From positions 2,356,001-2,420,000 of the forward strand of contig NC_015177.1 of NCBI RefSeq assembly GCF_000190735.1: a stretch of DNA of 64,000 bases, written 5' to 3'. The notes beneath the pieces were generated by a model. It searched no databases. It saw only the letters and a program-made list of their open reading frames with translations, and was not told the DNA's origin. This document shows, piece by piece, positions 1 to 64,000 of this stretch (position 1 is the first letter of the stretch; each line of letters opens with the position of its first letter). Source of the DNA: Pseudopedobacter saltans DSM 12145 (lineage in GTDB: Bacteria; Bacteroidota; Bacteroidia; Sphingobacteriales; Sphingobacteriaceae). The translations under genes and the position numbers were made by a program.

Positions 1-864
1 CATCAACAACTTCTAAAATTAGCTTTAGACATGAAAATAGACGAGCTAAAGCTAAAAGACGTAGATATCAGCTATAGCGAATTCGACAAAAAAAGTAAAC
101 AGGTGGGTAAAATTGATTTCCTAAATACCAGTGGTACTATAAAAAATGTGGTTAATGATAAAAAGGCTTTAGATCAGAATTCAAAGATGGTTGCTAGTCT
201 TAAATCTAAAATTTTCGGCCGGGCTCCGCTTACATTGAAAATGACATTTTATATGAACAGCAAAATTGGTGAATTTGATTACCACGGATATATTGGTCCT
301 TTTAAAGGAACGATAATAAATCAGATTGTAAAGCCTCTGGGTATGGCAGAGATAATAGACGCTGATATAAAAAAGATAGAATTCAATGTAAAAGCAAATC
401 AAAATATCGCTCGTGGTTCCATGCAGTTTTATTATAAAGATCTGAGAGTTAATGTACTGAAACGAGATGAAGAGGGCGAATTGAGAAAACAGGGTTTGGC
501 ATCTACGTTAGCCAATATATTTGTTTTGAATACCCAAAATCCAAGTTTAAAAGGCGAATTTACGAATGGTAACATCTATTATGTCAGACCGGCGGAAGCA
601 TCTTTCTTTAGTTTTTTATGGAAGTCTTTATTTACAGGTATTAAAGAAAGCGTAGGCGTTAGCAATGAAAGAGAGAAATCCCTAAAAAATACTGCCGAAG
701 CCATTGGTAATGCTGTTAAAGGTTTTAAGGGCGATTTCCATATACTCAAGCAAACACTGAGTGAAAGGAAGGCGCAAAGAAAACAAAAGCGGGAAGAAAG
801 AAAATTGGAAAAAGAAGCTAAAAAGACACAAGAAGAACTATCAGATAGTATAAAACGAAATTAA
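1..864 (+). CDS. AsmA/DUF748-like protein, C-terminal part
   Basis: The reading frame is open from the first base of the window, so this is the 3' part of a larger gene; the first ATG (position 31) is unlikely to be the real start. The visible 287 or so residues contain a beta-rich stretch (GEFDYHGYIGPFKG, PLGMAEI, GSMQFYYKDLRV) of the kind found near the C-terminus of AsmA/DUF748-type envelope proteins, which span the periplasm between the two membranes. It ends in a long basic, charged, probably helical tail (ERKAQRKQKREERK). The gene converges on dnaK and the two share a hairpin terminator. The family assignment rests on general pattern only; the 5' half would be needed to settle it. Confidence 0.5.
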   Translation, partial: HQQLLKLALDMKIDELKLKDVDISYSEFDKKSKQVGKIDFLNTSGTIKNVVNDKKALDQNSKMVASLKSKIFGRAPLTLKMTFYMNSKIGEFDYHGYIGPFKGTIINQIVKPLGMAEIIDADIKKIEFNVKANQNIARGSMQFYYKDLRVNVLKRDEEGELRKQGLASTLANIFVLNTQNPSLKGEFTNGNIYYVRPAEASFFSFLWKSLFTGIKESVGVSNEREKSLKNTAEAIGNAVKGFKGDFHILKQTLSERKAQRKQKREERKLEKEAKKTQEELSDSIKRN

Positions 865-878
865 GCAAACTATAAAAC

Positions 879-916
879 AAAAAGAGCCGTTACAACCATG
901 TAACAGCTCTTTTTTG
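879..916. terminator. Bidirectional terminator between the AsmA-like gene and dnaK
   Basis: Inverted repeat with arms AAAAGAGCcGTTACA and TGTAACaGCTCTTTT (one mismatch) around a 4-nt loop. A-runs on one side and T-runs on the other let it serve both convergent genes. Confidence 0.85.
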
Positions 917-932
917 TTTATATAATTTTGAA

Positions 933-2846
933 TTATTTTACTTCTTCAAAATCCACATCGGTCACATCATCTGCACCTCCGCTCGCCTGACCGCCTTGTC
1001 CAGCGTCAGCTCCCGGTTGTTGCTCCTGACCTTCTGCGCCAGCACCTGCTTTGTACATCTCTTCAGATGCAGCAGCCCATGCCTGATTTAATGCTTCCGA
1101 TTTAGCATCAATATCTGCAAAATTACGAGCAGCATGAGCATCTTTCAAACCTTTTAATGCATCTTCAATAGCTGTTTTTTTATCTGCAGAGATTTTATCT
1201 CCATACTCTTTCAACTGTTTCTCAGTCGAGAAGATTAAAGCATCAGCTCCGTTGATTTTTTCAGCCTCTTCTTTTGCTTTTTTATCTGCTTCAGCATTCG
1301 CTTCTGCTTCTTGTTTCATTTTATCGATTTCTTCCTGAGATAAACCAGATGAAGCTTCGATTCTTATATTTTGCTCTTTACCAGTTGCTTTATCTTTAGC
1401 AGACACTTTGATGATACCATTAGCATCAATATCAAAAGTCACTTCGATTTGAGGAATTCCTCTTGGCGCTGGTGGCAGACCATCTAAGTGGAAACGACCA
1501 ATTGTTCTGTTGTCTTTCGCCATAGGACGCTCACCTTGTATGATATGAATTTCAACAGAAGGCTGGTTGTCTGATGCTGTGGAGAAAGTTTCAGATTTTT
1601 TAGTTGGGATAGTCGTATTTGCTTCTATCAATTTAGTCATTACACCACCCATAGTTTCAATACCTAAAGAAAGTGGAGTAACATCCAACAATAATACATC
1701 TTTAACCTCTCCGGTTAAAACACCACCTTGAATAGCTGCACCAATTGCAACAACCTCGTCAGGGTTAACACCTTTAGAAGGAGCTTTTCCGAAGAATTTC
1801 TCTACTGCTTCCTGAATAGCCGGGATACGAGTAGAACCACCTACTAAAATGATCTCGTCAATATCTGATACTGATAAACCAGCATTTTTCAACGAAGATT
1901 TACAAGGTGCAATTGTTCTTTCTATCAAATTTGCAGCTAAGCTTTCAAATTTAGCTCTTGATAAAGTACGAACTAAGTGTTTTGGTCCGGTAGCATCTGC
2001 TGTGATATATGGTAAATTGATTTCAGTAGAAGTCGTAGAAGATAACTCAACCTTAGCTTTCTCTGCAGCTTCTTTTAAACGCTGTAACGCCATTGGATCC
2101 TTAGTTAAATCGAATCCACCGTTTTCATTTTTAAATTCTTCTGATAACCAGTCGATGATTACCTGATCGAAATCGTCCCCACCTAAGTGAGTATCACCTT
2201 CAGTAGATTTTACTTCAAATACACCGTCGCCCAATTCCAGAACAGAAACGTCATGAGTACCACCACCACAGTCAAACACAACAATTTTCATGTCTTTGTG
2301 CGCCTTATCTAAACCGTAAGCTAATGCTGCAGCTGTAGGTTCATTGATGATTCTTCTTACTTTCAAACCAGCAATTTCACCTGCTTCTTTTGTCGCCTGA
2401 CGTTGTGCGTCATTAAAATATGCAGGAACTGTGATAACTGCTTCTGAAACTTCTGTACCTAAGAAATCTTCTGCTGTTTTCTTCATTTTTTGAAGAATCA
2501 TTGCTGAAATTTCTTGTGGAGTATATTTACGGTCATCTATTTCAATTCTTGGAGTATTGTTGTCTCCTTTTACTACTTTATACGGAACACGTGAAATCTC
2601 ACTTGCAACCTCATCATAACTGCTCCCCATAAAACGTTTTACAGAGTATATTGTCTTTGTTGGGTTAGTAATTGCTTGACGTTTTGCAGGATCACCTACT
2701 TTACGCTCGCCACCTTCAACAAAGGCAACGATTGACGGAGTAGTACGCTTACCTTCGCTATTAGTGATAACAACAGGCTCATTTCCTTCCATTACTGAAA
2801 CACATGAGTTTGTTGTTCCTAAGTCGATACCAATAATTTTAGACAT
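933..2846 (-). CDS. dnaK: Molecular chaperone DnaK (Hsp70)
   Basis: ATP-dependent Hsp70 chaperone that binds exposed hydrophobic segments of cytosolic proteins and works with DnaJ and GrpE. At 637 residues it has the normal length. The nucleotide-binding domain (about 1-385) starts with [12 protein letters not shown] and contains the phosphate-binding [14 protein letters not shown] and the [11 protein letters not shown] segment. The linker [16 protein letters not shown] leads into the substrate-binding domain. A helical lid and a Gly/Gln-rich tail end in [11 protein letters not shown], the EEVD-like C-terminus typical of bacterial DnaK. In most DnaK proteins the phosphate loop reads DLGGGT; here the second residue is Cys. 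dnaJ and grpE are not adjacent. The upstream region carries a -24/-12-like element and TGACA/TGTCA repeats, listed separately. Confidence 0.98.
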
Positions 2847-2890
2847 ATGATATATAAATTTTATTTAACATTTTTTGAACAATAATCTAT

Positions 2891-2908
2891 TATCAATGCC
2901 TATGCCAA
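2891..2908 (-). promoter_or_regulatory. Sigma-54-like (-24/-12) element upstream of dnaK
   Basis: Read on the minus strand this is TTGGCATAGGCATTGATA, close to the sigma-54 consensus TGGCAyrNNNNTTGCw: the TGGCA and TTG blocks are correctly spaced, and the final C of the -12 GC is replaced by A. A start about 12 nt downstream would give a leader of about 36 nt before the dnaK ATG. Sigma-54 use is inferred from pattern only. Confidence 0.45.
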
Positions 2909-2916
2909 TAGAATTT

Positions 2917-2996
2917 TGACAGCATTTCATAAAATCTGTCAGTATTCTTTCTGCTATTGGAGACAAAAAGCTGTCTTTAAAAATGACAGGTTGTCA
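2917..2996. promoter_or_regulatory. TGACA/TGTCA inverted repeats upstream of dnaK
   Basis: Two inverted pairs of the same pentamer lie just upstream of the -24/-12-like element: TGACAG (2917-2922) with CTGTCA (2936-2941), and TGACA-GGT-TGTCA (2984-2996). Between them are further GACA/TGTC half-sites (2962-2965, 2971-2975). The arrangement resembles binding sites for a dimeric activator or repressor of the heat-shock gene. Confidence 0.5.
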
Positions 2997-3135
2997 GATT
3001 TAGATTTATAATGGGACGACAGTTTATAATTTAGATTAAAAAACAACAGCTCTCTTATCGTTTTTTATCAGGAGAGATAACACATGGTAAGCAGGTATAA
3101 GTTGAGAAATAAAATAAAATAAACCCATTGATAAA

Positions 3136-3166
3136 AAAACAGGAGTCTTTTTGAAACTCCTGTTTT
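3136..3166 (-). terminator. Terminator after the tagaturonate epimerase gene
   Basis: Perfect inverted repeat AAAACAGGAGT / ACTCCTGTTTT with a 9-nt loop. On the minus strand it is followed by a T-run, so it ends the transcript of the gene at 3225-4481. Confidence 0.85.
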
Positions 3167-3224
3167 AGCAAATTCGCAGAGTCATTTAACTAACTCCACA
3201 CAGATGTAATATCCTGATTACTTT

Positions 3225-4481
3225 TTAGTCCATTCTAAACAGTCTTTTGATATGACGTTCATAAATGTTTTTAGTAACCTGTTCACCAACAATTTCCTTG
3301 TTTTTCTTCAATGCATCAGTGTATTGATCACCATATTCAACCGCAATTTTATATCCCACATGAATTAACTGACGGAAGTTTGGATTATAATCGGGATGGC
3401 CAGGAATATGACGTAGTGTATTAGCTAGTTTCTCACCCGTCCATCCATTAACTTCCTCTACAGTTGGCAATTGACTCTTATCAATATCAATAACTGTTGC
3501 ATAAGGCCCGCACAATTCGTCGAAGCGGCCAAGAGCACCGGCATAAACACCCTTTGCTATATTAATAGCAACTTCATCCTCGGCCATAGCCAAACCAATA
3601 ACTTCTTCTAGCCAGGTGGTCCCAGCCGTTTTTATATGGATACCTTTATCGTGTTTCTTAATCAGGTCGCCCATTATCGGATAAATAGTAAATTTGTCAC
3701 TACCAGAGTGGATACTCAATTTAAGATTTTCGGGTAAACCAAATTCTTTAACAGCATAATCAATAACTAACAGGTCTTCTTCAAATTCCTTAGCAAATTG
3801 TTTTGTATCGCCTACATAGTCTACACCTTTATTGAATCTGCCTGTAAATTTCGGAGCAATAGTTTGTACCGGTATTTTTTCCTGTGCTATGGCACTCAGT
3901 ATAAAAAACAGTTCTACAGGAGATTGAGGATCGTTCACTTCGTCCATCGAAACTTCCGGAACGAAGTTACCCACACCTTTTGCCTGTTCAATATGGCGAT
4001 AGATACGTCCGGCTTCCTGTACAGCATAAAGAAACTTTTCAGCAATGGCTCTCAATAAATCTTCAGAAACATCGAACGGATTGGCAATTCCGGGAATATG
4101 TAACTTTCCAGTATATTTTTTATTGGAAACAATAAAGGCGTCCAGATCGCTATCCGATGCTTTTTTCCCAATATAATCAGCCACATCAATAGTGAAAAAA
4201 TCAGAATAATCTATAAATTTGTCGATATTGCTAAAATTAATATGGTCTGCATCAACGAAATAAGGACCAGTATACCCCAATACTTTAACAGCATCATCAG
4301 CTTCTTTCCTTAAGTCAGCAGGTGATGAATGAACGATCATGTGTTCGCGGTTTGATTTATTCCATACCGGGACAAAATCAACTCCAAGTTTTTCCTTTGC
4401 ATCAATTAAAGCTTTTAATTGTGCCTCGCCCTGATGAGCAAAACGATCTCCAGTTCCAAATGAATACTTTCCAATTTGCAT
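3225..4481 (-). CDS. uxaE: Tagaturonate epimerase family protein (UxaE-like)
   Basis: UxaE-type enzymes interconvert D-tagaturonate and D-fructuronate in hexuronate catabolism, which feeds galacturonate carbon into the KDG pathway. The 418-residue protein starts MQIGKYSFGTGDRFAHQGEA, the glycine/aspartate-rich N-terminus that I associate with this family, and has later conserved segments such as LSIHSGSDKFTIYPI and IHIKTAGTTWLEEVIGLA, suggesting a TIM-barrel sugar-acid enzyme. It has no signal peptide and should be cytosolic. It stands alone between dnaK and an acyl-CoA dehydrogenase gene; no uxaA, uxaB, uxaC or kduD gene is nearby. Its own terminator lies downstream. The family call is from recall of the sequence type. 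Confidence 0.72.
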   Translation of the reverse strand: MQIGKYSFGTGDRFAHQGEAQLKALIDAKEKLGVDFVPVWNKSNREHMIVHSSPADLRKEADDAVKVLGYTGPYFVDADHINFSNIDKFIDYSDFFTIDVADYIGKKASDSDLDAFIVSNKKYTGKLHIPGIANPFDVSEDLLRAIAEKFLYAVQEAGRIYRHIEQAKGVGNFVPEVSMDEVNDPQSPVELFFILSAIAQEKIPVQTIAPKFTGRFNKGVDYVGDTKQFAKEFEEDLLVIDYAVKEFGLPENLKLSIHSGSDKFTIYPIMGDLIKKHDKGIHIKTAGTTWLEEVIGLAMAEDEVAINIAKGVYAGALGRFDELCGPYATVIDIDKSQLPTVEEVNGWTGEKLANTLRHIPGHPDYNPNFRQLIHVGYKIAVEYGDQYTDALKKNKEIVGEQVTKNIYERHIKRLFRMD

Positions 4482-4796
4482 ATCTTCTTAATTTTTAGTG
4501 ATTATTATAAATATGTCCGCTATTTCTATAGAAATATTTTTACAGTTTTAAGAACCGATTTGCTTAGTCCTTAAATATCAGATAATGATGTTTTTAACGA
4601 TTTAGTACACTCTTCCCGATATTATAATTTCTATTGATATTGTTAGGAACACATTGATTTATCCAATTTTAAGAAGTTTATTGTTGACTTTTAAACTTTT
4701 AGCCCAACAAATCTATGCAATCGTTCCCGATAACGATATAGGAGTTCAAAAATGAAATACAAAAGAAAGAAGTAAAATGTGATATTATACTCTACA
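4482..4796. other. AT-rich gene-free spacer upstream of uxaE
   Basis: About 315 bp between the uxaE start and the terminator of the next gene. It should hold the uxaE promoter, but I see no convincing TAnnTTTG box, no small ORF with coding character and no clear repeat. Confidence 0.4.
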
Positions 4797-4831
4797 AAAA
4801 AACAGAAAGTTTAGTAACAACTTTCTGTTTT
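4797..4831 (-). terminator. Terminator after the acyl-CoA dehydrogenase gene
   Basis: Arms AAAACAGAAAGTT / AACTTTCTGTTTT around a short loop, with a T-run on the minus strand. Confidence 0.85.
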
Positions 4832-4857
4832 CATACATTATATTCAAATACTAGTTT

Positions 4858-6216
4858 TTATACAAAAGCACTAAAACCGGTAATAGCTCTACCAACGATT
4901 AAAGAGTTAATCTCCTTGGTCCCTTCATAAGAATAAATTGCTTCTGCATCAGCAACAAAACGCGCTACATCATATTCTAATAAAATACCGTTTCCACCCA
5001 TAACTTCTCTTGCCCTGCTTACTACATCACGCATTCTGAGCGTACAAAATACCTTTGCAAGAGAAGCATGTTCGTCTGTCAATTGATTGTTATCCTGCAG
5101 TTCAGATAAACGATACACCAAAGTTTGCATCGCTGTCAGGTTAGAAAGCATTTCCACTAAATGATTTTGGATTAGCTGGAAGGATGCAATAGGTCTGCCA
5201 AACTGAATACGCTCCCGGGTGTATTTCAATGCGCTTTCATAAGCTCCTCTAGCACAACCAACGGCCATCCATGCTACGCCAGCTCTTGTCATACGCAAAA
5301 CCTTAGCAACGTCTTTAAACGAGTTGCAATTTTGCAATCTGTTTTCCTCTGTCACTTCACAATTTGTCAGCGTAATCAAGCCATTCTGCACAATACGAAG
5401 TGCCATTTTATTTTCAATTTTATCCGCTTTAAAACCAGAGTTTCCCTTTTCCACTATAAAACCTTTCACCTGATTATCGTCCAGATCTCTTGCCCATATA
5501 ATGTTGACATCCGCAAAAGTCGCATTACCTATCCACTTCTTCTGCCCGTTCAAAATCCATTTATTTCCCTCTCTTTTGGCAGTAACGGTTAAACCTCCTG
5601 CCGCAGCAGAACCTACTTCTGGCTCCGTTAATCCAAAAGAACCTATCAACTCCAACTTTTGCATTCGTGGCAACCATTTTTGTTTTTGCTCTTCAGATCC
5701 GCAAACATAAATAGATCCCATTGCCAAGCCACTTTGTACACCAAAAAAAGTTGCAATTGATGCATCTATCCGACCCATCTCGCTGGCAATAATTCCTTCC
5801 ATCAGGAAAGAACGGTTAGGACATCCATATCCTTCAAAAGTAATTCCGCAGATGTTTAATTCCGCCACTTTAGGTATAATATCAAATGGAAATTCCGCTC
5901 TGTTCCAATACCTGTTCACAATAGGCTTAACTTCCGTTTCCATAAACTGACGAACCTTCATTTGTAGTTCTCTGTCTTCGGGTGATAACTTTCCCGACAG
6001 GTCATAAAAATCTGCATCAATTGGAGGTAATTCTTTTTTCTTTCCTCCCCCTTTCATCATCTTCATCAGCCCGGCCAATTGCTTTTCGTCCATTTTCCCA
6101 AATTGGGCCATCACTTCTTCTAAGTCTACTTTTTTTGATAATGCTTCTAATTGTTTAAAATCAATTGATTTAAAAAGATTATAAATGTTGGCTGCTTTAG
6201 AAAAAATATTTGACAT
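4858..6216 (-). CDS. Acyl-CoA dehydrogenase with N-terminal helical extension
   Basis: FAD-dependent acyl-CoA dehydrogenase closest in motif to the glutaryl-CoA dehydrogenase branch. The C-terminal YEGTKEINSLIVGRAITG segment matches the branch in which the Glu of YEGT is the catalytic base. FGLTEPEVGSAAAGG and KKWIGNATFADVNIIWA are the FAD and substrate loops, and MGGNGI precedes the last helices. The catalytic fold covers about residues 80-452. Residues 1-75 are an extra charged, probably helical segment (KQLEALSKKVDLEEVMAQFGK, then a GGGKKKE linker) that ordinary family members lack. Substrate cannot be fixed from sequence: glutaryl-CoA or a branched-chain acyl-CoA are both possible. Monocistronic, with its own terminator. 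Confidence 0.9.
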   Translation of the reverse strand: MSNIFSKAANIYNLFKSIDFKQLEALSKKVDLEEVMAQFGKMDEKQLAGLMKMMKGGGKKKELPPIDADFYDLSGKLSPEDRELQMKVRQFMETEVKPIVNRYWNRAEFPFDIIPKVAELNICGITFEGYGCPNRSFLMEGIIASEMGRIDASIATFFGVQSGLAMGSIYVCGSEEQKQKWLPRMQKLELIGSFGLTEPEVGSAAAGGLTVTAKREGNKWILNGQKKWIGNATFADVNIIWARDLDDNQVKGFIVEKGNSGFKADKIENKMALRIVQNGLITLTNCEVTEENRLQNCNSFKDVAKVLRMTRAGVAWMAVGCARGAYESALKYTRERIQFGRPIASFQLIQNHLVEMLSNLTAMQTLVYRLSELQDNNQLTDEHASLAKVFCTLRMRDVVSRAREVMGGNGILLEYDVARFVADAEAIYSYEGTKEINSLIVGRAITGFSAFV

Positions 6217-6457
6217 AGCTCTTTTATTTTGTTCAACAACAAGATAGGTTTTTTGTTAATCCTTAACAATAAAGTACAAAAAAAGCTATGTATAAAAATT
6301 ATTACGCTAAAAACGAAGCACCCGTATTGAAAATAAAACGCGCCATTTCGATGGTTTAAGAAGAATATCTAATTACCTGCCATTTTGGATAAAGCAGGTA
6401 ATCTAACTATAATACCTTTTTAGATAGCCTCCCGATAGAATTCACCTCATATTTAGA

Positions 6458-8314
6458 TTAATAATATCCTGGGTTTTGTTTAAGATATTTATTAAGCTGC
6501 ATTTCATACATAGGAATTGGCAATATTTTTAAATGCGGTTTTTCAAAAAAATATTCTCCCACCTCTAGCCTTTTATAGACACTCAAACTTAAACCTTCTT
6601 TAGCTAAGTCAGACATCCACAAACCGAATATAATTTCCTCCGCTCCGTGTCTACTTAGGCCTGGGTATAGATCTTCTCCATGCTGGCGCTTAAATACCGG
6701 ATTCAAGTATTCCTCAATACCCACAGCGTTCTTTAAAATAGCATTACATTCCGCTGCCATTAATAATATCTCGGTATACCGTATTAAAGGAACTAATTCT
6801 CCCTTTCTAATATTTCTCTCAAAAAAAGTATTGGTGTTTTCCAACTTGTCCAGTTCTTTAGCTATTATGTAAACATTTTCTTTACTGGAAAGCTTGAAAA
6901 CGCTCTCATGATCCGACTCGATTTTAAATTTGCTACTGGAAATAATTTGATCCAGATAATATTTAGCTTGCAGATAATCTTTCTGTAACAAATGGGCTCT
7001 GGCCAAAAGTGCTCTGGCCGCATATTTCGAAGCAATATACTCCTCTCCATTTTCCGGAAGCAACTGTTCGGCCTTTTTCAAATCGGTTATAACCAGATTT
7101 AAAGCTGTTTTCCATGGCATTCTTTCTGTTATATCATCGATATTTGTCACAACTGGCAGTATAATTGGATCGCCCCAATACGTTATAATATTTAAATAGG
7201 CAAGACTTCTGTTTAATAAAACGGTACCGTGATATTTATTAAAGCCTATATTAGAAGCTTTCTCAAATAATCTAATTATTGAATTACTCTTATTAACTAC
7301 ATTATATTGTGTTTTAAACAGATTGTTTATAGCAGTATTATTTGGTTCATGAGTATGGTTATACAATGCTCTATAGTCAAAATTATTTTTGATTAATGTT
7401 TCATCAATATTTCGGGTATAAAGTGCATCGAGAACGAAAAGCTCTTTTGTCGCATCCATCAAAATTTCCATAGAAGCTTTTACAACAAGCAGTGCTTCAT
7501 TTTCTGTTTTAACCGGATATTCAGGGGCTATTATATCACCAGGCTTAAGTTGGTGTCCATATCTTTGATATAATTCAACAAGATTTCCCGCTACCTTTTC
7601 AAAATCAATCTTATCCGCATCACGAAATAACTCGTCTTTTAACTCTTCGTCAAGATCTCCGTTAGAAAAATCCTTTTTTAACTTATCCAGGAGCTCATTT
7701 ACCTTGCTTTTATCTCTATTGAGCAACATAGTAGAAAAAGCTATCATAGCAGCAGATTCAGTGTCTCCCGCCATAAACTTCATTTCATGTGCCTGTTTTT
7801 TGTTTGTTATGTCAACATTTAACAGCTCCAGTAGTTGATTGGAAGCTTCTTTTTTTGCTTCCTCCATACTTTTTCTCTGCTCCAGTAGTTTCTTGAGCCT
7901 TTCCTGTTCTATATGAGTAAACACATTAACATTTGCCTCGTATTCTCCATTTCCTACTTGAACAATCCCTTCGAGGCTAATTGGATAAGCAGATTCCTGT
8001 CCGGTCAATTCGTCATAATACTTTCCCGTTGCTATAATCTTCACCAGTGAAGATTGCAGCTCCAGTTCGGTATCGTATCTGCCATCTGCTCCAATCCTTG
8101 TTTGGTGTTGCCTGATTGTTTCTGTTAATCGCTCATCGAGTTCAATAATGCGTACATCAGCTCCTACAACAAAAAGTGTTTTTTCTGCAAATCCTGAAAG
8201 CCTGACATGAAACTTTTCCTGAGAAACGTCATGGTTAGATTTTTTGCAGGAAGTGAGCAACAAAGTTGCCCCAAATAAAATTGAAAAGAATTTAAATAAT
8301 AATTGTTTTTTCAT
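6458..8314 (-). CDS. Orphan SusD-like lipoprotein with long N-terminal extension
   Basis: An ATG at 8314 gives MKKQLLFKFF...LLLTSCKK, a clear lipoprotein signal with Cys at residue 23; an in-frame ATG 24 nt upstream is less likely. The C-terminal half has RagB/SusD features: KYAARALLARAHLLQKDYLQAKYY helices of TPR type, RYTEILLMAAE, and the closing ILPIPMYEMQLNKYLKQNPGYY, the SusD hallmark. SusD proteins bind glycans or other nutrients at the cell surface beside a SusC TonB-dependent porin. Here no susC is adjacent. The first 270 or so residues are unusual: a predicted beta-sandwich region (about 25-130) and a charged helical stretch (about 135-250) precede the SusD part. It follows bshB1 by 41 nt on the same strand, so may be cotranscribed. 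Confidence 0.75.
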   Translation of the reverse strand: MKKQLLFKFFSILFGATLLLTSCKKSNHDVSQEKFHVRLSGFAEKTLFVVGADVRIIELDERLTETIRQHQTRIGADGRYDTELELQSSLVKIIATGKYYDELTGQESAYPISLEGIVQVGNGEYEANVNVFTHIEQERLKKLLEQRKSMEEAKKEASNQLLELLNVDITNKKQAHEMKFMAGDTESAAMIAFSTMLLNRDKSKVNELLDKLKKDFSNGDLDEELKDELFRDADKIDFEKVAGNLVELYQRYGHQLKPGDIIAPEYPVKTENEALLVVKASMEILMDATKELFVLDALYTRNIDETLIKNNFDYRALYNHTHEPNNTAINNLFKTQYNVVNKSNSIIRLFEKASNIGFNKYHGTVLLNRSLAYLNIITYWGDPIILPVVTNIDDITERMPWKTALNLVITDLKKAEQLLPENGEEYIASKYAARALLARAHLLQKDYLQAKYYLDQIISSSKFKIESDHESVFKLSSKENVYIIAKELDKLENTNTFFERNIRKGELVPLIRYTEILLMAAECNAILKNAVGIEEYLNPVFKRQHGEDLYPGLSRHGAEEIIFGLWMSDLAKEGLSLSVYKRLEVGEYFFEKPHLKILPIPMYEMQLNKYLKQNPGYY

Positions 8315-8355
8315 AACGTTTGACAAAACCTCAAACATAATGAAAAATAATTACA

Positions 8356-9078
8356 TCACTTTAAATCAAACAAATTATCAATCCCCAGAATCTTTTTAGA
8401 CAAAAATCCCTCAGCATAAGGAACTTGTATCGCTTTACCAAACTCACGGGCCCTACCTATTACGCCTTCGAGAAAATCAGGATTAGAAATGTAAGTTTGG
8501 GGATCATCCAGATTAACTCCATTAACATAAAATTGAGTTTTATAGGCCTGTATAGCTTTAATTTTCTGATCGTGAAACGCTGATATATCAACTACAATAT
8601 CTGGCTTAATATAAGTGTCCTGGATAAAATGTAACAATAAGCGGGGTCTGTATGCTTCCTGCTGGGCTCCATTCACTTGGGTTTTAATCTTTGGTAATCC
8701 GGCAAGAAAGCAGGACTCAGTAACCAGCTCACTGGCCCTTCCATGATCCGGATGCCGGTCATGATAAGCATTGGTTATGATGATCTCCGGTTTATACTTC
8801 CTGATTACCTCAATAATCTTTAATTGATGTTCCTCATCATTTTTAAAAAAACCATCCCTTAAACCCAAATTTTCCCGAATATCCAACCCTAAAATTGCAG
8901 AAGCATCTTTTGCTTCTTCTGCCCTTGTTGCTACTGTACCCCTGGTTCCTAATTCACCTCTGGTCAAATCGACAACTCCGACCTTTCTCCCCAATGCTTT
9001 ATGTTTTAACACAGTTCCTGCGGCTCCCAACTCAACATCATCCGGATGTGCAGCAATATATAGTAAATCTAACTTCAT
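8356..9078 (-). CDS. bshB1: Bacillithiol biosynthesis deacetylase BshB1
   Basis: Zinc-dependent N-acetylglucosaminyl-malate deacetylase of the LmbE/PIG-L family, second step of bacillithiol synthesis. The 240-residue protein has the metal-binding AAHPDDVELGA (His11, Asp13, Asp14) at the N-terminus, the TRGELGTRGT segment characteristic of the BshB1 branch, and a second metal-site motif RHPDHGRA. No signal peptide, so cytosolic. It lies 12 nt downstream of a glutathione-peroxidase-type gene in an apparent operon, which suggests a thiol-redox context. bshA and bshC are not in the window. Confidence 0.93.
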   Translation of the reverse strand: MKLDLLYIAAHPDDVELGAAGTVLKHKALGRKVGVVDLTRGELGTRGTVATRAEEAKDASAILGLDIRENLGLRDGFFKNDEEHQLKIIEVIRKYKPEIIITNAYHDRHPDHGRASELVTESCFLAGLPKIKTQVNGAQQEAYRPRLLLHFIQDTYIKPDIVVDISAFHDQKIKAIQAYKTQFYVNGVNLDDPQTYISNPDFLEGVIGRAREFGKAIQVPYAEGFLSKKILGIDNLFDLK

Positions 9079-9090
9079 AATTTTATTTGG

Positions 9091-9606
9091 CTAGAATGAC
9101 CTTAAAACGCCCATTTCCGCCAATATCTTTCTTATTTTTTTCTTAATCTTCGAACTGTTTGGTTTTGTAAAAGGATAGAAGAAATCAATCACCTCGCCTT
9201 TATGGTTAACCAGGTATTTATGAAAGTTCCACTTAGGTGAAACACCAGTAAAGCCATTTCTCTTTTTATCCGACAGGAAACTAAAAAGCGGATGTATGTT
9301 CGCACCACGAACTTTTAATTTACTAAAAACCGGGAAATTGGTTTGAAACTCTGTTTCGCAAAACTTTTGTATCTCCTCGTCATTCAATGGTTCCTGCGCA
9401 CCAAAATCATTACTTGGAAAAGCCAAAATTTCAAATGGTTCATCATCAAAAAAAGTTTTTAACTGAACCAATTCTTTCAATTGAGATGTGAAACCACATT
9501 GCGAAGCAGTATTGACAATCAACAGTACCTTGTCTTTAAACGCATCTAATTGTACCTCTGCTCCAAAACCGGTTCTCACTCTAAATTGATAAACTGTATT
9601 TTCCAT
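9091..9606 (-). CDS. Glutathione peroxidase-type thiol peroxidase
   Basis: Thioredoxin-fold peroxidase of the GPx family that reduces peroxides with a low-molecular-weight thiol or thioredoxin. The 171-residue protein has NTASQCGFTSQ with peroxidatic Cys37, FPSNDFGAQEP with Gln71, and SPKWNFHKYLV with Trp125/Asn126, completing the usual Cys-Gln-Trp-Asn set. Cys83 (KFCETEF) is close to the position of the resolving Cys of thioredoxin-dependent members. No signal peptide. It sits between a DUF4294 gene (5 nt gap) and bshB1 (12 nt gap). The linkage to bshB1 makes bacillithiol or a bacilliredoxin a plausible reductant, which is inference. Confidence 0.93.
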   Translation of the reverse strand: MENTVYQFRVRTGFGAEVQLDAFKDKVLLIVNTASQCGFTSQLKELVQLKTFFDDEPFEILAFPSNDFGAQEPLNDEEIQKFCETEFQTNFPVFSKLKVRGANIHPLFSFLSDKKRNGFTGVSPKWNFHKYLVNHKGEVIDFFYPFTKPNSSKIKKKIRKILAEMGVLRSF

Positions 9607-9611
9607 TTGTG

Positions 9612-10220
9612 TTAACGATAATTGTAATATCCTGATGTACGGATTATATTCTCTATTTCCCTGTCGTTTTCTACATCATATTTAGTTTTCAAATCATGAC
9701 CGAAAACCCGGGCAAGAGACTGCATAAAAAACGCTGTCACTCCACCTTTGGTATCCTTCAGCAAAGAATAGCTGCTATTTCCTGTCTCCCTGTCAATCAA
9801 TTTTATCAATATTTCCCCCTGGGATATAGTCAGGTCTTTAATTTCTTTATTAAACAGATCCTTAATCTCCTTTTCACAATCCTTAATCAACACTTTTTGT
9901 CTTTTCTTGTTTGGCTCCGTTGCCAAATCTCTCTCCAATTTCCTATACCTATCTCCTGCATATCTCGCATAAGGTAGTACTTTAAGGACATTATATCTTA
10001 ATCTGCGGTAGTTATTGTAATCTTCCTGGCTTTTAAATGCCCTCTTATCTATCACACTAACCTGATTCAAAACAACCCAAGGCATCCATTCACCATCAAT
10101 ATTGGTTACAGCAACCTTTAAAGTATCATTTTTACCCAGAACAAAATTTGGTCCTTGCCCTTTGACATAAAATGACAAAACGCAGAAAATAGCTACGAGC
10201 AAAAAACCTTTTATTTTCAT
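9612..10220 (-). CDS. DUF4294 exported protein
   Basis: Protein of unknown function matching the Bacteroidota DUF4294 pattern, about 200 residues. The chosen ATG gives MKIKGFLLVAIF...VKGQ, a signal peptide with cleavage after the Ala/Gly-Gln region; an ATG 12 nt upstream (MYKN) is the alternative. The mature part has a beta-rich start (LKVAVTNIDGEWMPWVVLNQVSV), then YRRLRYNVLKVLPYARYAGDRYRKLE, the most conserved block of the family, and a helical C-terminal half. It is the first gene of a minus-strand run with the GPx-type gene and bshB1. The 96-bp space to the divergent RSH gene must contain both promoters. Confidence 0.82.
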   Translation of the reverse strand: MKIKGFLLVAIFCVLSFYVKGQGPNFVLGKNDTLKVAVTNIDGEWMPWVVLNQVSVIDKRAFKSQEDYNNYRRLRYNVLKVLPYARYAGDRYRKLERDLATEPNKKRQKVLIKDCEKEIKDLFNKEIKDLTISQGEILIKLIDRETGNSSYSLLKDTKGGVTAFFMQSLARVFGHDLKTKYDVENDREIENIIRTSGYYNYR

Positions 10221-10328
10221 ATTTTTATACATACGAATTTATCACTTATTAATTACCTTTCATCATAATAAGTAACCTAAATTCGTTACTTTAATGTAAA
10301 ATCATTTACTTAGCTTTTTTACTGATAC

Positions 10329-12557
10329 ATGGATTACGTAATAGATATAGAGGCCGAAAAGTCGGAGATATTGAAGAGGTATAGGGCATTGTTGCGGGCA
10401 TGTAAGCCAACACTTCAGAAAGGCGACAAAAAAATGATACGTCAGGCTTTTGATTTGGCAGTCGAAAGCCATAAAGATATGCGTAGGAAATCCGGCGAGC
10501 CATACATTTACCACCCGATAGCTGTAGCTCAAATTGCAGCAGAAGAAATAGGTTTAGGAACTACGTCCATTGTCTGTGCATTGCTGCATGACGTTGTCGA
10601 AGATACCCATATCACACTGGAAGATATCGAAAGAGATTTTGGTAAGAAGTGTGCGAAAATTATAGACGGTTTAACTAAGATATCCGGAGTTTTTGATGCC
10701 AATAGTTCTATACAGGCAGAAAACTTCAGAAAAATGCTGTTGACTTTGGCAGATGACGTTCGCGTTATTCTGATAAAGCTGGCAGACAGACTGCATAATA
10801 TGCGGACAATGAATTTCATGCCGCGTGACAAGCAATTAAAAATTTCTTCCGAAACCGTTTACCTGTATGCCCCTCTGGCCCACAGATTAGGTTTATACGC
10901 CATAAAATCTGAATTAGAGGATCTTTCCATGAAATACATGGAACCGGATACTTATAAATTTATTGCGCAAAAACTAAACGAGAAAAAGGCGGAACGCGAA
11001 CGTTTCATTAAAGAATTTATTGGCCCGATAAATTCGATACTAAAAGAACAGGGACTGGAAGCAGATGTTGTCGGTCGTCCAAAATCAATACACTCCATCT
11101 GGAATAAGATGAAAAAGAAATCTATTCCATTTGAAGAAGTATATGACCTGTTCGCTATCAGAATTATTCTGGATAGTAAACCCGAAAACGAGAAATCGGA
11201 TTGCTGGAAAGCCTATTCTATTGTTACCGATTTATATCGCCCGAACCCGGATAGATTGCGCGACTGGGTTTCGTCTCCAAAAGCAAATGGCTACGAGTCT
11301 TTGCATACAACCGTTATGGGAACTAAGGGACAATGGGTCGAGGTACAAATCCGTACGCAAAGAATGAACGAAATTGCGGAAAAAGGCTTTGCTGCACATT
11401 GGAAATATAAAGAGTCTTCTAACGACAGTGGTCTCGACCAATGGGTACATAAAGTTCGCGAGCTATTAAGCAATCCCGAAGCGAATGCGCTGGATTTCCT
11501 GGATGATTTCAAGATGAATCTTTTCTCTGATGAAATATTCATTTTCACTCCAAAAGGAGATCTTATTCAGCTGCCAACAGATGCCACAGCACTGGATTTT
11601 GCTTTTGAAATCCATACAGATATAGGTGCGCGTTGTATCGGCGCTAAGGTAAACCACAAACTGGTACCACTTTCGCACAAACTGCAAAATGGCGATCAGG
11701 TTGAGGTAATTACATCCGGCAAACAAACGCCTAAAGAAGATTGGTTAGGCTTTGTGGTTACAGCAAAAGCAAAGGGAAAAATCAAATCCTCTCTAAAAGA
11801 AGAAAAAAGGAAAATTGCCGAAGATGGAAAGGAAATTTTAGAGCGTAAGCTAAAATCACTAAAAATCAACTACAATACGGAGAATATCCAGAAGCTCAGC
11901 TATTATTTTAAATTACAGACAACACAAGATCTGTTTTATAATGTAGCCAAAGGGTTTATTGATCTTAAAGATCTTAAAGAATATGCCGCAGCAGAAAAAA
12001 GTGTAGATCAAAAATCTCCTCAGGCGATGGATACCGAAAGAATCCAGGCTATGATCAAGGAAGTTAAAACCAATGCGGCAGATGTTCTGCTAATTGGCGA
12101 AGACTTACAAAAGATTGATTATAAGCTGGCGAACTGCTGTAATCCCATCCCAGGGGATGATGTCTTCGGATTCATTACCGTTTCTGATGGAATTAAAATC
12201 CATAGAACCAACTGTCCAAATGCAGCCAAGCTCATGTCCAGCTTTGGCTATAGGATTGTAAAAGCCAAATGGAACAGCCAAAAACAAGTAGCATTCCTTA
12301 CAGGACTTAGAATTACCGGAATTGACGAAGTTGGATTAATCAATAACCTCACTCAGGTTATATCCAATGATTTTAAAGTGAATATGCGCTCCATAACATT
12401 TGATACCGACGAAGGCATTTTTAACGGCACAATCATGATGTATGTAAATGATACTCAACATCTTGACAATCTGATAGCTAAATTAAAACATGTAAAAGGT
12501 ATTACGGATGTTACGCGGTTTGATCATAACCCCGAGACTTTATCCGTAAAAAACTAA
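10329..12557 (+). CDS. Bifunctional (p)ppGpp synthetase/hydrolase (RelA/SpoT homologue)
   Basis: Long RSH enzyme that makes and degrades the stringent-response alarmone (p)ppGpp. Domains in order: HD hydrolase (about 20-200) with an intact HDVVEDT motif and LIKLADRLHNMRTM; synthetase (about 240-380) with KPKSIHSIWNKM-type and GYESLHTTV-type motifs; TGS (about 400-465, IFIFTPKGDLIQLPTDATALDF); a zinc-finger-like region with NCCNPIPGDD; and a C-terminal ACT domain (about 665-742). With 742 residues it is full length. Both catalytic domains appear intact, so a bifunctional role is expected. A Fur-family gene follows after 54 nt and then purA. Confidence 0.96.
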   Translation: MDYVIDIEAEKSEILKRYRALLRACKPTLQKGDKKMIRQAFDLAVESHKDMRRKSGEPYIYHPIAVAQIAAEEIGLGTTSIVCALLHDVVEDTHITLEDIERDFGKKCAKIIDGLTKISGVFDANSSIQAENFRKMLLTLADDVRVILIKLADRLHNMRTMNFMPRDKQLKISSETVYLYAPLAHRLGLYAIKSELEDLSMKYMEPDTYKFIAQKLNEKKAERERFIKEFIGPINSILKEQGLEADVVGRPKSIHSIWNKMKKKSIPFEEVYDLFAIRIILDSKPENEKSDCWKAYSIVTDLYRPNPDRLRDWVSSPKANGYESLHTTVMGTKGQWVEVQIRTQRMNEIAEKGFAAHWKYKESSNDSGLDQWVHKVRELLSNPEANALDFLDDFKMNLFSDEIFIFTPKGDLIQLPTDATALDFAFEIHTDIGARCIGAKVNHKLVPLSHKLQNGDQVEVITSGKQTPKEDWLGFVVTAKAKGKIKSSLKEEKRKIAEDGKEILERKLKSLKINYNTENIQKLSYYFKLQTTQDLFYNVAKGFIDLKDLKEYAAAEKSVDQKSPQAMDTERIQAMIKEVKTNAADVLLIGEDLQKIDYKLANCCNPIPGDDVFGFITVSDGIKIHRTNCPNAAKLMSSFGYRIVKAKWNSQKQVAFLTGLRITGIDEVGLINNLTQVISNDFKVNMRSITFDTDEGIFNGTIMMYVNDTQHLDNLIAKLKHVKGITDVTRFDHNPETLSVKN

Positions 12558-12586
12558 AAACCATTCATCTATATTGTATTTTTTGA

Positions 12587-12594
12587 TAACTTTG
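12587..12594 (+). promoter_or_regulatory. Bacteroidota -7 box upstream of the Fur-family gene
   Basis: TAACTTTG matches the TAnnTTTG -7 element. It lies 17 nt before the ATG at 12612, implying a leader of about 10 nt. No -33 TTTG at the expected distance is clear. Confidence 0.45.
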
Positions 12595-12611
12595 AAGCTC
12601 TAACAATCACC

Positions 12612-13091
12612 ATGGCTACTACACAAGAAACCATAGAGATGGTAAAAAAGATTTTCGAATCCTATCTGGAGAACAAGAACCTCAGAAAAACTCCGGAAAG
12701 ATTTGCCATACTCGAAGAAATCTATTCAAGAACAGATCATTTTGATGTGGAATCTCTCTATATCCACATGAAAAATAAAAAATATAGGGTTAGTAGAGCT
12801 ACGGTATATAATACACTGGAGCTTTTATTGTCTTGCGACCTGGTAACAAAACACCAATTCGGTAAAAACATGGCCCAGTTCGAGAAATCTTACGGCTACA
12901 AGCAACACGATCACATTATCTGTCTTGACTGCGGAAAAGTGGTTGAATTCTGCGACCCAAGGGTACAGCAAATACAATCCATGATGGGCGATTTGCTGAA
13001 GTTTGACATACAACACCATTCGTTGAATCTTTATGGCAATTGCACCAGACTTGCTGCGGGACATTGCGAATCTTACAACAACAAGAATTAA
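12612..13091 (+). CDS. Fur-family transcriptional regulator
   Basis: Metal- or peroxide-sensing winged-helix repressor. DNA-binding part about 15-90 (LRKTPERFAILEEIYS, YRVSRATVYNTLELLLSCDLV), then a dimerisation part with KQHDHIICLDCGKVVEFCDPR, in which His and CxxC residues suit structural zinc, and a C-terminal GNCTRLAAGHC in which the second Cys pair is spaced by eight residues, not two. The usual regulatory His residues (HDHI, QHHSLNLYG) are present. At 159 residues it is of normal size. It lies between the RSH gene and purA on the same strand, 27 nt before purA. Which metal it senses cannot be read from sequence. Confidence 0.92.
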   Translation: MATTQETIEMVKKIFESYLENKNLRKTPERFAILEEIYSRTDHFDVESLYIHMKNKKYRVSRATVYNTLELLLSCDLVTKHQFGKNMAQFEKSYGYKQHDHIICLDCGKVVEFCDPRVQQIQSMMGDLLKFDIQHHSLNLYGNCTRLAAGHCESYNNKN

Positions 13092-14390
<1,299 letters not shown>

Positions 14391-14396
14391 TCATAT

Positions 14397-14436
14397 AAAA
14401 ATCCGGAGCCGAAAGCTTCGGATTTTTCTTTTTTAG
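14397..14436 (+). terminator. Terminator after purA
   Basis: Arms AAAATCCGgAGC / GCTtCGGATTTT followed by a T-rich run. It ends immediately before the TATTTTTG promoter box of pabB. Confidence 0.85.
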
Positions 14437-14438
14437 GC

Positions 14439-14446
14439 TATTTTTG
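14439..14446 (+). promoter_or_regulatory. Bacteroidota -7 box upstream of pabB
   Basis: TATTTTTG fits TAnnTTTG exactly and lies only 12 nt before the chosen ATG at 14459, predicting a very short leader. It overlaps the in-frame upstream TTG (14444), which argues against that codon as the start. Confidence 0.5.
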
Positions 14447-14458
14447 TGCCAGCGAAAA

Positions 14459-15730
14459 ATGGTACAACTGGACGACAAAAAAGTTTTTATTGATAAAGCC
14501 CTTCAATGGGCTGACCAATTCCAGATTTTGGCCATTTTTGACTCCAATAGCCATTCAGAAAAATATGCCGAATATGATTTAGTCATCGCAGCAGATTATA
14601 TCGATCTTCTGGAAACAAACTTTAAGGATGCTTTTGGTAAACTTGAAAAATTCAAAAACAAGCATCAGGGTTGGCTTTTCGGAGGACTGGGATATGATTT
14701 AAAAAACGACATCGAATCTCTGAAATCAGAAAACCCTGATTATTTGGAATTCCCTGATTGTTTTTTCTTCGTCCCCAAACACATTCTATTAATCAGAGGG
14801 AATACACTAGAAGTTCAAAGCGACCAGATTAATCTTTACCAGGAAATCCAGAATTTCAAAAATCCTATATTAGACTACGACCAGCAAGAGCAGAAAATCA
14901 TCAGACAAAGGTTTTCAAAAGACGAATATATTCGACAGGTAAAGGACATTCAGAACCGTATTAGCGCAGGCGATATTTACGAAACTAATTTCTGCATGGA
15001 ATTCTATGGTGAATCCCCTATTTTACCTTTAACAACTTTCCACAGGTTAAATAATTCTTCTGATGCACCATTCTCCGCCTATTTCCGTTGGTTCGACAAA
15101 TATATCATATGTGCCAGTCCAGAACGATTCTTAGCCAAAAGAAGCTTAAAACTCATTTCGCAACCTATAAAAGGTACCGCTAAAAGAGGAAATACCCCAG
15201 AAGAAGACGATCTGTTAAAAGATACTTTATACAACAATCCAAAGGAAAGACAGGAAAACGTAATGATTGTAGATCTCGTTAGAAATGATCTGACCAAATG
15301 TGCAAAATCCGGAACCGTAAGAGTAGAGGAATTGTTTGGCATTTACAGTTTCAAACAAGTTCATCAAATGATCTCCACCATTGTTTGTGAAATAAAGGAA
15401 CAAGAATCCATCGTAAACATTTTAAAAAGTACTTTCCCTATGGGAAGTATGACCGGAGCCCCAAAAATAAAAGCCATGGAACTCATGGAGTTTTACGAAC
15501 GCAGCAAACGTGGAATTTATTCTGGCGCTATCGGATACATCACCCCCGAAGATGATTTCGATTTTAATGTTGTTATAAGAAGTATTTTATACAATGCTAC
15601 CAACCAATACTTCTCTTTCCACGCCGGAAGTGCAATAACCTATTATGCAGACGCAGAAAAGGAATATGAAGAATGTTTATTAAAAATAGGCGCACTCGTA
15701 AAAGCCTTAAATGGGAAACTGGAAGGGTAA
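14459..15730 (+). CDS. pabB: Aminodeoxychorismate synthase component I
   Basis: Chorismate-utilising enzyme that makes 4-amino-4-deoxychorismate for folate synthesis. The chorismate-binding domain covers roughly the C-terminal 260 residues with GDIYETNFC, QPIKGTAKRG, ENVMIVDLVRNDL and the signature FPMGSMTGAPKIKAMELME. PIKGT has the Lys typical of the PabB side of the family. The N-terminal 140 residues are the less conserved partner domain. ATG at 14459 is preferred over an in-frame TTG at 14444 because a promoter box covers the latter. No pabA or pabC is adjacent. An anthranilate synthase component I is the main alternative but is less likely given the absence of trp genes. Confidence 0.87.
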   Translation: MVQLDDKKVFIDKALQWADQFQILAIFDSNSHSEKYAEYDLVIAADYIDLLETNFKDAFGKLEKFKNKHQGWLFGGLGYDLKNDIESLKSENPDYLEFPDCFFFVPKHILLIRGNTLEVQSDQINLYQEIQNFKNPILDYDQQEQKIIRQRFSKDEYIRQVKDIQNRISAGDIYETNFCMEFYGESPILPLTTFHRLNNSSDAPFSAYFRWFDKYIICASPERFLAKRSLKLISQPIKGTAKRGNTPEEDDLLKDTLYNNPKERQENVMIVDLVRNDLTKCAKSGTVRVEELFGIYSFKQVHQMISTIVCEIKEQESIVNILKSTFPMGSMTGAPKIKAMELMEFYERSKRGIYSGAIGYITPEDDFDFNVVIRSILYNATNQYFSFHAGSAITYYADAEKEYEECLLKIGALVKALNGKLEG

Positions 15731-15772
15731 CATTTACTTAATCTCTAATTGCAGACATTTTTACTGATAAAC

Positions 15773-15810
15773 AAAAACGGGAACTCTTTTATCAATCGCC
15801 TCCCGTTTTT
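15773..15810. terminator. Bidirectional terminator between pabB and the PorP/SprF gene
   Basis: Arms AAAAACGGGA / TCCCGTTTTT with an 18-nt loop between two convergent genes; A-run and T-run flank both sides. Confidence 0.75.
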
Positions 15811-15849
15811 AGTACTTTGTTACTTTAACAAAAAAACAGGAATATTTGC

Positions 15850-16710
15850 TTAGAAACGATATCCCACAACAACATCGAAAATTCCTCCACTAAATCCTCT
15901 AAGGTGTTTTGGCTCCGAATTATACATTGCCGAAACATTCAGCTTATTTTGGTACAGATACCCCATTCCACCAGTAAAGCTGCTATTACTGTGATACATG
16001 GTATAAAATCGCATCATATCTGCTTTCCATTCCGCTGCAACATCCCATTGATTTTTGTAGTTTTTAATACCTCTGTATGCTATAAGTGGCTTTACACCAA
16101 AAGTCTCATCAAAATCAATCTTATAACTTGCAGAACTGTAGAATGTACTATAATCTACGGTTGATATTTTACTGTACCTTTTTTCATTCAAACTCAGGTA
16201 ACTAAACTGCCCCTCAAAACCTTTGTAACGATATGTTATCCCCATGTTTCCATCAAGATAGTTTTCTTTATCATTGTACCTGGCCAGCTCAATATCGTTC
16301 ATCCCTGCCTGCGAAGCCCGCCCATAATCCAGACGGTCTTGAGACCAACTTAAGGAAACACCAAAACGAAGGCTATGACCCTCGCTAAAGGGAACCTTAT
16401 AGGAAAAGGATCCCATTGCCTGTGTCTTCCGAATAAGTCCTGCTTTGTCATTAGATACATTCAGTCCTACAGAAGCATTGCCCTTTAAAGGTATTGCTGC
16501 TGTAAACGACATGATAACGGGTGCTCCGTCTATCTTATTCCACTGGTTTGAGTAATTAGAAAAAATCTCCGCCCTGCCATGGTTTCCTGCCATTGCAGGA
16601 TTTATCAAATATTCATTCTGAAAGTACTGACTTTTTAATGGGTTCAACTGTGCCTTTGAAGCACTCCCTATTGTTGTCAGTAATAATATTATCGGTATAT
16701 ATCTTTTCAT
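15850..16710 (-). CDS. PorP/SprF-family type IX secretion outer-membrane protein
   Basis: Outer-membrane beta-barrel protein of the PorP/SprF family, which helps export or anchor proteins with gliding-type C-terminal signals. A signal peptide (MKRYIPIILLLTTIGSASKAQ) is followed by the family opening QYFQNEYLINPAMAGNHGRAEIFSNYSNQWNKIDGAPV. Alternating beta strands run to a C-terminal aromatic residue (VVGYRF), as barrel proteins do. It is 286 residues. It lies 105 bp downstream of the giant CHU_C-tailed protein on the same strand. Such paired organisation is common in Bacteroidota and suggests that this protein serves that one substrate. Confidence 0.93.
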   Translation of the reverse strand: MKRYIPIILLLTTIGSASKAQLNPLKSQYFQNEYLINPAMAGNHGRAEIFSNYSNQWNKIDGAPVIMSFTAAIPLKGNASVGLNVSNDKAGLIRKTQAMGSFSYKVPFSEGHSLRFGVSLSWSQDRLDYGRASQAGMNDIELARYNDKENYLDGNMGITYRYKGFEGQFSYLSLNEKRYSKISTVDYSTFYSSASYKIDFDETFGVKPLIAYRGIKNYKNQWDVAAEWKADMMRFYTMYHSNSSFTGGMGYLYQNKLNVSAMYNSEPKHLRGFSGGIFDVVVGYRF

Positions 16711-16739
16711 ATTTTTTGTTTGTTATTCGTTGTTCGTCT

Positions 16740-16773
16740 TTCGTTGATCGTTGGTCGATAAACGATCAACGAA
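16740..16773. repeat. Intergenic TTCGTT-type hairpin
   Basis: Perfect 13-bp inverted repeat TTCGTTGATCGTT / AACGATCAACGAA with an 8-nt loop, between the giant secreted protein gene and the PorP/SprF gene. Related TCGTT-rich palindromes occur near 34171 and 49583. No T-run follows, so it is not a standard terminator; it may be an mRNA stability or attenuation structure between the two genes. Confidence 0.7.
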
Positions 16774-16815
16774 ACTCGATGAACGAAGCAGCTTTCTACT
16801 TTAAACTTTAAAACT

Positions 16816-19800
16816 CTATTTGCTTCTCACTATCGTTATAAATCCTTTCGCCATTTTCAGGTTCGGTTGGTTCTGGTCGAAACGGATAATGTAATAATAC
16901 GTTCCTTCCGCCAAAGGCTGACCATTTAGAGTGCCATTCCAATCATTCTGATAATTCCTGACAGCATAAACAATTTTACCAGATCGGTCTACTATCGTTA
17001 AGGTGTGATCCGGATAAGCATCTATATTATTAATCACCCAGGTATCATTTACCCCATCGCCATTCGGGGTAATAAAATTTTCCGCCGCTATAGCCAAATA
17101 GTCATCTTCCACTTCAACAGTAAAACTTGATATCGTTTCGCATCCTGAAGAATTCCTTACAGCAACAGAATAAGTCGTCGTCACCATAGGCCGTACACTA
17201 AGCACAGCACTGTTTTGTCCGGAAACAACTCCGGAAGCAGGCGACCATATATAAGTAATACCATTATCGCTATTCACAGTCAGATTCGCTATTTCTCCCT
17301 TACTTATCTTATTTCCCCTATCGCTTGTAATAACATTCTTCGGTAAAGAATTTATCCTTAATTGAAATATTCGCTTTACCTCGTCTATACCACCGTTATC
17401 TGTTCCCCCATTATCCTTAACAGCTACGGTTATAAGCACCACACCACTTTTATTTTCTGCTACCCTGTAACGTATTTGCCCATTATTAATTTCCAATAGC
17501 GACAATAGATCAGGGTTATTACCAGATACATTTAGCGTTACCTGTTGCCAACTTTCAGGACCAGGTGTAATACCGGTAAGGTTGATTCGCTGTTCGATAG
17601 TATTATAACATATTTCCTGATCATTTATAAAATCAATAGTTGGAGCCTCATTAACATCTTTTAAATTGACGATAAACTCCTTTTCTAACCAAAAGCCATG
17701 TTGTGTAGTACTGCGTACCCTAATAAAGTATGTTTGCTTTTGCTCGTAATCCAACAAGGCTAGTGTTTTTAACTGATTTCCGTCAAAAATAAATTTACCA
17801 TTATCTTCTCCACCTTGCCCCGCAACCAAACTATAATTAAAAGTAGCCGTGGGATCCTCCGATGTACTGCTAAAACTTCCTGAAACAGTCCCTTTCGGAC
17901 TATTTTCATAAAGAGATATCTCTGTGAAGAAAATATTTGTAGGCCCACCAGGTTTCACTTTCAATATTCCCGGCTGATAGCTAATATTATAGTTATCTCC
18001 CATTGCACTACTTACCAGGATGGGATAATCTGCAATAGGGCTATTATTGTCTGCCGAAGTAGAAACTATTGGCTGGCTGGTTAGTACATTTTCATTTTCT
18101 CCATTCACGAAACCACTATATGTAATAGTTAGAATAGGATTTACTGTTCCTACAAATTTTTCTTTATTATCTACAGTAATAGTTAATGGAGCCTTAGCTA
18201 CCGTCAGGGTTGATTCGATTGTAGTTTCAGTAAAATAGCTATGCGCTGCCTGTTTGGCCGTAATTTTTACTATGCCCGATTTAAGAATAGTTACTTTATT
18301 CCCATTTACAGAAGCTACAGCAGGATTGTTACTGACATAAGTAAATGTACCGTCTGTATTATTGCTACCCGGTTGGCTTAAAGTAAATACTGCATCACCA
18401 TAAGTTTTATTAATGTTCGCAAAATTCTTAAGAATTGCAGGACCACTTACTGTAATGTCAAATTGCTGAGAAGTACTACCCACAGTGTTACTTGCTTTAA
18501 GTGCTACCGGATTGATACCAACATCAGTTATTCCCGGTGTGCCGGTTAGGGTAATACCTTGTGTAATCTTACGAATTCTGTGGTTGCTCCATTCGGCTAC
18601 ATAGATATTACCAGACATATCAAGAGCAATACCCACAGGCCCCCAAAACTGTGCTTCTTCTTTCGTACCGTCACGATTCCCTTGTACTCCTTTGCCGGCA
18701 ACTGTACTTACTTCCCCAGCAGGTGTAATCTTGCGAATCCGATGATTTGAACTTTCCGATACATAAATATTATCAGATGCATCCATAACCATAGCTTGTG
18801 GAGAATTAAACATTGCCGACGTACCTGGCCCATCTGCATAACCTGCCGTACCATTTCCCGCAAATGTGCTTACAGTACCATTAGGAGTAATCTTACGGAT
18901 ATAATTCGACGATTCAGACACATAAACGTTCCCTAAGGCATCTGTAATAATTCCAGTCGGGCGATTAAATCTGGCCAAAACTCCAACACCATCGGCATAG
19001 CCAGCTGTACCATTTCCCGCAAACGTACTGACCGTACCATTTGGAGTTATTTTACGGATACTATGATTTAAATCATCCGCAATGTATATATTACCCCATG
19101 GGTCTATTGCTATTCCAGTTGGTTTATTAAAACTTGCCGCAGTCCCAACGCCATTACTATTGCCGTTGGTTCCACTACCTGCGATAGTGCTTACCAATCC
19201 CTGGGGTGTTATTTTACGGATACGACTTGCTCCTCTCTCTGCTATATAAATATTTCCCGAAGCATCAATTGCCATCCCCTGAGGGCCATTAAATTTAGCT
19301 GCCGTACCTATTCCGTCAGCGTATCCAAAAGTACTGCCTGCAAAAGTACTTACTTGTCCATCAGCTGTAATTTTACGGATTAAGCTATTGCCATATTCAG
19401 CTACATAAATATTTCCTTCTGCATCTGCTACTACTCCTGCAGGGGTGTCAAATTGGGCTTCAATTCCTTTACCATTAACCACTCCCTTTGTACTCCCAGC
19501 CAAAGTACTAACGTTTATCCCTGTATTTAATGCGAGCCAGGAAGGTAAGTCCTCTGCTACAATAGTTGTTTCCAAACCGCCTTCTTTTGTTGCTGTTACA
19601 GAATAGCTATAGGATTGATTATATGTAGCCTCAGTTACAGGTGTACTGGTAAAAGATGGCTTGTTATTTATGGTCAGTTCAGCTGTTATGCTGCTTTCTG
19701 TATAATATTGATAAGCTTCCTGTGTGGCGGTAATGGTAACTTTTCCCGTTTTATGAATGGTAACCATATTCCCGGAAACAGAAGCTATTGTTGGATCACT

Positions 19801-22125
19801 ACTACTATAGGTAATTATACCTCCCTTGTTATTACTTTGCGGGGCAGTCAATGCAAAAGGTGCATCGCCGTATATTTTGGAAATATCAGAAAAACCGCTT
19901 AATGTTGCCGGACCGCTTACAGTGATATCAAATTCCTGTATAGTACTGCCTGCATCATTACTAGCCTTTAATCTTACAGAATGAATACCGATATCATCTG
20001 TTTTGGGCGTTCCGGTTAAGAATGTACCCGATTCATTTTTATAAATTTCAAAATTACTAACCGTGGTAAAAACAATCCCCTGATCACTAATAACCAAATC
20101 AATTACAGCATCTTCTGTATAAATTTGTTCAGAAACAGATAAATCCGCAGAATATTTAGTTACACCTGTAGCATCTGCTAAATAGAATACTCCATTCTCA
20201 TCTATCTCTACATCATTGTATGCCTTTGTCAGAACAGTTGTAACCATACTACCATTATAACTAGCCAATCTCGCATTAGGCGAACTTTCCGAGAAATAAA
20301 GCGTACCTGCTCCATTAAAGGCAAACCCTTTAATAGTGGCACCCGGTAAATCTAAAAAGGTCTCATATGTTTTGTTACTTGTGTTAATTTTTATGATTTT
20401 GTCTTTCACAGACGCATAAAGTTCGCCCTTATAAACTTTCAGGTTATAAACACCACTCAGGTTGGTGAGAACATTTTCTTCTGCTGCATATTGCGGATTA
20501 CTCAGGGGGATCCTTGTAATTTTAGCTTCATTTACCCTGCTTATATATAAATACCCATTATATACTTCCATACTTCTCACCATTCCCAGGTTTTTATTTC
20601 CCACTGGCCCTATCTGTCCATTAGATTTATTAATTTTTTCAATGCCATAATATTCGTATGAAGCTATATAAATATTTCCTTCATTATCTTTTGCCATGGC
20701 ACAAAGCTGCTCTGAAGACGTCGCTATTAATGACAAGCCTCTTTTTTTCTCAAGATTTAACCAAGAAGGTAAGTTCTCTGCTACAATAGTTGTTTCCAAA
20801 CCGTCTTCTTTTGTTGCTGTTACAGAATAGCTATAAGATTGATGATATTTAGCCTCAGTTACAGGTGTACTGGTAAAAGATGGCTTGTTACTAACTTTCA
20901 AATTCCGTTTAACAGGTACCGCAGCTAAATAATCATCATTCCCCTGTTGTGTTGCCGTAATTTCTGTAGTTCCTGTCCCTACAATTGTTAGTATATTTCC
21001 GGTTACGGTAGCTACGTTTGTATTACTACTGCTATAACTCACCGATAAGCCGGAAGAACTTGTGGCCGAAAGTGTAACCGGGCCATCTCCAACTTTATAT
21101 GCAGGAAATTCGTTAAATGTAATGGTTTGCGGGGTTTTGGGAGAAGGTGGAGTATAAGTCATTACCCGATTAGTGCCATTCTGAGATACTGCCACAAACT
21201 TACCATTTCCATAGGTAACAGAATACCATGCATTGCCAAGATCAGACATGGTCAGCTCTGTCCATGTCACACCATCAGTACTGGTCATCGATTGACCAAC
21301 ACCTACCACTACAAATCTGCCATTGCTATAAACAATACCCCACCAACCAGAAGAAATACCTCCCGTACTTACTGTAGTCCACGTCGTACCATCAGTACTG
21401 GTCATTACCCGGTTGGTACCACTATTGGCTACCGCTACAAACCTACCATTTCCGTAGGTAACAGAACGCCATGTGGTTACTTCAGTTGCTGCAGCTACCG
21501 TCCATGTAACCCCGTCAGAACTGCTCATTACCCGATGAGTACCCTTATTGGCTACTGCCACAAACTTGTCACCACCATAGGTAACAGAAGACCACTCGCC
21601 CGATGCTGGGGTTGTGCGAAGAGTCCAGACAATACCATCCGGACTGCTCATCACAGCACCAGTCGCAGATACCGCTACGAATTTACCATTGCCATAAACA
21701 ACAGATTTCCAATCACTATTTTTCGCCGCTGTTCTGGGCGTCCAGTTAATCCCGTCAGGGCTGGTCATTACCCCATAAAAACCATCCATAGCTACAGCAA
21801 CAAACTGACCACCTCCATAAGTTACAGACATCCACAAATTTGCTTCCACAGCAGTTTGAACTGTCCAGTTTATCCCATCCGGACTGGTCATTACCCGATG
21901 GGTACCATTAGCGGCTACTGCCACAAATGTTTCGTTGCCATAGGCAACAGAACGCCATTCATTATTATCTTCGGGTGCTGCATGGGATATCCAATCACTA
22001 TCGCCCGCAGCTGTTGCTCTGGGTTGTAAAAGAGTTAATAAACAAACCAACAATATTCCTATCCGAGATTTGTAAATCCACAGGTATTGGTCGTTCCTAA
22101 AAAAAGAAATATATAGCTTCTTCAT
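16816..22125 (-). CDS. Giant secreted multi-propeller protein with type IX (CHU_C) tail
   Basis: A 1769-residue secreted or surface protein. Signal segment about 1-40. Residues 41-332: seven repeats of about 41 residues (WxSVTYGNGKFVAVA...RVMTSPDGxTWT), probably a seven-bladed propeller. About 333-415: bacterial Ig-like domain. About 416-463 and 703-739: two halves of a putative-Ig (He_PIG-like) domain split by a second propeller-like region (464-702). About 740-823: Ig-like. About 824-869 and 1191-1229: a second split He_PIG-like domain enclosing six NHL repeats (870-1190). Ig-like, MBG-like and cadherin-like domains follow. The end (about 1685-1769, NFITPNGDGVNDTWVI to GFITIVRSK) is the gliding-motility CHU_C sorting domain. 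No enzyme motif is visible; a binding or adhesin role is inferred. The PorP/SprF gene lies downstream. Confidence 0.9.
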   Translation of the reverse strand: MKKLYISFFRNDQYLWIYKSRIGILLVCLLTLLQPRATAAGDSDWISHAAPEDNNEWRSVAYGNETFVAVAANGTHRVMTSPDGINWTVQTAVEANLWMSVTYGGGQFVAVAMDGFYGVMTSPDGINWTPRTAAKNSDWKSVVYGNGKFVAVSATGAVMSSPDGIVWTLRTTPASGEWSSVTYGGDKFVAVANKGTHRVMSSSDGVTWTVAAATEVTTWRSVTYGNGRFVAVANSGTNRVMTSTDGTTWTTVSTGGISSGWWGIVYSNGRFVVVGVGQSMTSTDGVTWTELTMSDLGNAWYSVTYGNGKFVAVSQNGTNRVMTYTPPSPKTPQTITFNEFPAYKVGDGPVTLSATSSSGLSVSYSSSNTNVATVTGNILTIVGTGTTEITATQQGNDDYLAAVPVKRNLKVSNKPSFTSTPVTEAKYHQSYSYSVTATKEDGLETTIVAENLPSWLNLEKKRGLSLIATSSEQLCAMAKDNEGNIYIASYEYYGIEKINKSNGQIGPVGNKNLGMVRSMEVYNGYLYISRVNEAKITRIPLSNPQYAAEENVLTNLSGVYNLKVYKGELYASVKDKIIKINTSNKTYETFLDLPGATIKGFAFNGAGTLYFSESSPNARLASYNGSMVTTVLTKAYNDVEIDENGVFYLADATGVTKYSADLSVSEQIYTEDAVIDLVISDQGIVFTTVSNFEIYKNESGTFLTGTPKTDDIGIHSVRLKASNDAGSTIQEFDITVSGPATLSGFSDISKIYGDAPFALTAPQSNNKGGIITYSSSDPTIASVSGNMVTIHKTGKVTITATQEAYQYYTESSITAELTINNKPSFTSTPVTEATYNQSYSYSVTATKEGGLETTIVAEDLPSWLALNTGINVSTLAGSTKGVVNGKGIEAQFDTPAGVVADAEGNIYVAEYGNSLIRKITADGQVSTFAGSTFGYADGIGTAAKFNGPQGMAIDASGNIYIAERGASRIRKITPQGLVSTIAGSGTNGNSNGVGTAASFNKPTGIAIDPWGNIYIADDLNHSIRKITPNGTVSTFAGNGTAGYADGVGVLARFNRPTGIITDALGNVYVSESSNYIRKITPNGTVSTFAGNGTAGYADGPGTSAMFNSPQAMVMDASDNIYVSESSNHRIRKITPAGEVSTVAGKGVQGNRDGTKEEAQFWGPVGIALDMSGNIYVAEWSNHRIRKITQGITLTGTPGITDVGINPVALKASNTVGSTSQQFDITVSGPAILKNFANINKTYGDAVFTLSQPGSNNTDGTFTYVSNNPAVASVNGNKVTILKSGIVKITAKQAAHSYFTETTIESTLTVAKAPLTITVDNKEKFVGTVNPILTITYSGFVNGENENVLTSQPIVSTSADNNSPIADYPILVSSAMGDNYNISYQPGILKVKPGGPTNIFFTEISLYENSPKGTVSGSFSSTSEDPTATFNYSLVAGQGGEDNGKFIFDGNQLKTLALLDYEQKQTYFIRVRSTTQHGFWLEKEFIVNLKDVNEAPTIDFINDQEICYNTIEQRINLTGITPGPESWQQVTLNVSGNNPDLLSLLEINNGQIRYRVAENKSGVVLITVAVKDNGGTDNGGIDEVKRIFQLRINSLPKNVITSDRGNKISKGEIANLTVNSDNGITYIWSPASGVVSGQNSAVLSVRPMVTTTYSVAVRNSSGCETISSFTVEVEDDYLAIAAENFITPNGDGVNDTWVINNIDAYPDHTLTIVDRSGKIVYAVRNYQNDWNGTLNGQPLAEGTYYYIIRFDQNQPNLKMAKGFITIVRSK
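19537..19665. repeat. Direct repeat copy 1 inside the giant gene
   Basis: About 129 bp nearly identical to 20761-20889, encoding the N-terminal half of the second split putative-Ig domain. The few differences are scattered single bases, which points to recent duplication or gene conversion. Confidence 0.85.
20761..20889. repeat. Direct repeat copy 2 inside the giant gene
   Basis: Partner of 19537-19665, encoding the N-terminal half of the first split putative-Ig domain (FTSTPVTEAKYHQSYSYSV). Spacing between copies is about 1.2 kb. Confidence 0.85.
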
Positions 22126-22846
22126 ATTATTTAGCTAGTTAATTATAACAGTTTAAAATTCATACTATTGAAAAGCGGATTTAGATTATTAACGGATGTC
22201 ACTTTTTCTAAACACCAGCCGGCTAACTACAAATAATGCCACAATTAGAAGCAAGTGGCAATAGCAGACATAGTGTAAAAAGTGAGAAAAATCCAGACTT
22301 TTAGAGAAGTATCTTTTTTATCATATATTTAATTAGTTTCAATGTTTAGCTTTAAAACACCGAAACTATTAAGAATTGACTTTCTTGAGAGCAAAACAGA
22401 CCTTCTCTTAGTCCGAACTTATCAAAATCGGACTAATTTCCTTAGTTTAACACTAAATCAGAGATCTTTTTAGATCTACAGTCAGCATAAGACAACTATT
22501 GCTATCAATGCTAATTTTATTTAGCGAATCTTCGTCTTCTCTCCCTATTATAGAGATAGAAATGTATAAAAGGAATTGCTTTAAGCTTTCTGCTTTGCTT
22601 CATCTTAAACGGGTGTACTTGGGATCCTTCGACTGCGCCGAGGATGACTAAGAAGAATCAGTTTAGGTTTGTGCAAGGTCTTCTTTTCAGAAAGAACCTG
22701 CTTGGGCAGAAGGACAGAAGAAAATCCGTTTCAGGAAAAGACATCTCTCCGTCCAGGTAGCGGTCTCTCGAAAAGGCCATACGATTCCACATACCTATCG
22801 GCTTTAAGTCCTCTACTTTTAAGCCTTAAGCTACTATGATACGATA
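22126..22846. other. 721-bp gene-free spacer with a short palindromic repeat
   Basis: Lies upstream of the giant gene and downstream of the TonB-dependent receptor gene. I see no plausible ORF. It contains the imperfect palindrome at 22622-22648 and otherwise AT-rich sequence turning more balanced in composition from about 22600 to 22800. The giant gene's promoter should be near 22140-22250, but no clear box was found. Confidence 0.5.
22622..22648. repeat. Dispersed palindrome of the ...ATGAC family
   Basis: ATCCTTCG-actgcgc-CGAGGAT followed by GAC. Similar short imperfect palindromes ending in ATGAC lie at 27472, 63162 and, inverted, 58007, with a more diverged one inside 53247-53302. All are intergenic. 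Confidence 0.5.
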
Positions 22847-25687
22847 TTAATTCTTGCCTTCAAAAACTAACGATATATAATACATACCTCCTATAGATGG
22901 GTTTCCAACAGAAGTAACATAGTATTTATTCAATAAGTTAGCTCCTCCAATCTTCAATATCGAACGATAAGCAGGTAATTTGAAACTAAGCTGTGCATCC
23001 AAAGTACCGTATGCAGGCACTTCTCCAGAAGCAAATGCAGAACGCCATATAAATTGATCCTGCCAGCGATAAGTCAGGTTAAAATCAGTATTCCTTATAA
23101 TCTCATTCCCTCCCACACCTGCATTAAATTTGTAGGCTGGGGTGTTATAGGTATTAAAAAACTTATCAGGCATTTTACTTAATTTATCCTGGGCGACATT
23201 AGCCATCCATTTTAACTTTTTCCAGTTATATTCCATGCCCAAAGCCCAACCCTGTGCTTTTACCGGCTCCTGAACGTTTACTGTTGTTTCATACCGTACT
23301 GGAGACATTAACCCGGTTGGATTCCCCGGAGTTGGATTTTGCCAAAGAATAGCTGCAGTTAAAAAGTCTCGATAGTTATTGTAATAATAAGAAGCATCCA
23401 GATGCAAAGCACTTGTTAATAATGCCCTGTATCCTATTTCGTAAACCTGCACCTTTTCAGGTTTAAAAACAGAAAAGGTAAAATTCTCTAAAACTGACGG
23501 GTTACTATAGCCACTTTCTACATAAGCTCTGTAACTTAAATCTGTATAAGGCTTATTGGTTTTCAGCTCATATTTATCCAATAACTGCGGCAATGCACCT
23601 ACTAAACGTGAACCAGCCCGAACGAGCAAATCTATGTACTGAGACTGTGCTGTCGGATTCCTGAACCCGGATTGGTAAGAGAAACGGAAATAGTGATTTT
23701 TACTCAAATTCCAAACTGCCGCCACTCTCGGAGATAAGAAACCACTAAAATTCTCACTTTTATCATAACGAATAGAGGTTACAAATTTAAGTTTCTCATC
23801 AAAGAATTTCTTAGTCCCCTGAACATAGGCGCCATATTCGGCAATAGTTAGCTTTTTATTGAGGTCATCAAACAGCGTACCTCCCGAATTCAAATCATAT
23901 AATCTGTAAGAAGCGCCTGCAATTAAGTCGACCGCAGAAATTAGCCCCGACAGATTGTACATGCCTTCATAATGCCATAAATTAGTTTTATCGTTAAATT
24001 TCGCACCTCCCTGTGCCCCTATTGTCCGTGATGCTATATCTTGTTTTGCCTGGATAAATTCTTCTGATCCTGGGACAAATCTGCCATTATCTGCTGTTGA
24101 ACGAGCGGTTAAATGTGCTTGAGTCTCATCTTGTCCCATTTTTCGGCCTGCCAGATATGCGCCTACATATTGTGGAAACCAAGCAGTACTTGGTTTAGAA
24201 CGCTCATTAATCAAAGAAGCTAATGCCGTAGTGTTATAGGCATCTCCCGATCTTTCTTGCGTTGTATAAGCTCTTAAAAAAAATCTGTTCCCTTTTAGTT
24301 CTAATTTATATTGCCCGATATTAAAATTTTTCAAAGAATAACGATCGGCCCCTGTATATACAGATGTTCCCGTCCCCCAATAAGCCTGTGCACTGGCCTC
24401 AATATCTTTTCTGATTTTATAGTTGAAAGACCCGCTCGTTCTGAAACTACTTGTATTATAATCCACCAAATCATTTTCCAGATATCCGGTTCGGGAAACA
24501 TCCTGATTCGGTATAATCCCATTCTGAAGACCCAAATAAAAAGGGCTTACCGATGGCATTACACTTAAAAATCCCTGAATTTGAGCATCATAAGGCGTAG
24601 ACCCTGTTGCCGACTCGTATTCCTTAATATATGCCTGCCTGGCTGTACCAACAACAGCCTGAGCTACATTTCTCATATTAACCTTAATTTCGTCGCCGTA
24701 TACATTGATTCCATCATAGGCCGGGTCACTGCTTCTATCCCCAACTTTGCCAAGCATACCGGTTCGATCATAATTGGATTGATCCAGAGCCTTCCAGTCA
24801 TCGGCTTGCAAATAGGAAAAGTTCACTTTAAACGCTAGTTTGCTATTTAATGCCTTTGCATAGCGAACTTGTACATCATTCCAGTTTGCCACACCCTGCT
24901 GGCTTTTGTCAATATGATTAATTCCTGTTTTTAATTGCACACTCAGTCCCTGATGGATAAACGGACTTTTAGAGTTCAGTAATAAAGTTCCATTTATTCC
25001 GCCAGCACCATATAATGCCGATGAAGAACCCGGAATCAACTCTGCACTTTCCAGATCCAGATCTGTTATTCCTGCTATATTACCCACCGAAAAATTTAAA
25101 CCGGGAGCCTGATTATCCATTCCGTCTAAAAACTGGTTGAATCTCACATTTCCATTTGCGTTAAACCCTCTAGTATTTAAAGATTTGAAGGTAAAACTTT
25201 GTGTACTTTGCTCAACGCCTTTCAGATTTACCAATCCATCATAAAAAGAAGTAGCCGCCGTCTTTTTGATATCTTCTATTGAAATACGTTCGATAGAAAC
25301 CGGCGATTCCAAAATACGTTCAGGAATTCGGGATGCGGAAACCACTATTTCATTACCGAGTATATGCTGTACACTTAATGCAGCAATTATCGGTGTATTT
25401 TGGTTTTTCACTACAAATTCCTCCGGCACATAGCCTAAAAAAGATACCTGTAGCTGTAAGGGTAAAGATGCTGCAATATGTAAACTAAAGCTGCCGTCTT
25501 GATTAGTAACTGTTCTCTTACTATAGCCCTTAACAGCTACCAGAGCACCGCCGATAGGATCTTTACTCACTTTATCAAATACACGGCCTTTAATTGTAAT
25601 GGACTCCTGAGCAAACGATAACTGATTCTGAAATAAAATAAAAATAGATAGGTAAATGGGTAAAATATACTTTCTATAAGCGTTCAA
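22847..25687 (-). CDS. TonB-dependent receptor with carboxypeptidase-regulatory domain
   Basis: Outer-membrane active transporter energised by TonB-ExbBD. The start appears to be TTG (MNAYRKYILPIY); a signal peptide ends near FAQ. Residues about 30-115 form a carboxypeptidase-regulatory-like (CarboxypepD_reg) domain (IKGRVFDKVSKDPIGGALVAV). The plug (about 120-240) contains LNTRGFNANGNVRFNQFLDGMDNQAPGLNF and ELIPGSSSALYGAGGINGTLLL. The rest is the 22-strand barrel ending in SLVFEGKN. There is no SusD partner next to it, so this is not a typical starch-type pair; siderophore, metal-complex or peptide substrates are possible. A membrane-linked AraC regulator lies 180 bp upstream on the same strand and may control it. 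Confidence 0.93.
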   Translation of the reverse strand: MNAYRKYILPIYLSIFILFQNQLSFAQESITIKGRVFDKVSKDPIGGALVAVKGYSKRTVTNQDGSFSLHIAASLPLQLQVSFLGYVPEEFVVKNQNTPIIAALSVQHILGNEIVVSASRIPERILESPVSIERISIEDIKKTAATSFYDGLVNLKGVEQSTQSFTFKSLNTRGFNANGNVRFNQFLDGMDNQAPGLNFSVGNIAGITDLDLESAELIPGSSSALYGAGGINGTLLLNSKSPFIHQGLSVQLKTGINHIDKSQQGVANWNDVQVRYAKALNSKLAFKVNFSYLQADDWKALDQSNYDRTGMLGKVGDRSSDPAYDGINVYGDEIKVNMRNVAQAVVGTARQAYIKEYESATGSTPYDAQIQGFLSVMPSVSPFYLGLQNGIIPNQDVSRTGYLENDLVDYNTSSFRTSGSFNYKIRKDIEASAQAYWGTGTSVYTGADRYSLKNFNIGQYKLELKGNRFFLRAYTTQERSGDAYNTTALASLINERSKPSTAWFPQYVGAYLAGRKMGQDETQAHLTARSTADNGRFVPGSEEFIQAKQDIASRTIGAQGGAKFNDKTNLWHYEGMYNLSGLISAVDLIAGASYRLYDLNSGGTLFDDLNKKLTIAEYGAYVQGTKKFFDEKLKFVTSIRYDKSENFSGFLSPRVAAVWNLSKNHYFRFSYQSGFRNPTAQSQYIDLLVRAGSRLVGALPQLLDKYELKTNKPYTDLSYRAYVESGYSNPSVLENFTFSVFKPEKVQVYEIGYRALLTSALHLDASYYYNNYRDFLTAAILWQNPTPGNPTGLMSPVRYETTVNVQEPVKAQGWALGMEYNWKKLKWMANVAQDKLSKMPDKFFNTYNTPAYKFNAGVGGNEIIRNTDFNLTYRWQDQFIWRSAFASGEVPAYGTLDAQLSFKLPAYRSILKIGGANLLNKYYVTSVGNPSIGGMYYISLVFEGKN

Positions 25688-25866
25688 TTTGTAAGTTTTT
25701 AATTACGTGAGCGCAAATATAAACACAAGAACCCATTTTAATACAAGTTGCGTGGACAAAATTCAACAAGTTCCAGTATAACACCAGACAGACAACACGA
25801 AAAATATTTAGTAAAAAACACCCAAATACATCAAAACAACCATTCACATTAAAGAACTTATCAGTT

Positions 25867-27123
25867 CTACCGGTCAAAATTCACCATTTCATTTTGTTGA
25901 ACATAAGTAGACGGAGTTATCCCTGTCTTTTTTTTAAAAGCGGCAAAAAAAGTACTTCTTGATGAAAATCCCGCATCCCGCGCCAGCCCCTCTAAACTAA
26001 ACGAGCGCCAATCTCCGTTATCCAAACGCTTCTTCAGGTAATCCACCCTATAAGAGTTTATAAAATCTGTAAAACGCTGCTTATAATAATGGTTTAAGAT
26101 ATACGAAAGATGATGTATAGGCATCTTTAAAGCCTTTGCCAACTCATTAATGGTATAACCTGGCTGTCTAAAAGCTTCCTCATCAATGATATACTTTCCA
26201 ACCTGTTCCGCATAACTTTCAATAAGTTCGGGGTTAAAAGGAATTTCCCGATCAGGCGATTTATCCACTTGTTGAGTATCCTCCATAACCAGTGCCGTCT
26301 CAGAATCGGGTTTCTTTGTCATTTCAGGCTCTATATCCAGCGGCGCTAGTTTGCCGGTACCTCTCGGTACGCCATACAAAATTTCAGGTTTAAAAAAAAG
26401 ATAAATGCTTAAAGCCATAAATCCAGCCACCTGCATTAAACGCGGGATAGAACGTCCGGAATCAAGCGGACTTTTTCCAGATTCTAAATTTAACCAGGCA
26501 AACACAGACATGCTTCCCAGCCCGGCATAAACAACAGTACAAAAAACGGCAAAGGTAATCAACCAATTAGTCACTGTCCTGAACTCTTTTAAATTATCCT
26601 TCTGAAGAATTTGATAGAGCAATCTCCATTGAAATATCAGGTAAATTACACCTAGTATCCATCTCAACTGGAAATGCCAGAATGCAGGTATCAGACCATC
26701 ACCTCTCTGATAAGCCAGACTGAAATTACCAGCTATTGCATTGGCTACCATCTGTTTTTCCTGCGGCCCCGACAAGTAATATGGAAGCAATTCCATTGCA
26801 TGCAGTGTTGCCGGCAAAAAATGTAGCCAGTCATATTTTCTGAATCTTGTTTCATCCAACAGAACACTACGGGTGTAGAGATAATTACAGGCAGGTATCA
26901 AATAATAAACAGGACTTCCTATACGGTAAATACCTGGAATATAAGCCAACCATCCCGTTACAATTAACAGGTAAAGAAAAACATACCATCCCCAGCCAAA
27001 AATCACTACTCCTAACAAGCGGTTGGCATGTTTCTGACTCCCGCCGCTTTTAAACAGCAAAATACTCGTCAAAAAACTGGTAAAAACTCCACCTATTAAA
27101 AGAATATCGTAATAATTTATCAC
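25867..27123 (-). CDS. Membrane-anchored AraC-family regulator
   Basis: The N-terminal 250 residues hold about seven hydrophobic segments (for example LLIGGVFTSFLTSILLF, WYVFLYLLIVTGWLAYIPGIY, WLITFAVFCTVVYAGLGSM, FMALSIYLFF). A linker leads to a C-terminal AraC-type double helix-turn-helix domain of about 100 residues (YTINELAKALKMPIHHLSYILNHYY, then FSLEGLARDAGFSSRSTFFAAFKKKTGITPSTY). This architecture is frequent in Bacteroidota and suggests a membrane-bound sensor that binds DNA directly. The start is GTG. It precedes the TonB-dependent receptor gene by 180 bp on the same strand, making that gene a likely target. The signal sensed is unknown. Confidence 0.9.
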   Translation of the reverse strand: MINYYDILLIGGVFTSFLTSILLFKSGGSQKHANRLLGVVIFGWGWYVFLYLLIVTGWLAYIPGIYRIGSPVYYLIPACNYLYTRSVLLDETRFRKYDWLHFLPATLHAMELLPYYLSGPQEKQMVANAIAGNFSLAYQRGDGLIPAFWHFQLRWILGVIYLIFQWRLLYQILQKDNLKEFRTVTNWLITFAVFCTVVYAGLGSMSVFAWLNLESGKSPLDSGRSIPRLMQVAGFMALSIYLFFKPEILYGVPRGTGKLAPLDIEPEMTKKPDSETALVMEDTQQVDKSPDREIPFNPELIESYAEQVGKYIIDEEAFRQPGYTINELAKALKMPIHHLSYILNHYYKQRFTDFINSYRVDYLKKRLDNGDWRSFSLEGLARDAGFSSRSTFFAAFKKKTGITPSTYVQQNEMVNFDR

Positions 27124-27683
27124 AAGCCCACCTTTGTCAGATTAAACAATAATATATGTCAAAGATAAAACTATCAGTGTTTTTCAAAATTAAAAAAACA
27201 AGTTTATTCTCTTTACAATGCTTTTCCAAAATTTTCCCTTTATTTAAAAAGCTTTTTTAGGTACTAACTTTAAGAGTTTATAAACTCTTTCTCTGTTTTA
27301 TTTTAACCATCACATTAACAGATTCTCTTGTGGATGGACTGAAACTGCCTACAATTGGAAAAGTCTTTTATAAAAAAGAATAGGTTAGAAACCTGAGGAA
27401 CTTGACTATTATTTCTTTATTCGTGTAACATAGCTACCAGGTCAGGGCTTAGCTGTAAGACTTGAACCAGGCGCGAGATTGCTTCGCAGGCTCGCAATGA
27501 CAAAATAGGAACGTAATTGCTCCAAAGGAGTTTCTTTCGAACGGACCCGGGAAACAATCTTTGATAGTAAAAGCCAATCACGCTCAAGTTTTCTGTGTAA
27601 AGGTATAGTGCGAAAGGTGATTTGGACCTTTATGTAAAAGTATTGATGGGAGAAACCATATCCTCTGAACAGAGAAAAACAAA
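27124..27683. other. 560-bp gene-free spacer
   Basis: Upstream of the AraC-type gene and downstream of the YdeI-like gene. It has no convincing ORF on either strand. The only recognisable structure is the palindrome at 27472-27501; the rest looks like decayed intergenic sequence. Confidence 0.5.
27472..27501. repeat. Dispersed palindrome of the ...ATGAC family
   Basis: GCGAG / CTCGC and nested ATTGC / GCAAT arms followed by GAC. It is the same class of small intergenic palindrome as at 22622 and 63162. Confidence 0.55.
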
Positions 27684-28265
27684 CTACTGCAAATGTTTAG
27701 GTTTCTTCTTCTCACTCGCCTGCTGAACAATTTCGCTTATTCTTTTTTGACGGGTTTCAGCTCGTTTAGCCAAAACAAGCCATTGTAGAATTGCTTTCCT
27801 TACTGATTTGCTTAAACTTAGAAAATACTCTTTTGTACCTTCATGATTATTAAATTCTTCTTCCAGATCATATGGAATTATTAATTCCTCCACCTCATCC
27901 AGAATAGTCCAAGAGCCATTTTGTTTGGCAAGCTCAATGCTGGCATTCCCTGCGTCAGTCATTAGTCCGTCTGCAATCAGTCTTTTTACTTTTTCTTTAT
28001 TGATTTTAGACCAAGTACTTTTCGGCTTCCTCTTGCTAAAAAACTGATGTGAGGTTTCCAGGTCTATCTTGATTCTTTTACTGTCTATCCAACCAAAACA
28101 GAGCGCGGTATCTACAGCCTCGCTCCAGCTGATTGTAGATTTGCCAGAAGATTTGGAATAAAGGACAAGCCATACAGACGATTTGGAAAGATGATTTTGT
28201 TCCAACCATTTTCTCCACTCTGCAAGGCTTGCCGGATAAAATACTTCCTGTTCCTTCGCTGACAT
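27684..28265 (-). CDS. YdeI/OmpD-associated family protein
   Basis: Small cytosolic protein of the YdeI/OmpD-associated family, whose members have been linked to resistance to some peptides and bacteriocins but whose biochemistry is unclear. Features: VFYPASLAEWRKWLEQNHLSKSSVWLVLY at the start, ISWSEAVDTALCFGWIDS in the middle, RKPKSTWSKINKEKVKRLI, and the C-terminal helical block FLSLSKSVRKAILQWLVLAKRAETRQKRI. ATG at 28265 is preferred over an in-frame TTG at 28298 because family proteins begin close to the FYP block. The next gene on this strand is a carbonic anhydrase. Confidence 0.85.
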   Translation of the reverse strand: MSAKEQEVFYPASLAEWRKWLEQNHLSKSSVWLVLYSKSSGKSTISWSEAVDTALCFGWIDSKRIKIDLETSHQFFSKRKPKSTWSKINKEKVKRLIADGLMTDAGNASIELAKQNGSWTILDEVEELIIPYDLEEEFNNHEGTKEYFLSLSKSVRKAILQWLVLAKRAETRQKRISEIVQQASEKKKPKHLQ

Positions 28266-28331
28266 TGATTTGTATGCAAGTTCAACTTTAGATTGCAATA
28301 GTATGGGAGCGCCACCTAAAGACCAAACGCT

Positions 28332-28982
28332 TTATACTACACTGTTTTCTAAGAACATAGTTTTTATAAAATCTACCTCTCCGGTCTCGACGTTATAAAA
28401 TGCTCCTATAATACCAATTTCACCATTCTCATACATTTCACGCAATACATCGCTTTTATCAAGAATTTCGGTAATCGTATGATCTACATGCTGATTAGCT
28501 ACCAGATTAATACCTTCAAGGGAATTTAGATCTACGTTTGTATGATGTTTCCTTACATATTCAATTGAAGGGTTTACCTTTTCAAGAAGATTAGTAAGGT
28601 GTCCCAGATGAACTTGTTTACATGCGCCGGTAATTGCTCCACATTTAGAATGTCCTAATACTACAATTAGTTTAGAACCTGCAAGTTTACACGCAAATTC
28701 CATTGAACCTATCACATCCTCGCTAAGTACATTTCCAGCGATACGAATACTAAATATGTCACCAAGCCCCTGATCGAAAATAAGTTCTGCTGAAGTACGG
28801 CTATCTATACAACTTAAAATAGCTGCAAAAGGGAACTGGCCATTCTTTGTTTCGTTCACCTGTTCCAGCAGGTTACCGTGAGCTTTTAAATTGTTTACAA
28901 AACGCTGATTGCCTTCTTTTAAAAAAGATAAGGCTAACGAAGGTGTTACTGATTTTTGGTCTTCTATATTATGTAATCGCAT
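28332..28982 (-). CDS. Beta-class carbonic anhydrase
   Basis: Zinc enzyme interconverting CO2 and bicarbonate. The 216-residue protein has the beta-class zinc ligands: Cys in SCIDSRTSAE (CxDxR, including the Asp-Arg dyad), and HSKCGAI giving His and Cys. The surrounding LIVVLGHSKCGAITGA and NVLSEDVIGSMEFACKLAGSKL are standard family blocks. No clear signal peptide is present, so it is likely cytosolic and supports carboxylases and pH balance. Confidence 0.95.
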   Translation of the reverse strand: MRLHNIEDQKSVTPSLALSFLKEGNQRFVNNLKAHGNLLEQVNETKNGQFPFAAILSCIDSRTSAELIFDQGLGDIFSIRIAGNVLSEDVIGSMEFACKLAGSKLIVVLGHSKCGAITGACKQVHLGHLTNLLEKVNPSIEYVRKHHTNVDLNSLEGINLVANQHVDHTITEILDKSDVLREMYENGEIGIIGAFYNVETGEVDFIKTMFLENSVV

Positions 28983-29004
28983 GCTGTAATTTTTTCACAA
29001 AGGT

Positions 29005-29090
29005 AGAGAAGTAAGAGGAAAGTAGAAAGAGAAAGTTGTAAGTTGTGAGTGGAAAGTAGTAGGTAATAAGTGGTAAATAGAAAGTCGCAA
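29005..29090. repeat. Low-complexity AAAGT-rich intergenic tract
   Basis: A purine-rich stretch with repeated short units (agaaagt, gtaagt, ggaaagt) between the carbonic anhydrase gene and the terminator of the M48 peptidase gene. No coding potential seen. Confidence 0.4.
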
Positions 29091-29159
29091 ATAGGAATTG
29101 GTCTTTGCTCTTTGTTCGTTAGTCCTCTTTCCTATCCCCTTATACAATTTTAAGTGAAT

Positions 29160-29191
29160 AAAAAAGCCATTCATTTAGAACGGCTCTTTTT
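29160..29191 (-). terminator. Terminator after the M48 peptidase gene
   Basis: Arms AAAAAGCCaTTC / GAAcGGCTcTTTT with a 5-nt loop, just beyond the stop codon of the minus-strand gene. Confidence 0.7.
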
Positions 29192-29210
29192 ATTGCATCA
29201 AATGCAGTTA

Positions 29211-30017
29211 TTATTTTTTGTAATGGGTCAAAGCTTCTGGCAGATATTTTTTAATATCTGAAATACGTGTCGCATCACTTGGGTGAGTGCTTAAGAACTC
29301 GGAACTACCTGCTTTCTTTCCTGATGCCATTCTTTCCCAGAAATAAATAGCCTGGGATGGATCGTAACCAGCCATAGCCATAAAGGTTAAACCTAAACGG
29401 TCGGCTTCCGATTCCTGCTTTCTCGAATTCGGCAATAACACGCCCACCTGAGCTCCTACGCCGAACATCTGATCGAAAACGGCTTTCCCCGAAGCTGTTT
29501 TAGTTACTGCAGCACCGGCCAAGCTCCCTAAACCCGATGCAATCATCTGTTGAGAATAACGCTCAGCAGAGTGTCTGGCTATCGCATGAGCAATTTCATG
29601 CCCCATTACCGTTGCCAAACCAGCATCATTTAAGGTGACAGGCAAAATACCTGTATAAACAGCCACTTTTCCTCCAGGCATACACCATGCGTTTACCTCG
29701 TCACTTTTAATCAGATTAAACTCCCATTGAAAATTGGCTATCTGGCTTCCTAAGCCGTTATCATTCATGTACCTGGTTACGGCAGCAGCGATCTTATTTC
29801 CCACTTCCTTAACCTTTTTTGCTTCGGCAGTATTAGTGATTACATTTTTAGAGTTTTCTGTGAGAAACTCTTTATAACTTGTTGCTGCAAGCGTGTTCAT
29901 TTCTCCATCACTAACCAAACTTGCCTGTCTTCTTCCTGTCAGTGGAACCGTAGAGCAGGCTCCCATCATCACAATTAATGCCGAAAAAGCTATTCCTTTA
30001 ACATTTAACTTTAACAT
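29211..30017 (-). CDS. M48-family metallopeptidase lipoprotein
   Basis: Envelope zinc protease of the M48 (HtpX/BepA/Oma1-like) family. The ATG at 30017 gives MLKLNVKGIAFSALIVMMGACST, a lipoprotein signal with lipobox MGAC; this start also removes a 20-nt overlap with plsY and leaves a 4-nt gap. The catalytic HEIAH motif is in VMGHEIAHAIARHSAERYSQ, and ESEADRLGLTFMA supplies the downstream zinc-ligand Glu. The short, soluble layout resembles the periplasmic quality-control peptidases, not the multi-pass HtpX proteins. It is the last gene of the DUF4783-nadC-plsY run and is followed by a terminator. Confidence 0.93.
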   Translation of the reverse strand: MLKLNVKGIAFSALIVMMGACSTVPLTGRRQASLVSDGEMNTLAATSYKEFLTENSKNVITNTAEAKKVKEVGNKIAAAVTRYMNDNGLGSQIANFQWEFNLIKSDEVNAWCMPGGKVAVYTGILPVTLNDAGLATVMGHEIAHAIARHSAERYSQQMIASGLGSLAGAAVTKTASGKAVFDQMFGVGAQVGVLLPNSRKQESEADRLGLTFMAMAGYDPSQAIYFWERMASGKKAGSSEFLSTHPSDATRISDIKKYLPEALTHYKK

Positions 30018-30021
30018 AAGT

Positions 30022-30669
30022 TTAATCTTTCTTTTTTCCAAATAAGTTAACTTTCGATTCCTTTCCTTTCAACAACCTTTCTATGTTTTTTTGGTGTGTT
30101 ACCAGAATGAGTACACAAATGCACATTCCGTAGATTAAAATTGCCTTTACTGATACATGGAAAATAAATATCAGGCTCACCGGAAAAGTGAATCCAGCTA
30201 GTATAGAACTTAATGACACATAATTTGTGATCAGCAAAACGGTAACAAACACAAGAACGCATAGCAAAGCTGCTTGAGGATGCACAGCTAAAACCATTCC
30301 AAGTAATGTGGCTATCCCCTTCCCGCCTCTAAAACCTGCAAAAATTGGAAATAAATGCCCCATTACCGCAACAATCCCAAGGGCTAACTGATAGTTAACA
30401 TATTGTACAGAATGCTCGGGTCCTGTAATTGATAGTCCTATAAAATAGGCAAGATTTGTAGCTGTCCAACCTTTCAAAATGTCAATCAGCATTACAGGAA
30501 TACCCGCTTTTTTCCCAAGTACACGAAAGGTATTTGTAGCACCAGCATTGCCGCTACCATATTCCCTTACATCTACCCCGTAAAAAGCCTGACCGATCCA
30601 GACAGCTGTAGGTATGGAACCAAAAATATAGGCTAAAATAATAGCCCCAATTGAATATATAGATATCAT
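30022..30669 (-). CDS. plsY: Glycerol-3-phosphate acyltransferase PlsY
   Basis: Inner-membrane enzyme that transfers the acyl group from acyl-phosphate to glycerol-3-phosphate, the first step of phospholipid synthesis. The 215-residue protein has the expected multi-pass hydrophobic pattern and the three PlsY motifs: GSIPTAVWIG, REYGSGNAGATNTFRVLGKKAG, and GHLFPIFAGFRGGKGIATLLG. The reading frame ends 4 nt before the start of the M48 peptidase gene. nadC lies 39 nt upstream on the same strand. Confidence 0.96.
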   Translation of the reverse strand: MISIYSIGAIILAYIFGSIPTAVWIGQAFYGVDVREYGSGNAGATNTFRVLGKKAGIPVMLIDILKGWTATNLAYFIGLSITGPEHSVQYVNYQLALGIVAVMGHLFPIFAGFRGGKGIATLLGMVLAVHPQAALLCVLVFVTVLLITNYVSLSSILAGFTFPVSLIFIFHVSVKAILIYGMCICVLILVTHQKNIERLLKGKESKVNLFGKKKD

Positions 30670-30708
30670 TCTATGCTATAGTTTTAAACGATGGCTTACC
30701 TTTTATTC

Positions 30709-31557
30709 TTAACCAACAACCGCTTTCAGACTTAAATCCAACCCTTTTACCGAATGGGTAAGCGCACCCATAGAAATATAATCTACTCCACATTTGGCAT
30801 AATCTAAAGCATTTTGTGGTGTTATGTTTCCTGACGCCTCTGTTGCAACAGTTTTATCCACTATCGCAACAGCTTTTTTCAGATCTTCGAAATTAAAATT
30901 ATCCAACAGAACTCTGTCTATCCCTCCTATTGCCAATACGCTTCTTAATTCTTCTAAATTTCTAACCTCGACTTCTATTTGCAGATTTCTATTTTCTTTT
31001 TTCAGATAATCTTGTGCCGCTTTAACTGCATTTTCTATGCCACCAGCATAATCAACGTGATTATCTTTGATCAAAATCATATCGTACAATCCGAAACGGT
31101 GATTTACCCCACCTCCTATTTTCACGGCCATTTTTTCCAGATATCTTAAGTTAGGGGTGGTTTTACGTGTGTCTAACACCTTTGTTCCCGTACCTTTTAG
31201 ATTTTTCACTATTTTATGGGTCGTGGTTGCAATGCCACTCATTCGCTGCATTAAATTCAGGAGTAATCTTTCGGCTACTAAAATAGATTGTACACTTCCG
31301 GATACATACAAAACAACATCACCAACCTTTACTTCTGTTCCGTCTTTAAGTAAGATTTCCACATTTAAATCGGGATCCACTTCGTTGCAAACTTCCACCG
31401 CAACATCTACACCCGCTATTACTCCATCTTCTTTAACTAATAATCTGGCTTTTCCCTTTGCATCTTTAGGAATGGTTGAAAGAGAGGTATGGTCTCCATC
31501 TCCTAGGTCTTCGGCTAAAGCCGATTTTATAATTTGTCGAACAATATTCTTATCCAA
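30709..31557 (-). CDS. nadC: Nicotinate-nucleotide diphosphorylase (carboxylating)
   Basis: Quinolinate phosphoribosyltransferase, which makes nicotinate mononucleotide from quinolinate and PRPP in de novo NAD synthesis. Family blocks: AEDLGDGDHTSL, VKEDGVIAG, RLLLNLMQRMSGIATTT, VLDTRKTTPNLRYLEKMAVKIGGGVNHRFGLYDMILIKDNH, VEVRNLEEL, and VDYISMGALTHSVKGLDLSLK. No ATG is available at the 5' end. A TTG at 31557 gives MDKNIVRQIIKSALAEDLGDGD, matching the usual start; an in-frame TTG at 31596 would add 13 residues, but a TAnnTTTG-like box overlaps that segment. It follows the DUF4783 gene closely. Confidence 0.95.
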   Translation of the reverse strand: MDKNIVRQIIKSALAEDLGDGDHTSLSTIPKDAKGKARLLVKEDGVIAGVDVAVEVCNEVDPDLNVEILLKDGTEVKVGDVVLYVSGSVQSILVAERLLLNLMQRMSGIATTTHKIVKNLKGTGTKVLDTRKTTPNLRYLEKMAVKIGGGVNHRFGLYDMILIKDNHVDYAGGIENAVKAAQDYLKKENRNLQIEVEVRNLEELRSVLAIGGIDRVLLDNFNFEDLKKAVAIVDKTVATEASGNITPQNALDYAKCGVDYISMGALTHSVKGLDLSLKAVVG

Positions 31558-31603
31558 AACTTGTGATTTTTGAGGCAAAAATATAAATTTTTTCAAGCTG
31601 CCC

Positions 31604-31990
31604 TTATTCTTTGTTTTCTTCTATTCTAATTTGAGCTATCAAAAATTTACCGGACGTGATCTTCAGTTCATAGCTAACTCTAAAGATATTTTTACTGGTA
31701 TTCAATAAAATAACCGCAAATTTATAGTTTGAATTTGAAGTCACTTTATGGATTATTTGAGAAGATTTAGGTGGATTTTTCTGAAAAAAGTCTTTCAAAA
31801 TAATTGCAGTCTGCACATTCGAGTAAATCTCTTCTTGTCCCAATATGTTTAACTCAACAGTAGGAGCAAAATATCCGGACATGGATTTAACATCACCACT
31901 TTTCATAAATGCTGCAATTTCTTCTATCACATCTGCCTTAACAATACTTACAGCACTTGTAAGAAAAAACAACAAAAAAAACTTTTTCAT
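31604..31990 (-). CDS. DUF4783 exported protein
   Basis: Small exported protein matching the Bacteroidota DUF4783 pattern. The ATG at 31990 gives MKKFFLLFFLTSAVSIVKA, a signal peptide; an upstream in-frame TTG at 32020 adds ten residues and is less likely. The mature part (about 110 residues) has an NTF2/SnoaL-like layout: EIAAFMKSGDVKSMSGYFAPTVEL, then strands with KDFFQKNPPKS and a beta-rich C-terminus (FRVSYELKITSGKFLIAQIRIEE). Function is unknown. It is the first gene before nadC on the same strand, with about 47 nt between it and the chosen nadC start. Confidence 0.85.
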   Translation of the reverse strand: MKKFFLLFFLTSAVSIVKADVIEEIAAFMKSGDVKSMSGYFAPTVELNILGQEEIYSNVQTAIILKDFFQKNPPKSSQIIHKVTSNSNYKFAVILLNTSKNIFRVSYELKITSGKFLIAQIRIEENKE

Positions 31991-32085
31991 AACTTTTTGC
32001 TTCACAAAACTCTTTGACAAGTTTCTTAAATGAGACTCTAATTTACAAACAAAACATTTTTAAAAAAGCTTAATGTTAAAATAAC

Positions 32086-32093
32086 TATATTTG
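32086..32093 (+). promoter_or_regulatory. Bacteroidota -7 box at the gpmI start
   Basis: TATATTTG fits TAnnTTTG and ends 5 nt before the GTG start codon at 32098. If used, transcription would begin at about the start codon, so the mRNA would be essentially leaderless. Confidence 0.4.
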
Positions 32094-32097
32094 CTAT

Positions 32098-33618
32098 GTG
32101 AAAAATAAAAAAGTTGCGCTTATTATATTAGACGGCTGGGGATATGGCCGAAAGGATTCTTCAAATGCCATTTTAGCGGCAAAAACACCTTTTTTTAACG
32201 CCTGTTTAGCTCAATATCCCAATAGTAAATTAGTAGCTTCCGGCACAGCTGTTGGTCTTCCTGAAGGTCAAATGGGAAACTCTGAGGTTGGGCACATGAA
32301 CCTGGGTGCGGGAAGAATAGTTTATCAGGAGTTGGGACGTATTAACAAAGCTGTTGAAGACAATGAATTTGTGAGCAATACTGCCCTGAAAAACGCCTTT
32401 GAATACGCAAAAAACAACAATAAGAAAATTCATTTCATCGGTCTGGTTTCTAACGGTGGAGTACACTCTCATATTAACCATCTAAAAGGACTTTGCGATG
32501 CGGCAAAATCTTTCGGGTTAAACGATGTTTTTATTCATGCATTTCTGGATGGCCGTGACACTGACCCCAATTCGGGACTTGGTTTTATAACTGAACTTAG
32601 CGACTATTTACAACATTCTTCCGGTAAGTTAGCCTCTACAATAGGCAGATATTATGCTATGGACCGCGATAATCGTTGGGAGCGTGTAAAACTAGCCTAC
32701 GACGTAATGGTTAAGGCTGAAGGGAAAAAAGTACAGTCTGTTATAGAAGGTATACAGCAATCCTATGCTGAAGGAGTTACAGACGAATTTGTTAAACCAA
32801 TGGTTGTTTGTGATGAAAACGGCAATCCTTTAGCAAAAATTGAAGATGGCGATGCGGTAATCTGTTTCAATTTCAGAACTGACAGAGGAAGGGAAATATC
32901 TTTGGCACTTACTCAGAAAGAATTCCCTGAACAGGACATGAAGCCTTTGGATATTCACTATGTTACCATGACGACTTATGATGAAACTTTTAAAAATGTA
33001 CATGTTGCATTTGAAAAGGATGATTTAAGAATGACTCTTGGTGAGGTATTGGAAGGTGCTGGCAAAAACCAGATCAGAATTGCAGAGACTGAAAAATATC
33101 CTCACGTTACTTTCTTCTTTTCCGGAGGTCGCGAAAAGGAATTCAATAATGAGAAAAGGCTATTAATTCCTTCTCCTAAAGTAGCTACTTATGATTTGCA
33201 ACCGGAAATGAGTGCAAATGGTATTAAAGATGCTATTATTCCAGAATTAGAAAAAGGGTGGGCCGATTTTGTTTGTTTAAATTTTGCCAATCCGGATATG
33301 GTTGGACATACAGGAGTTTTCGAGGCCGTGGTAAAGGCTGTTGAGACGGTTGATGCATGTGCTGAGGCTGTAGTGAAAACAGGTATAGCAAACGGTTATT
33401 CTTTTATTATTCTTGCGGACCATGGTAACGCTGATTATATGGTGAACGACGACGGTTCTGCTAATACTGCACATACTACTAATGTAGTTCCTTGTATTTT
33501 AATAGACGAGGATTATAAAGCTATTAAGGATGGAAAGCTAGGAGATATTGCTCCAACTATCCTAAAATTAATGGGAATTGATATTCCTCAGGAGATGAGC
33601 GGGAACGTTTTAGTTTAA
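32098..33618 (+). CDS. gpmI: 2,3-bisphosphoglycerate-independent phosphoglycerate mutase
   Basis: Manganese-dependent glycolytic enzyme converting 3- and 2-phosphoglycerate. The 506-residue protein has the alkaline-phosphatase-superfamily layout: KKVALIILDGWGYG metal site at the start, catalytic Ser in MGNSEVGHMNLGAGR, FLDGRDTDP, GRYYAMDRDNRWER, and the C-terminal metal ligands NFANPDMVGHTG and ILADHGNADYM with HTTNVVP. The start is GTG: the overlapping ATG one base earlier is out of frame and runs straight into TGA. The stop codon overlaps the next ATG by one base (TAATG), coupling it to a small lipoprotein gene. Confidence 0.97.
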   Translation: MKNKKVALIILDGWGYGRKDSSNAILAAKTPFFNACLAQYPNSKLVASGTAVGLPEGQMGNSEVGHMNLGAGRIVYQELGRINKAVEDNEFVSNTALKNAFEYAKNNNKKIHFIGLVSNGGVHSHINHLKGLCDAAKSFGLNDVFIHAFLDGRDTDPNSGLGFITELSDYLQHSSGKLASTIGRYYAMDRDNRWERVKLAYDVMVKAEGKKVQSVIEGIQQSYAEGVTDEFVKPMVVCDENGNPLAKIEDGDAVICFNFRTDRGREISLALTQKEFPEQDMKPLDIHYVTMTTYDETFKNVHVAFEKDDLRMTLGEVLEGAGKNQIRIAETEKYPHVTFFFSGGREKEFNNEKRLLIPSPKVATYDLQPEMSANGIKDAIIPELEKGWADFVCLNFANPDMVGHTGVFEAVVKAVETVDACAEAVVKTGIANGYSFIILADHGNADYMVNDDGSANTAHTTNVVPCILIDEDYKAIKDGKLGDIAPTILKLMGIDIPQEMSGNVLV

Positions 33619-34148
33619 TGAAGAGACTGAATTTATTTCTTGTAAGCTTATTATTTCTAGGCTCTTGTAAATCCGGCAAAGAAAAGGATATACAGGAGCT
33701 TAGTTATTATGACATTAAAGGCTTTTTCGAGCAAGAAATAGTAAAGTTAAATAAAACTAATCCTGTTGTAAAGAAATCCGTATTTTATAACCAGGATGAA
33801 GAGGTGAAGACCTTAAAAATAAAGGATTGGGCACAGGAACTCAGCCTGTTTGTGGAATCAGATATCAACAAATCTTCCTGGAAAAACAGCTATAAAATAG
33901 ACAGCCTTCCAAATCAGATTGTCTATACCGCTAAAGAAAATGATTTAAGAACCCAAAAAATCATCATCGATTTTAAAGATTCAAAACCGGTTAAGTTCTC
34001 TATCAAAAATAAATCTATAAATTATTTATATACGACTTCTGAAGATTTAACTTTTTATACAGACTCGTTATATAACATTGTAAAAGATCAGCATGTTACT
34101 GTTCTTGGTGATAACCACTACATAATAACTGGGTTGTTAGTTCGCTAG
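33618..34148 (+). CDS. Small lipoprotein of unknown function
   Basis: A 176-residue predicted lipoprotein: MKRLNLFLVSLLFLGSCKSG has a hydrophobic core and lipobox LGSC. The mature part is charged and appears to alternate helices (YYDIKGFFEQEIVKLNKT) with beta strands (IIIDFKDSKPVKFSIKN). I do not recognise a named family. Translational coupling to gpmI through a TAATG overlap suggests it is expressed with it, though a functional link is not obvious. The sequence after it carries a TTCGTT-type hairpin, not a normal terminator. Confidence 0.8.
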   Translation: MKRLNLFLVSLLFLGSCKSGKEKDIQELSYYDIKGFFEQEIVKLNKTNPVVKKSVFYNQDEEVKTLKIKDWAQELSLFVESDINKSSWKNSYKIDSLPNQIVYTAKENDLRTQKIIIDFKDSKPVKFSIKNKSINYLYTTSEDLTFYTDSLYNIVKDQHVTVLGDNHYIITGLLVR

Positions 34149-34170
34149 ACGTTTTTCGTTGTTGTTTTTT

Positions 34171-34213
34171 GATGTTCGATGTTCGTTTCACAGAACGAAT
34201 AACAACCAACATC
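34171..34213. repeat. Intergenic TTCGTT-type hairpin
   Basis: Nested inverted repeats GATGTT / AACATC and TTCGTT / AACGAA around a 6-nt centre, downstream of the small lipoprotein gene. It belongs to the same TCGTT-rich palindrome class as 16740 and 49583. Confidence 0.55.
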
Positions 34214-34300
34214 CATTGACCATAAAATACTTATTTACTTCCCCATTACACTATAAACAAATAGCTTTACTATATTGTCAACTGTATCATTAGTCTTGCT

Positions 34301-34726
34301 ATGAGTAACAATACAGCACATATTTTAGATCATAAACATATTTCCCCTACGCCAATGCGGCAGCTGGTTTTGGACACGCTGTTGAATAAGAAATCAGCTT
34401 TAAGTATTAATGATATCGAAAAAATGTTGTATCCTGCAGATAGAATCACCATTTACAGGACATTGAAGACTTTCGAGCAAAAAGGATTGATTCATCAAGT
34501 AGAAGACGGAAGCGGATCTTTAAAATATGCGCTTTGTCAGGACAGTTGTGACGATAATGCACACCACGATGTCCACGTACATTTTTCTTGTAAAGCATGT
34601 AAAGAAACATTTTGTCTGCCAAAAAATCAGATCCCTAAGATTTCCTTACCTCAGGGATATCAACCAGAAGAGATAAGCCTTACCGTAAAAGGCGTATGTA
34701 AAGACTGTCAGATTACAATGCAATAG
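34301..34726 (+). CDS. Fur-family regulator, probably zinc-sensing (Zur-like)
   Basis: Second Fur-family repressor of the window, 141 residues and diverged from the first. Winged helix: SPTPMRQLVLDTLLN, then DRITIYRTLKTFEQKGLIHQV. Two Cys pairs, FSCKACKE and GVCKDCQ, form the classic structural zinc site, and DDNAHHDVHVHF is a His-rich sensing segment. It is encoded 56 nt before a zinc/cadmium-type P-type ATPase gene with a His-rich N-terminus, and a perfect palindrome lies at the junction. Zinc or a related divalent metal is therefore the likely signal; this is inference from context. Confidence 0.88.
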   Translation: MSNNTAHILDHKHISPTPMRQLVLDTLLNKKSALSINDIEKMLYPADRITIYRTLKTFEQKGLIHQVEDGSGSLKYALCQDSCDDNAHHDVHVHFSCKACKETFCLPKNQIPKISLPQGYQPEEISLTVKGVCKDCQITMQ

Positions 34727-34735
34727 CATTGCATT
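34717..34735. promoter_or_regulatory. Perfect palindrome, candidate operator of the metal ATPase gene
   Basis: AATGCAAT-AGC-ATTGCATT, an 8-bp perfect inverted repeat with a 3-nt spacer that overlaps the stop codon of the Fur-like gene and lies about 12 bp upstream of the TATGTTTG box. Length and AT-richness fit a Fur/Zur-type operator; a weak terminator is the alternative because T's follow. Confidence 0.5.
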
Positions 34736-34746
34736 CCTTTTTACAT

Positions 34747-34754
34747 TATGTTTG
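34747..34754 (+). promoter_or_regulatory. Bacteroidota -7 box upstream of the metal ATPase gene
   Basis: TATGTTTG fits TAnnTTTG and lies 27 nt before the ATG at 34782. The palindrome at 34717-34735 would cover the -33 region, well placed for repression. Confidence 0.5.
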
Positions 34755-34781
34755 TCTTTGTAATTATTAACATTGACAAAC

Positions 34782-36707
34782 ATGAGCAACATACTTCAAC
34801 ATAGTCATGACAATCATGACCACGATCATGGAAATGATGTTCAAAAGGTAAATACTCCTGAATGGAAGTCGCACCTTAATTTGATCATTGCGCTGGGCAT
34901 TTTTCTGGTGATGATGGTTCTTGAATATGGTTTTCACTTCAATACAAATAATTATTTGGGACTTGTTATTTTCCTTTTTGCTTATTATTTGGCGGGAAGT
35001 GACGTTTTGAAATTGGCATGGGTAAAAGCCAGACGTTCCGATTTCTTTAATGAATTTTCCTTGATGAGTATAGCCACGATTGGTGCTTTTAGCATAGGTG
35101 CTTACAGCGAAGGTGTTGCGGTTATGATTTTCTATTCTATTGGAGAATGGTTTCAGGAAAGCGCTGTAAAAAAAGCAAAGAACAACATTAAAGCTTTGCT
35201 GGATATTCGCCCCGATACCGTTACCGTCATCAGAAATAATACTCCCATAGATGTAAAACCTACCGAAGTAGTTATTGGAGAGATGATACAGGTAAAACCC
35301 GGAGAAAAGGTGGCTCTGGATGGTATTTTGAATACTGAACATGCTACTTTCAACACTGCTGCGCTAACCGGCGAAAGTAAGCCAGATGAGAAATATAACG
35401 GAGATGAGATTCTCGCCGGTATGATTAATGAAAGCAAACTTGCCGAGGTAAAAGTGACTTCACTGTTTCGCGATAGTAAATTGAGCAAGATATTGGAAAT
35501 GGTACAGGATGCAACCGCAAGGAAATCAAAAACTCAACTATTCATTTCCCGATTTGCTAAAATATACACGCCGATAGTTTTTGCTTTGGCTGTACTTTTG
35601 GTTGTCATTCCGTCTTTCATATACCCAGACTATGTTTTTACAGATTGGTTATACAGAGGTTTGGTATTTTTAGTAATCAGCTGCCCTTGTGCGCTGGTTG
35701 TTTCGATTCCCCTGGGGTATTTTGGAGGTATAAGCCTGGCATCAAAAAATGGTATTCTTTTTAAAGGTGGAAATTTTCTTGATGTTATGAGCACTATCGA
35801 CACGGTAGTAATGGACAAAACTGGTACATTAACCAAGGGTGTTTTTAAAGTTCAGGAAATGGACACCGAAATGGACAGGAATGATTTCATCAAAATAGTC
35901 GCTGCTATTGAGAGCAAATCAAGCCATCCTATTGCCAAAGCCATTACTCAATATGCCGATGGAAAGTACGAAGATACGGTGGTAAAGGATGTTGAGGAAA
36001 TTGCAGGTCATGGATTAAGAGGAACTGTCGACGGAAAAGATGTGCTTGCAGGTAATGGAAAGTTACTTAGGAAGTTTAATATTTCTTTTCCCGACCATAT
36101 AGAAAACATAGTAGAAAGTATTGTGGTTGTCGCTGTGGACAAACGATACGCAGGTTATATTACTGTCGCGGATGAGATAAAAGAAGATGCTGCACATACT
36201 ATTTCTGATTTAAAAAAGAACGATATCTTAACCATAATGCTTAGTGGGGATAAAGACACCATAGTTCAAAAAACAGCTTATTTATTGGGTTTAGACAAAG
36301 CTTTCGGAGCGCTCTTACCAGAAAACAAAGTTAATAAGGTTAAAGAACTAAAAAATGCAAATAAAAGAATTGCATTTGTTGGCGACGGTGTTAATGATGC
36401 CCCTGTTATTGCTTTAGCTGATGTTGGTATCGCTATGGGAGGATTGGGAAGTGATGCCGCCATTGAAACCGCTGATGTTGTTATTCAAACGGATCAGCCT
36501 TCTAAAATACTTTCTGCTATAAAGATCGGGAAAATCACCAAATGGATCGTTTGGCAGAATATTATACTGGCTATGGCTGTAAAAATTGCCGTCTTGATTT
36601 TGGGAGCCGAAGGCGTTGCCTCTTTATGGGAAGCAGTAATTGCCGATGTTGGCGTTGCATTATTAGCTATCCTGAATGCTGTAAGGATACAGGCAAAGAA
36701 GATATAG
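34782..36707 (+). CDS. Heavy-metal P-type ATPase, zinc/cadmium type
   Basis: P1B-type ATPase exporting divalent metal from the cytosol. ATG at 34782 is preferred to the in-frame TTG at 34773. The N-terminus has a His/Asp-rich stretch (HSHDNHDHDHGND) in place of a CxxC metal-binding domain. Conserved features: TGES (actuator), transmembrane SCPCALVVSIPLGYFGG (the CPC metal site), DKTGTLTKG with the phosphorylated Asp, SSHPIAKAI (HP motif) and VGDGVNDAPVIALADVGIAMG. The CPC plus late transmembrane residues suit the ZntA-type zinc/cadmium/lead branch. Preceded by a Fur-like regulator and a candidate operator. Confidence 0.93.
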   Translation: MSNILQHSHDNHDHDHGNDVQKVNTPEWKSHLNLIIALGIFLVMMVLEYGFHFNTNNYLGLVIFLFAYYLAGSDVLKLAWVKARRSDFFNEFSLMSIATIGAFSIGAYSEGVAVMIFYSIGEWFQESAVKKAKNNIKALLDIRPDTVTVIRNNTPIDVKPTEVVIGEMIQVKPGEKVALDGILNTEHATFNTAALTGESKPDEKYNGDEILAGMINESKLAEVKVTSLFRDSKLSKILEMVQDATARKSKTQLFISRFAKIYTPIVFALAVLLVVIPSFIYPDYVFTDWLYRGLVFLVISCPCALVVSIPLGYFGGISLASKNGILFKGGNFLDVMSTIDTVVMDKTGTLTKGVFKVQEMDTEMDRNDFIKIVAAIESKSSHPIAKAITQYADGKYEDTVVKDVEEIAGHGLRGTVDGKDVLAGNGKLLRKFNISFPDHIENIVESIVVVAVDKRYAGYITVADEIKEDAAHTISDLKKNDILTIMLSGDKDTIVQKTAYLLGLDKAFGALLPENKVNKVKELKNANKRIAFVGDGVNDAPVIALADVGIAMGGLGSDAAIETADVVIQTDQPSKILSAIKIGKITKWIVWQNIILAMAVKIAVLILGAEGVASLWEAVIADVGVALLAILNAVRIQAKKI

Positions 36708-36833
36708 CACATTTCCAAAAGGGGCGTAACCTGGCGCAGGTACAGGAAAACCTAATTCTTACTAAGATTTTAAGTAATAATTCTGGACTTTTACAGCATA
36801 TCTAAGAGAGATTTTTATAAAAACAGTGTTTAA

Positions 36834-37412
36834 TTATAATAGTGTTGTTTTTGCACTTGATCTTTCAGACAGCGTTAACTGCCTTTTTATTTGTTGTGTG
36901 TGCCTTTCGGTATGAGCGATTAAGAATTCAAATATATCTCCCAACCTCAATTTAATAATTCTATTAATTGAGATTGGGATTCTACATTCACTTAAATTGA
37001 GATGTTTAGCAAAACGCAAGCATTCCAATAATTGTTTTTGATACCTAACAAAATCGGTGACAGTTATTTCCGGGTTTTGCTTTCCTGCGGGCACATGTCT
37101 TTTAGCAGCTTTATATTTTTTTGTATTTCCCATCATCTTAACAAAAAACTGGCCTACAAATCCTCTTAGAAAAAAATCATCCAGAATATCGCTTGTTTTG
37201 AACTGTTTTATTTTATCCTCTAATAGCGGCAAATAATACATGCTATAGGTATTCAAATGCTCTAAACATTCAGCTATACTCCACTCTTGTTCGGCTTTCC
37301 ATCGCAATTTCTCGTTTTCTAAATTTCGTATATCTGTATTTATAAAATTCAATTGCCGTTCTGCTCTTACTATTAAATCCTGTAAAAACTCACCTTTGTC
37401 TATTTTTCTCAT
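36834..37412 (-). CDS. DinB-family protein
   Basis: Predicted four-helix-bundle metalloprotein of the DinB/YfiT type, 192 residues. The family pattern is seen in WSIAECLEHLNTYSMYYLPLL (first metal His) and the C-terminal LGDIFEFLIAHTERHTQQIKRQL, where two His residues spaced by three complete a putative metal site. Some relatives are thiol-dependent S-transferases (bacillithiol or similar); this is only suggestive, although BshB1 is encoded in this window. It is transcribed divergently from a Crp/Fnr gene with a perfect palindrome between them. Confidence 0.85.
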   Translation of the reverse strand: MRKIDKGEFLQDLIVRAERQLNFINTDIRNLENEKLRWKAEQEWSIAECLEHLNTYSMYYLPLLEDKIKQFKTSDILDDFFLRGFVGQFFVKMMGNTKKYKAAKRHVPAGKQNPEITVTDFVRYQKQLLECLRFAKHLNLSECRIPISINRIIKLRLGDIFEFLIAHTERHTQQIKRQLTLSERSSAKTTLL

Positions 37413-37455
37413 AACTTAATTTTTTTCAAAAATGATAGTTTTATATTTTAGTTCT

Positions 37456-37471
37456 CTTGGTAAATACCAAG
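37456..37471. promoter_or_regulatory. Palindrome between DinB and Crp/Fnr genes, candidate operator
   Basis: CTTGGTA-AA-TACCAAG is a perfect 7-bp inverted repeat with a 2-nt spacer in the 79-bp space between the divergent genes. It is 20 bp before the Crp/Fnr ATG and 43 bp from the DinB start. It may be the autoregulatory site of the Crp/Fnr protein. Confidence 0.55.
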
Positions 37472-37491
37472 ATTTTTAAATTCTATTCGCA

Positions 37492-38097
37492 ATGGTTATT
37501 GTAAAACCTAATCTATCATCAGCATTGGAAAAACTAAGGCTTTTTGTTAACAAAACCGTTGTCCTGGACGATACAATCTGGAAGGATTTTTCTAATATTT
37601 GGGAATTACATATATCAAAGCGGAAGGATATAATAACCGACGCTGGAGAAAAAGAAAATTATCTTTATTTCGTATTGGACGGTATACAACGAGTTTTTCA
37701 CACCTCTGAATCGGGTAGAGAAGCCACTTTGGTACTCAGTTATCCTCCCTCCTTCGCGGGAATATTGGACGCGATGATGTTAGAGCAAAAGTCAAAATAC
37801 TATTTTGAATCTTTAACTCCTTCCGTTTTTATCAAAGCAAAATATATTGACGTTAAAAAACTAATGGAAAAACATCCATCTATTAACCTCTTTGTCTTAA
37901 AAGGCGTTAGTCAGGCTTTATCCGGAGTATTAGAAAGGGTAGTCGAACTACAAGTTTGCAGTTCTGAAGAAAAATTCAGGATTTTATTAAAACGAAGTCC
38001 TCATATTCTTCAATTAATACCGCATAAGTACATTGCCAGCTATTTAGGTATTGACGCCAGCAATTTCAGTAAATTACTTAATAACGTTAAAATTTAA
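37492..38097 (+). CDS. Crp/Fnr-family transcriptional regulator
   Basis: About 200 residues: an N-terminal cyclic-nucleotide-binding-type beta-roll (about 25-120; KDIITDAGEKENYLYFVLDGIQRVF, GREATLVLSYPPSFAGILDAMM) followed by a dimer helix and a C-terminal DNA-binding helix-turn-helix (about 150-201; LIPHKYIASYLGIDASNFSKLLNNVK). No Cys cluster typical of oxygen-sensing Fnr is visible. The real effector is unknown; many Bacteroidota members have no known ligand. Divergent from a DinB-family gene across a palindrome, so that gene is a likely target. Confidence 0.88.
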   Translation: MVIVKPNLSSALEKLRLFVNKTVVLDDTIWKDFSNIWELHISKRKDIITDAGEKENYLYFVLDGIQRVFHTSESGREATLVLSYPPSFAGILDAMMLEQKSKYYFESLTPSVFIKAKYIDVKKLMEKHPSINLFVLKGVSQALSGVLERVVELQVCSSEEKFRILLKRSPHILQLIPHKYIASYLGIDASNFSKLLNNVKI

Positions 38098-38201
38098 ATC
38101 AGCTATCGTAACCAACCCAAATAAGGTCAGTTTGGGGTTAGTAGAGTGAATCTTAGTCATCTCAATATTCATATCCCAAATTCTGGTATCTAAAGTTCTC
38201 C

Positions 38202-39005
38202 TTAAATATCGTAAAAAACATCAAAGTCCTCTTCAAACTTACTCAGGTCTGGTTTTTCGTTAAATATACCAAAAACAGAAGATCCACTTCCGCTCATTAA
38301 AGCAAAAACTGCCCCGATATCAAGCATGTTAGCTTTCACCATCCTGATTTGTGGATATGAATTTATAATGTGTGGTTCAAAGTCGTTCTTGATATTGCAA
38401 TTCCAATCTTCAACAGGCAAACGAACCAGAGATTTAAGCGAATTTATTGGCTCCTGGGGTACAACATTCTTGTACGCTTCTGCTGTTGCTACATGGACAG
38501 GCGGTTTTACCAAAACAACGTGATATCCCGAAAGATCCACCTCCACTTCATCAAATACATCGCCAATACCAGTAGCAAATACCGGTCTGTTTTCCAGAAA
38601 AAAAGCACAATCAGCCCCCAGTTTGCTACAATAGTTTTTCATGACCTCTTTATCCATCCCCAGATTAAACTTATCATTAACCAGTTTAATAAAAAAAGTA
38701 GCATCTGAAGATCCACCTCCTAAGCCAGCTCCTATTGGAATGTGTTTATGCAGATGGATGTGAATGTTAGGAAGATCAAAATCAGCCCTTAACAGATTGT
38801 AAGCCTTAATACATAAATTATTATTGGAGTCCCCAGGTATATTGATTCCAGAGCTTTCAAACTTCATTTCGGGAGCCTCTATTATTTCTAACGCATCTTT
38901 AATCTTAACCGGATAAAAGATAGTCTCCAGTTCATGATAACCGTCTTGTCTTTTATTTATCACGTTAAGCCCGATATTAATCTTGGCATTGGGGAAGCAA
39001 ATCAT
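38202..39005 (-). CDS. ispE: 4-diphosphocytidyl-2-C-methyl-D-erythritol kinase
   Basis: GHMP kinase of the MEP pathway for isoprenoid precursors, phosphorylating the 2-hydroxyl of CDP-methylerythritol. The 267-residue protein has FPNAKINIGLNVINKRQDGYHELETIFYPV at the N-terminus, the ATP-binding PIGAGLGGGSSDATFF, and a C-terminal MSGSGSSVFGIF. All three GHMP motifs are intact. It is divergent from thyA; 90 bp separate the two starts and hold the thyA promoter. Confidence 0.96.
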   Translation of the reverse strand: MICFPNAKINIGLNVINKRQDGYHELETIFYPVKIKDALEIIEAPEMKFESSGINIPGDSNNNLCIKAYNLLRADFDLPNIHIHLHKHIPIGAGLGGGSSDATFFIKLVNDKFNLGMDKEVMKNYCSKLGADCAFFLENRPVFATGIGDVFDEVEVDLSGYHVVLVKPPVHVATAEAYKNVVPQEPINSLKSLVRLPVEDWNCNIKNDFEPHIINSYPQIRMVKANMLDIGAVFALMSGSGSSVFGIFNEKPDLSKFEEDFDVFYDI

Positions 39006-39047
39006 AATTTATTAAAAACAGAGTCGACAAATATATTTATTTTGTTA

Positions 39048-39077
39048 TTTTGTGCTTTAATTTAAGATATATATTTG
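39048..39077 (+). promoter_or_regulatory. Promoter of thyA
   Basis: TTTTG at 39048-39052 and TATATTTG at 39070-39077, separated by 17 bp, fit the Bacteroidota -33/-7 promoter. The ATG is at 39096, giving a leader of about 12 nt. Confidence 0.6.
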
Positions 39078-39095
39078 GTCAAACATCATTTTTAG

Positions 39096-39890
39096 ATGAA
39101 ACAATATCATGATTTAATGCAGCATGTTTTGGACAATGGGGTTCAAAAGCATGATAGAACGGGGACTGGAACGATAAGTGTATTTGGATATCAAATGCGT
39201 TTTAATCTTGAAGAAGGTTTTCCTTTATTGACAACCAAAAAACTTCACCTGAAATCTATTATTCACGAGTTGATTTGGTTCTTATCGGGAGATACAAATA
39301 TTAAATATTTAAAAGAGAACGGCGTTAGGATATGGGACGAATGGGCTGATGAAGAAGGAAATCTGGGTCCCGTTTATGGTTCTCAATGGCGCTCCTGGCC
39401 TACACCTGATGGTCGCCACATAGATCAGATTTCTCAGATCATCAGTCAAATAAAAAATAACCCGGACAGTAGAAGAATTATCGTATCCGCATGGAATGTA
39501 GCAGAAATTGAAAACATGGCCCTGCCGCCATGCCACAGTTTCTTCCAATTTTATGTTGCTGATGGTAAATTGAGCTGCCAATTGTATCAGCGCAGTGCAG
39601 ATATATTTTTAGGAGTTCCTTTTAATATTGCTTCTTACGCGCTTTTGACTATGATGGTGGCCCAGGTTTGTGATCTTAAACCAGGAGATTTCATTCATAC
39701 GCTGGGTGATGCTCATTTGTACAATAACCATCTGGAACAAGCGAAACTGCAACTTTCCAGAGATTTCAGGCCTTTGCCAACTATGCGAATTAATCCTGAA
39801 GTGAAAGATATCTTTGGTTTTAAATTCGAAGATTTTGTCCTTGAGAATTATGATCCGCATCCTCATATTAAGGGGGCGGTTGCGGTGTAG
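39096..39890 (+). CDS. thyA: Thymidylate synthase
   Basis: Makes dTMP from dUMP with methylene-tetrahydrofolate, releasing dihydrofolate. The 264-residue length equals that of the classic bacterial enzyme. Motifs: [38 protein letters not shown], catalytic Cys in [31 protein letters not shown] and a C-terminal [12 protein letters not shown] ending in the closing Val. folA, whose product recycles the dihydrofolate, lies 520 bp downstream on the same strand, with a broken four-helix-bundle gene between them. Confidence 0.98.
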
Positions 39891-39935
39891 GTGATTAGCC
39901 TTTGGCAAACAGTTCATTAGTAAAACATAAACTGC

Positions 39936-40308
39936 ATGAGTTTGAATAATCTTGAAGAATTGATGGTTTATCAAAGAGCTCGTATACTTTCTAATGAAAT
40001 ATGGAATCTTGTATATGAATGGAAAGATTTTTTCGATAAAGACACCATCGGAAAGCAACTCGTTAGAGCTGCCGATTCTATAGACGCAAATATTGCTGAA
40101 GGATATGGCAGATATGATTATAAGGAAAACAAAAATTTTTGCTATTATAGCCGTGGGTCTTTACTGGAAACAAAAGGCTTTGTTAGAAAACACAAATCGA
40201 GGAATCTATTTTCTACAGAGCAACGAGAATATTTTAAAGGAACTCGATAAAATTCATAAAATGTTGAGCTCATATATCAATTATATTGGAAAAAATCCAA
40301 CTTCTTGA
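39936..40308 (+). pseudogene. Four-helix-bundle protein gene, frameshifted
   Basis: The first frame (39936-40250) encodes the characteristic start of the TIGR02436-type four-helix-bundle family: LEELMVYQRARILSNEIW, IGKQLVRAADSIDANIAEGYGRY and NFCYYSRGSLLETK, but ends early in FKGTR. The next forward frame carries the missing last helix (ILKELDKIHKMLSSYINYIG) and ends at 40308. One extra base near 40215-40225 would explain the shift. Relatives occur as insertions in 23S rRNA genes and as free-standing genes of unknown role. Recent inactivation or a base-calling error cannot be told apart here. Confidence 0.8.
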
Positions 40309-40413
40309 TTTACCAAGCATTTTTTTATATCGGTTATGATAAGAACTGACACACAGGAATCTGCAAATGAACTCAACAAACTAATGAACTCAAATTAACT
40401 AATGAACTGAACG

Positions 40414-40902
40414 ATGACTGTAAGCATTATTGTTGCTATAGATGAGAATAAGGCTATTGGAAAAAACAACCAGTTGCTCTGGCATTTACCCAACGACCTC
40501 AAGTTTTTTAAAAAGACAACTTCGGGACATACCATAATTATGGGTAGAAAAACCTTCGATTCTATTGGAAAGGCTCTTCCTAACAGACGGAACATTGTTA
40601 TTTCCAGAAATAAAAATCTAAAAATAGAGGGTGCAGAGGTTTACAGTTCTATAGACCAAGCTTTAAATACCTGCAAAAATGAACAGGAAGTATTTATTAT
40701 AGGTGGCGCAGAAATATATAAACAGGCAGAACCTATTACCGATAAATTTTATATAACAAAAGTGCATCATCAGTTTGATGCAGATACATTTTTTAATAAC
40801 CTAAACCTAAACGAATTGAACGAAATATGGAGAGAAGAAAATCACGCTGACGAGCGACACCTTTATGACTACACTTTTCTGATTCTGGAAAAGAGAAAAT
40901 AA
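40414..40902 (+). CDS. folA: Dihydrofolate reductase
   Basis: NADPH-dependent reduction of dihydrofolate to tetrahydrofolate. The 162-residue protein has VSIIVAIDENKAIGKNNQLLWHLPNDLKFFKKTT, in which Asp of LPNDL is the catalytic acid, then HTIIMGRKTFDSIGKALPNRRNIVISR and EVFIIGGAEIYKQ for cofactor binding. Full length, no extra domain. It works with thyA upstream; the two form a loose nucleotide/folate pair. Confidence 0.97.
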   Translation: MTVSIIVAIDENKAIGKNNQLLWHLPNDLKFFKKTTSGHTIIMGRKTFDSIGKALPNRRNIVISRNKNLKIEGAEVYSSIDQALNTCKNEQEVFIIGGAEIYKQAEPITDKFYITKVHHQFDADTFFNNLNLNELNEIWREENHADERHLYDYTFLILEKRK

Positions 40903-40937
40903 GCAAAAACAAAGTGTAAATAATTTAATAGCAGAGA

Positions 40938-40967
40938 TTTTATAATTTAAAAATTATATTAGCTTTG
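40938..40967 (+). promoter_or_regulatory. Promoter of secDF
   Basis: TAGCTTTG at 40960-40967 fits TAnnTTTG, with a T-run (40938-40940) 19 bp upstream as a weak -33. The leader to the ATG at 41007 would be about 33 nt. Confidence 0.5.
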
Positions 40968-41006
40968 CCCTCTTATAAAAAAAAGCAGAATAAATAATTA
41001 ATAAAA

Positions 41007-43973
41007 ATGCAAAACAAAGGAATAATTAAGTTTGCAACAGCTGTATTATCTGTACTAAGTTTATATGCATTGTCTTTCACGTTTTTTGCCAATAAGGTAG
41101 AAGACGATGCTAAGGCGTATGCTAACGGAGATCCTGCAAAGGAAAGAAGCTATCTTGATTCAATTTCTTCACAACCTGTTTATCCAATTTTCGGACATAC
41201 TTATCAGTATGTTAAGGAGCGCGAAATTGCGCTTGGATTGGACTTAAAAGGTGGGATGAATGTGACTATGGAGATAGACTTATCTGCATTGTTAAAAAGC
41301 TTAGCAAATAATCCAACTGACGCTAATTTCAATCAGGCACTAGAAAATGCGCAGGAAAAGTTAAAAACTAACAGTAAAGAAGGTTTAGTTTCTTTATTCG
41401 TAAGTGAGTTTGAAAAGTTAAGCCCTAACGTAAAGCTGGCATCTTTTTATTCTACAAAAGATAATTCTTCTGATCTAAAAATAGATGACTCTAATGCAAA
41501 AGTTAAAACTTACTTAGAAAAACAAGCTACTTCTGCAATTGAGAGATCTTTCAATATTTTAAGAACCCGTATCGACAAGTTTGGTGTTACACAACCGAAC
41601 ATTCAATTACAGGAAGGTTCCAACAGAATTTTAGTAGAGCTTCCGGGTGTTACAGATCAGGAACGTGTTCGTAAGTTATTACAGGGATCTGCTAAATTGG
41701 AGTTCTACGAAACTTTCGACAACCACGAAATATTCCCTTTAATACAGAATATCAACAATATTCTAGCAGCTAAACAACCTAAAGAGGCAACTAAAAAAGC
41801 AGAGGCTACAACTACTGCCGTTGATACTACTAAAGGTGCTAAACCGGCTTTATTAAGTGCTAAAAAAGACAGTACTTCTAAAGATTCGTCTGAAAATATG
41901 GCCGCTTTAGCAAAAGCTAATCCTTTATTTTCTGTATTATCACCTGCTACTTACCAGGGTGCTAACGGTGAACAAGGTTTAAGACCGGGACCAGTTGTTG
42001 GCTATGTTGCTTTAAAGGACACTGCTAAAGTAAACGAATATTTAAGAGAACCAGAGATTAAAGCTGTCATCCCTCCTAACGTTAAATTGATGTGGGGTGT
42101 TAAATCTATATCTAAAGACGCTAAGGTTTACGAACTATATGCTATTAAAGGTTCTGGAATAAACAATGGCGCTGTTTTAGAAGGCGACGTAATTTCTAAT
42201 GCCCGTGAAGATTTTGACCAAAAAGGTAATCCTGAGGTTACGATGTCAATGAACTCTACCGGTGCAAGAGAATGGAAAAGGATTACAGCAGCTGCTGCTG
42301 GAGATCCAAGAAACGAAGATGACAATAAATGTATTGCTATCGTCTTAGACGACATGGTTTACACTGCTCCACGTGTTGGCGGTGAAATTCCAAATGGTGT
42401 TTCTTCTATTTCCGGAAATTTCACGGTTGAAGAGACCAAAGATTTAGCCAATGTATTAAAAGCTGGTAAATTACCTGCTCCTGCTAAAATTGTTGGAGAG
42501 TACGTAGTTGGTCCAACTTTAGGTAAAGAATCTATCGAAAAGGGAGTAATCTCTTCTGTTGCCGGATTAATCGTGGTATTATTATTCATGGTATTCTACT
42601 ATAACAGATCTGGTATGATTGCAAACTTTGCTTTGCTTTTCAACATGTTCTTTCTGGTAGGTATTATGGCTTCCTTGGGTGCAGTATGGACACTCCCGGG
42701 TATTGCCGGTCTGGTACTGACGATTGGTATGGCAGTAGATGCGAACGTATTGATTTACGAACGTATCAAAGAAGAGCTTGAACTTGGCAAGAATCTAAAA
42801 ACAGCTGTTGTTGATGGTTTCAAAAACTCTTATTCAGCAATATTAGATTCACAAATTACCACCTTAATCGTAGGTATTATATTATTGATTACAGGTACCG
42901 GACCTATCTACGGTTTCGCTGTTACTTTGGTAATTGGTATTTTCCTTTCAATTTTCACTGCAATATTTATTACCCGTATTGTTATTGACAACAGGTTAGA
43001 AAAAGGAAAAGATCTTCCTCTTTATACGTCATTTACCAAAAACCTTTTCAAAGGTTCTCCGATTGACTTCGTAAAAGACCGTAAAAAATACTATATCATT
43101 TCTTCTGTAATCATCATTGCGGGTTTAGCTTCTATGCTAATTAAAGGATTTAGCTATGGTGTAGATTTTCAGGGAGGTAGAACTTATGTTGTTGATTTCA
43201 ACAAAGAGATAAGTACTATTGATGTAAGAGAGGCCTTAACCAAGTCTTTTGAGAACGATGCGCCAGAGGTAAAAAGCTATGGTAGCGGCGTAAGAATCAC
43301 TACAGCTTATTTGATCGAAGATAACTCCGACCAGGCTGAGAAGACAGTAGCTACTAAATTAAATGATGGTTTAAAAACCTTAAATACCCCTTACGAAATT
43401 AAGGATGCCCAAAAGGTTGGCCCAACTGTAGCTAATGACATTAAAGTCTCTGCGATATGGTCTGTTCTTGCAGCTATTGCAGGTATCTTCTTATATGTTT
43501 ATATACGCTTCAGAAAGGTATCTTTTGGTATTGCTACAATTATTGCATTATTACATGACGTTTTAATTGTATTGGCTATTTTCTCTATTTTCGATGGTAT
43601 ATTACCATTCTCTTTAGATATCGACCAAACATTTATCGCAGCTATTCTAACTGTGGCCGGTTATTCTATTAACGATACGGTTGTTATTTTTGACAGGGTT
43701 AGGGAATACCTTTCTGATGAGAGAAATAGAAATCAGAACATGGCAACTATCATCAATAATGCGTTAAATAGTACATTAAGCCGTACGGTGGTTACGGGTA
43801 TGTCTACTATTTTCGTGTTGATTATCTTATTCATCTTTGGTGGTGAAATATTAAGAGGTTTCTCTTTTGCCATGTTGATAGGTATCATTGTAGGTACTTA
43901 TTCTTCATTATTCGTTGCAACACCAGTTGTAGTTGAATTTATCAGAGGAAAGAAATCTGCAGAAAATAAATAG
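41007..43973 (+). CDS. secDF: Protein translocase subunit SecDF (fused)
   Basis: Inner-membrane accessory of the Sec translocon that uses the proton gradient to complete protein export. SecD and SecF are fused into one 988-residue chain, as is usual in Bacteroidota. SecD part: REIALGLDLKGGMNVTMEIDL near the first membrane span, RIDKFGVTQPNIQLQEG, a large periplasmic P1 region with a low-complexity Lys/Ala/Thr insert (about 250-300), then the membrane block with LTIGMAVDANVLIYERIKEEL. SecF part (from about 670): FSYGVDFQGGRTYVV and AGYSINDTVVIFDRVREYL. Twelve membrane spans are expected. A strong terminator follows. Confidence 0.97.
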   Translation: MQNKGIIKFATAVLSVLSLYALSFTFFANKVEDDAKAYANGDPAKERSYLDSISSQPVYPIFGHTYQYVKEREIALGLDLKGGMNVTMEIDLSALLKSLANNPTDANFNQALENAQEKLKTNSKEGLVSLFVSEFEKLSPNVKLASFYSTKDNSSDLKIDDSNAKVKTYLEKQATSAIERSFNILRTRIDKFGVTQPNIQLQEGSNRILVELPGVTDQERVRKLLQGSAKLEFYETFDNHEIFPLIQNINNILAAKQPKEATKKAEATTTAVDTTKGAKPALLSAKKDSTSKDSSENMAALAKANPLFSVLSPATYQGANGEQGLRPGPVVGYVALKDTAKVNEYLREPEIKAVIPPNVKLMWGVKSISKDAKVYELYAIKGSGINNGAVLEGDVISNAREDFDQKGNPEVTMSMNSTGAREWKRITAAAAGDPRNEDDNKCIAIVLDDMVYTAPRVGGEIPNGVSSISGNFTVEETKDLANVLKAGKLPAPAKIVGEYVVGPTLGKESIEKGVISSVAGLIVVLLFMVFYYNRSGMIANFALLFNMFFLVGIMASLGAVWTLPGIAGLVLTIGMAVDANVLIYERIKEELELGKNLKTAVVDGFKNSYSAILDSQITTLIVGIILLITGTGPIYGFAVTLVIGIFLSIFTAIFITRIVIDNRLEKGKDLPLYTSFTKNLFKGSPIDFVKDRKKYYIISSVIIIAGLASMLIKGFSYGVDFQGGRTYVVDFNKEISTIDVREALTKSFENDAPEVKSYGSGVRITTAYLIEDNSDQAEKTVATKLNDGLKTLNTPYEIKDAQKVGPTVANDIKVSAIWSVLAAIAGIFLYVYIRFRKVSFGIATIIALLHDVLIVLAIFSIFDGILPFSLDIDQTFIAAILTVAGYSINDTVVIFDRVREYLSDERNRNQNMATIINNALNSTLSRTVVTGMSTIFVLIILFIFGGEILRGFSFAMLIGIIVGTYSSLFVATPVVVEFIRGKKSAENK

Positions 43974-43988
43974 AATTACAATTTTATC

Positions 43989-44033
43989 AAAAAAGCGAAG
44001 GCTGTGTTTTAAACGACACAGCCTTCGCTTTTT
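43989..44033 (+). terminator. Terminator after secDF
   Basis: Long, nearly perfect hairpin: GCGAAGGCTGTGT / ACACAGCCTTCGC, A-run before and T-run after. It is one of the strongest terminators in the window. Confidence 0.93.
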
Positions 44034-44385
44034 ATATTAATCTGAAAAACAACGAAATACGCAACACCTCATTTCTCAGTAGCCCACCTGTAATTACGAA
44101 AAATTCAAACAATAAATAAAACCGAAGATAGCGTCTTAAAAAAAACCTAGGAAAGATATAATTATCGTAAAAGAAATAACAAACAAATTGGAAAAACTCA
44201 ATTAATTACCGATATTTGCGGTTTAAAAATTAGCGGAAATACAATCATGCTTCACCCCCTACAGGTAAAGATTTCTATTTGAAACAGAACTTCTGATTCA
44301 GTTTTTCATATGTAAGATAGGTTTCCCATACCTAATATACAAAAAAAATTGGAATGTAAAGAGAAGCATCAATTTAATTTTAATA
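44034..44385. other. 352-bp gene-free spacer upstream of ndh
   Basis: AT-rich region between the secDF terminator and the NADH dehydrogenase start. A small inverted repeat TAGGT / ACCTA near 44317-44335 is the only structure noticed. No ORF with coding character and no clear promoter box were seen. Confidence 0.45.
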
Positions 44386-45684
44386 ATGAAAAGTAACAAT
44401 TCAAAATTTCCAAGAGTCATTATTATTGGTGGAGGATTTGGAGGAATACAATTAGCTAAAAGGCTAAAAGATAAGGAAGTTGAAGTCTTAATGATTGACA
44501 GACACAACTACCACACCTTCCAACCTCTATTATACCAAGTTGCGACTGGTGCTTTAGAAGCAGACTCTATTGCTTTCCCTTTAAGGAAGATTTTCCAACA
44601 CCAAAAGAATTTCAAATTTAGGGTTGCAAACGTTACGCAGATAAACAGCGAAAGCAACACGATTTCTACTTCGATTGGTGATTTTGAATATGATTATTTG
44701 GTATTGGCTACCGGATCGGAAACCAACTTCTTTGGGCAAAAAGAAATCGAGCATTATTCTATGCCGATGAAGACGGTTCCAGAGGCTTTAAATCTGCGTT
44801 CTATGATTCTGCAGAATTTTGAAGAAGCAGTTATGGAAACGGACGAGCAGGTGAAAGAAGCCTTGTTAAACTTCGTTATTGTTGGTGCGGGACCTACTGG
44901 TGTGGAAACAGCGGGTGCTTTGGCTGAATTGAAAAAACACGTTTTGCCATCAGATTATAGTGAACTGGATTTTTCTAAAATGAAAATTTATCTGGTTGAA
45001 GGTGCTAACCGTGTGTTACCTCCATTCTCTGAACAAGCATCAAGAAAAGCGCAGTCATTCTTAGAAGAAATGGGCGTTGATGTGTTAACCAATACCATGG
45101 TTGATCAGTATGACGGAAAAGTAATCTCTTTTAAAGACGGTAAAACAATCCGTACTAACAATGTAGTTTGGAGTGCTGGGGTTAAAGGCGCTGTTATTCC
45201 GGGTATCGACAAAGCACAGATTGTTCGCGGGGGAAGAATTAAAACAACTACATATAACCTGATTGAAGGATACAATAATATTTTCGCCATTGGCGATGTG
45301 TCCTACATGGAGGTTGAAAAATTCCCTAATGGACATCCTGGTGTTGCTCAGGTAGCCATCCAACAGGGGCAACAATTAGGCGACAATTTAATCAGACTAA
45401 TCAATAATGAGGAAGTAAAACCTTTTGATTATTTTGATAAAGGATCTATGGCTACGGTAGGACGTAATAAAGCGGTAGTTGATTTGAAATTCTGGAAATT
45501 CCAGGGATTTTTCGCCTGGTTAACCTGGATGTTTATCCATTTATTGTTCCTGGCCGGTTTCCGTAATAAACTGGTAACATTGATGAACTGGATTGTAAAC
45601 TATTTCTCTCAGGACAGAGGAACGAGATTAATTATCCGCAGATTCAATCGCCAAACGATGAAAGAAGAAGCGGAAGCATTTTAA
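44386..45684 (+). CDS. ndh: Type II NADH dehydrogenase (NAD(P)/FAD-dependent oxidoreductase)
   Basis: Peripheral-membrane NADH:quinone oxidoreductase that does not pump protons. FAD-binding Rossmann motif RVIIIGGGFGGIQLAKRL at the start; DRHNYHTFQPLLYQVATGAL, the quinone-site block typical of NDH-2; NAD-binding FVIVGAGPTGVETAGALAEL in the middle; and FAIGDVSYM for FAD closure. The C-terminal 70 residues (LTWMFIHLLFLAGFRNKLVTLMNWIVNYF) form amphipathic helices for membrane attachment. At 432 residues it is full length. Ends at a bidirectional terminator. Confidence 0.93.
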   Translation: MKSNNSKFPRVIIIGGGFGGIQLAKRLKDKEVEVLMIDRHNYHTFQPLLYQVATGALEADSIAFPLRKIFQHQKNFKFRVANVTQINSESNTISTSIGDFEYDYLVLATGSETNFFGQKEIEHYSMPMKTVPEALNLRSMILQNFEEAVMETDEQVKEALLNFVIVGAGPTGVETAGALAELKKHVLPSDYSELDFSKMKIYLVEGANRVLPPFSEQASRKAQSFLEEMGVDVLTNTMVDQYDGKVISFKDGKTIRTNNVVWSAGVKGAVIPGIDKAQIVRGGRIKTTTYNLIEGYNNIFAIGDVSYMEVEKFPNGHPGVAQVAIQQGQQLGDNLIRLINNEEVKPFDYFDKGSMATVGRNKAVVDLKFWKFQGFFAWLTWMFIHLLFLAGFRNKLVTLMNWIVNYFSQDRGTRLIIRRFNRQTMKEEAEAF

Positions 45685-45701
45685 CAATATATGAAGCTTA
45701 T

Positions 45702-45743
45702 AAAAAATCCCTGTCATTACAATAAATGACAGGGATTTTTTTT
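45702..45743. terminator. Bidirectional terminator between ndh and the SGNH hydrolase gene
   Basis: Perfect 17-bp stem AAAAAATCCCTGTCATT / AATGACAGGGATTTTTT between convergent genes. Confidence 0.93.
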
Positions 45744-45754
45744 ATGATCACTCT

Positions 45755-46507
45755 TTATTGAACAGCCTTTAACCAAGCTTCTGCCATTAATTTAGCTCCT
45801 GCCAAAGAAGGGTGTACTCCATCATGAGTCCAGTAAACTCCAGGGGCTTGTTTCTGAGCCTCATCGAATACTTTTTGATAAGGAATAAATACCGCATTGA
45901 ATTCCTCGGCCAATGCTTTTGCAACAGCTCTGTATTCGTTAAACTGGGGGTACCAACTCTCATCTACAGCCTTAATTCCTTTTACCGCAAATGGTTCGCC
46001 GATTACCAGCTTCACATTTGGTAAAGCATCTACTGTACGTTTTAAAAGAGCTTTTAAATCGTTTCTGTAAGTTTCTATTGTTCCGTCGTATTTACCATTA
46101 TGTTTATGCCAATAATCGTTTACACCGATAAGAATACTCAAAATATCAGGCTTAATACTTAAACAATCATTATCCCATCTTTCGGCTAACTGATAAACTT
46201 TATTCCCGCTAATTCCTTTATTGTAGATTTTCAGATTTTTAGTGGCATAATTTAATAAGAGTTCTGCAGCGGCCTGATTCACATAACCAGTACCCAAATT
46301 GGCAGGTGTGTTAAATTCGTTAGTATCCTTTTTTCTGCCTGCATCTGTGATTGAATCACCTTGAAAAAGAACAGTCATATCCTGACTGATCTTGATTGCC
46401 TTTGCATTCCCCGGCTTTGTAACAGCAGCCTGAACAATTTCCGGTATACTTAATGCCAATACTCCCGCCAGGGAGCCTGATTTGATAAAATCTCTACGTT
46501 TAATCAT
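45755..46507 (-). CDS. Exported SGNH/GDSL-type hydrolase
   Basis: Secreted esterase or acetylhydrolase of the SGNH superfamily. The N-terminus MIKRRDFIKSGSLAGVLALS carries an RR motif of the Tat type. Block I LFQGDSITDAGRK holds the Ser nucleophile, block III is IGVNDYW with its Asn, and the C-terminal THDGVHPSLAG has the Asp-x-x-His pair. About 250 residues. Such enzymes commonly remove acetyl or acyl groups from carbohydrates; the substrate is unknown here. Monocistronic, convergent with ndh. Confidence 0.9.
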   Translation of the reverse strand: MIKRRDFIKSGSLAGVLALSIPEIVQAAVTKPGNAKAIKISQDMTVLFQGDSITDAGRKKDTNEFNTPANLGTGYVNQAAAELLLNYATKNLKIYNKGISGNKVYQLAERWDNDCLSIKPDILSILIGVNDYWHKHNGKYDGTIETYRNDLKALLKRTVDALPNVKLVIGEPFAVKGIKAVDESWYPQFNEYRAVAKALAEEFNAVFIPYQKVFDEAQKQAPGVYWTHDGVHPSLAGAKLMAEAWLKAVQ

Positions 46508-46607
46508 GTTATATAATTGATTTATGCGCTATTGGATATAAATTTATAAATCTCTGTGGGAAAAAGAATATCAAATCTTTACAAAAAAATATAAATTCTT
46601 AGCAAAT

Positions 46608-46640
46608 AAAAAAAGCATCCCTTATTAGGAATGCTTTTTT
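46608..46640 (-). terminator. Terminator after the fructose-bisphosphate aldolase gene
   Basis: Arms AAAAAAGCATcCC / GGaATGCTTTTTT with a 6-nt loop just downstream of the minus-strand stop codon. Confidence 0.85.
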
Positions 46641-46659
46641 GTCCAAAACTGTAATACTT

Positions 46660-47739
46660 CTAGAGTTTTGAGTTTACGTCAACACAGTTAAGATCTGCAA
46701 ACGCTATTTTTAAACGCTCTACAAAACTGTCTTCGCCTTTTCTTAACCAAACTCTAGGGTCATAATATTTTTTGTTAGGCGAGTCATCACCCTCCGGATT
46801 TCCAATCTGTCCTTGTAAATAACCTTCATTCTTTTTGTAATAATTTAGCACGCCTTCCCAAAATGCCCATTGCATATCTGTATCAATGTTCATTTTGATC
46901 GCTCCGTAAGAAAGCGCTTCTCTGATTTCTTCCTGAGAAGACCCTGATCCACCGTGGAATACAAAATTAATTGGCTTCTCTGCTGTCAGATTGAATTTCT
47001 GTTTAACATATTCCTGAGAATTATGTAGAATCACTGGCTGTAACTTCACGTTCCCTGGTTTATAAACACCATGAACATTACCAAAAGCAGCTGCAATAGT
47101 AAATTTATCACTTATTTTACTTAATTCTTCATAAGCGTAAGCCACCTCTTCTGGTTGAGTATACAATTTTGAAGAATCAACATCAGAATTGTCTACTCCG
47201 TCTTCCTCTCCTCCGGTTACACCTAACTCAATTTCCAAAGTCATCCCTATCTTACTCATGCGAGCCAGGTAAGTTTTGCATATTTCGATATTTTCTTCAA
47301 TTGGTTCTTCTGAAAGATCAATCATATGGGAAGAAAACAAAGGTTTGCCGTGTTGCGCATAAAACTTCTCTCCTGCTTCTAAAAGTCCATCTAACCAGGG
47401 TAATAATTTCTTAGCACAATGATCGGTATGTAAAATAACAGCTACACCATAGTGCTCTGCTAATAGATGAACGTGTTGTGCTGCAGAAACACCTCCTAAT
47501 ATACAAGCCTGAAGTTTGCTATTATCCAAAGACTTACCTGCATAGAATTGGGCTCCCCCGTTAGATAATTGTACAATCACTGGAGAGTTCACTGCTTTTG
47601 CCGTTTCTAATACTGCATTTACAGAATTGGTCCCGATAACATTTACAGCAGGCAATGCAAATTGATGTTGCTTGGCAATCTCAAATAGCTCTTGAACTTG
47701 GTCTCCGGTAATTACACCTTTAAAATCTTTTAAACTCAT
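46660..47739 (-). CDS. fbaA: Class II fructose-bisphosphate aldolase
   Basis: Zinc-dependent glycolytic aldolase cleaving fructose-1,6-bisphosphate. The 359-residue length is that of the FbaA (class IIA) group. Motifs: SNGGAQFYAGKSL, VILHTDHCAKKLLPWLDGLLEAGE (zinc His and catalytic Asp), SSHMIDLSEEPIEENI, EIELGVTGGEEDGVDN, FGNVHGVYKPGNVKL with a zinc His, FHGGSGSS and IKMNIDTDMQWAFW. Cytosolic. Starts 151 bp from the divergent accD gene. Confidence 0.97.
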   Translation of the reverse strand: MSLKDFKGVITGDQVQELFEIAKQHQFALPAVNVIGTNSVNAVLETAKAVNSPVIVQLSNGGAQFYAGKSLDNSKLQACILGGVSAAQHVHLLAEHYGVAVILHTDHCAKKLLPWLDGLLEAGEKFYAQHGKPLFSSHMIDLSEEPIEENIEICKTYLARMSKIGMTLEIELGVTGGEEDGVDNSDVDSSKLYTQPEEVAYAYEELSKISDKFTIAAAFGNVHGVYKPGNVKLQPVILHNSQEYVKQKFNLTAEKPINFVFHGGSGSSQEEIREALSYGAIKMNIDTDMQWAFWEGVLNYYKKNEGYLQGQIGNPEGDDSPNKKYYDPRVWLRKGEDSFVERLKIAFADLNCVDVNSKL

Positions 47740-47890
47740 TTTATAACATTTTTCTTACCATCGAAGTTATGAAAATTTATTTTAATAGGGTCTTTCAAGT
47801 AGAAATATTAGACTAAAATGCGATAAGAAAAAGTAACTCATTTACAATTCACCATTTTTTCGTTTATTTGCAGTCACACTTTTTTTGAGA

Positions 47891-48736
47891 ATGGCTTGGT
47901 TTAAAAGAAATACAAAAGGAATATCTACCTCAACAAACGAAAAAAAGGAAGCTCCGGACGGAGTTTGGAATAAGTGTCCTAATTGTAAGAAAGCCTTACA
48001 TTACACTGAACAAGCAGAGAACAAACATGTTTGTATGTACTGCAACTACCATTTAAGAATAGGTTCTAAAGAATATTTCGAAATATTGTTTGACAATAAT
48101 GCATTTGTAGAATTATTCCCTAATCTTACTTCGGGAGACCCTTTATCTTTTGTTGATACAAAGTCTTATAAAGACAGAATTGTAGAGAGTACTAAAAAGA
48201 CAGGTTTAAAGGACGCTATCAGAGCGGCTCATGGACAAATAGATCAGCAGGATTTGGTGGTAGCTTGTATGGACTTCAATTTTATTGGTGGTTCTATGGG
48301 TTCAGTTGTAGGTGAAAAAATAGCCCGCTCCGTAGATTATTGCATCGAACACAAAATCCCTTTCCTCATGATTTCTAAATCTGGAGGGGCAAGAATGATG
48401 GAGGCTGCATTTTCTTTGATGCAGATGGCTAAAACATCGGCAAAGCTGGCCTTGTTAGCGAAAGCTAAAATTCCTTATATCTCGTTATTAACGGACCCAA
48501 CTACAGGTGGGGTTACTGCTTCTTACGCTATGCTGGGCGATGTTAATATTGCAGAACCCGGAGCTTTAATTGGCTTTGCCGGACCTCGTGTAATTAAAGA
48601 AACAATTAAAAAGGATCTCCCAAAAGGCTTTCAAACATCAGAATTTGTTTTAGAGCATGGTTTCCTTGATTTCATTGTAGACAGAAGAGAGCTTAAGAAA
48701 AAACTATCTTCTTTTATTCATATGATGAATAACTAA
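47891..48736 (+). CDS. accD: Acetyl-CoA carboxylase carboxyltransferase subunit beta
   Basis: Beta subunit of the carboxyltransferase that makes malonyl-CoA. ATG at 47891 ([10 protein letters not shown]) replaces an in-frame TTG at 47885. The N-terminal four-Cys zinc ribbon [13 protein letters not shown]...[10 protein letters not shown] is present, then the crotonase-type domain with [41 protein letters not shown], and [20 protein letters not shown] for biotin/CoA binding, and [18 protein letters not shown]. About 280 residues. accA is not in the window. Confidence 0.97.
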
Positions 48737-48742
48737 ATAATT

Positions 48743-48791
48743 AATAGCTTCTGAACGAGACATTATGTTGAGCTTCAGGAGCTATTTTTTT
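48743..48791 (+). terminator. Terminator after accD
   Basis: Arms AATAGCTtCTGAA / TTCAGgAGCTATT followed by a T-run. Confidence 0.8.
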
Positions 48792-48891
48792 GGCTTGTAC
48801 GTAAATTATTACATTTCTAAAGCAATTCCCCTCTTTTCTTTTTAAAGACTTACCGTATTTTCGTTTACAAAAAATTTTAAAGCTAGAAACT

Positions 48892-49545
48892 GTGGATTTC
48901 ATTACGAATATTATTGACATACTTCTTAACGTAGATCAGTATTTAAATGACATTATTAAAAATTATAAGTTCTGGACTTATCTGATATTATTTATCATCA
49001 TTTTTGCTGAAACCGGTTTTGTGGTTACCCCATTTCTTCCAGGAGACCCCCTACTATTTGCTGCTGGTGCTTTAATTGCAGGAGGTGATACTGGCCTGAA
49101 CATCTTTTTATTAGCCTTTATACTTATTCTTGCGGGAATATTAGGTAATACGGTCAACTACCACTTAGGCAAATATCTTGGCCCCAAAGTGTTTAAACCT
49201 CAGAATAAAATACTGAAGTTAAGCTATTATCAAAGCACCCAGGATTTCTTTAACAAACATGGAGGGAAGGCTGTTATTTTCAGTAGATTTTTTGCCATCT
49301 TAAGAACGTTTGTACCTTTTGTTTCGGGAGTAATTAAGATGCCTTTTGGCAGATATACTCTTTTCAATGTTATCGGTGCATTTGCCTGGATCGTCAGCTT
49401 TCTAACCCTAGGTTACCTTTTTGGTAATATCCCAGCAGTTAAGGATAATTTCAGTTGGGCTATCTTATTTATTACATTCTTGAGTACGCTCCCTCCAATT
49501 ATCGGAGCAATTTACTCAAAAAAGGAAAAGAAAGCCAATGGCTAA
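48892..49545 (+). CDS. DedA-family membrane protein
   Basis: Inner-membrane protein of the DedA/SNARE-associated family; some members translocate undecaprenyl phosphate or other lipids. GTG start. Hydrophobic spans and the family blocks are clear: FAETGFVVTPFLPGDPLLFAAGAL, GNTVNYHLGKYLG, and FFNKHGGKAVIFSRFFAILRTFVPFVSGVIKMPFGRYTLFNVIGAFAWI, which holds the conserved Arg and Gly residues. The C-terminus is basic (KKEKKANG). About 217 residues. No functional link to accD upstream is evident. Confidence 0.93.
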   Translation: MDFITNIIDILLNVDQYLNDIIKNYKFWTYLILFIIIFAETGFVVTPFLPGDPLLFAAGALIAGGDTGLNIFLLAFILILAGILGNTVNYHLGKYLGPKVFKPQNKILKLSYYQSTQDFFNKHGGKAVIFSRFFAILRTFVPFVSGVIKMPFGRYTLFNVIGAFAWIVSFLTLGYLFGNIPAVKDNFSWAILFITFLSTLPPIIGAIYSKKEKKANG

Positions 49546-49582
49546 TAGTTCATTAGTCATTAGTAGATAGGCATTAATTTAT

Positions 49583-49656
49583 TATTCGTTCATCGTTGTT
49601 CGTTTGTCGTTACTCGTTGTTCGACAAACGGAAGACGACAAACGACAAACGACAAA
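49583..49656. repeat. Intergenic TCGTT-type hairpin
   Basis: Arms GTTTGTCGTT (49602-49611) and AACGACAAAC (49641-49650) with surrounding tandem cgtt/aacg units, between the convergent DedA and alpha-L-fucosidase genes. It belongs with the hairpins at 16740 and 34171. Its position between convergent genes could let it act as a structural terminator. Confidence 0.6.
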
Positions 49657-49659
49657 CTA

Positions 49660-51441
49660 CTATCTAACAGCTTCGAAAATCAAAGACTTAAGTTTAAAAA
49701 GTTCTTTTCCATCTTTTAAAGGTCGGATATTAAGTTTATATAATCCCTCTTTGTCAAATGTAGTAGTTGCAACGCTATGCTGTATTAAAGGAAGTGGTGC
49801 TCTTCTGTCAAACTCTCCCGTTTTCAATGTCCTAAACAAAAAGTCGGTATTATTTAAGGTTAAAACACCTTCCTGTAAAGCAGACTCTGTTCCGCAATTA
49901 TATTCAAGTTTTATTTTATAGGTTCCTGGTTTTGTGACCCGAATATCAAAGCTAATTTCGTCACCGGAATTTTTAGCATCCACTACACAATTCGTGTGCT
50001 TCCAATCTCCATAGTAGTGACTATAGGTTAAGCTCTTTAAATTGGCATTCCCTTTTACTTTAGCAAAGTATGCAGGTATCTCTATTTCCTGAAAATTGTC
50101 TGAAACTACATTATAAGTTTGCGATGCTTTAACCTGACCAGAATATTCCAGGACAACCACCTCATTTAAAGATTTTTTCATCTCTCCAAGTGGTAAATTC
50201 AATATTATATCTTTTCCTCTCTTTTCAAAATCAAGTTCTTTTCCCCCGTCTAATAAATAGACTTTTTTTATTGTCACGTCAAAATCCGGAATCAGCACTT
50301 CTCCATCTACTGGTCTATTTAAAATATGCAAATACTGTTTACCGGGTTTAGATGTACTTACTCCCCAAGGTTGTTGCCCCAAAAGCCCAGCCGTAGAAGC
50401 ATAAATACTCTCTCCGTTTATTTTTAGCCAATTACCAACTTCTCTTAGATATTGAATGGAATAAGCTGGGAAACTACCTTCTCCATCCGGCCCTACGTTC
50501 AACATCAAGTTACCTCCCCGGGCCGCCGCATTTGCCAGTAAATAGATAATCTCTTTAGGTGTTTTGAAGTTCAAATCATGTTTTATATATCCCCATGAAT
50601 CATTATGGGTGTAAATAGACTCCCATGGGCCATTAATTGTAAAAGGAGGAAGTTCCGAATCTCCAAAATCTCTGTAATCTCCTAAACCATGTCCTACCCT
50701 ACTGCTAAACAGACATTCGGGCTGATATTTTCTTAAACTATTTACAAAGTCTTCGGTTTCCTGTTTAGTTAATCCTCCCGGAGTATCAAACCAAATCGTC
50801 CCTAATTTCCCATAATTGGTCATCAATTCTTTTAGCTGAGGAATAGCTTTTTCTTTATAATATTTCTGGTAATCCTTTTCTGCTTCCTTAAAATCCCAGG
50901 TATTTCTGCCTCCGTTAGGTTCGTACCAATCCTGAAATTGAGAATAATAAAAACCAAAATGGATATTTCTCTTGGCTACCGATTTAGCCAGCGATTTCAT
51001 AGGATCTTTCTTGTAAGGGGTTGCATCAACGATATCAAAATTTGTATATTTTGAATCAAACATTGAAAACCCTTCATGATGCTTAGCGGTAACGACCATA
51101 TATTTCATTCCTGCATCTTCTGCTATCTGCGCCCATTCTTCCGCATCGAATTTTATGGGATTAAAGCTTTTAGCTACTTTTTCATATTCGGCTACCGGGA
51201 TTTTAGCCTGATTCATAATCCATTCGCCACTTCCATAATAACGCTTTCCATTCCACTCGCCAGCTAATTTCGAATATAGTCCCCAATGAATAAACATGCC
51301 AAATTTGGCATCTTTGAACCATTGTACATTTTTATTTGCTTTATTGTTAGATCTGTTATCCCACATTTCATCCATTTCCTGCCCAGAAACATTATTGTAT
51401 AAGACAAACAATGCGGCACATATTGTTAAAAACTTCTTCAT
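49660..51441 (-). CDS. Alpha-L-fucosidase, GH29
   Basis: Exported retaining alpha-L-fucosidase. Signal peptide MKKFLTICAALFVLYNNVSGQ. The catalytic barrel (about 30-360) opens with WFKDAKFGMFIHWGLYS, has YMVVTAKHHEGFSMFDSKYTNFDIV, and carries the nucleophile Asp in GTIWFDTPGG. LMLNVGPDGEGSFP ends the barrel, and a beta-sandwich follows. Residues about 455-593 form an extra carbohydrate-binding-type beta domain. At 593 residues it is longer than minimal GH29 enzymes. It is divergent from a beta-helix gene, and its upstream side has one copy of the cluster motif. A second, truncated GH29 lies at the right edge. Confidence 0.93.
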   Translation of the reverse strand: MKKFLTICAALFVLYNNVSGQEMDEMWDNRSNNKANKNVQWFKDAKFGMFIHWGLYSKLAGEWNGKRYYGSGEWIMNQAKIPVAEYEKVAKSFNPIKFDAEEWAQIAEDAGMKYMVVTAKHHEGFSMFDSKYTNFDIVDATPYKKDPMKSLAKSVAKRNIHFGFYYSQFQDWYEPNGGRNTWDFKEAEKDYQKYYKEKAIPQLKELMTNYGKLGTIWFDTPGGLTKQETEDFVNSLRKYQPECLFSSRVGHGLGDYRDFGDSELPPFTINGPWESIYTHNDSWGYIKHDLNFKTPKEIIYLLANAAARGGNLMLNVGPDGEGSFPAYSIQYLREVGNWLKINGESIYASTAGLLGQQPWGVSTSKPGKQYLHILNRPVDGEVLIPDFDVTIKKVYLLDGGKELDFEKRGKDIILNLPLGEMKKSLNEVVVLEYSGQVKASQTYNVVSDNFQEIEIPAYFAKVKGNANLKSLTYSHYYGDWKHTNCVVDAKNSGDEISFDIRVTKPGTYKIKLEYNCGTESALQEGVLTLNNTDFLFRTLKTGEFDRRAPLPLIQHSVATTTFDKEGLYKLNIRPLKDGKELFKLKSLIFEAVR

Positions 51442-51482
51442 TTCTTAATTTTTTTCGCAATATATATCCTCTCATTCACAAT

Positions 51483-51500
51483 ACATTGAATGATATTGGC
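51483..51500 (-). promoter_or_regulatory. Shared cluster motif, copy for the GH29 gene
   Basis: In the orientation of the fucosidase gene this is GCCAATATCATTCAATGT, 42 bp before its start. Relative to the consensus GCCAATTTACTTGAATGT it keeps 14 of 18 positions. Confidence 0.55.
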
Positions 51501-51545
51501 CATTTTTTAAATCCTATTGACAATTTCTCTTAACTTTATCTTTTT

Positions 51546-51563
51546 GCCAATTTAGCTTAATAG
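51546..51563 (+). promoter_or_regulatory. Shared cluster motif, copy for the beta-helix gene
   Basis: GCCAATTTAGCTTAATAG, 49 bp before the start at 51612; 13 of 18 positions match the consensus. GCCAA is distal to the gene, as in the other three copies. Confidence 0.5.
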
Positions 51564-51611
51564 TCTAAACTTTTTTTTTTGTTTATTGCTGACTAGAATT
51601 AAACCTTAATT

Positions 51612-53135
51612 ATGAATATCAAAAAACCTATTTCAACTATTTTACTTTATATCGCTTTAGCGCCGTCCGTCGGTTTTTCGCAAACTAAAGAATGGCAATC
51701 CAAATTTGTGAGTATAGACCAAACCGGAAAACTGACTTATCATCCAGATGCGAATGGAGACATTATTCCTGATTTTAGCAAAGTAGGATATTACCATGGT
51801 TCCAAACAAATTCCAACTGTTAAAATTGTAAAAAGTATTTCTCCGGTTGCTGGTGACGCGACTGCAGTACTACAAAAAGCCATTGATGAAGTTTCTGCTT
51901 TACCTAAGGATAAAACTGGTTTTAGAGGAGCTATTCTAATAAAAAAAGGGAGATATAATATTTCCGGATCACTGAATATAAACACCGACGGAATTATATT
52001 ACGTGGCGAAGGTGATCATGATAATGGTACCGTTTTAGTAGCTGCTGGAAAAGGACAAAGAACTTTGGTAAAGATTTCTGGCAAAGGTAAGGTTACTGAA
52101 GTAGCTGGAACAAGAACGAAAATCACCAATAACTATGTAAGCACTGGTTCTAAATCTTTTGAAGTTAACAATGTCTCCGGATATAAAGTGGGAGATAAAA
52201 TTATACTATTTAGACCAGGCACAAAGAAATGGATAGAAGATCTTCAAATGGATAAAATTGTAGCCAGAGAAGGAACCAAGCAATGGCAGGCTGAGGAATA
52301 TAACCTGTCTTTTGAGAGAGAGATTACTCAAATAAAAGGAAATACGATTTTTATTGACAACCCGGTTATGATGGCTCTAGACAGTAAATATGGTGGTGGA
52401 GAAATTTTCAAGTACACATACAATGGTCGTATTACAGAAGTTGGTATCGAAAACATTTTATTCGATTCTGACTATACAAGTGATACAGATGAAGACCATG
52501 GATGGGTTGCTGTAGGTTTTAACCATATAGAAAACGGGTGGGCTAGAAATCTAACTTCCAGACATTTTGGAAATTCTTGTGTTAGTTTGAGCCAGGGAGC
52601 AAAAAACATTACTGTTATGGACTCCAAATGTTTTGACGCTATTTCGGTTATAACTGGAGGACGTAGATACTCTTTTAATAACGACGGCCAACAAAATCTT
52701 TTTATGAATCTGATAACGACAGAAGGTAGACATGATTATGTAACAGGTGCAAAAGTTTTAGGACCTAACGTTTTCTATAATTCCTCATCCACAAAAACCT
52801 ATGCAGACATTGGACCTCACCACCGTTGGGCTGTTGGTACTTTATATGACAATATTACAACTGATGGGGAAATCAATGTTCAAGATAGAGGAAATTGGGG
52901 TAGCGGTCATGGCTGGGCTGGTGTTACACAAGTTTTATGGAACTGTAAAGTAAAAGGTGCTGCTGTACAAAACCCTTGGGTTTCTGGTAAAAATTACGCT
53001 ATTGGCGTTATTGGTAACAAATTGAGAGGAAGATTAGATGGCAAACCTGAAGGTGAATGGGAAGGCAATAATAAAAATGGGCTGACTCCTAAATCTCTAT
53101 TCGAAGCACAAAGAAAAGAAGCGGGAATTAAATAA
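51612..53135 (+). CDS. Exported beta-helix protein, polysaccharide-lyase-like
   Basis: A 507-residue exported protein (signal peptide MNIKKPISTILLYIALAPSVGFSQ) that looks like a right-handed parallel beta-helix of the pectate-lyase superfamily. DATAVLQKAIDEVSALP and GAILIKKGRYNISGSLNINTDGIILRGEG form the usual first coils. Later coils contain IENILFDSDYTSD, HGWVAVGFNHIENGWARNLTSRHFG and GPHHRWAVGTLYDNITTDGEI, an unusually His/Trp/Arg-rich part likely to hold the active site. The exact lyase or hydrolase family is not recognised. It is divergent from a fucosidase gene, which suggests an acidic or fucosylated glycan substrate. Confidence 0.7.
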   Translation: MNIKKPISTILLYIALAPSVGFSQTKEWQSKFVSIDQTGKLTYHPDANGDIIPDFSKVGYYHGSKQIPTVKIVKSISPVAGDATAVLQKAIDEVSALPKDKTGFRGAILIKKGRYNISGSLNINTDGIILRGEGDHDNGTVLVAAGKGQRTLVKISGKGKVTEVAGTRTKITNNYVSTGSKSFEVNNVSGYKVGDKIILFRPGTKKWIEDLQMDKIVAREGTKQWQAEEYNLSFEREITQIKGNTIFIDNPVMMALDSKYGGGEIFKYTYNGRITEVGIENILFDSDYTSDTDEDHGWVAVGFNHIENGWARNLTSRHFGNSCVSLSQGAKNITVMDSKCFDAISVITGGRRYSFNNDGQQNLFMNLITTEGRHDYVTGAKVLGPNVFYNSSSTKTYADIGPHHRWAVGTLYDNITTDGEINVQDRGNWGSGHGWAGVTQVLWNCKVKGAAVQNPWVSGKNYAIGVIGNKLRGRLDGKPEGEWEGNNKNGLTPKSLFEAQRKEAGIK

Positions 53136-53187
53136 TGTTGAATTTTAATGTTGATGAGTTAGGTGATTTTTAACATATAGTCAATCT

Positions 53188-53336
53188 AAAGTTTGGGGTT
53201 GTCTCATAAATAGAAATTGTCACATAGTCGAAATATACCTTGTATAGCACCAGAGAGGCTTCGACTGAGTTTATACTGAGCCCAACGAAGGGCTTAGCCT
53301 GACAAAACACACTAATTTGAGACAACCTCAACTTTG
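53188..53336. repeat. MITE-like element with GGTTGTCTCA termini
   Basis: About 149 bp flanked by inverted copies of a 24-26-bp sequence sharing a perfect 10-bp core GGTTGTCTCA / TGAGACAACC (53197-53206 and 53318-53327) and a few mismatches outside it. The interior contains an imperfect palindrome (GGCTTCG...CGAAGggCTTAGCC, 53254-53300). No ORF of a transposase. Size and termini suit a non-autonomous element or its remnant. No target duplication was established. Confidence 0.6.
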
Positions 53337-53474
53337 TAAAAACTCCATTCGTCAACTACCCTAAATCTTCCCATTCTCCTAAATCAGTGCAGCAACAGCA
53401 TCAAGATGGTAGCCTTTAACCTAAATGATTTTCATCAATAAAACCTTAGTCCATTTGCATAAAAACAGCCTTTG
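53337..53474. other. Rest of the 339-bp spacer between convergent glycan genes
   Basis: Follows the MITE-like element. AT-rich, no ORF and no strong hairpin seen; the two convergent genes lack an obvious terminator here. Confidence 0.4.
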
Positions 53475-55811
53475 CTATTTAAGATTTACCATTATTGAAT
53501 TCTCTTTTTGATCTCTAAAAATCTTTAAAACAGCTGTCTTTTTTGATTGGGAGTTTAATTTCGCGGTTACCAAATCTTTGACATTATTGATCTCATATTC
53601 TCCCATACCTAAAATAACATCATTAATTTTAAGCGTTGCACTCATCAGGCTATTAGGCGCTATATCTAATATCAATACTCCCGTTTCTGAAGGCATACCT
53701 GTGGCAGAACGTTCTGCTAATGTGTTTAAGTTCTTCACTTTTATTCCTAAAAAATCATAGGTAGCATCTTCTTTCCATACCAAAGGTAAGATTTGGGGTA
53801 TAGCTACTTTCTTCGCCCTATTTCTCAGGTCTTCAGAAACTACCCCAAAGTTCATGTCAAAATTCTTAAATCCTGTATCAAAAGCTTTAGAACTTTTATC
53901 GATCCTGTAATCTCCAACTATGGCATTTTCAAATGTGATTTCTCCAGCCAAAGAGTTTTTATCTGTTCCAAAAGCCTGTGCTTTCTTTAAAGAAACTTCA
54001 TCCGGAAAATAATTGCTATCAATATTATTCCCCCAATCCGTAATCCTTATGGGAAAATAAGCCGAACCCAATATATTATGCTTAAAAACATCGTCACTAT
54101 TTTTAAACCATACATGCGGATGGAAAGAATTGTTAATGATGATATTATTTTCGACCGTTCTTTTAAAACCTTCTCTTAGTTTCAATCCGCCATTCAAACA
54201 AACGTTATTTTGAATCATGTAGTTGCTGGATCCATCATCCAAATCAATATCCCAGCCGTTATCACAACGAAACCTATTATTAAACAATACAGTAGGTTTT
54301 ACCGCGTCGAGGAAGATAAGTTGAGGATGTTTGGCAACCAGCGTATCCATCACTGCCCTTGTAGGATGCCAAAACCTATCTCGGCCCCAAGAGTTGAATG
54401 CCCCGTGATCGCCAGTTTCCAAAACTGTATTAAATACATCATTAAATTCTATGATATGCCCACCCCAGGTTCCTTCATTTATATTAATTCCGGCTCTTGG
54501 AACATCATAAATGGTATTATGACTAATTTTTATGTCTTGAGCCATAGAAATCTGCACCCCTGCGGTTTGCTTTTCTACCTGACCAATATCATGGATAAGA
54601 TTATCATATACTGTACATGAAATAGGGTAATTATTCCCCTTTGGACCAGCTGTCTTGTCCATATTCTCATACGCTACAAATTCGCTGTACTGAAAAGAGG
54701 GAGACCGTACCGCTTTGGGATCTCCAACAAAGACAACTGCATTACCTCCAGCGTTAAAAATATGTGAGCCCGATAGCGTGTTGTTTTTATTGTAGTTACT
54801 ATATACGATAACATTTGCACCATTATCTTTAAATATACATTTTTCAATATTAATATTTTCAGCTCCATCTAAAGTTATAGCCCCCTTACGGTATATGGTC
54901 CAATCACTTCGCAACAGTTGCTCTTTATTCTTCATGAAAGTTCTAAGAGTATGACTAAAAGTAATCCCCCTGATAATGATATTTTTAACGGGTTCTTTTG
55001 CAGATCCTCTTACTTCTAAAAGTGTTTCTATTTGCGGAACTTCAACTACAGCACCAGATAAATCTATATCAGTTTTCAAAAAAACAATCTGCTTCGTTTT
55101 ATCATAATACCACTCATTTAAGGTATCTAACTCTTCAAATACATTTTCTATAAACCTATATTGTTTATGAATGGCAGATGGTCTGTTATTTTGCCATCCG
55201 CCTTCCATTTCTAATTCACCAGCATTCGTCTTACCTTTTATTAAAAAAGAAAAACCACCCCACATACTGGCCTGCATAGCATGCAGATAAGCCCCTTGTG
55301 GCTTTGCCCATTTCTTGATACGGTCTGGACCTAAAACATCTTCCGCTACTCCTCCAAAAGGTAGTCTCCCTTTCTGATAATTTGGATATCTGGCCATTTG
55401 CATCAACTGACCATTAACATATAACTGATCAAAAATTAGCTGATCTCTTGTTATTTTCGCTGTATATACACCGTTGTTCAAAATCCAATTAAGGTCCAAT
55501 TTTTTGGAACCTTTCACTACTACTTCGTCCCCCATATAAGGGCTTATTATCACCTCTTTTCCTTCTTTACGGCTATCTGCAATTGTAAAGATCAGTGTCT
55601 CGTCAAGGTAATAGACTCCGGCTCTTAGAAAAATATTTACGCTTTCATTTTTAAATTTTAAGGCTTCTAGTTTTGCTTTGGCTATTGTCGCAAATGGCTT
55701 TGATAATGTCCCAGGATTACGATCACTCCCATTTAGGGCGATATAAAAATCTTTTGCGCTTAGTTTGGCAAATACTGAAAGTGATATTAAAAATGCGAGG
55801 ATAAATTTCAT
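53475..55811 (-). CDS. GH141-like beta-helix protein with C-terminal PDZ domain
   Basis: A 778-residue exported protein (signal MKFILAFLISLSVFAKLSA). The start KDFYIALNGSDRNPGTLSKPFATIAKAK and GVYYLDETLIFT, followed by a long right-handed beta-helix (about 50-620), resemble GH141-type enzymes, which include an alpha-L-fucosidase. Middle coils have NIIIRGITFSHT, DHGAFNSWGRDRFWHP and DDGSSNYMIQNNVCLNGGLKLREG. The final 80 residues (TGMPSETGVLILDIAPNSLMSATLKINDVILGMG to NSIMVNLK) match a PDZ domain, an unusual addition for a glycoside hydrolase. Divergent from a sulfatase; carries one cluster motif 51 bp upstream. Confidence 0.75.
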   Translation of the reverse strand: MKFILAFLISLSVFAKLSAKDFYIALNGSDRNPGTLSKPFATIAKAKLEALKFKNESVNIFLRAGVYYLDETLIFTIADSRKEGKEVIISPYMGDEVVVKGSKKLDLNWILNNGVYTAKITRDQLIFDQLYVNGQLMQMARYPNYQKGRLPFGGVAEDVLGPDRIKKWAKPQGAYLHAMQASMWGGFSFLIKGKTNAGELEMEGGWQNNRPSAIHKQYRFIENVFEELDTLNEWYYDKTKQIVFLKTDIDLSGAVVEVPQIETLLEVRGSAKEPVKNIIIRGITFSHTLRTFMKNKEQLLRSDWTIYRKGAITLDGAENINIEKCIFKDNGANVIVYSNYNKNNTLSGSHIFNAGGNAVVFVGDPKAVRSPSFQYSEFVAYENMDKTAGPKGNNYPISCTVYDNLIHDIGQVEKQTAGVQISMAQDIKISHNTIYDVPRAGININEGTWGGHIIEFNDVFNTVLETGDHGAFNSWGRDRFWHPTRAVMDTLVAKHPQLIFLDAVKPTVLFNNRFRCDNGWDIDLDDGSSNYMIQNNVCLNGGLKLREGFKRTVENNIIINNSFHPHVWFKNSDDVFKHNILGSAYFPIRITDWGNNIDSNYFPDEVSLKKAQAFGTDKNSLAGEITFENAIVGDYRIDKSSKAFDTGFKNFDMNFGVVSEDLRNRAKKVAIPQILPLVWKEDATYDFLGIKVKNLNTLAERSATGMPSETGVLILDIAPNSLMSATLKINDVILGMGEYEINNVKDLVTAKLNSQSKKTAVLKIFRDQKENSIMVNLK

Positions 55812-55861
55812 TCCTTAATTAAGCATTTTAAGCTCAAATTTCAGTTTTACCTATTGGCGAA

Positions 55862-55879
55862 ACATTCAAGTAAATTGGC
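55862..55879 (-). promoter_or_regulatory. Shared cluster motif, copy for the GH141-like gene
   Basis: In gene orientation GCCAATTTACTTGAATGT, 51 bp before the start at 55811; used here as the consensus form. With the next copy it forms an inverted repeat of 14/16 matching bases (55864-55879 and 55934-55949). Confidence 0.6.
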
Positions 55880-55933
55880 TAAAAACAATTCTTAAATTTT
55901 AAAAGCTTTCAATCGATAATAACGATTCATTTT

Positions 55934-55951
55934 GCCAAAATACTTGAATAT
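55934..55951 (+). promoter_or_regulatory. Shared cluster motif, copy for the sulfatase gene
   Basis: GCCAAAATACTTGAATAT, 61 bp before the start at 56012; 15 of 18 positions match the consensus. Confidence 0.6.
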
Positions 55952-56011
55952 AATCCCCGTATTGTTAATTCTTATAAGTATTATTTTTTATAAATTACGT
56001 TAAAAAACCTG

Positions 56012-57538
56012 ATGTATACAGCTAAAAAATTGCAGCGCATTTTACTCCTAACTTTACTTGGTAATAGTTTTTATTTACTAAAAGTGGCAGCACAAACTCT
56101 TCCCAAGCCCAATATAGTTTATATTTTGACTGATGACTTAGGTTACGGTGATATTAGTATCCTGAATAAGGAATCTAAAATACATACTACTCATATTGAT
56201 AATTTAGCCAAGAACGGCATTTACTTCACCGATGCACACTCTAACTCTTCGGTATGTACACCAACAAGATATGGTATATTAACAGGTAGATATGCTTTTA
56301 GGTCATCTTTAAAGAAAGGAGTATTAAATGGCTACTCTCCATCCTTAATAGAACCTGAAAGGGCTACTATAGCCTCATTCCTCAGGAAAAACGGATATAC
56401 TACGGCATGTATTGGTAAATGGCATTTGGGATTAGATTTTACCAAAAAAGATCCAAGCAAAGCCATTGGCGGTAAGTCCATAACAGAATCACCTCAAAAT
56501 GATGATGATAATGTGGATTATACTAAAGCTATTAAAGGAGGACCAACAGACCATGGTTTTGATTATTCTTATATTATACCCGCCTCCTTGGATATGAATC
56601 CATACGTTTATATCAGAAATGGAAAAGCGGTAAAAGAACCTACTTCATACACCACAGGAAAAAGTGAAAACCAAGAAAGAGGTTCTATGAGGAGACCCGG
56701 AAAAATGGCTCCCGATTTCAATTTTCAAGAAGTATTACCCAATTTCATTAACGATGCGGTGAATTATATTCAATCTAGCACACAAAAACCTTTCTTCCTT
56801 TATTTACCGCTACCTTCTCCTCATACACCATGGGTTCCTAGTAAAGAATTTAAAAATGTATCAGGGGCAGGAAATTATGGCGATTATGTAGCGGAGACAG
56901 ATTATATGATTGGAAAGGTTTTAAAAGCGTTAAAAGATAAAGGTTTGGATAAAAACACCTTAGTCATCGTAACTAGCGATAATGGGTCTGACTGGAAGCC
57001 TGAAGATATAGAAGCTACAAATCATTATGCCAATTATATTTACAGAGGAAGGAAAGCAGATATTTACGAATCGGGACACAGAATTCCATTTATAGCAAGT
57101 TGGCCTTCTAAAATCCCTATGGGTACCATGAGTAACCAAATAATGTGTACCACAGATTTATTTGCTACAGTAGCTGCTATTGTAAACCAACCTTTGCCAC
57201 AAGACGCTGCAGAAGATAGCTATAATATGCTTGATGCTTTTACAGGAAAGAATAAAACAAAACAAATTAGAGAAGCTATTATCCACCATTCTTTGGGTGG
57301 TATCTTTGCCATTAGAAAAGGGGACTGGAAATTAACTACCGCCTTAGGCTCAGGAGGTTTTACTCAGCCCAGAACTTTAGAGCCTCAAGCAAATGAAGCC
57401 CCTATGACTTTATATAACATCGCTAATGATCCTCAAGAGAAAAACAATCTATACAATAGTCAACCAAAAATTGTTAAAGAATTAATGACCCTACTTACCA
57501 CCTATAAACAACAAGGTTATAGCAGACCAAAAAAATAA
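56012..57538 (+). CDS. Exported sulfatase (S1/formylglycine type)
   Basis: Formylglycine-dependent sulfatase of the alkaline-phosphatase superfamily that removes sulfate esters from carbohydrates. Signal peptide ends near VAAQ (residue 28). Calcium site DDLGYGD at about 41-47; the active-site Cys82 lies in NSSVCTPTRYGILTGRY, the CxPxR motif in which Cys is oxidised to formylglycine. KWHLG, PLPSPHTPW and VTSDNGSDWKPED supply further catalytic and metal residues. Full length (508 residues). It needs a separate maturase, which is not in the window. Divergent from the GH141-like gene and sharing its motif. Confidence 0.95.
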   Translation: MYTAKKLQRILLLTLLGNSFYLLKVAAQTLPKPNIVYILTDDLGYGDISILNKESKIHTTHIDNLAKNGIYFTDAHSNSSVCTPTRYGILTGRYAFRSSLKKGVLNGYSPSLIEPERATIASFLRKNGYTTACIGKWHLGLDFTKKDPSKAIGGKSITESPQNDDDNVDYTKAIKGGPTDHGFDYSYIIPASLDMNPYVYIRNGKAVKEPTSYTTGKSENQERGSMRRPGKMAPDFNFQEVLPNFINDAVNYIQSSTQKPFFLYLPLPSPHTPWVPSKEFKNVSGAGNYGDYVAETDYMIGKVLKALKDKGLDKNTLVIVTSDNGSDWKPEDIEATNHYANYIYRGRKADIYESGHRIPFIASWPSKIPMGTMSNQIMCTTDLFATVAAIVNQPLPQDAAEDSYNMLDAFTGKNKTKQIREAIIHHSLGGIFAIRKGDWKLTTALGSGGFTQPRTLEPQANEAPMTLYNIANDPQEKNNLYNSQPKIVKELMTLLTTYKQQGYSRPKK

Positions 57539-57552
57539 TACAAATAACACTT

Positions 57553-57616
57553 CATCTCTACCATTATATTTTAGCCGGTAGAGGATATAATATAATGGTA
57601 GAGATGGTGTTTTTTT
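57553..57616 (+). terminator. Terminator after the sulfatase gene
   Basis: Perfect 17-bp stem: ATCTCTACCATTATATT (57554-57570) with its complement at 57589-57605, an 18-nt loop, then a T-run. Confidence 0.9.
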
Positions 57617-58129
57617 AAGAGATAAACCACATCACCAAATTTTTGATTAAAAAGTTTAAGTTTGGCCCCCAGAAAAATCTATCAAAGTTCCGTATTTATT
57701 ATTTTTTCCAGTCTATCCATCATACCTTTTCTTTTCTAGAAAATAAACTCCTTGCAAAGCTTTATAAAGAGCTACACCAACCCTACTACAAATTAATTTC
57801 TTGTAGTAGCTAACCATAATTGTACCAGTGGCCAGAAAGTGAGTTTATAGAGCTTTACCTCTATGAACCCTCTATAAACCCTCTATTTAATCACTGTTAT
57901 ATCTCTATTATCAGGGGTGCTTTATGTACTATGTGTTACCGGAGAGAGGTATGAAAAGTAATGCTTTTTATTATTAATTATTTTTCGGGGGAATCGAAAT
58001 AACACCGTCATGTTGAATCTGGTGAAACCTGCCTGCAACAGGCTGGCCCACAAATAAGCTTATAGATAAAAGTAGGTTTACATGTGTGACCTTTCCTTGC
58101 ACCCAAGGTGACGAAAAGTTGGCATGGCG
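57617..58129. other. Gene-free spacer with a palindrome remnant
   Basis: About 510 bp with no convincing ORF. At 58007-58045 it has a GTCATGTTGAA-type sequence, an inverted relative of the ...ATGAC palindromes, and a small CCTGC...GCAACAGG structure. Otherwise AT-rich and featureless. Confidence 0.45.
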
Positions 58130-58198
58130 AACTGATAAATAGAGCAGGTTCAAAATCCGAATAACATGGTTTAAGGGCCCATCGCTAACTCTTAAACC
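58130..58198. repeat. Dispersed hairpin repeat, copy 1
   Basis: Begins AACTGATAAATAGAGCAG, continues TTCAAAATCCG and ends in a hairpin GGTTTAAG / CTTAAACC. The same opening and layout recur at 59828-59902 with a different hairpin stem. Confidence 0.65.
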
Positions 58199-58642
58199 AG
58201 ATCATATTTCAATATTTAGACAATAGGAATTTTAATTTACCACATTATATAAATTCAATATTATAGGTTCTTGTAACTGAACTGGGCTATCTATAACATA
58301 ACCTCCAAATGAACAATAGGTCTGTTCGCTATTTTTCACATTATATTTCCCCTTACACTCCTCGCTTTTATTTATGAAAAATACGGGAAATATCAGATCT
58401 ACATGCTTACCATCGTTTTTATTCTCTTTTAAAGAATTGATATCCAATTTATTTTCTATCCGTTTTAACTCCGCTTTTAATTCGTTTGAAGCATTATCAG
58501 AAAACGCTATATGACTTAATGAAACACGTAATGTAATCACTTCATAAAAACAAGTCTGGATGAAAGAGTCTGGTAATTTAAAGTTTTTTTCGAAAGACCT
58601 GACGAAAGCAGTATTACCATTAACCTTTTCCTGTGCAGTTGC

Positions 58643-58649
58643 TAAAATA
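58643..58649. repeat. Target-site duplication, left copy
   Basis: TAAAATA directly abuts the left terminal inverted repeat of the IS; the identical 7-mer abuts the right end at 59697-59703. Confidence 0.85.
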
Positions 58650-59696
58650 ACGTGAATTCGGTTTAAGCGGTCAATAACATCTGTCTGTCATTAAAGTCAA
58701 AACCGATATTAAGAGAGGGCTTTTTAGGAAAGAAATGATAGGCACAAAGTGCGCCCATTGTGTTCATCAGGAAGTTATTTACCGAACGGTGCCTGGTATG
58801 CTGCAGCTTGCATATATTCTTTAATTCATCGTTCACACATTCGATTAAGGCTCTTTTTCTGAGCATAATCTTATCAGCTTGCGAGATGTTAAAATCCTTC
58901 ATATTCTTTCTTGGCTTGGTAATCATTTGAATACCATTTCCCCAGAGCAGATCAGCTAATGCTTTTGATATGTAACCTTTGTCCCCAAACAGCTTGCCGA
59001 ATATCTGCTGTGTCATAGAGGTCATCAATTTAATGTTCCGGTCATCCACATTGCCCTTTGTAAGATAAAAGGATAATATTTCCCCCCTGTCATTGATGAT
59101 CAGGTGAAGCTTGAATCCATAGAACCATCCGATGGAACATTGCCCTCGCTCTGCAACCAGGGAAAACACTTTATGGCTATGTATGCGCCTGTTATGGCAT
59201 ACCTTGATATGTGTAGAATCGATAAAGTTGATACCATTTGACTGTCCCAGACATCTGTTTTTCAGAAACAGCATCATGGGTATTGCTACTCTTTGCTGCA
59301 GTTCTACAAAACGGTTATAGGATACAAGTCCAGGAAAATAATCTCTGTAATAAGAACAGATGTGACCAATGTAAAAGTGCTTGAGATTGGTGAAATGTCC
59401 GGTATGAAAAGCTATCAGAATAGTGATGATCTCACTATCAGCAAGTGAGGCCTTACGGTTTCTGGCTTTACAATTTCCCGCATTAAGCTTATGTTGGATG
59501 ATCTCAAGTTCAAATTCTTTGCAGAAATCATCAACTTGAACAAAAATTTCGGTAATTTTAGAAGGAGTAAGCATATCAAGTTATAGTTTTAATTTGGTAC
59601 TTAAATATAACAAAATATGCTTACTTATTTGATAATCAGTAATTTAATCTCTTTTTTGTTCTTTAAAAAGACAATTCTATTATCCCGAACTCACGT
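58650..59696 (-). mobile_element. IS982-family insertion sequence, complete
   Basis: A 1047-bp element bounded by inverted repeats ACGTGAATTCGG (58650-58661) and CCGAACTCACGT (59685-59696), one mismatch in 12, with a 7-bp direct repeat TAAAATA at both sides. It encodes one intact transposase. The intact duplication and open transposase frame indicate recent insertion. It disrupts a secreted-protein gene. Confidence 0.9.
58663..59574 (-). CDS. IS982-family transposase
   Basis: DDE transposase of 303 residues. The catalytic triad is visible as Asp in NFIDSTHIKVCHNRR, Asp in KLFGDKGYIS and Glu in ALIECVNDELKN. KLQHTRHRSVNNFLMNTMGALCAYHFFPKKP is the characteristic IS982 C-terminal block. The N-terminal part (DFCKEFELEIIQ, ADSEIITILIAFHTGHFTNLKHFY) is also typical. 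The frame is intact and of normal length, so the protein may be active. Confidence 0.95.
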   Translation of the reverse strand: MLTPSKITEIFVQVDDFCKEFELEIIQHKLNAGNCKARNRKASLADSEIITILIAFHTGHFTNLKHFYIGHICSYYRDYFPGLVSYNRFVELQQRVAIPMMLFLKNRCLGQSNGINFIDSTHIKVCHNRRIHSHKVFSLVAERGQCSIGWFYGFKLHLIINDRGEILSFYLTKGNVDDRNIKLMTSMTQQIFGKLFGDKGYISKALADLLWGNGIQMITKPRKNMKDFNISQADKIMLRKRALIECVNDELKNICKLQHTRHRSVNNFLMNTMGALCAYHFFPKKPSLNIGFDFNDRQMLLTA

Positions 59697-59703
59697 TAAA
59701 ATA
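59697..59703. repeat. Target-site duplication, right copy
   Basis: TAAAATA, identical to 58643-58649. Confidence 0.85.
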
Positions 59704-59827
59704 CTAATCAGTAAGAGAGAAAATATTAGAGAAATTCTTTTAAGAACATGCGGCGCCATTACTTCTATTTTTATAATTTGTTTAAACCTATTTTCAAACT
59801 GTTCGCCATGTTTCGCAGCACATTACT

Positions 59828-59902
59828 AACTGATAAATAAAGGCAGATTTCAAAATCAGCAACATTTAAAGTTCGAGTTGCCTTTTCAAGAACAACTCGA
59901 AC
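59828..59902. repeat. Dispersed hairpin repeat, copy 2
   Basis: AACTGATAAATAAAGGCAG followed by TTTCAAAATCAG and a hairpin GTTCGAGTTG / CAACTCGAAC (12-nt loop). It shares the opening and layout of 58130-58198. It supplies most of the codons of an apparent 65-codon minus-strand frame. Confidence 0.65.
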
Positions 59903-59968
59903 AGCTTTGTTACATGACAATATTAATCCTGATAAAATTAAAAGCAGATAATATTTTAAGTGGTTCAT
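59903..59968 (-). pseudogene. Lipoprotein signal-peptide remnant
   Basis: From an ATG at 59968, 32 nt after the GH92 stop on the same strand, 22 codons read MNHLKYYLLLILSGLILSCN, a convincing lipoprotein signal with lipobox ILSC. The frame then runs into the dispersed hairpin repeat and stops at 59771, so only the signal part looks genuine. It is probably the 5' end of a gene lost when the repeat and flanking sequence arrived; a spurious ORF is possible. Confidence 0.4.
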
Positions 59969-60000
59969 ATACTGGTTACAATTTATTATTTTAAAGATTT

Positions 60001-62220
60001 TTAATCTAACATAAACCTCACTTCACCTCCATTTAGCAAATCCTTATAACGATAAGACCAACTTTTATGAGTCTTACCATTCCAAATAATCTTGTTTATT
60101 TTCCCGGATTTTTCATTAGTCTTAAAATTTTCTATATTCAATATCCTATCATTGGGCAGGGTTAAACTTACTTTTTTGAATAATGGTGCAGTAATTTGAT
60201 ATTCTCCAGAAACGGGATTAACAGGATAAAATCCCATTGCAGCAAATATGTACCAGGCAGACATTTGCCCGGTATCATCATTCCCACTCAACCCTCCTAT
60301 TCCATTGCCATATTCTTCCTTTAAGATCTGATGAACATATTGCTTTGTCTTCCATGGTGAACGGGTATAATTATACAAAAATGGAATATGGTGTCCCGGC
60401 TCATTTCCATGCCAGTATTCATTTTTTTTAAAAAGACTATCCAGGGCTTGTTCAAATTTTTTCTTGCCTCCCATCAACTTTATCAAACCATTTACATCAT
60501 GCGGCACATAAAACATGTATTGTCTGGAGGTGCCTTCTGTTATGAAACTATGCTTTATGTCGGGATTAAAGTCCTTATACCATGTTCCATTCTTATATCT
60601 GCCACGGACAAAGCCTGTTGCTTTATCAAATACGTTCTTATAGTTTTTTGATCTATTGAGTAATATTTTCCAGTCTTTTTTTTCTCCCTTTTGTTTAGCG
60701 AACATAGCGAGGGCGTAATCATCAAAAGCATATTCCAAAGTTCTTGACACTTGCTCTCGTTTATGAAAGGCATCTAAAACTTCATCTTCTAAAGGAATAT
60801 ATCCATATTTGAGGTATGATTCCAAACCACGTCTGCCTTTTCCTGTCAAATAAATTTCTTTGGAAGGAATATCAAAAGCATTTTGCCGCATCAAACGATA
60901 GGCTTCGGTGATATCAAAGTCCCTGAATCCTTTAAGGTATCGCGAGGTGATAAAACTTGTTGCATGATCTCCTATCATTGCACCGGTTATGCTATTCCAA
61001 CAAGGAAATATAGGTAACCATTTTGCTTGTTGTCCCTTTATAATCAATGACTTCAACATATCATTAGTCTCTTCTGGTGCAATCAATTCCAATAAAGGTA
61101 ACTGCGCCCGATAGATGTCCCACATCGAGAAATCATCATAGTAATTTCCTTTGGTAGTTGCGTTTTTATAATGACTATCAAACTGAGGATAAGTTCCATC
61201 AACATCATTAAACAAGCGTGGATGTTGCAAACTGTGGTATAATGCAGTATAGAATATGGTTTTATTCTCCCGACTCTCATCCTCGATCTTAATCTTATTG
61301 AAATATTTCAACCAATTGGCTTCGCTTTCTTTTTTTATCTGTTCAAAATCCCAATGTTTAATCTCTGCATGAAGATTTTTTATTGCATTTTCTATGCTGG
61401 TAAACGAGGTTCCCACCCTTAGCTTTAATTGTTCATTTTTGTTCAGTTTAAAACCAACATAGGCACCTAAATCCTTCTGTTTAGATAGGCTATCTGTAGA
61501 TTGTAATTTATTATCGGAAAAGACACCCCGAACCGTAAAAGGTCTATCCATTTCGATAACAAAATAACCATTAAAGCCAGCGGGTTTGCCACTGCCCTGA
61601 TAAATTCTATAAGCGGGATTATATCCTGATATTCTATTATTTTTCTGGTCGACTTTTATGTAAGCCTGATTCTTATCACTATTTGGTGTTATTAAGATAT
61701 ACACACTATCTGTTGCATTGGCCGTGATATTGAAAAAAGCACTTCTTTGTTTTGCCGTAAGCTGAACTTTTAATTGGTATGCGGGTATATCTGTCTGATA
61801 ATAATTGGGCGTTGCTATTTCGTTTTGATGCAAGTTATCAAAGGCATAAATTTCAGGATTGATTTGCAATTTCCCACTTATGGGTGTAATGGTAAAGCTG
61901 CCATAATCTTGAGTACATGAACCGCTTAACCAATGCGTTCCTCTAAATCCGTATAACTTTTTATCATTATAATAATATGGGGCTAAACATTTTTTTTCTG
62001 TTTGTTGGGATTGTGGTGTCCATTGTGTCATTCCAAATGGGACTCCCACTGCAGGGATGGTATTTGCTAAATTTTCGGTTCCCGAAGCATGCTTTTGTGA
62101 ACTTAAAGTTGTAGAAGCTCCGGTGCCAATAAAGGGATTTACGCAATCCAACAAATTCTGCCCGAAAACATGGCTACCAAAACAACAAACAATGGCTAAA
62201 TAGACTAGTGCTTTTTTCAT
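60001..62220 (-). CDS. Alpha-mannosidase, GH92
   Basis: Exported calcium-dependent alpha-mannosidase of family GH92, a group that trims mannose from N-glycans and similar chains. Signal peptide MKKALVYLAIVCCFGSHVFGQ. The N-terminal beta-sandwich opens with LLDCVNPFIGTG and ANTIPAVGVPFGMTQWTPQ; the (alpha/alpha) barrel contains NYYDDFSMWDIYRAQLPLLEL, GNEPGHHIPFLYNY and the signature GGLSGNDDTGQMSAWYIFAAMGFYPVNP with its metal-binding residues. Full length (739 residues). Encoded 17 nt after an alpha/beta hydrolase gene, likely in one transcript. Confidence 0.93.
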   Translation of the reverse strand: MKKALVYLAIVCCFGSHVFGQNLLDCVNPFIGTGASTTLSSQKHASGTENLANTIPAVGVPFGMTQWTPQSQQTEKKCLAPYYYNDKKLYGFRGTHWLSGSCTQDYGSFTITPISGKLQINPEIYAFDNLHQNEIATPNYYQTDIPAYQLKVQLTAKQRSAFFNITANATDSVYILITPNSDKNQAYIKVDQKNNRISGYNPAYRIYQGSGKPAGFNGYFVIEMDRPFTVRGVFSDNKLQSTDSLSKQKDLGAYVGFKLNKNEQLKLRVGTSFTSIENAIKNLHAEIKHWDFEQIKKESEANWLKYFNKIKIEDESRENKTIFYTALYHSLQHPRLFNDVDGTYPQFDSHYKNATTKGNYYDDFSMWDIYRAQLPLLELIAPEETNDMLKSLIIKGQQAKWLPIFPCWNSITGAMIGDHATSFITSRYLKGFRDFDITEAYRLMRQNAFDIPSKEIYLTGKGRRGLESYLKYGYIPLEDEVLDAFHKREQVSRTLEYAFDDYALAMFAKQKGEKKDWKILLNRSKNYKNVFDKATGFVRGRYKNGTWYKDFNPDIKHSFITEGTSRQYMFYVPHDVNGLIKLMGGKKKFEQALDSLFKKNEYWHGNEPGHHIPFLYNYTRSPWKTKQYVHQILKEEYGNGIGGLSGNDDTGQMSAWYIFAAMGFYPVNPVSGEYQITAPLFKKVSLTLPNDRILNIENFKTNEKSGKINKIIWNGKTHKSWSYRYKDLLNGGEVRFMLD

Positions 62221-62237
62221 AAATATGCAACTTTTAC

Positions 62238-63122
62238 TTATTGTTTTTCAACAGCGTTCAGGATAAAATCTACAATAGGTTTTGGATCTTTTAAGCTGTG
62301 CGGATGATGTTTACCTCCAGGCTTCATAATTATTTCAATATGGCCTCCAGCTTTTTTAATCTGCTCCGCGAAGGGCAAGGTATTTTCATCTAGCGGAACT
62401 ACTTCATCTTCGGAACCACAAACATGCAGCATCGGATACTTTCCTTTTACTATCTGTATAATTTTGTTGACGGGACTACCATCAAAATCTGCTATTTTTT
62501 GATCTGTATCCAGCTGATAGTCCTTCAAGAAAATCTGCCAATCTTTTGTGCTTCCCGGTCCCTTTCCTTTTCCTCCGGGCCAACTTTTAAGATCCAGTAC
62601 GGGATTGTCTGCATATATACATGCTACCTTTTTGGGGTTTTCCGCAGCCCAATTATAAACATAGACACCGCCTCTGCTCATTCCTTCTAAAACGGCTTTT
62701 TTCGCTAAACCACTTTTCCTTAGAAAATCATAAAAATCATTCCATATAGTTATCGCCTCTTTATTCCCATATAGCTCCACCACATCGCAATAGACTACAT
62801 GAAAACCTTGTTTGAGCAAAGCAATATCTGTCTGAGGCTCATGCCCCCAAAAACGCGCTCTCCAAATCCATGGCTTCCACTTGGCTACTGTAATGGGTTT
62901 AACTATTTTAGCTTTTCTTCCTTTAAAAGTAAAATCTGCACAAACGAAACCATGGAAATCGCTTTGCTTAAAATCGCCTTCAATTTTTGAAAAGATATCG
63001 AACTCGGTTTTTCGTTTAAATTTTGGTTCAGCTGAAAATAGTTCTGTGCTAAAACTGGCTAGCAAGAACGAATATACATACAGCGTGAAAATTTTTATTG
63101 TTTTATTGTTTGTATTCATCAT
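62238..63122 (-). CDS. Exported alpha/beta hydrolase
   Basis: A 294-residue exported alpha/beta hydrolase, probably a carbohydrate esterase or related enzyme. N-terminal hydrophobic signal TIKIFTLYVYSFLLASFSTELFSA. Nucleophile elbow GMSRGG (Ser); an acid residue in CGSEDEVVPLDE; and catalytic His in KPGGKHHPHSLKDP. FHGFVCADFTFKGRKAKIVKP near the N-terminus resembles the oxyanion-side region of acetyl-xylan-esterase-like proteins. Substrate unknown. Cotranscription with the GH92 gene (17 nt gap) suggests that it removes an ester group from the same glycan. Confidence 0.8.
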   Translation of the reverse strand: MMNTNNKTIKIFTLYVYSFLLASFSTELFSAEPKFKRKTEFDIFSKIEGDFKQSDFHGFVCADFTFKGRKAKIVKPITVAKWKPWIWRARFWGHEPQTDIALLKQGFHVVYCDVVELYGNKEAITIWNDFYDFLRKSGLAKKAVLEGMSRGGVYVYNWAAENPKKVACIYADNPVLDLKSWPGGKGKGPGSTKDWQIFLKDYQLDTDQKIADFDGSPVNKIIQIVKGKYPMLHVCGSEDEVVPLDENTLPFAEQIKKAGGHIEIIMKPGGKHHPHSLKDPKPIVDFILNAVEKQ

Positions 63123-63161
63123 TTTTTTATTGTAGGTTCTCTATAGGCTGCCTCCAAAATG

Positions 63162-63188
63162 GAGATACTGAAACAAGTTCAGTATGAC
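63162..63188. repeat. Dispersed palindrome of the ...ATGAC family
   Basis: ACTGAA-acaag-TTCAGT followed by ATGAC in the 254-bp space upstream of the alpha/beta hydrolase gene. Confidence 0.5.
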
Positions 63189-63376
63189 CGTAACGAACCC
63201 TTTAAAACTATCACTAATTTTAGCTTCATCTCCGAAGAGACAATCCGCAGTAAAGATGTTGAAATAATCCCTCGACTAAGACTGGACATAGTTCCGCATG
63301 ATCATAAATATAAAAACTAAAAAACCAGAGAAGAAAACTCTCCCCTAGCTCTATCTATCCGCATTAAAACTCGCTT

Positions 63377-64000
63377 CTAATCTAATTCTCCGGTTTTCAT
63401 ATTTGCCCCAGAGAAATGTTTGTCTTTTATCTGTCCTTTTAGAGTCACTTTTATTACTGTCGCATATTTACCATTCAATGCATTCAGCTGAAAATCGTAG
63501 CCGGATTTTGCCTTTTTAAAAGCCACCTTCTGTCCACCTGCTAACAGATTTGCTGATTTTACCGGAGCATTTAAATCAGGTATAGACAATGTTCCATTTT
63601 TCGGCAAATCAAATACTGAAAGGTAAAGCACACTTTCTTTTTTATCATTTAATTTGGTGGTTATTCTTCCCCAGGATACTTCATCCAATGGATTTGCTTT
63701 GGTTGCATAAATTGCTTCTTTATTTTTATCCATCCATGCACCAATATCTTTTAAACGGTCTATACTTTCCTGCGGGAATGATCCGTCTGGTTTAGGCCCG
63801 ATATTCAATAAATAATTCCCACCTTTTGAAGCAATGTCTATCAGGTTTCTAACCAAGATTTCCGAACTTTTCCAATTGTGATCCCAGCTTTTGAATCCCC
63901 AGCTGCCGTTCATGGTCATACAGGTTTCCCAATCTTTGCCATCCAACTCTTTTCTATCCGGTATTTTCTGTTCTGGTGTTTTGGTATCTCCAGGGAAATT
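63377..64000 (-). CDS. Alpha-L-fucosidase, GH29, C-terminal part
   Basis: The frame is open to the right edge of the window, so the N-terminal part lies beyond it; the apparent TTG start at 63946 is internal. Visible upstream codons read GDTKTPEQ and then WETCMTMNGSWGFKSWDHNWKS, a GH29 block, followed by LIDIASKGGNYLLNIGPKPDGSFP at the end of the barrel and a beta-sandwich. It diverges from the GH29 at 49660-51441 and belongs to the other main branch (with the TPEQ...ETCMTMN pattern), so the locus has two different fucosidases. No catalytic nucleophile is within the visible part. Confidence 0.88.
   Translation of the reverse strand, partial: NFPGDTKTPEQKIPDRKELDGKDWETCMTMNGSWGFKSWDHNWKSSEILVRNLIDIASKGGNYLLNIGPKPDGSFPQESIDRLKDIGAWMDKNKEAIYATKANPLDEVSWGRITTKLNDKKESVLYLSVFDLPKNGTLSIPDLNAPVKSANLLAGGQKVAFKKAKSGYDFQLNALNGKYATVIKVTLKGQIKDKHFSGANMKTGELD

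Follow-up and report, generated by a model that had tools for sequence, protein, structure and literature searches.

Beta-propellers built of NHL repeats (PF01436) are known from the teneurin NHL domain, SOQ1, NHLRC2 and TRIM71, and in several solved proteins such a propeller shares one chain with an Ig-like domain: 4hw6, which has an IPT/TIG domain, 3hrp, whose Ig-like domain we take to be IPT/TIG as well, and the Lin41 filamin-NHL protein 6fpt. The best NHL match reaches the end of the chain in all three (residues 277-406 of 409 in 3hrp, 277-432 of 433 in 4hw6 and 287-406 of 409 in 6fpt), so that, from the match ranges alone, the Ig domain stands in line with the propeller and is not split. 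The integrin beta subunit, in contrast, carries its betaI domain inserted in an Ig-like hybrid domain. This is the same principle as in the He_PIG host described below, an Ig fold with a whole domain in a loop; the inserted fold differs, however, and the integrin is an animal protein and not a member of the family. In titles and opening lines of abstracts, from a collection with most subscription journals outside it, we found no bacterial Ig domain that harbours a nested propeller. The one phrase match, in PMC4882317, concerned in its matching part an LDLR-type propeller between EGF modules, not one nested in an Ig domain.

The locus studied here lies in a window of 64,000 nucleotides, the whole stretch of DNA that was analysed, from Pseudopedobacter saltans DSM 12145 (NC_015177.1, positions 2,356,001 to 2,420,000). 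An open reading frame at 16816-22125 on the minus strand, the strand of all features given below, encodes a secreted multidomain protein of 1769 residues that, like the solved proteins above, combines Ig-like and NHL domains in one chain. The first-pass annotation had described two putative-Ig (He_PIG, PF05345) domains that stop after LPSWL and resume hundreds of residues later at LTGTP. We locate LPSWL at aa 452-456 and 860-864, TGTP at aa 704-707 and 1194-1197, and NKPSFTSTPV at aa 413 and 821. In copy 1, the left half ending in LPSWL (aa 413-456, window 20758-20889) is separated from the right half starting with LTGTP (aa 703-739, 19909-20019) by an insert of 246 residues (aa 457-702, 20020-20757). 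In copy 2, the left half (aa 821-864, 19534-19665) and the right half (aa 1193-1229, 18439-18549) flank an insert of 328 residues (aa 865-1192, 18550-19533). The two lengths are close to the 239 and 321 residues estimated earlier. Between the split domains lies a Big_2-like domain (aa 740-820, 19666-19908), for which the best Pfam stretch is aa 760-803 and the whole protein scores 22.6 bits, just below the cut-off of 22.8.

The intact protein has no He_PIG match in Pfam at E-values up to 1. When the insert is omitted and the halves are joined, both hosts pass the cut-off of 24 bits, with 37.9 and 38.5 bits. The domain of about 90 residues is thus not contiguous in either copy and is broken between profile positions 54 and 61 by 246 and 328 residues, a break that most He_PIG matches do not show. 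The halves of copy 1 taken singly score 19.9 bits at profile positions 2-54 (left) and 15.8 bits at 61-96 (right); as they match complementary parts of the profile, a single domain is interrupted between positions 54 and 61. Joining adds little in itself, since the score is approximately the sum of the half scores, and the weight rests on the order and complementarity of the halves. In uninterrupted homologues (L125, L126, L130 and L131) LP-x-W continues to GTP within approximately 15 residues. Joined halves of relatives exceeded the He_PIG cut-off in all five cases tried, at 31.5-53.2 bits (L017, G117, G107 and G006 split at the same loop, L020 at a second loop described below). In our host model the left halves of G107 score low (6.6 and 16.0 bits), and the intact L017 protein remains below the Pfam cut-off at 18.9 bits. 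Together with the structure models below, these data support one Ig-like He_PIG domain with a propeller in its loop. The earlier reading of the two interrupted domains holds, both in the joined Pfam scores and in a break point that recurs elsewhere.

The two inserts are of different kinds. The insert of copy 2 matches Pfam NHL with 119.4 bits, above the cut-off, and contains six repeats by motif, starting at aa 892, 945, 999, 1053, 1106 and 1160; the six NHL repeats recognized earlier are therefore confirmed, as is the likeness to the described NHL propellers. According to the repeat pattern it starts with the outer strand of the last blade (VSTLAG) and ends with the third strand of the same blade (RIRKIT), so its ends should be neighbouring antiparallel strands. 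The insert of copy 1 gave no NHL match in Pfam, where OLF (14.6 bits) and Reg_prop (13.9 bits) both stayed below cut-off. By our count its AlphaFold2 model, built without homologous rows, contains five sets of four strands and further strands at the two ends, with pLDDT blocks of 58-91 over the five sets that fall to 31-56 in the last blade and at the joints. We regard it as a probable shorter propeller of another family, with six predicted blades of about 40 residues.

Comparison of the two copies shows an uneven degree of conservation. The left halves share 41 of 46 residues (89%) and 91% of their nucleotides, in line with the near identity claimed for both flanks by the first-pass annotation, whereas the right halves, with 26 of 37 residues (70%) and 68% of nucleotides, fall short of it. 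The inserts are only 26% identical (64 of 242 residues; 44% of nucleotides), and the Big domains are 34% (aa) and 48% (nt) alike before the split copies and 52% and 62% after them. The left half forms a direct repeat of 130 nt (95%, at 19537-19666 and 20761-20890), whose two ends coincide with the edges of the insert and of the domain. Gene conversion confined by the dissimilar neighbours would explain this repeat, and recombination at the conserved host halves could exchange propeller heads.

In order to follow the split in relatives we searched 201 genomes of the same family, scoring up to ten candidates per genome with a type-1 query and up to nine with an NHL-type query. Full-length split profiles at the same loop (slot A) were found in six of the 201, own genome (G000) included, and we consider slot A uncommon. 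Type-1 splits occur in G000, G006, G117 and G119, whole in G006 and G117; the two copies of G119 are cut at contig ends, so their right half is unseen. NHL-type splits occur in G000, G107 (two proteins) and G057, and a contig of a Flavobacteriaceae MAG (L017) contains three slot-A splits. In wider searches of the phylum the own genome was the only one with a full-length slot-A split, both among 296 genomes with up to seven candidates scored per genome (A1) and among 395 with up to four (A2, a profile whose best solved relatives are the teneurin-like proteins 9ifo and 9pt5). The total is ten slot-A splits in six genomes or contigs, including two (G006 and G057) whose halves the host model left unpaired and which we entered by hand. 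The search for other proteins with the same split, recommended at the outset, thus returned family genomes and L017.

It also revealed a second position. In slot B the propeller lies earlier in the He_PIG domain, between ...NTGGAVPA and GYTI..LPAGL..SGTP; this form is seen in Mucilaginibacter, Flavobacterium and many genomes of the same family. By strand order, slot A is the D-E hairpin and slot B the B-C loop. In Ig/FnIII-type sandwiches in general, these two loops lie at one pole. For a survey of splits, 923 open reading frames of at least 200 residues in the loci were reduced to 230 by removal of redundant ones and of those negative for a loose NHL motif, and were compared with host models built from twelve uninterrupted copies. 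These models detected 49 splits, 8 in slot A and 41 in slot B, or 51 (10 and 41) with the two entered by hand; the loci had been fetched with split-domain queries, so that these counts are not base rates. Inserts measure 240-328 residues in slot A and 246-364 in slot B. Counted by propeller, 140 stretches in 107 reading frames comprise 10 in slot A, 40 in slot B, 66 at the edge of a reading frame or locus and 24 that this test assigns to neither slot. By eye, some of the 24 resemble slot B (L021 at 929, L180) and others clearly do not (L026, L122). A less biased sample of 61 family genomes yielded 115 He_PIG matches in 28 genomes; 15 of them begin no earlier than profile position 31 and, by start position alone, cover the right part only, while 100 do not. 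A scan for other loops showed pieces adjoining propellers clustered at the two known positions, though an insertion in F-G would leave a right piece below the detectable length; the few outliers may reflect over-extended local alignment. At the level of sequence, the split, its two kinds of insert, its recurrence in relatives and the second loop are established, and the notion of the loop as a docking slot is strengthened, with at least two kinds of insert in the slot and a second loop that also takes propellers.

Other arrangements were observed along the way. L091 and, by eye, L098 carry uninterrupted He_PIG copies beside propeller-split ones. The own genome has further NHL-repeat matches at C1:1791032-1798931 and 101864-105880 (L002-L004 and L006-L008), in open frames of 442-653 residues, and NHL matches in G103:C2, G134:C2, G176:C1 and G031:C32 and C63 are each interrupted by a single in-frame stop and are perhaps decayed genes.

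Slot A and slot B inserts are mixed in phylogenetic trees, with five changes in 51 rows and three in 40 rows. A single clade of slot-A NHL inserts (7 of 40 rows) was not rejected (p-AU 0.267) and the bootstrap had not converged, so we do not claim repeated jumping between loops. The type-1 slot-A inserts cluster with an SH-aLRT of 97; the branch of copy 1 is long, however, and its grouping in the tree may be false. The insert of copy 2 is most like a slot-B insert, with 54% identity to L144.

We modelled both window copies with AlphaFold2 (818 residues, 7 alignment rows, copy 1 without homologous rows) and judged the packing of the Ig halves from strand strings, pLDDT and pTM rather than from coordinates. 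The model has a mean pLDDT of 77.5 and a pTM of 0.50, and comprises the two copies plus a loose linker. In blocks of ten residues, the insert of copy 2 reaches a pLDDT of at least 90 in 29 of 34 blocks, with 63-80 in the left and 67-88 in the right Ig half. In copy 1 the insert ranges from 31 to 91, lowest at the joints and last blade, and the Ig halves from 57 to 78. Across the joints of copy 2 the predicted strands are LALN / INVSTLA and RIRKITQ / ITLTG, with gaps of 2 and 1 residues, and in the low-confidence model of copy 1 a strand continues without a break through either joint (456-468 and 692-705). A joint alignment of copy 1 with L017 rows (A3) was wrong over the propeller and was discarded. 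For slot B, the model of copy 3 of L020 (18 rows) has a pLDDT of 96.9 and a pTM of 0.92 with no block below 94, and the nested arrangement of this form is predicted with confidence. The models accordingly predict a nested fold with continuous strands, and the two separate domains that would have spoken against the earlier proposal were not seen. A PDB search with a 411-residue slot-B nested model gave none with a TMq above 0.72 among the best 50 of 1635 matches (E up to 10); hence none of these covers Ig domain and propeller together.

The host protein ends in a CHU_C / T9SS type B sorting domain (aa 1681-1765, 16831-17085), which scores 91.9 bits for CHU_C and 73.1 bits for TIGR04131 (cut-off 35). 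Directly downstream lies a PorP/SprF-family gene (15850-16710, minus strand; TIGR03519, 161.9 bits, cut-off 90.55), a likely surface anchor partner. PMC9143113 reports that type B CTD proteins are bound to PorP-like partners and suggests that they are anchored in this way; the same source describes the gliding adhesin pair SprB/SprF, which like the present pair joins a type B CTD protein to a PorP-like partner. The host protein is exported by the T9SS on its CHU_C signal, and the PorP-like protein encoded next to it probably keeps it at the surface. Upstream, at 22847-25687 on the minus strand, lies a gene for a TonB-dependent receptor, which scores below cut-off with models of heme and siderophore receptors. 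At the N-terminus (aa 57-325, window 21151-21957) motif reading identifies seven W-repeats, W-x-S/G-V/I-x-Y, six of them followed by S/T-x-D-G-x-x-W-T, which we take to resemble an Asp-box; these repeats probably form a third, seven-bladed propeller of the protein.

We think it likely that each split represents a He_PIG D-E hairpin extended into a six-bladed propeller, giving a rigid, side-mounted propeller on a rod of Ig domains exported by the T9SS. As the models suggest, the two strands of the Ig hairpin would run on into the end strands of the propeller with 0-2 residues between them, and the propeller would sit sideways on a two-stranded stem. Because the chain enters and leaves at one spot, the Ig domain can remain in line with the rest of the rod. 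With T9SS export and PorP-like anchoring, the propellers would face outward, as heads for binding.

Alternatively, the halves could be separate small domains, or the repeat unit could be framed wrongly, so that the right half of copy 1 belongs with the left half that follows the Big_2-like domain in copy 2; in either case the propellers would be ordinary beads on a string. In favour of this, each half is a stretch of its own along the chain, and the intact protein lacks a He_PIG match in Pfam. This reading is nevertheless contradicted by the four uninterrupted homologues, which join left to right half directly; moreover, the halves of copy 1 fit complementary profile parts (2-54 and 61-96) and the shifted pairing orphans the first left and the last right half. 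We consider it very improbable. An assembly or gene-model artefact, for which we found no support, has a negligible chance in view of a single stop-free open frame in a one-contig genome and the recurrence of the split in independent genomes. Less remote, if still unlikely, is that the fold is indeed nested but arose neutrally through domain shuffling, with no special relation between propeller and loop and no display role. This would agree with the scarcity of slot A in the family (6/201) and with a single origin of its NHL inserts, which the tree test did not reject (p-AU 0.267); it is at odds with the two kinds of insert in slot A, the propellers of similar length in a second loop, and ten slot-A splits in six genomes or contigs, two of them placed by hand.

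A recurrent nested architecture is well supported. What is new here is that propellers are nested also, and more often, in a second He_PIG loop (41 of the 51 splits found). Tentatively, the He_PIG domain of Bacteroidota may be a two-port mount, in which the B-C and D-E loops accept at least two kinds of propeller through short strand-to-strand joins and heads are exchanged by recombination between host halves: a plug-in display system that domain scans would miss because the host domain is split. This blind spot in annotation is apparent in the intact window protein and L017, neither of which has a He_PIG match above cut-off, yet they contain five such domains together. Nested domains are already known. 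A bacterial Ig module into which whole propellers have repeatedly been inserted, and at two of its loops, would offer protein engineers a natural plug-in scaffold and help to explain how T9SS-exported proteins diversify.
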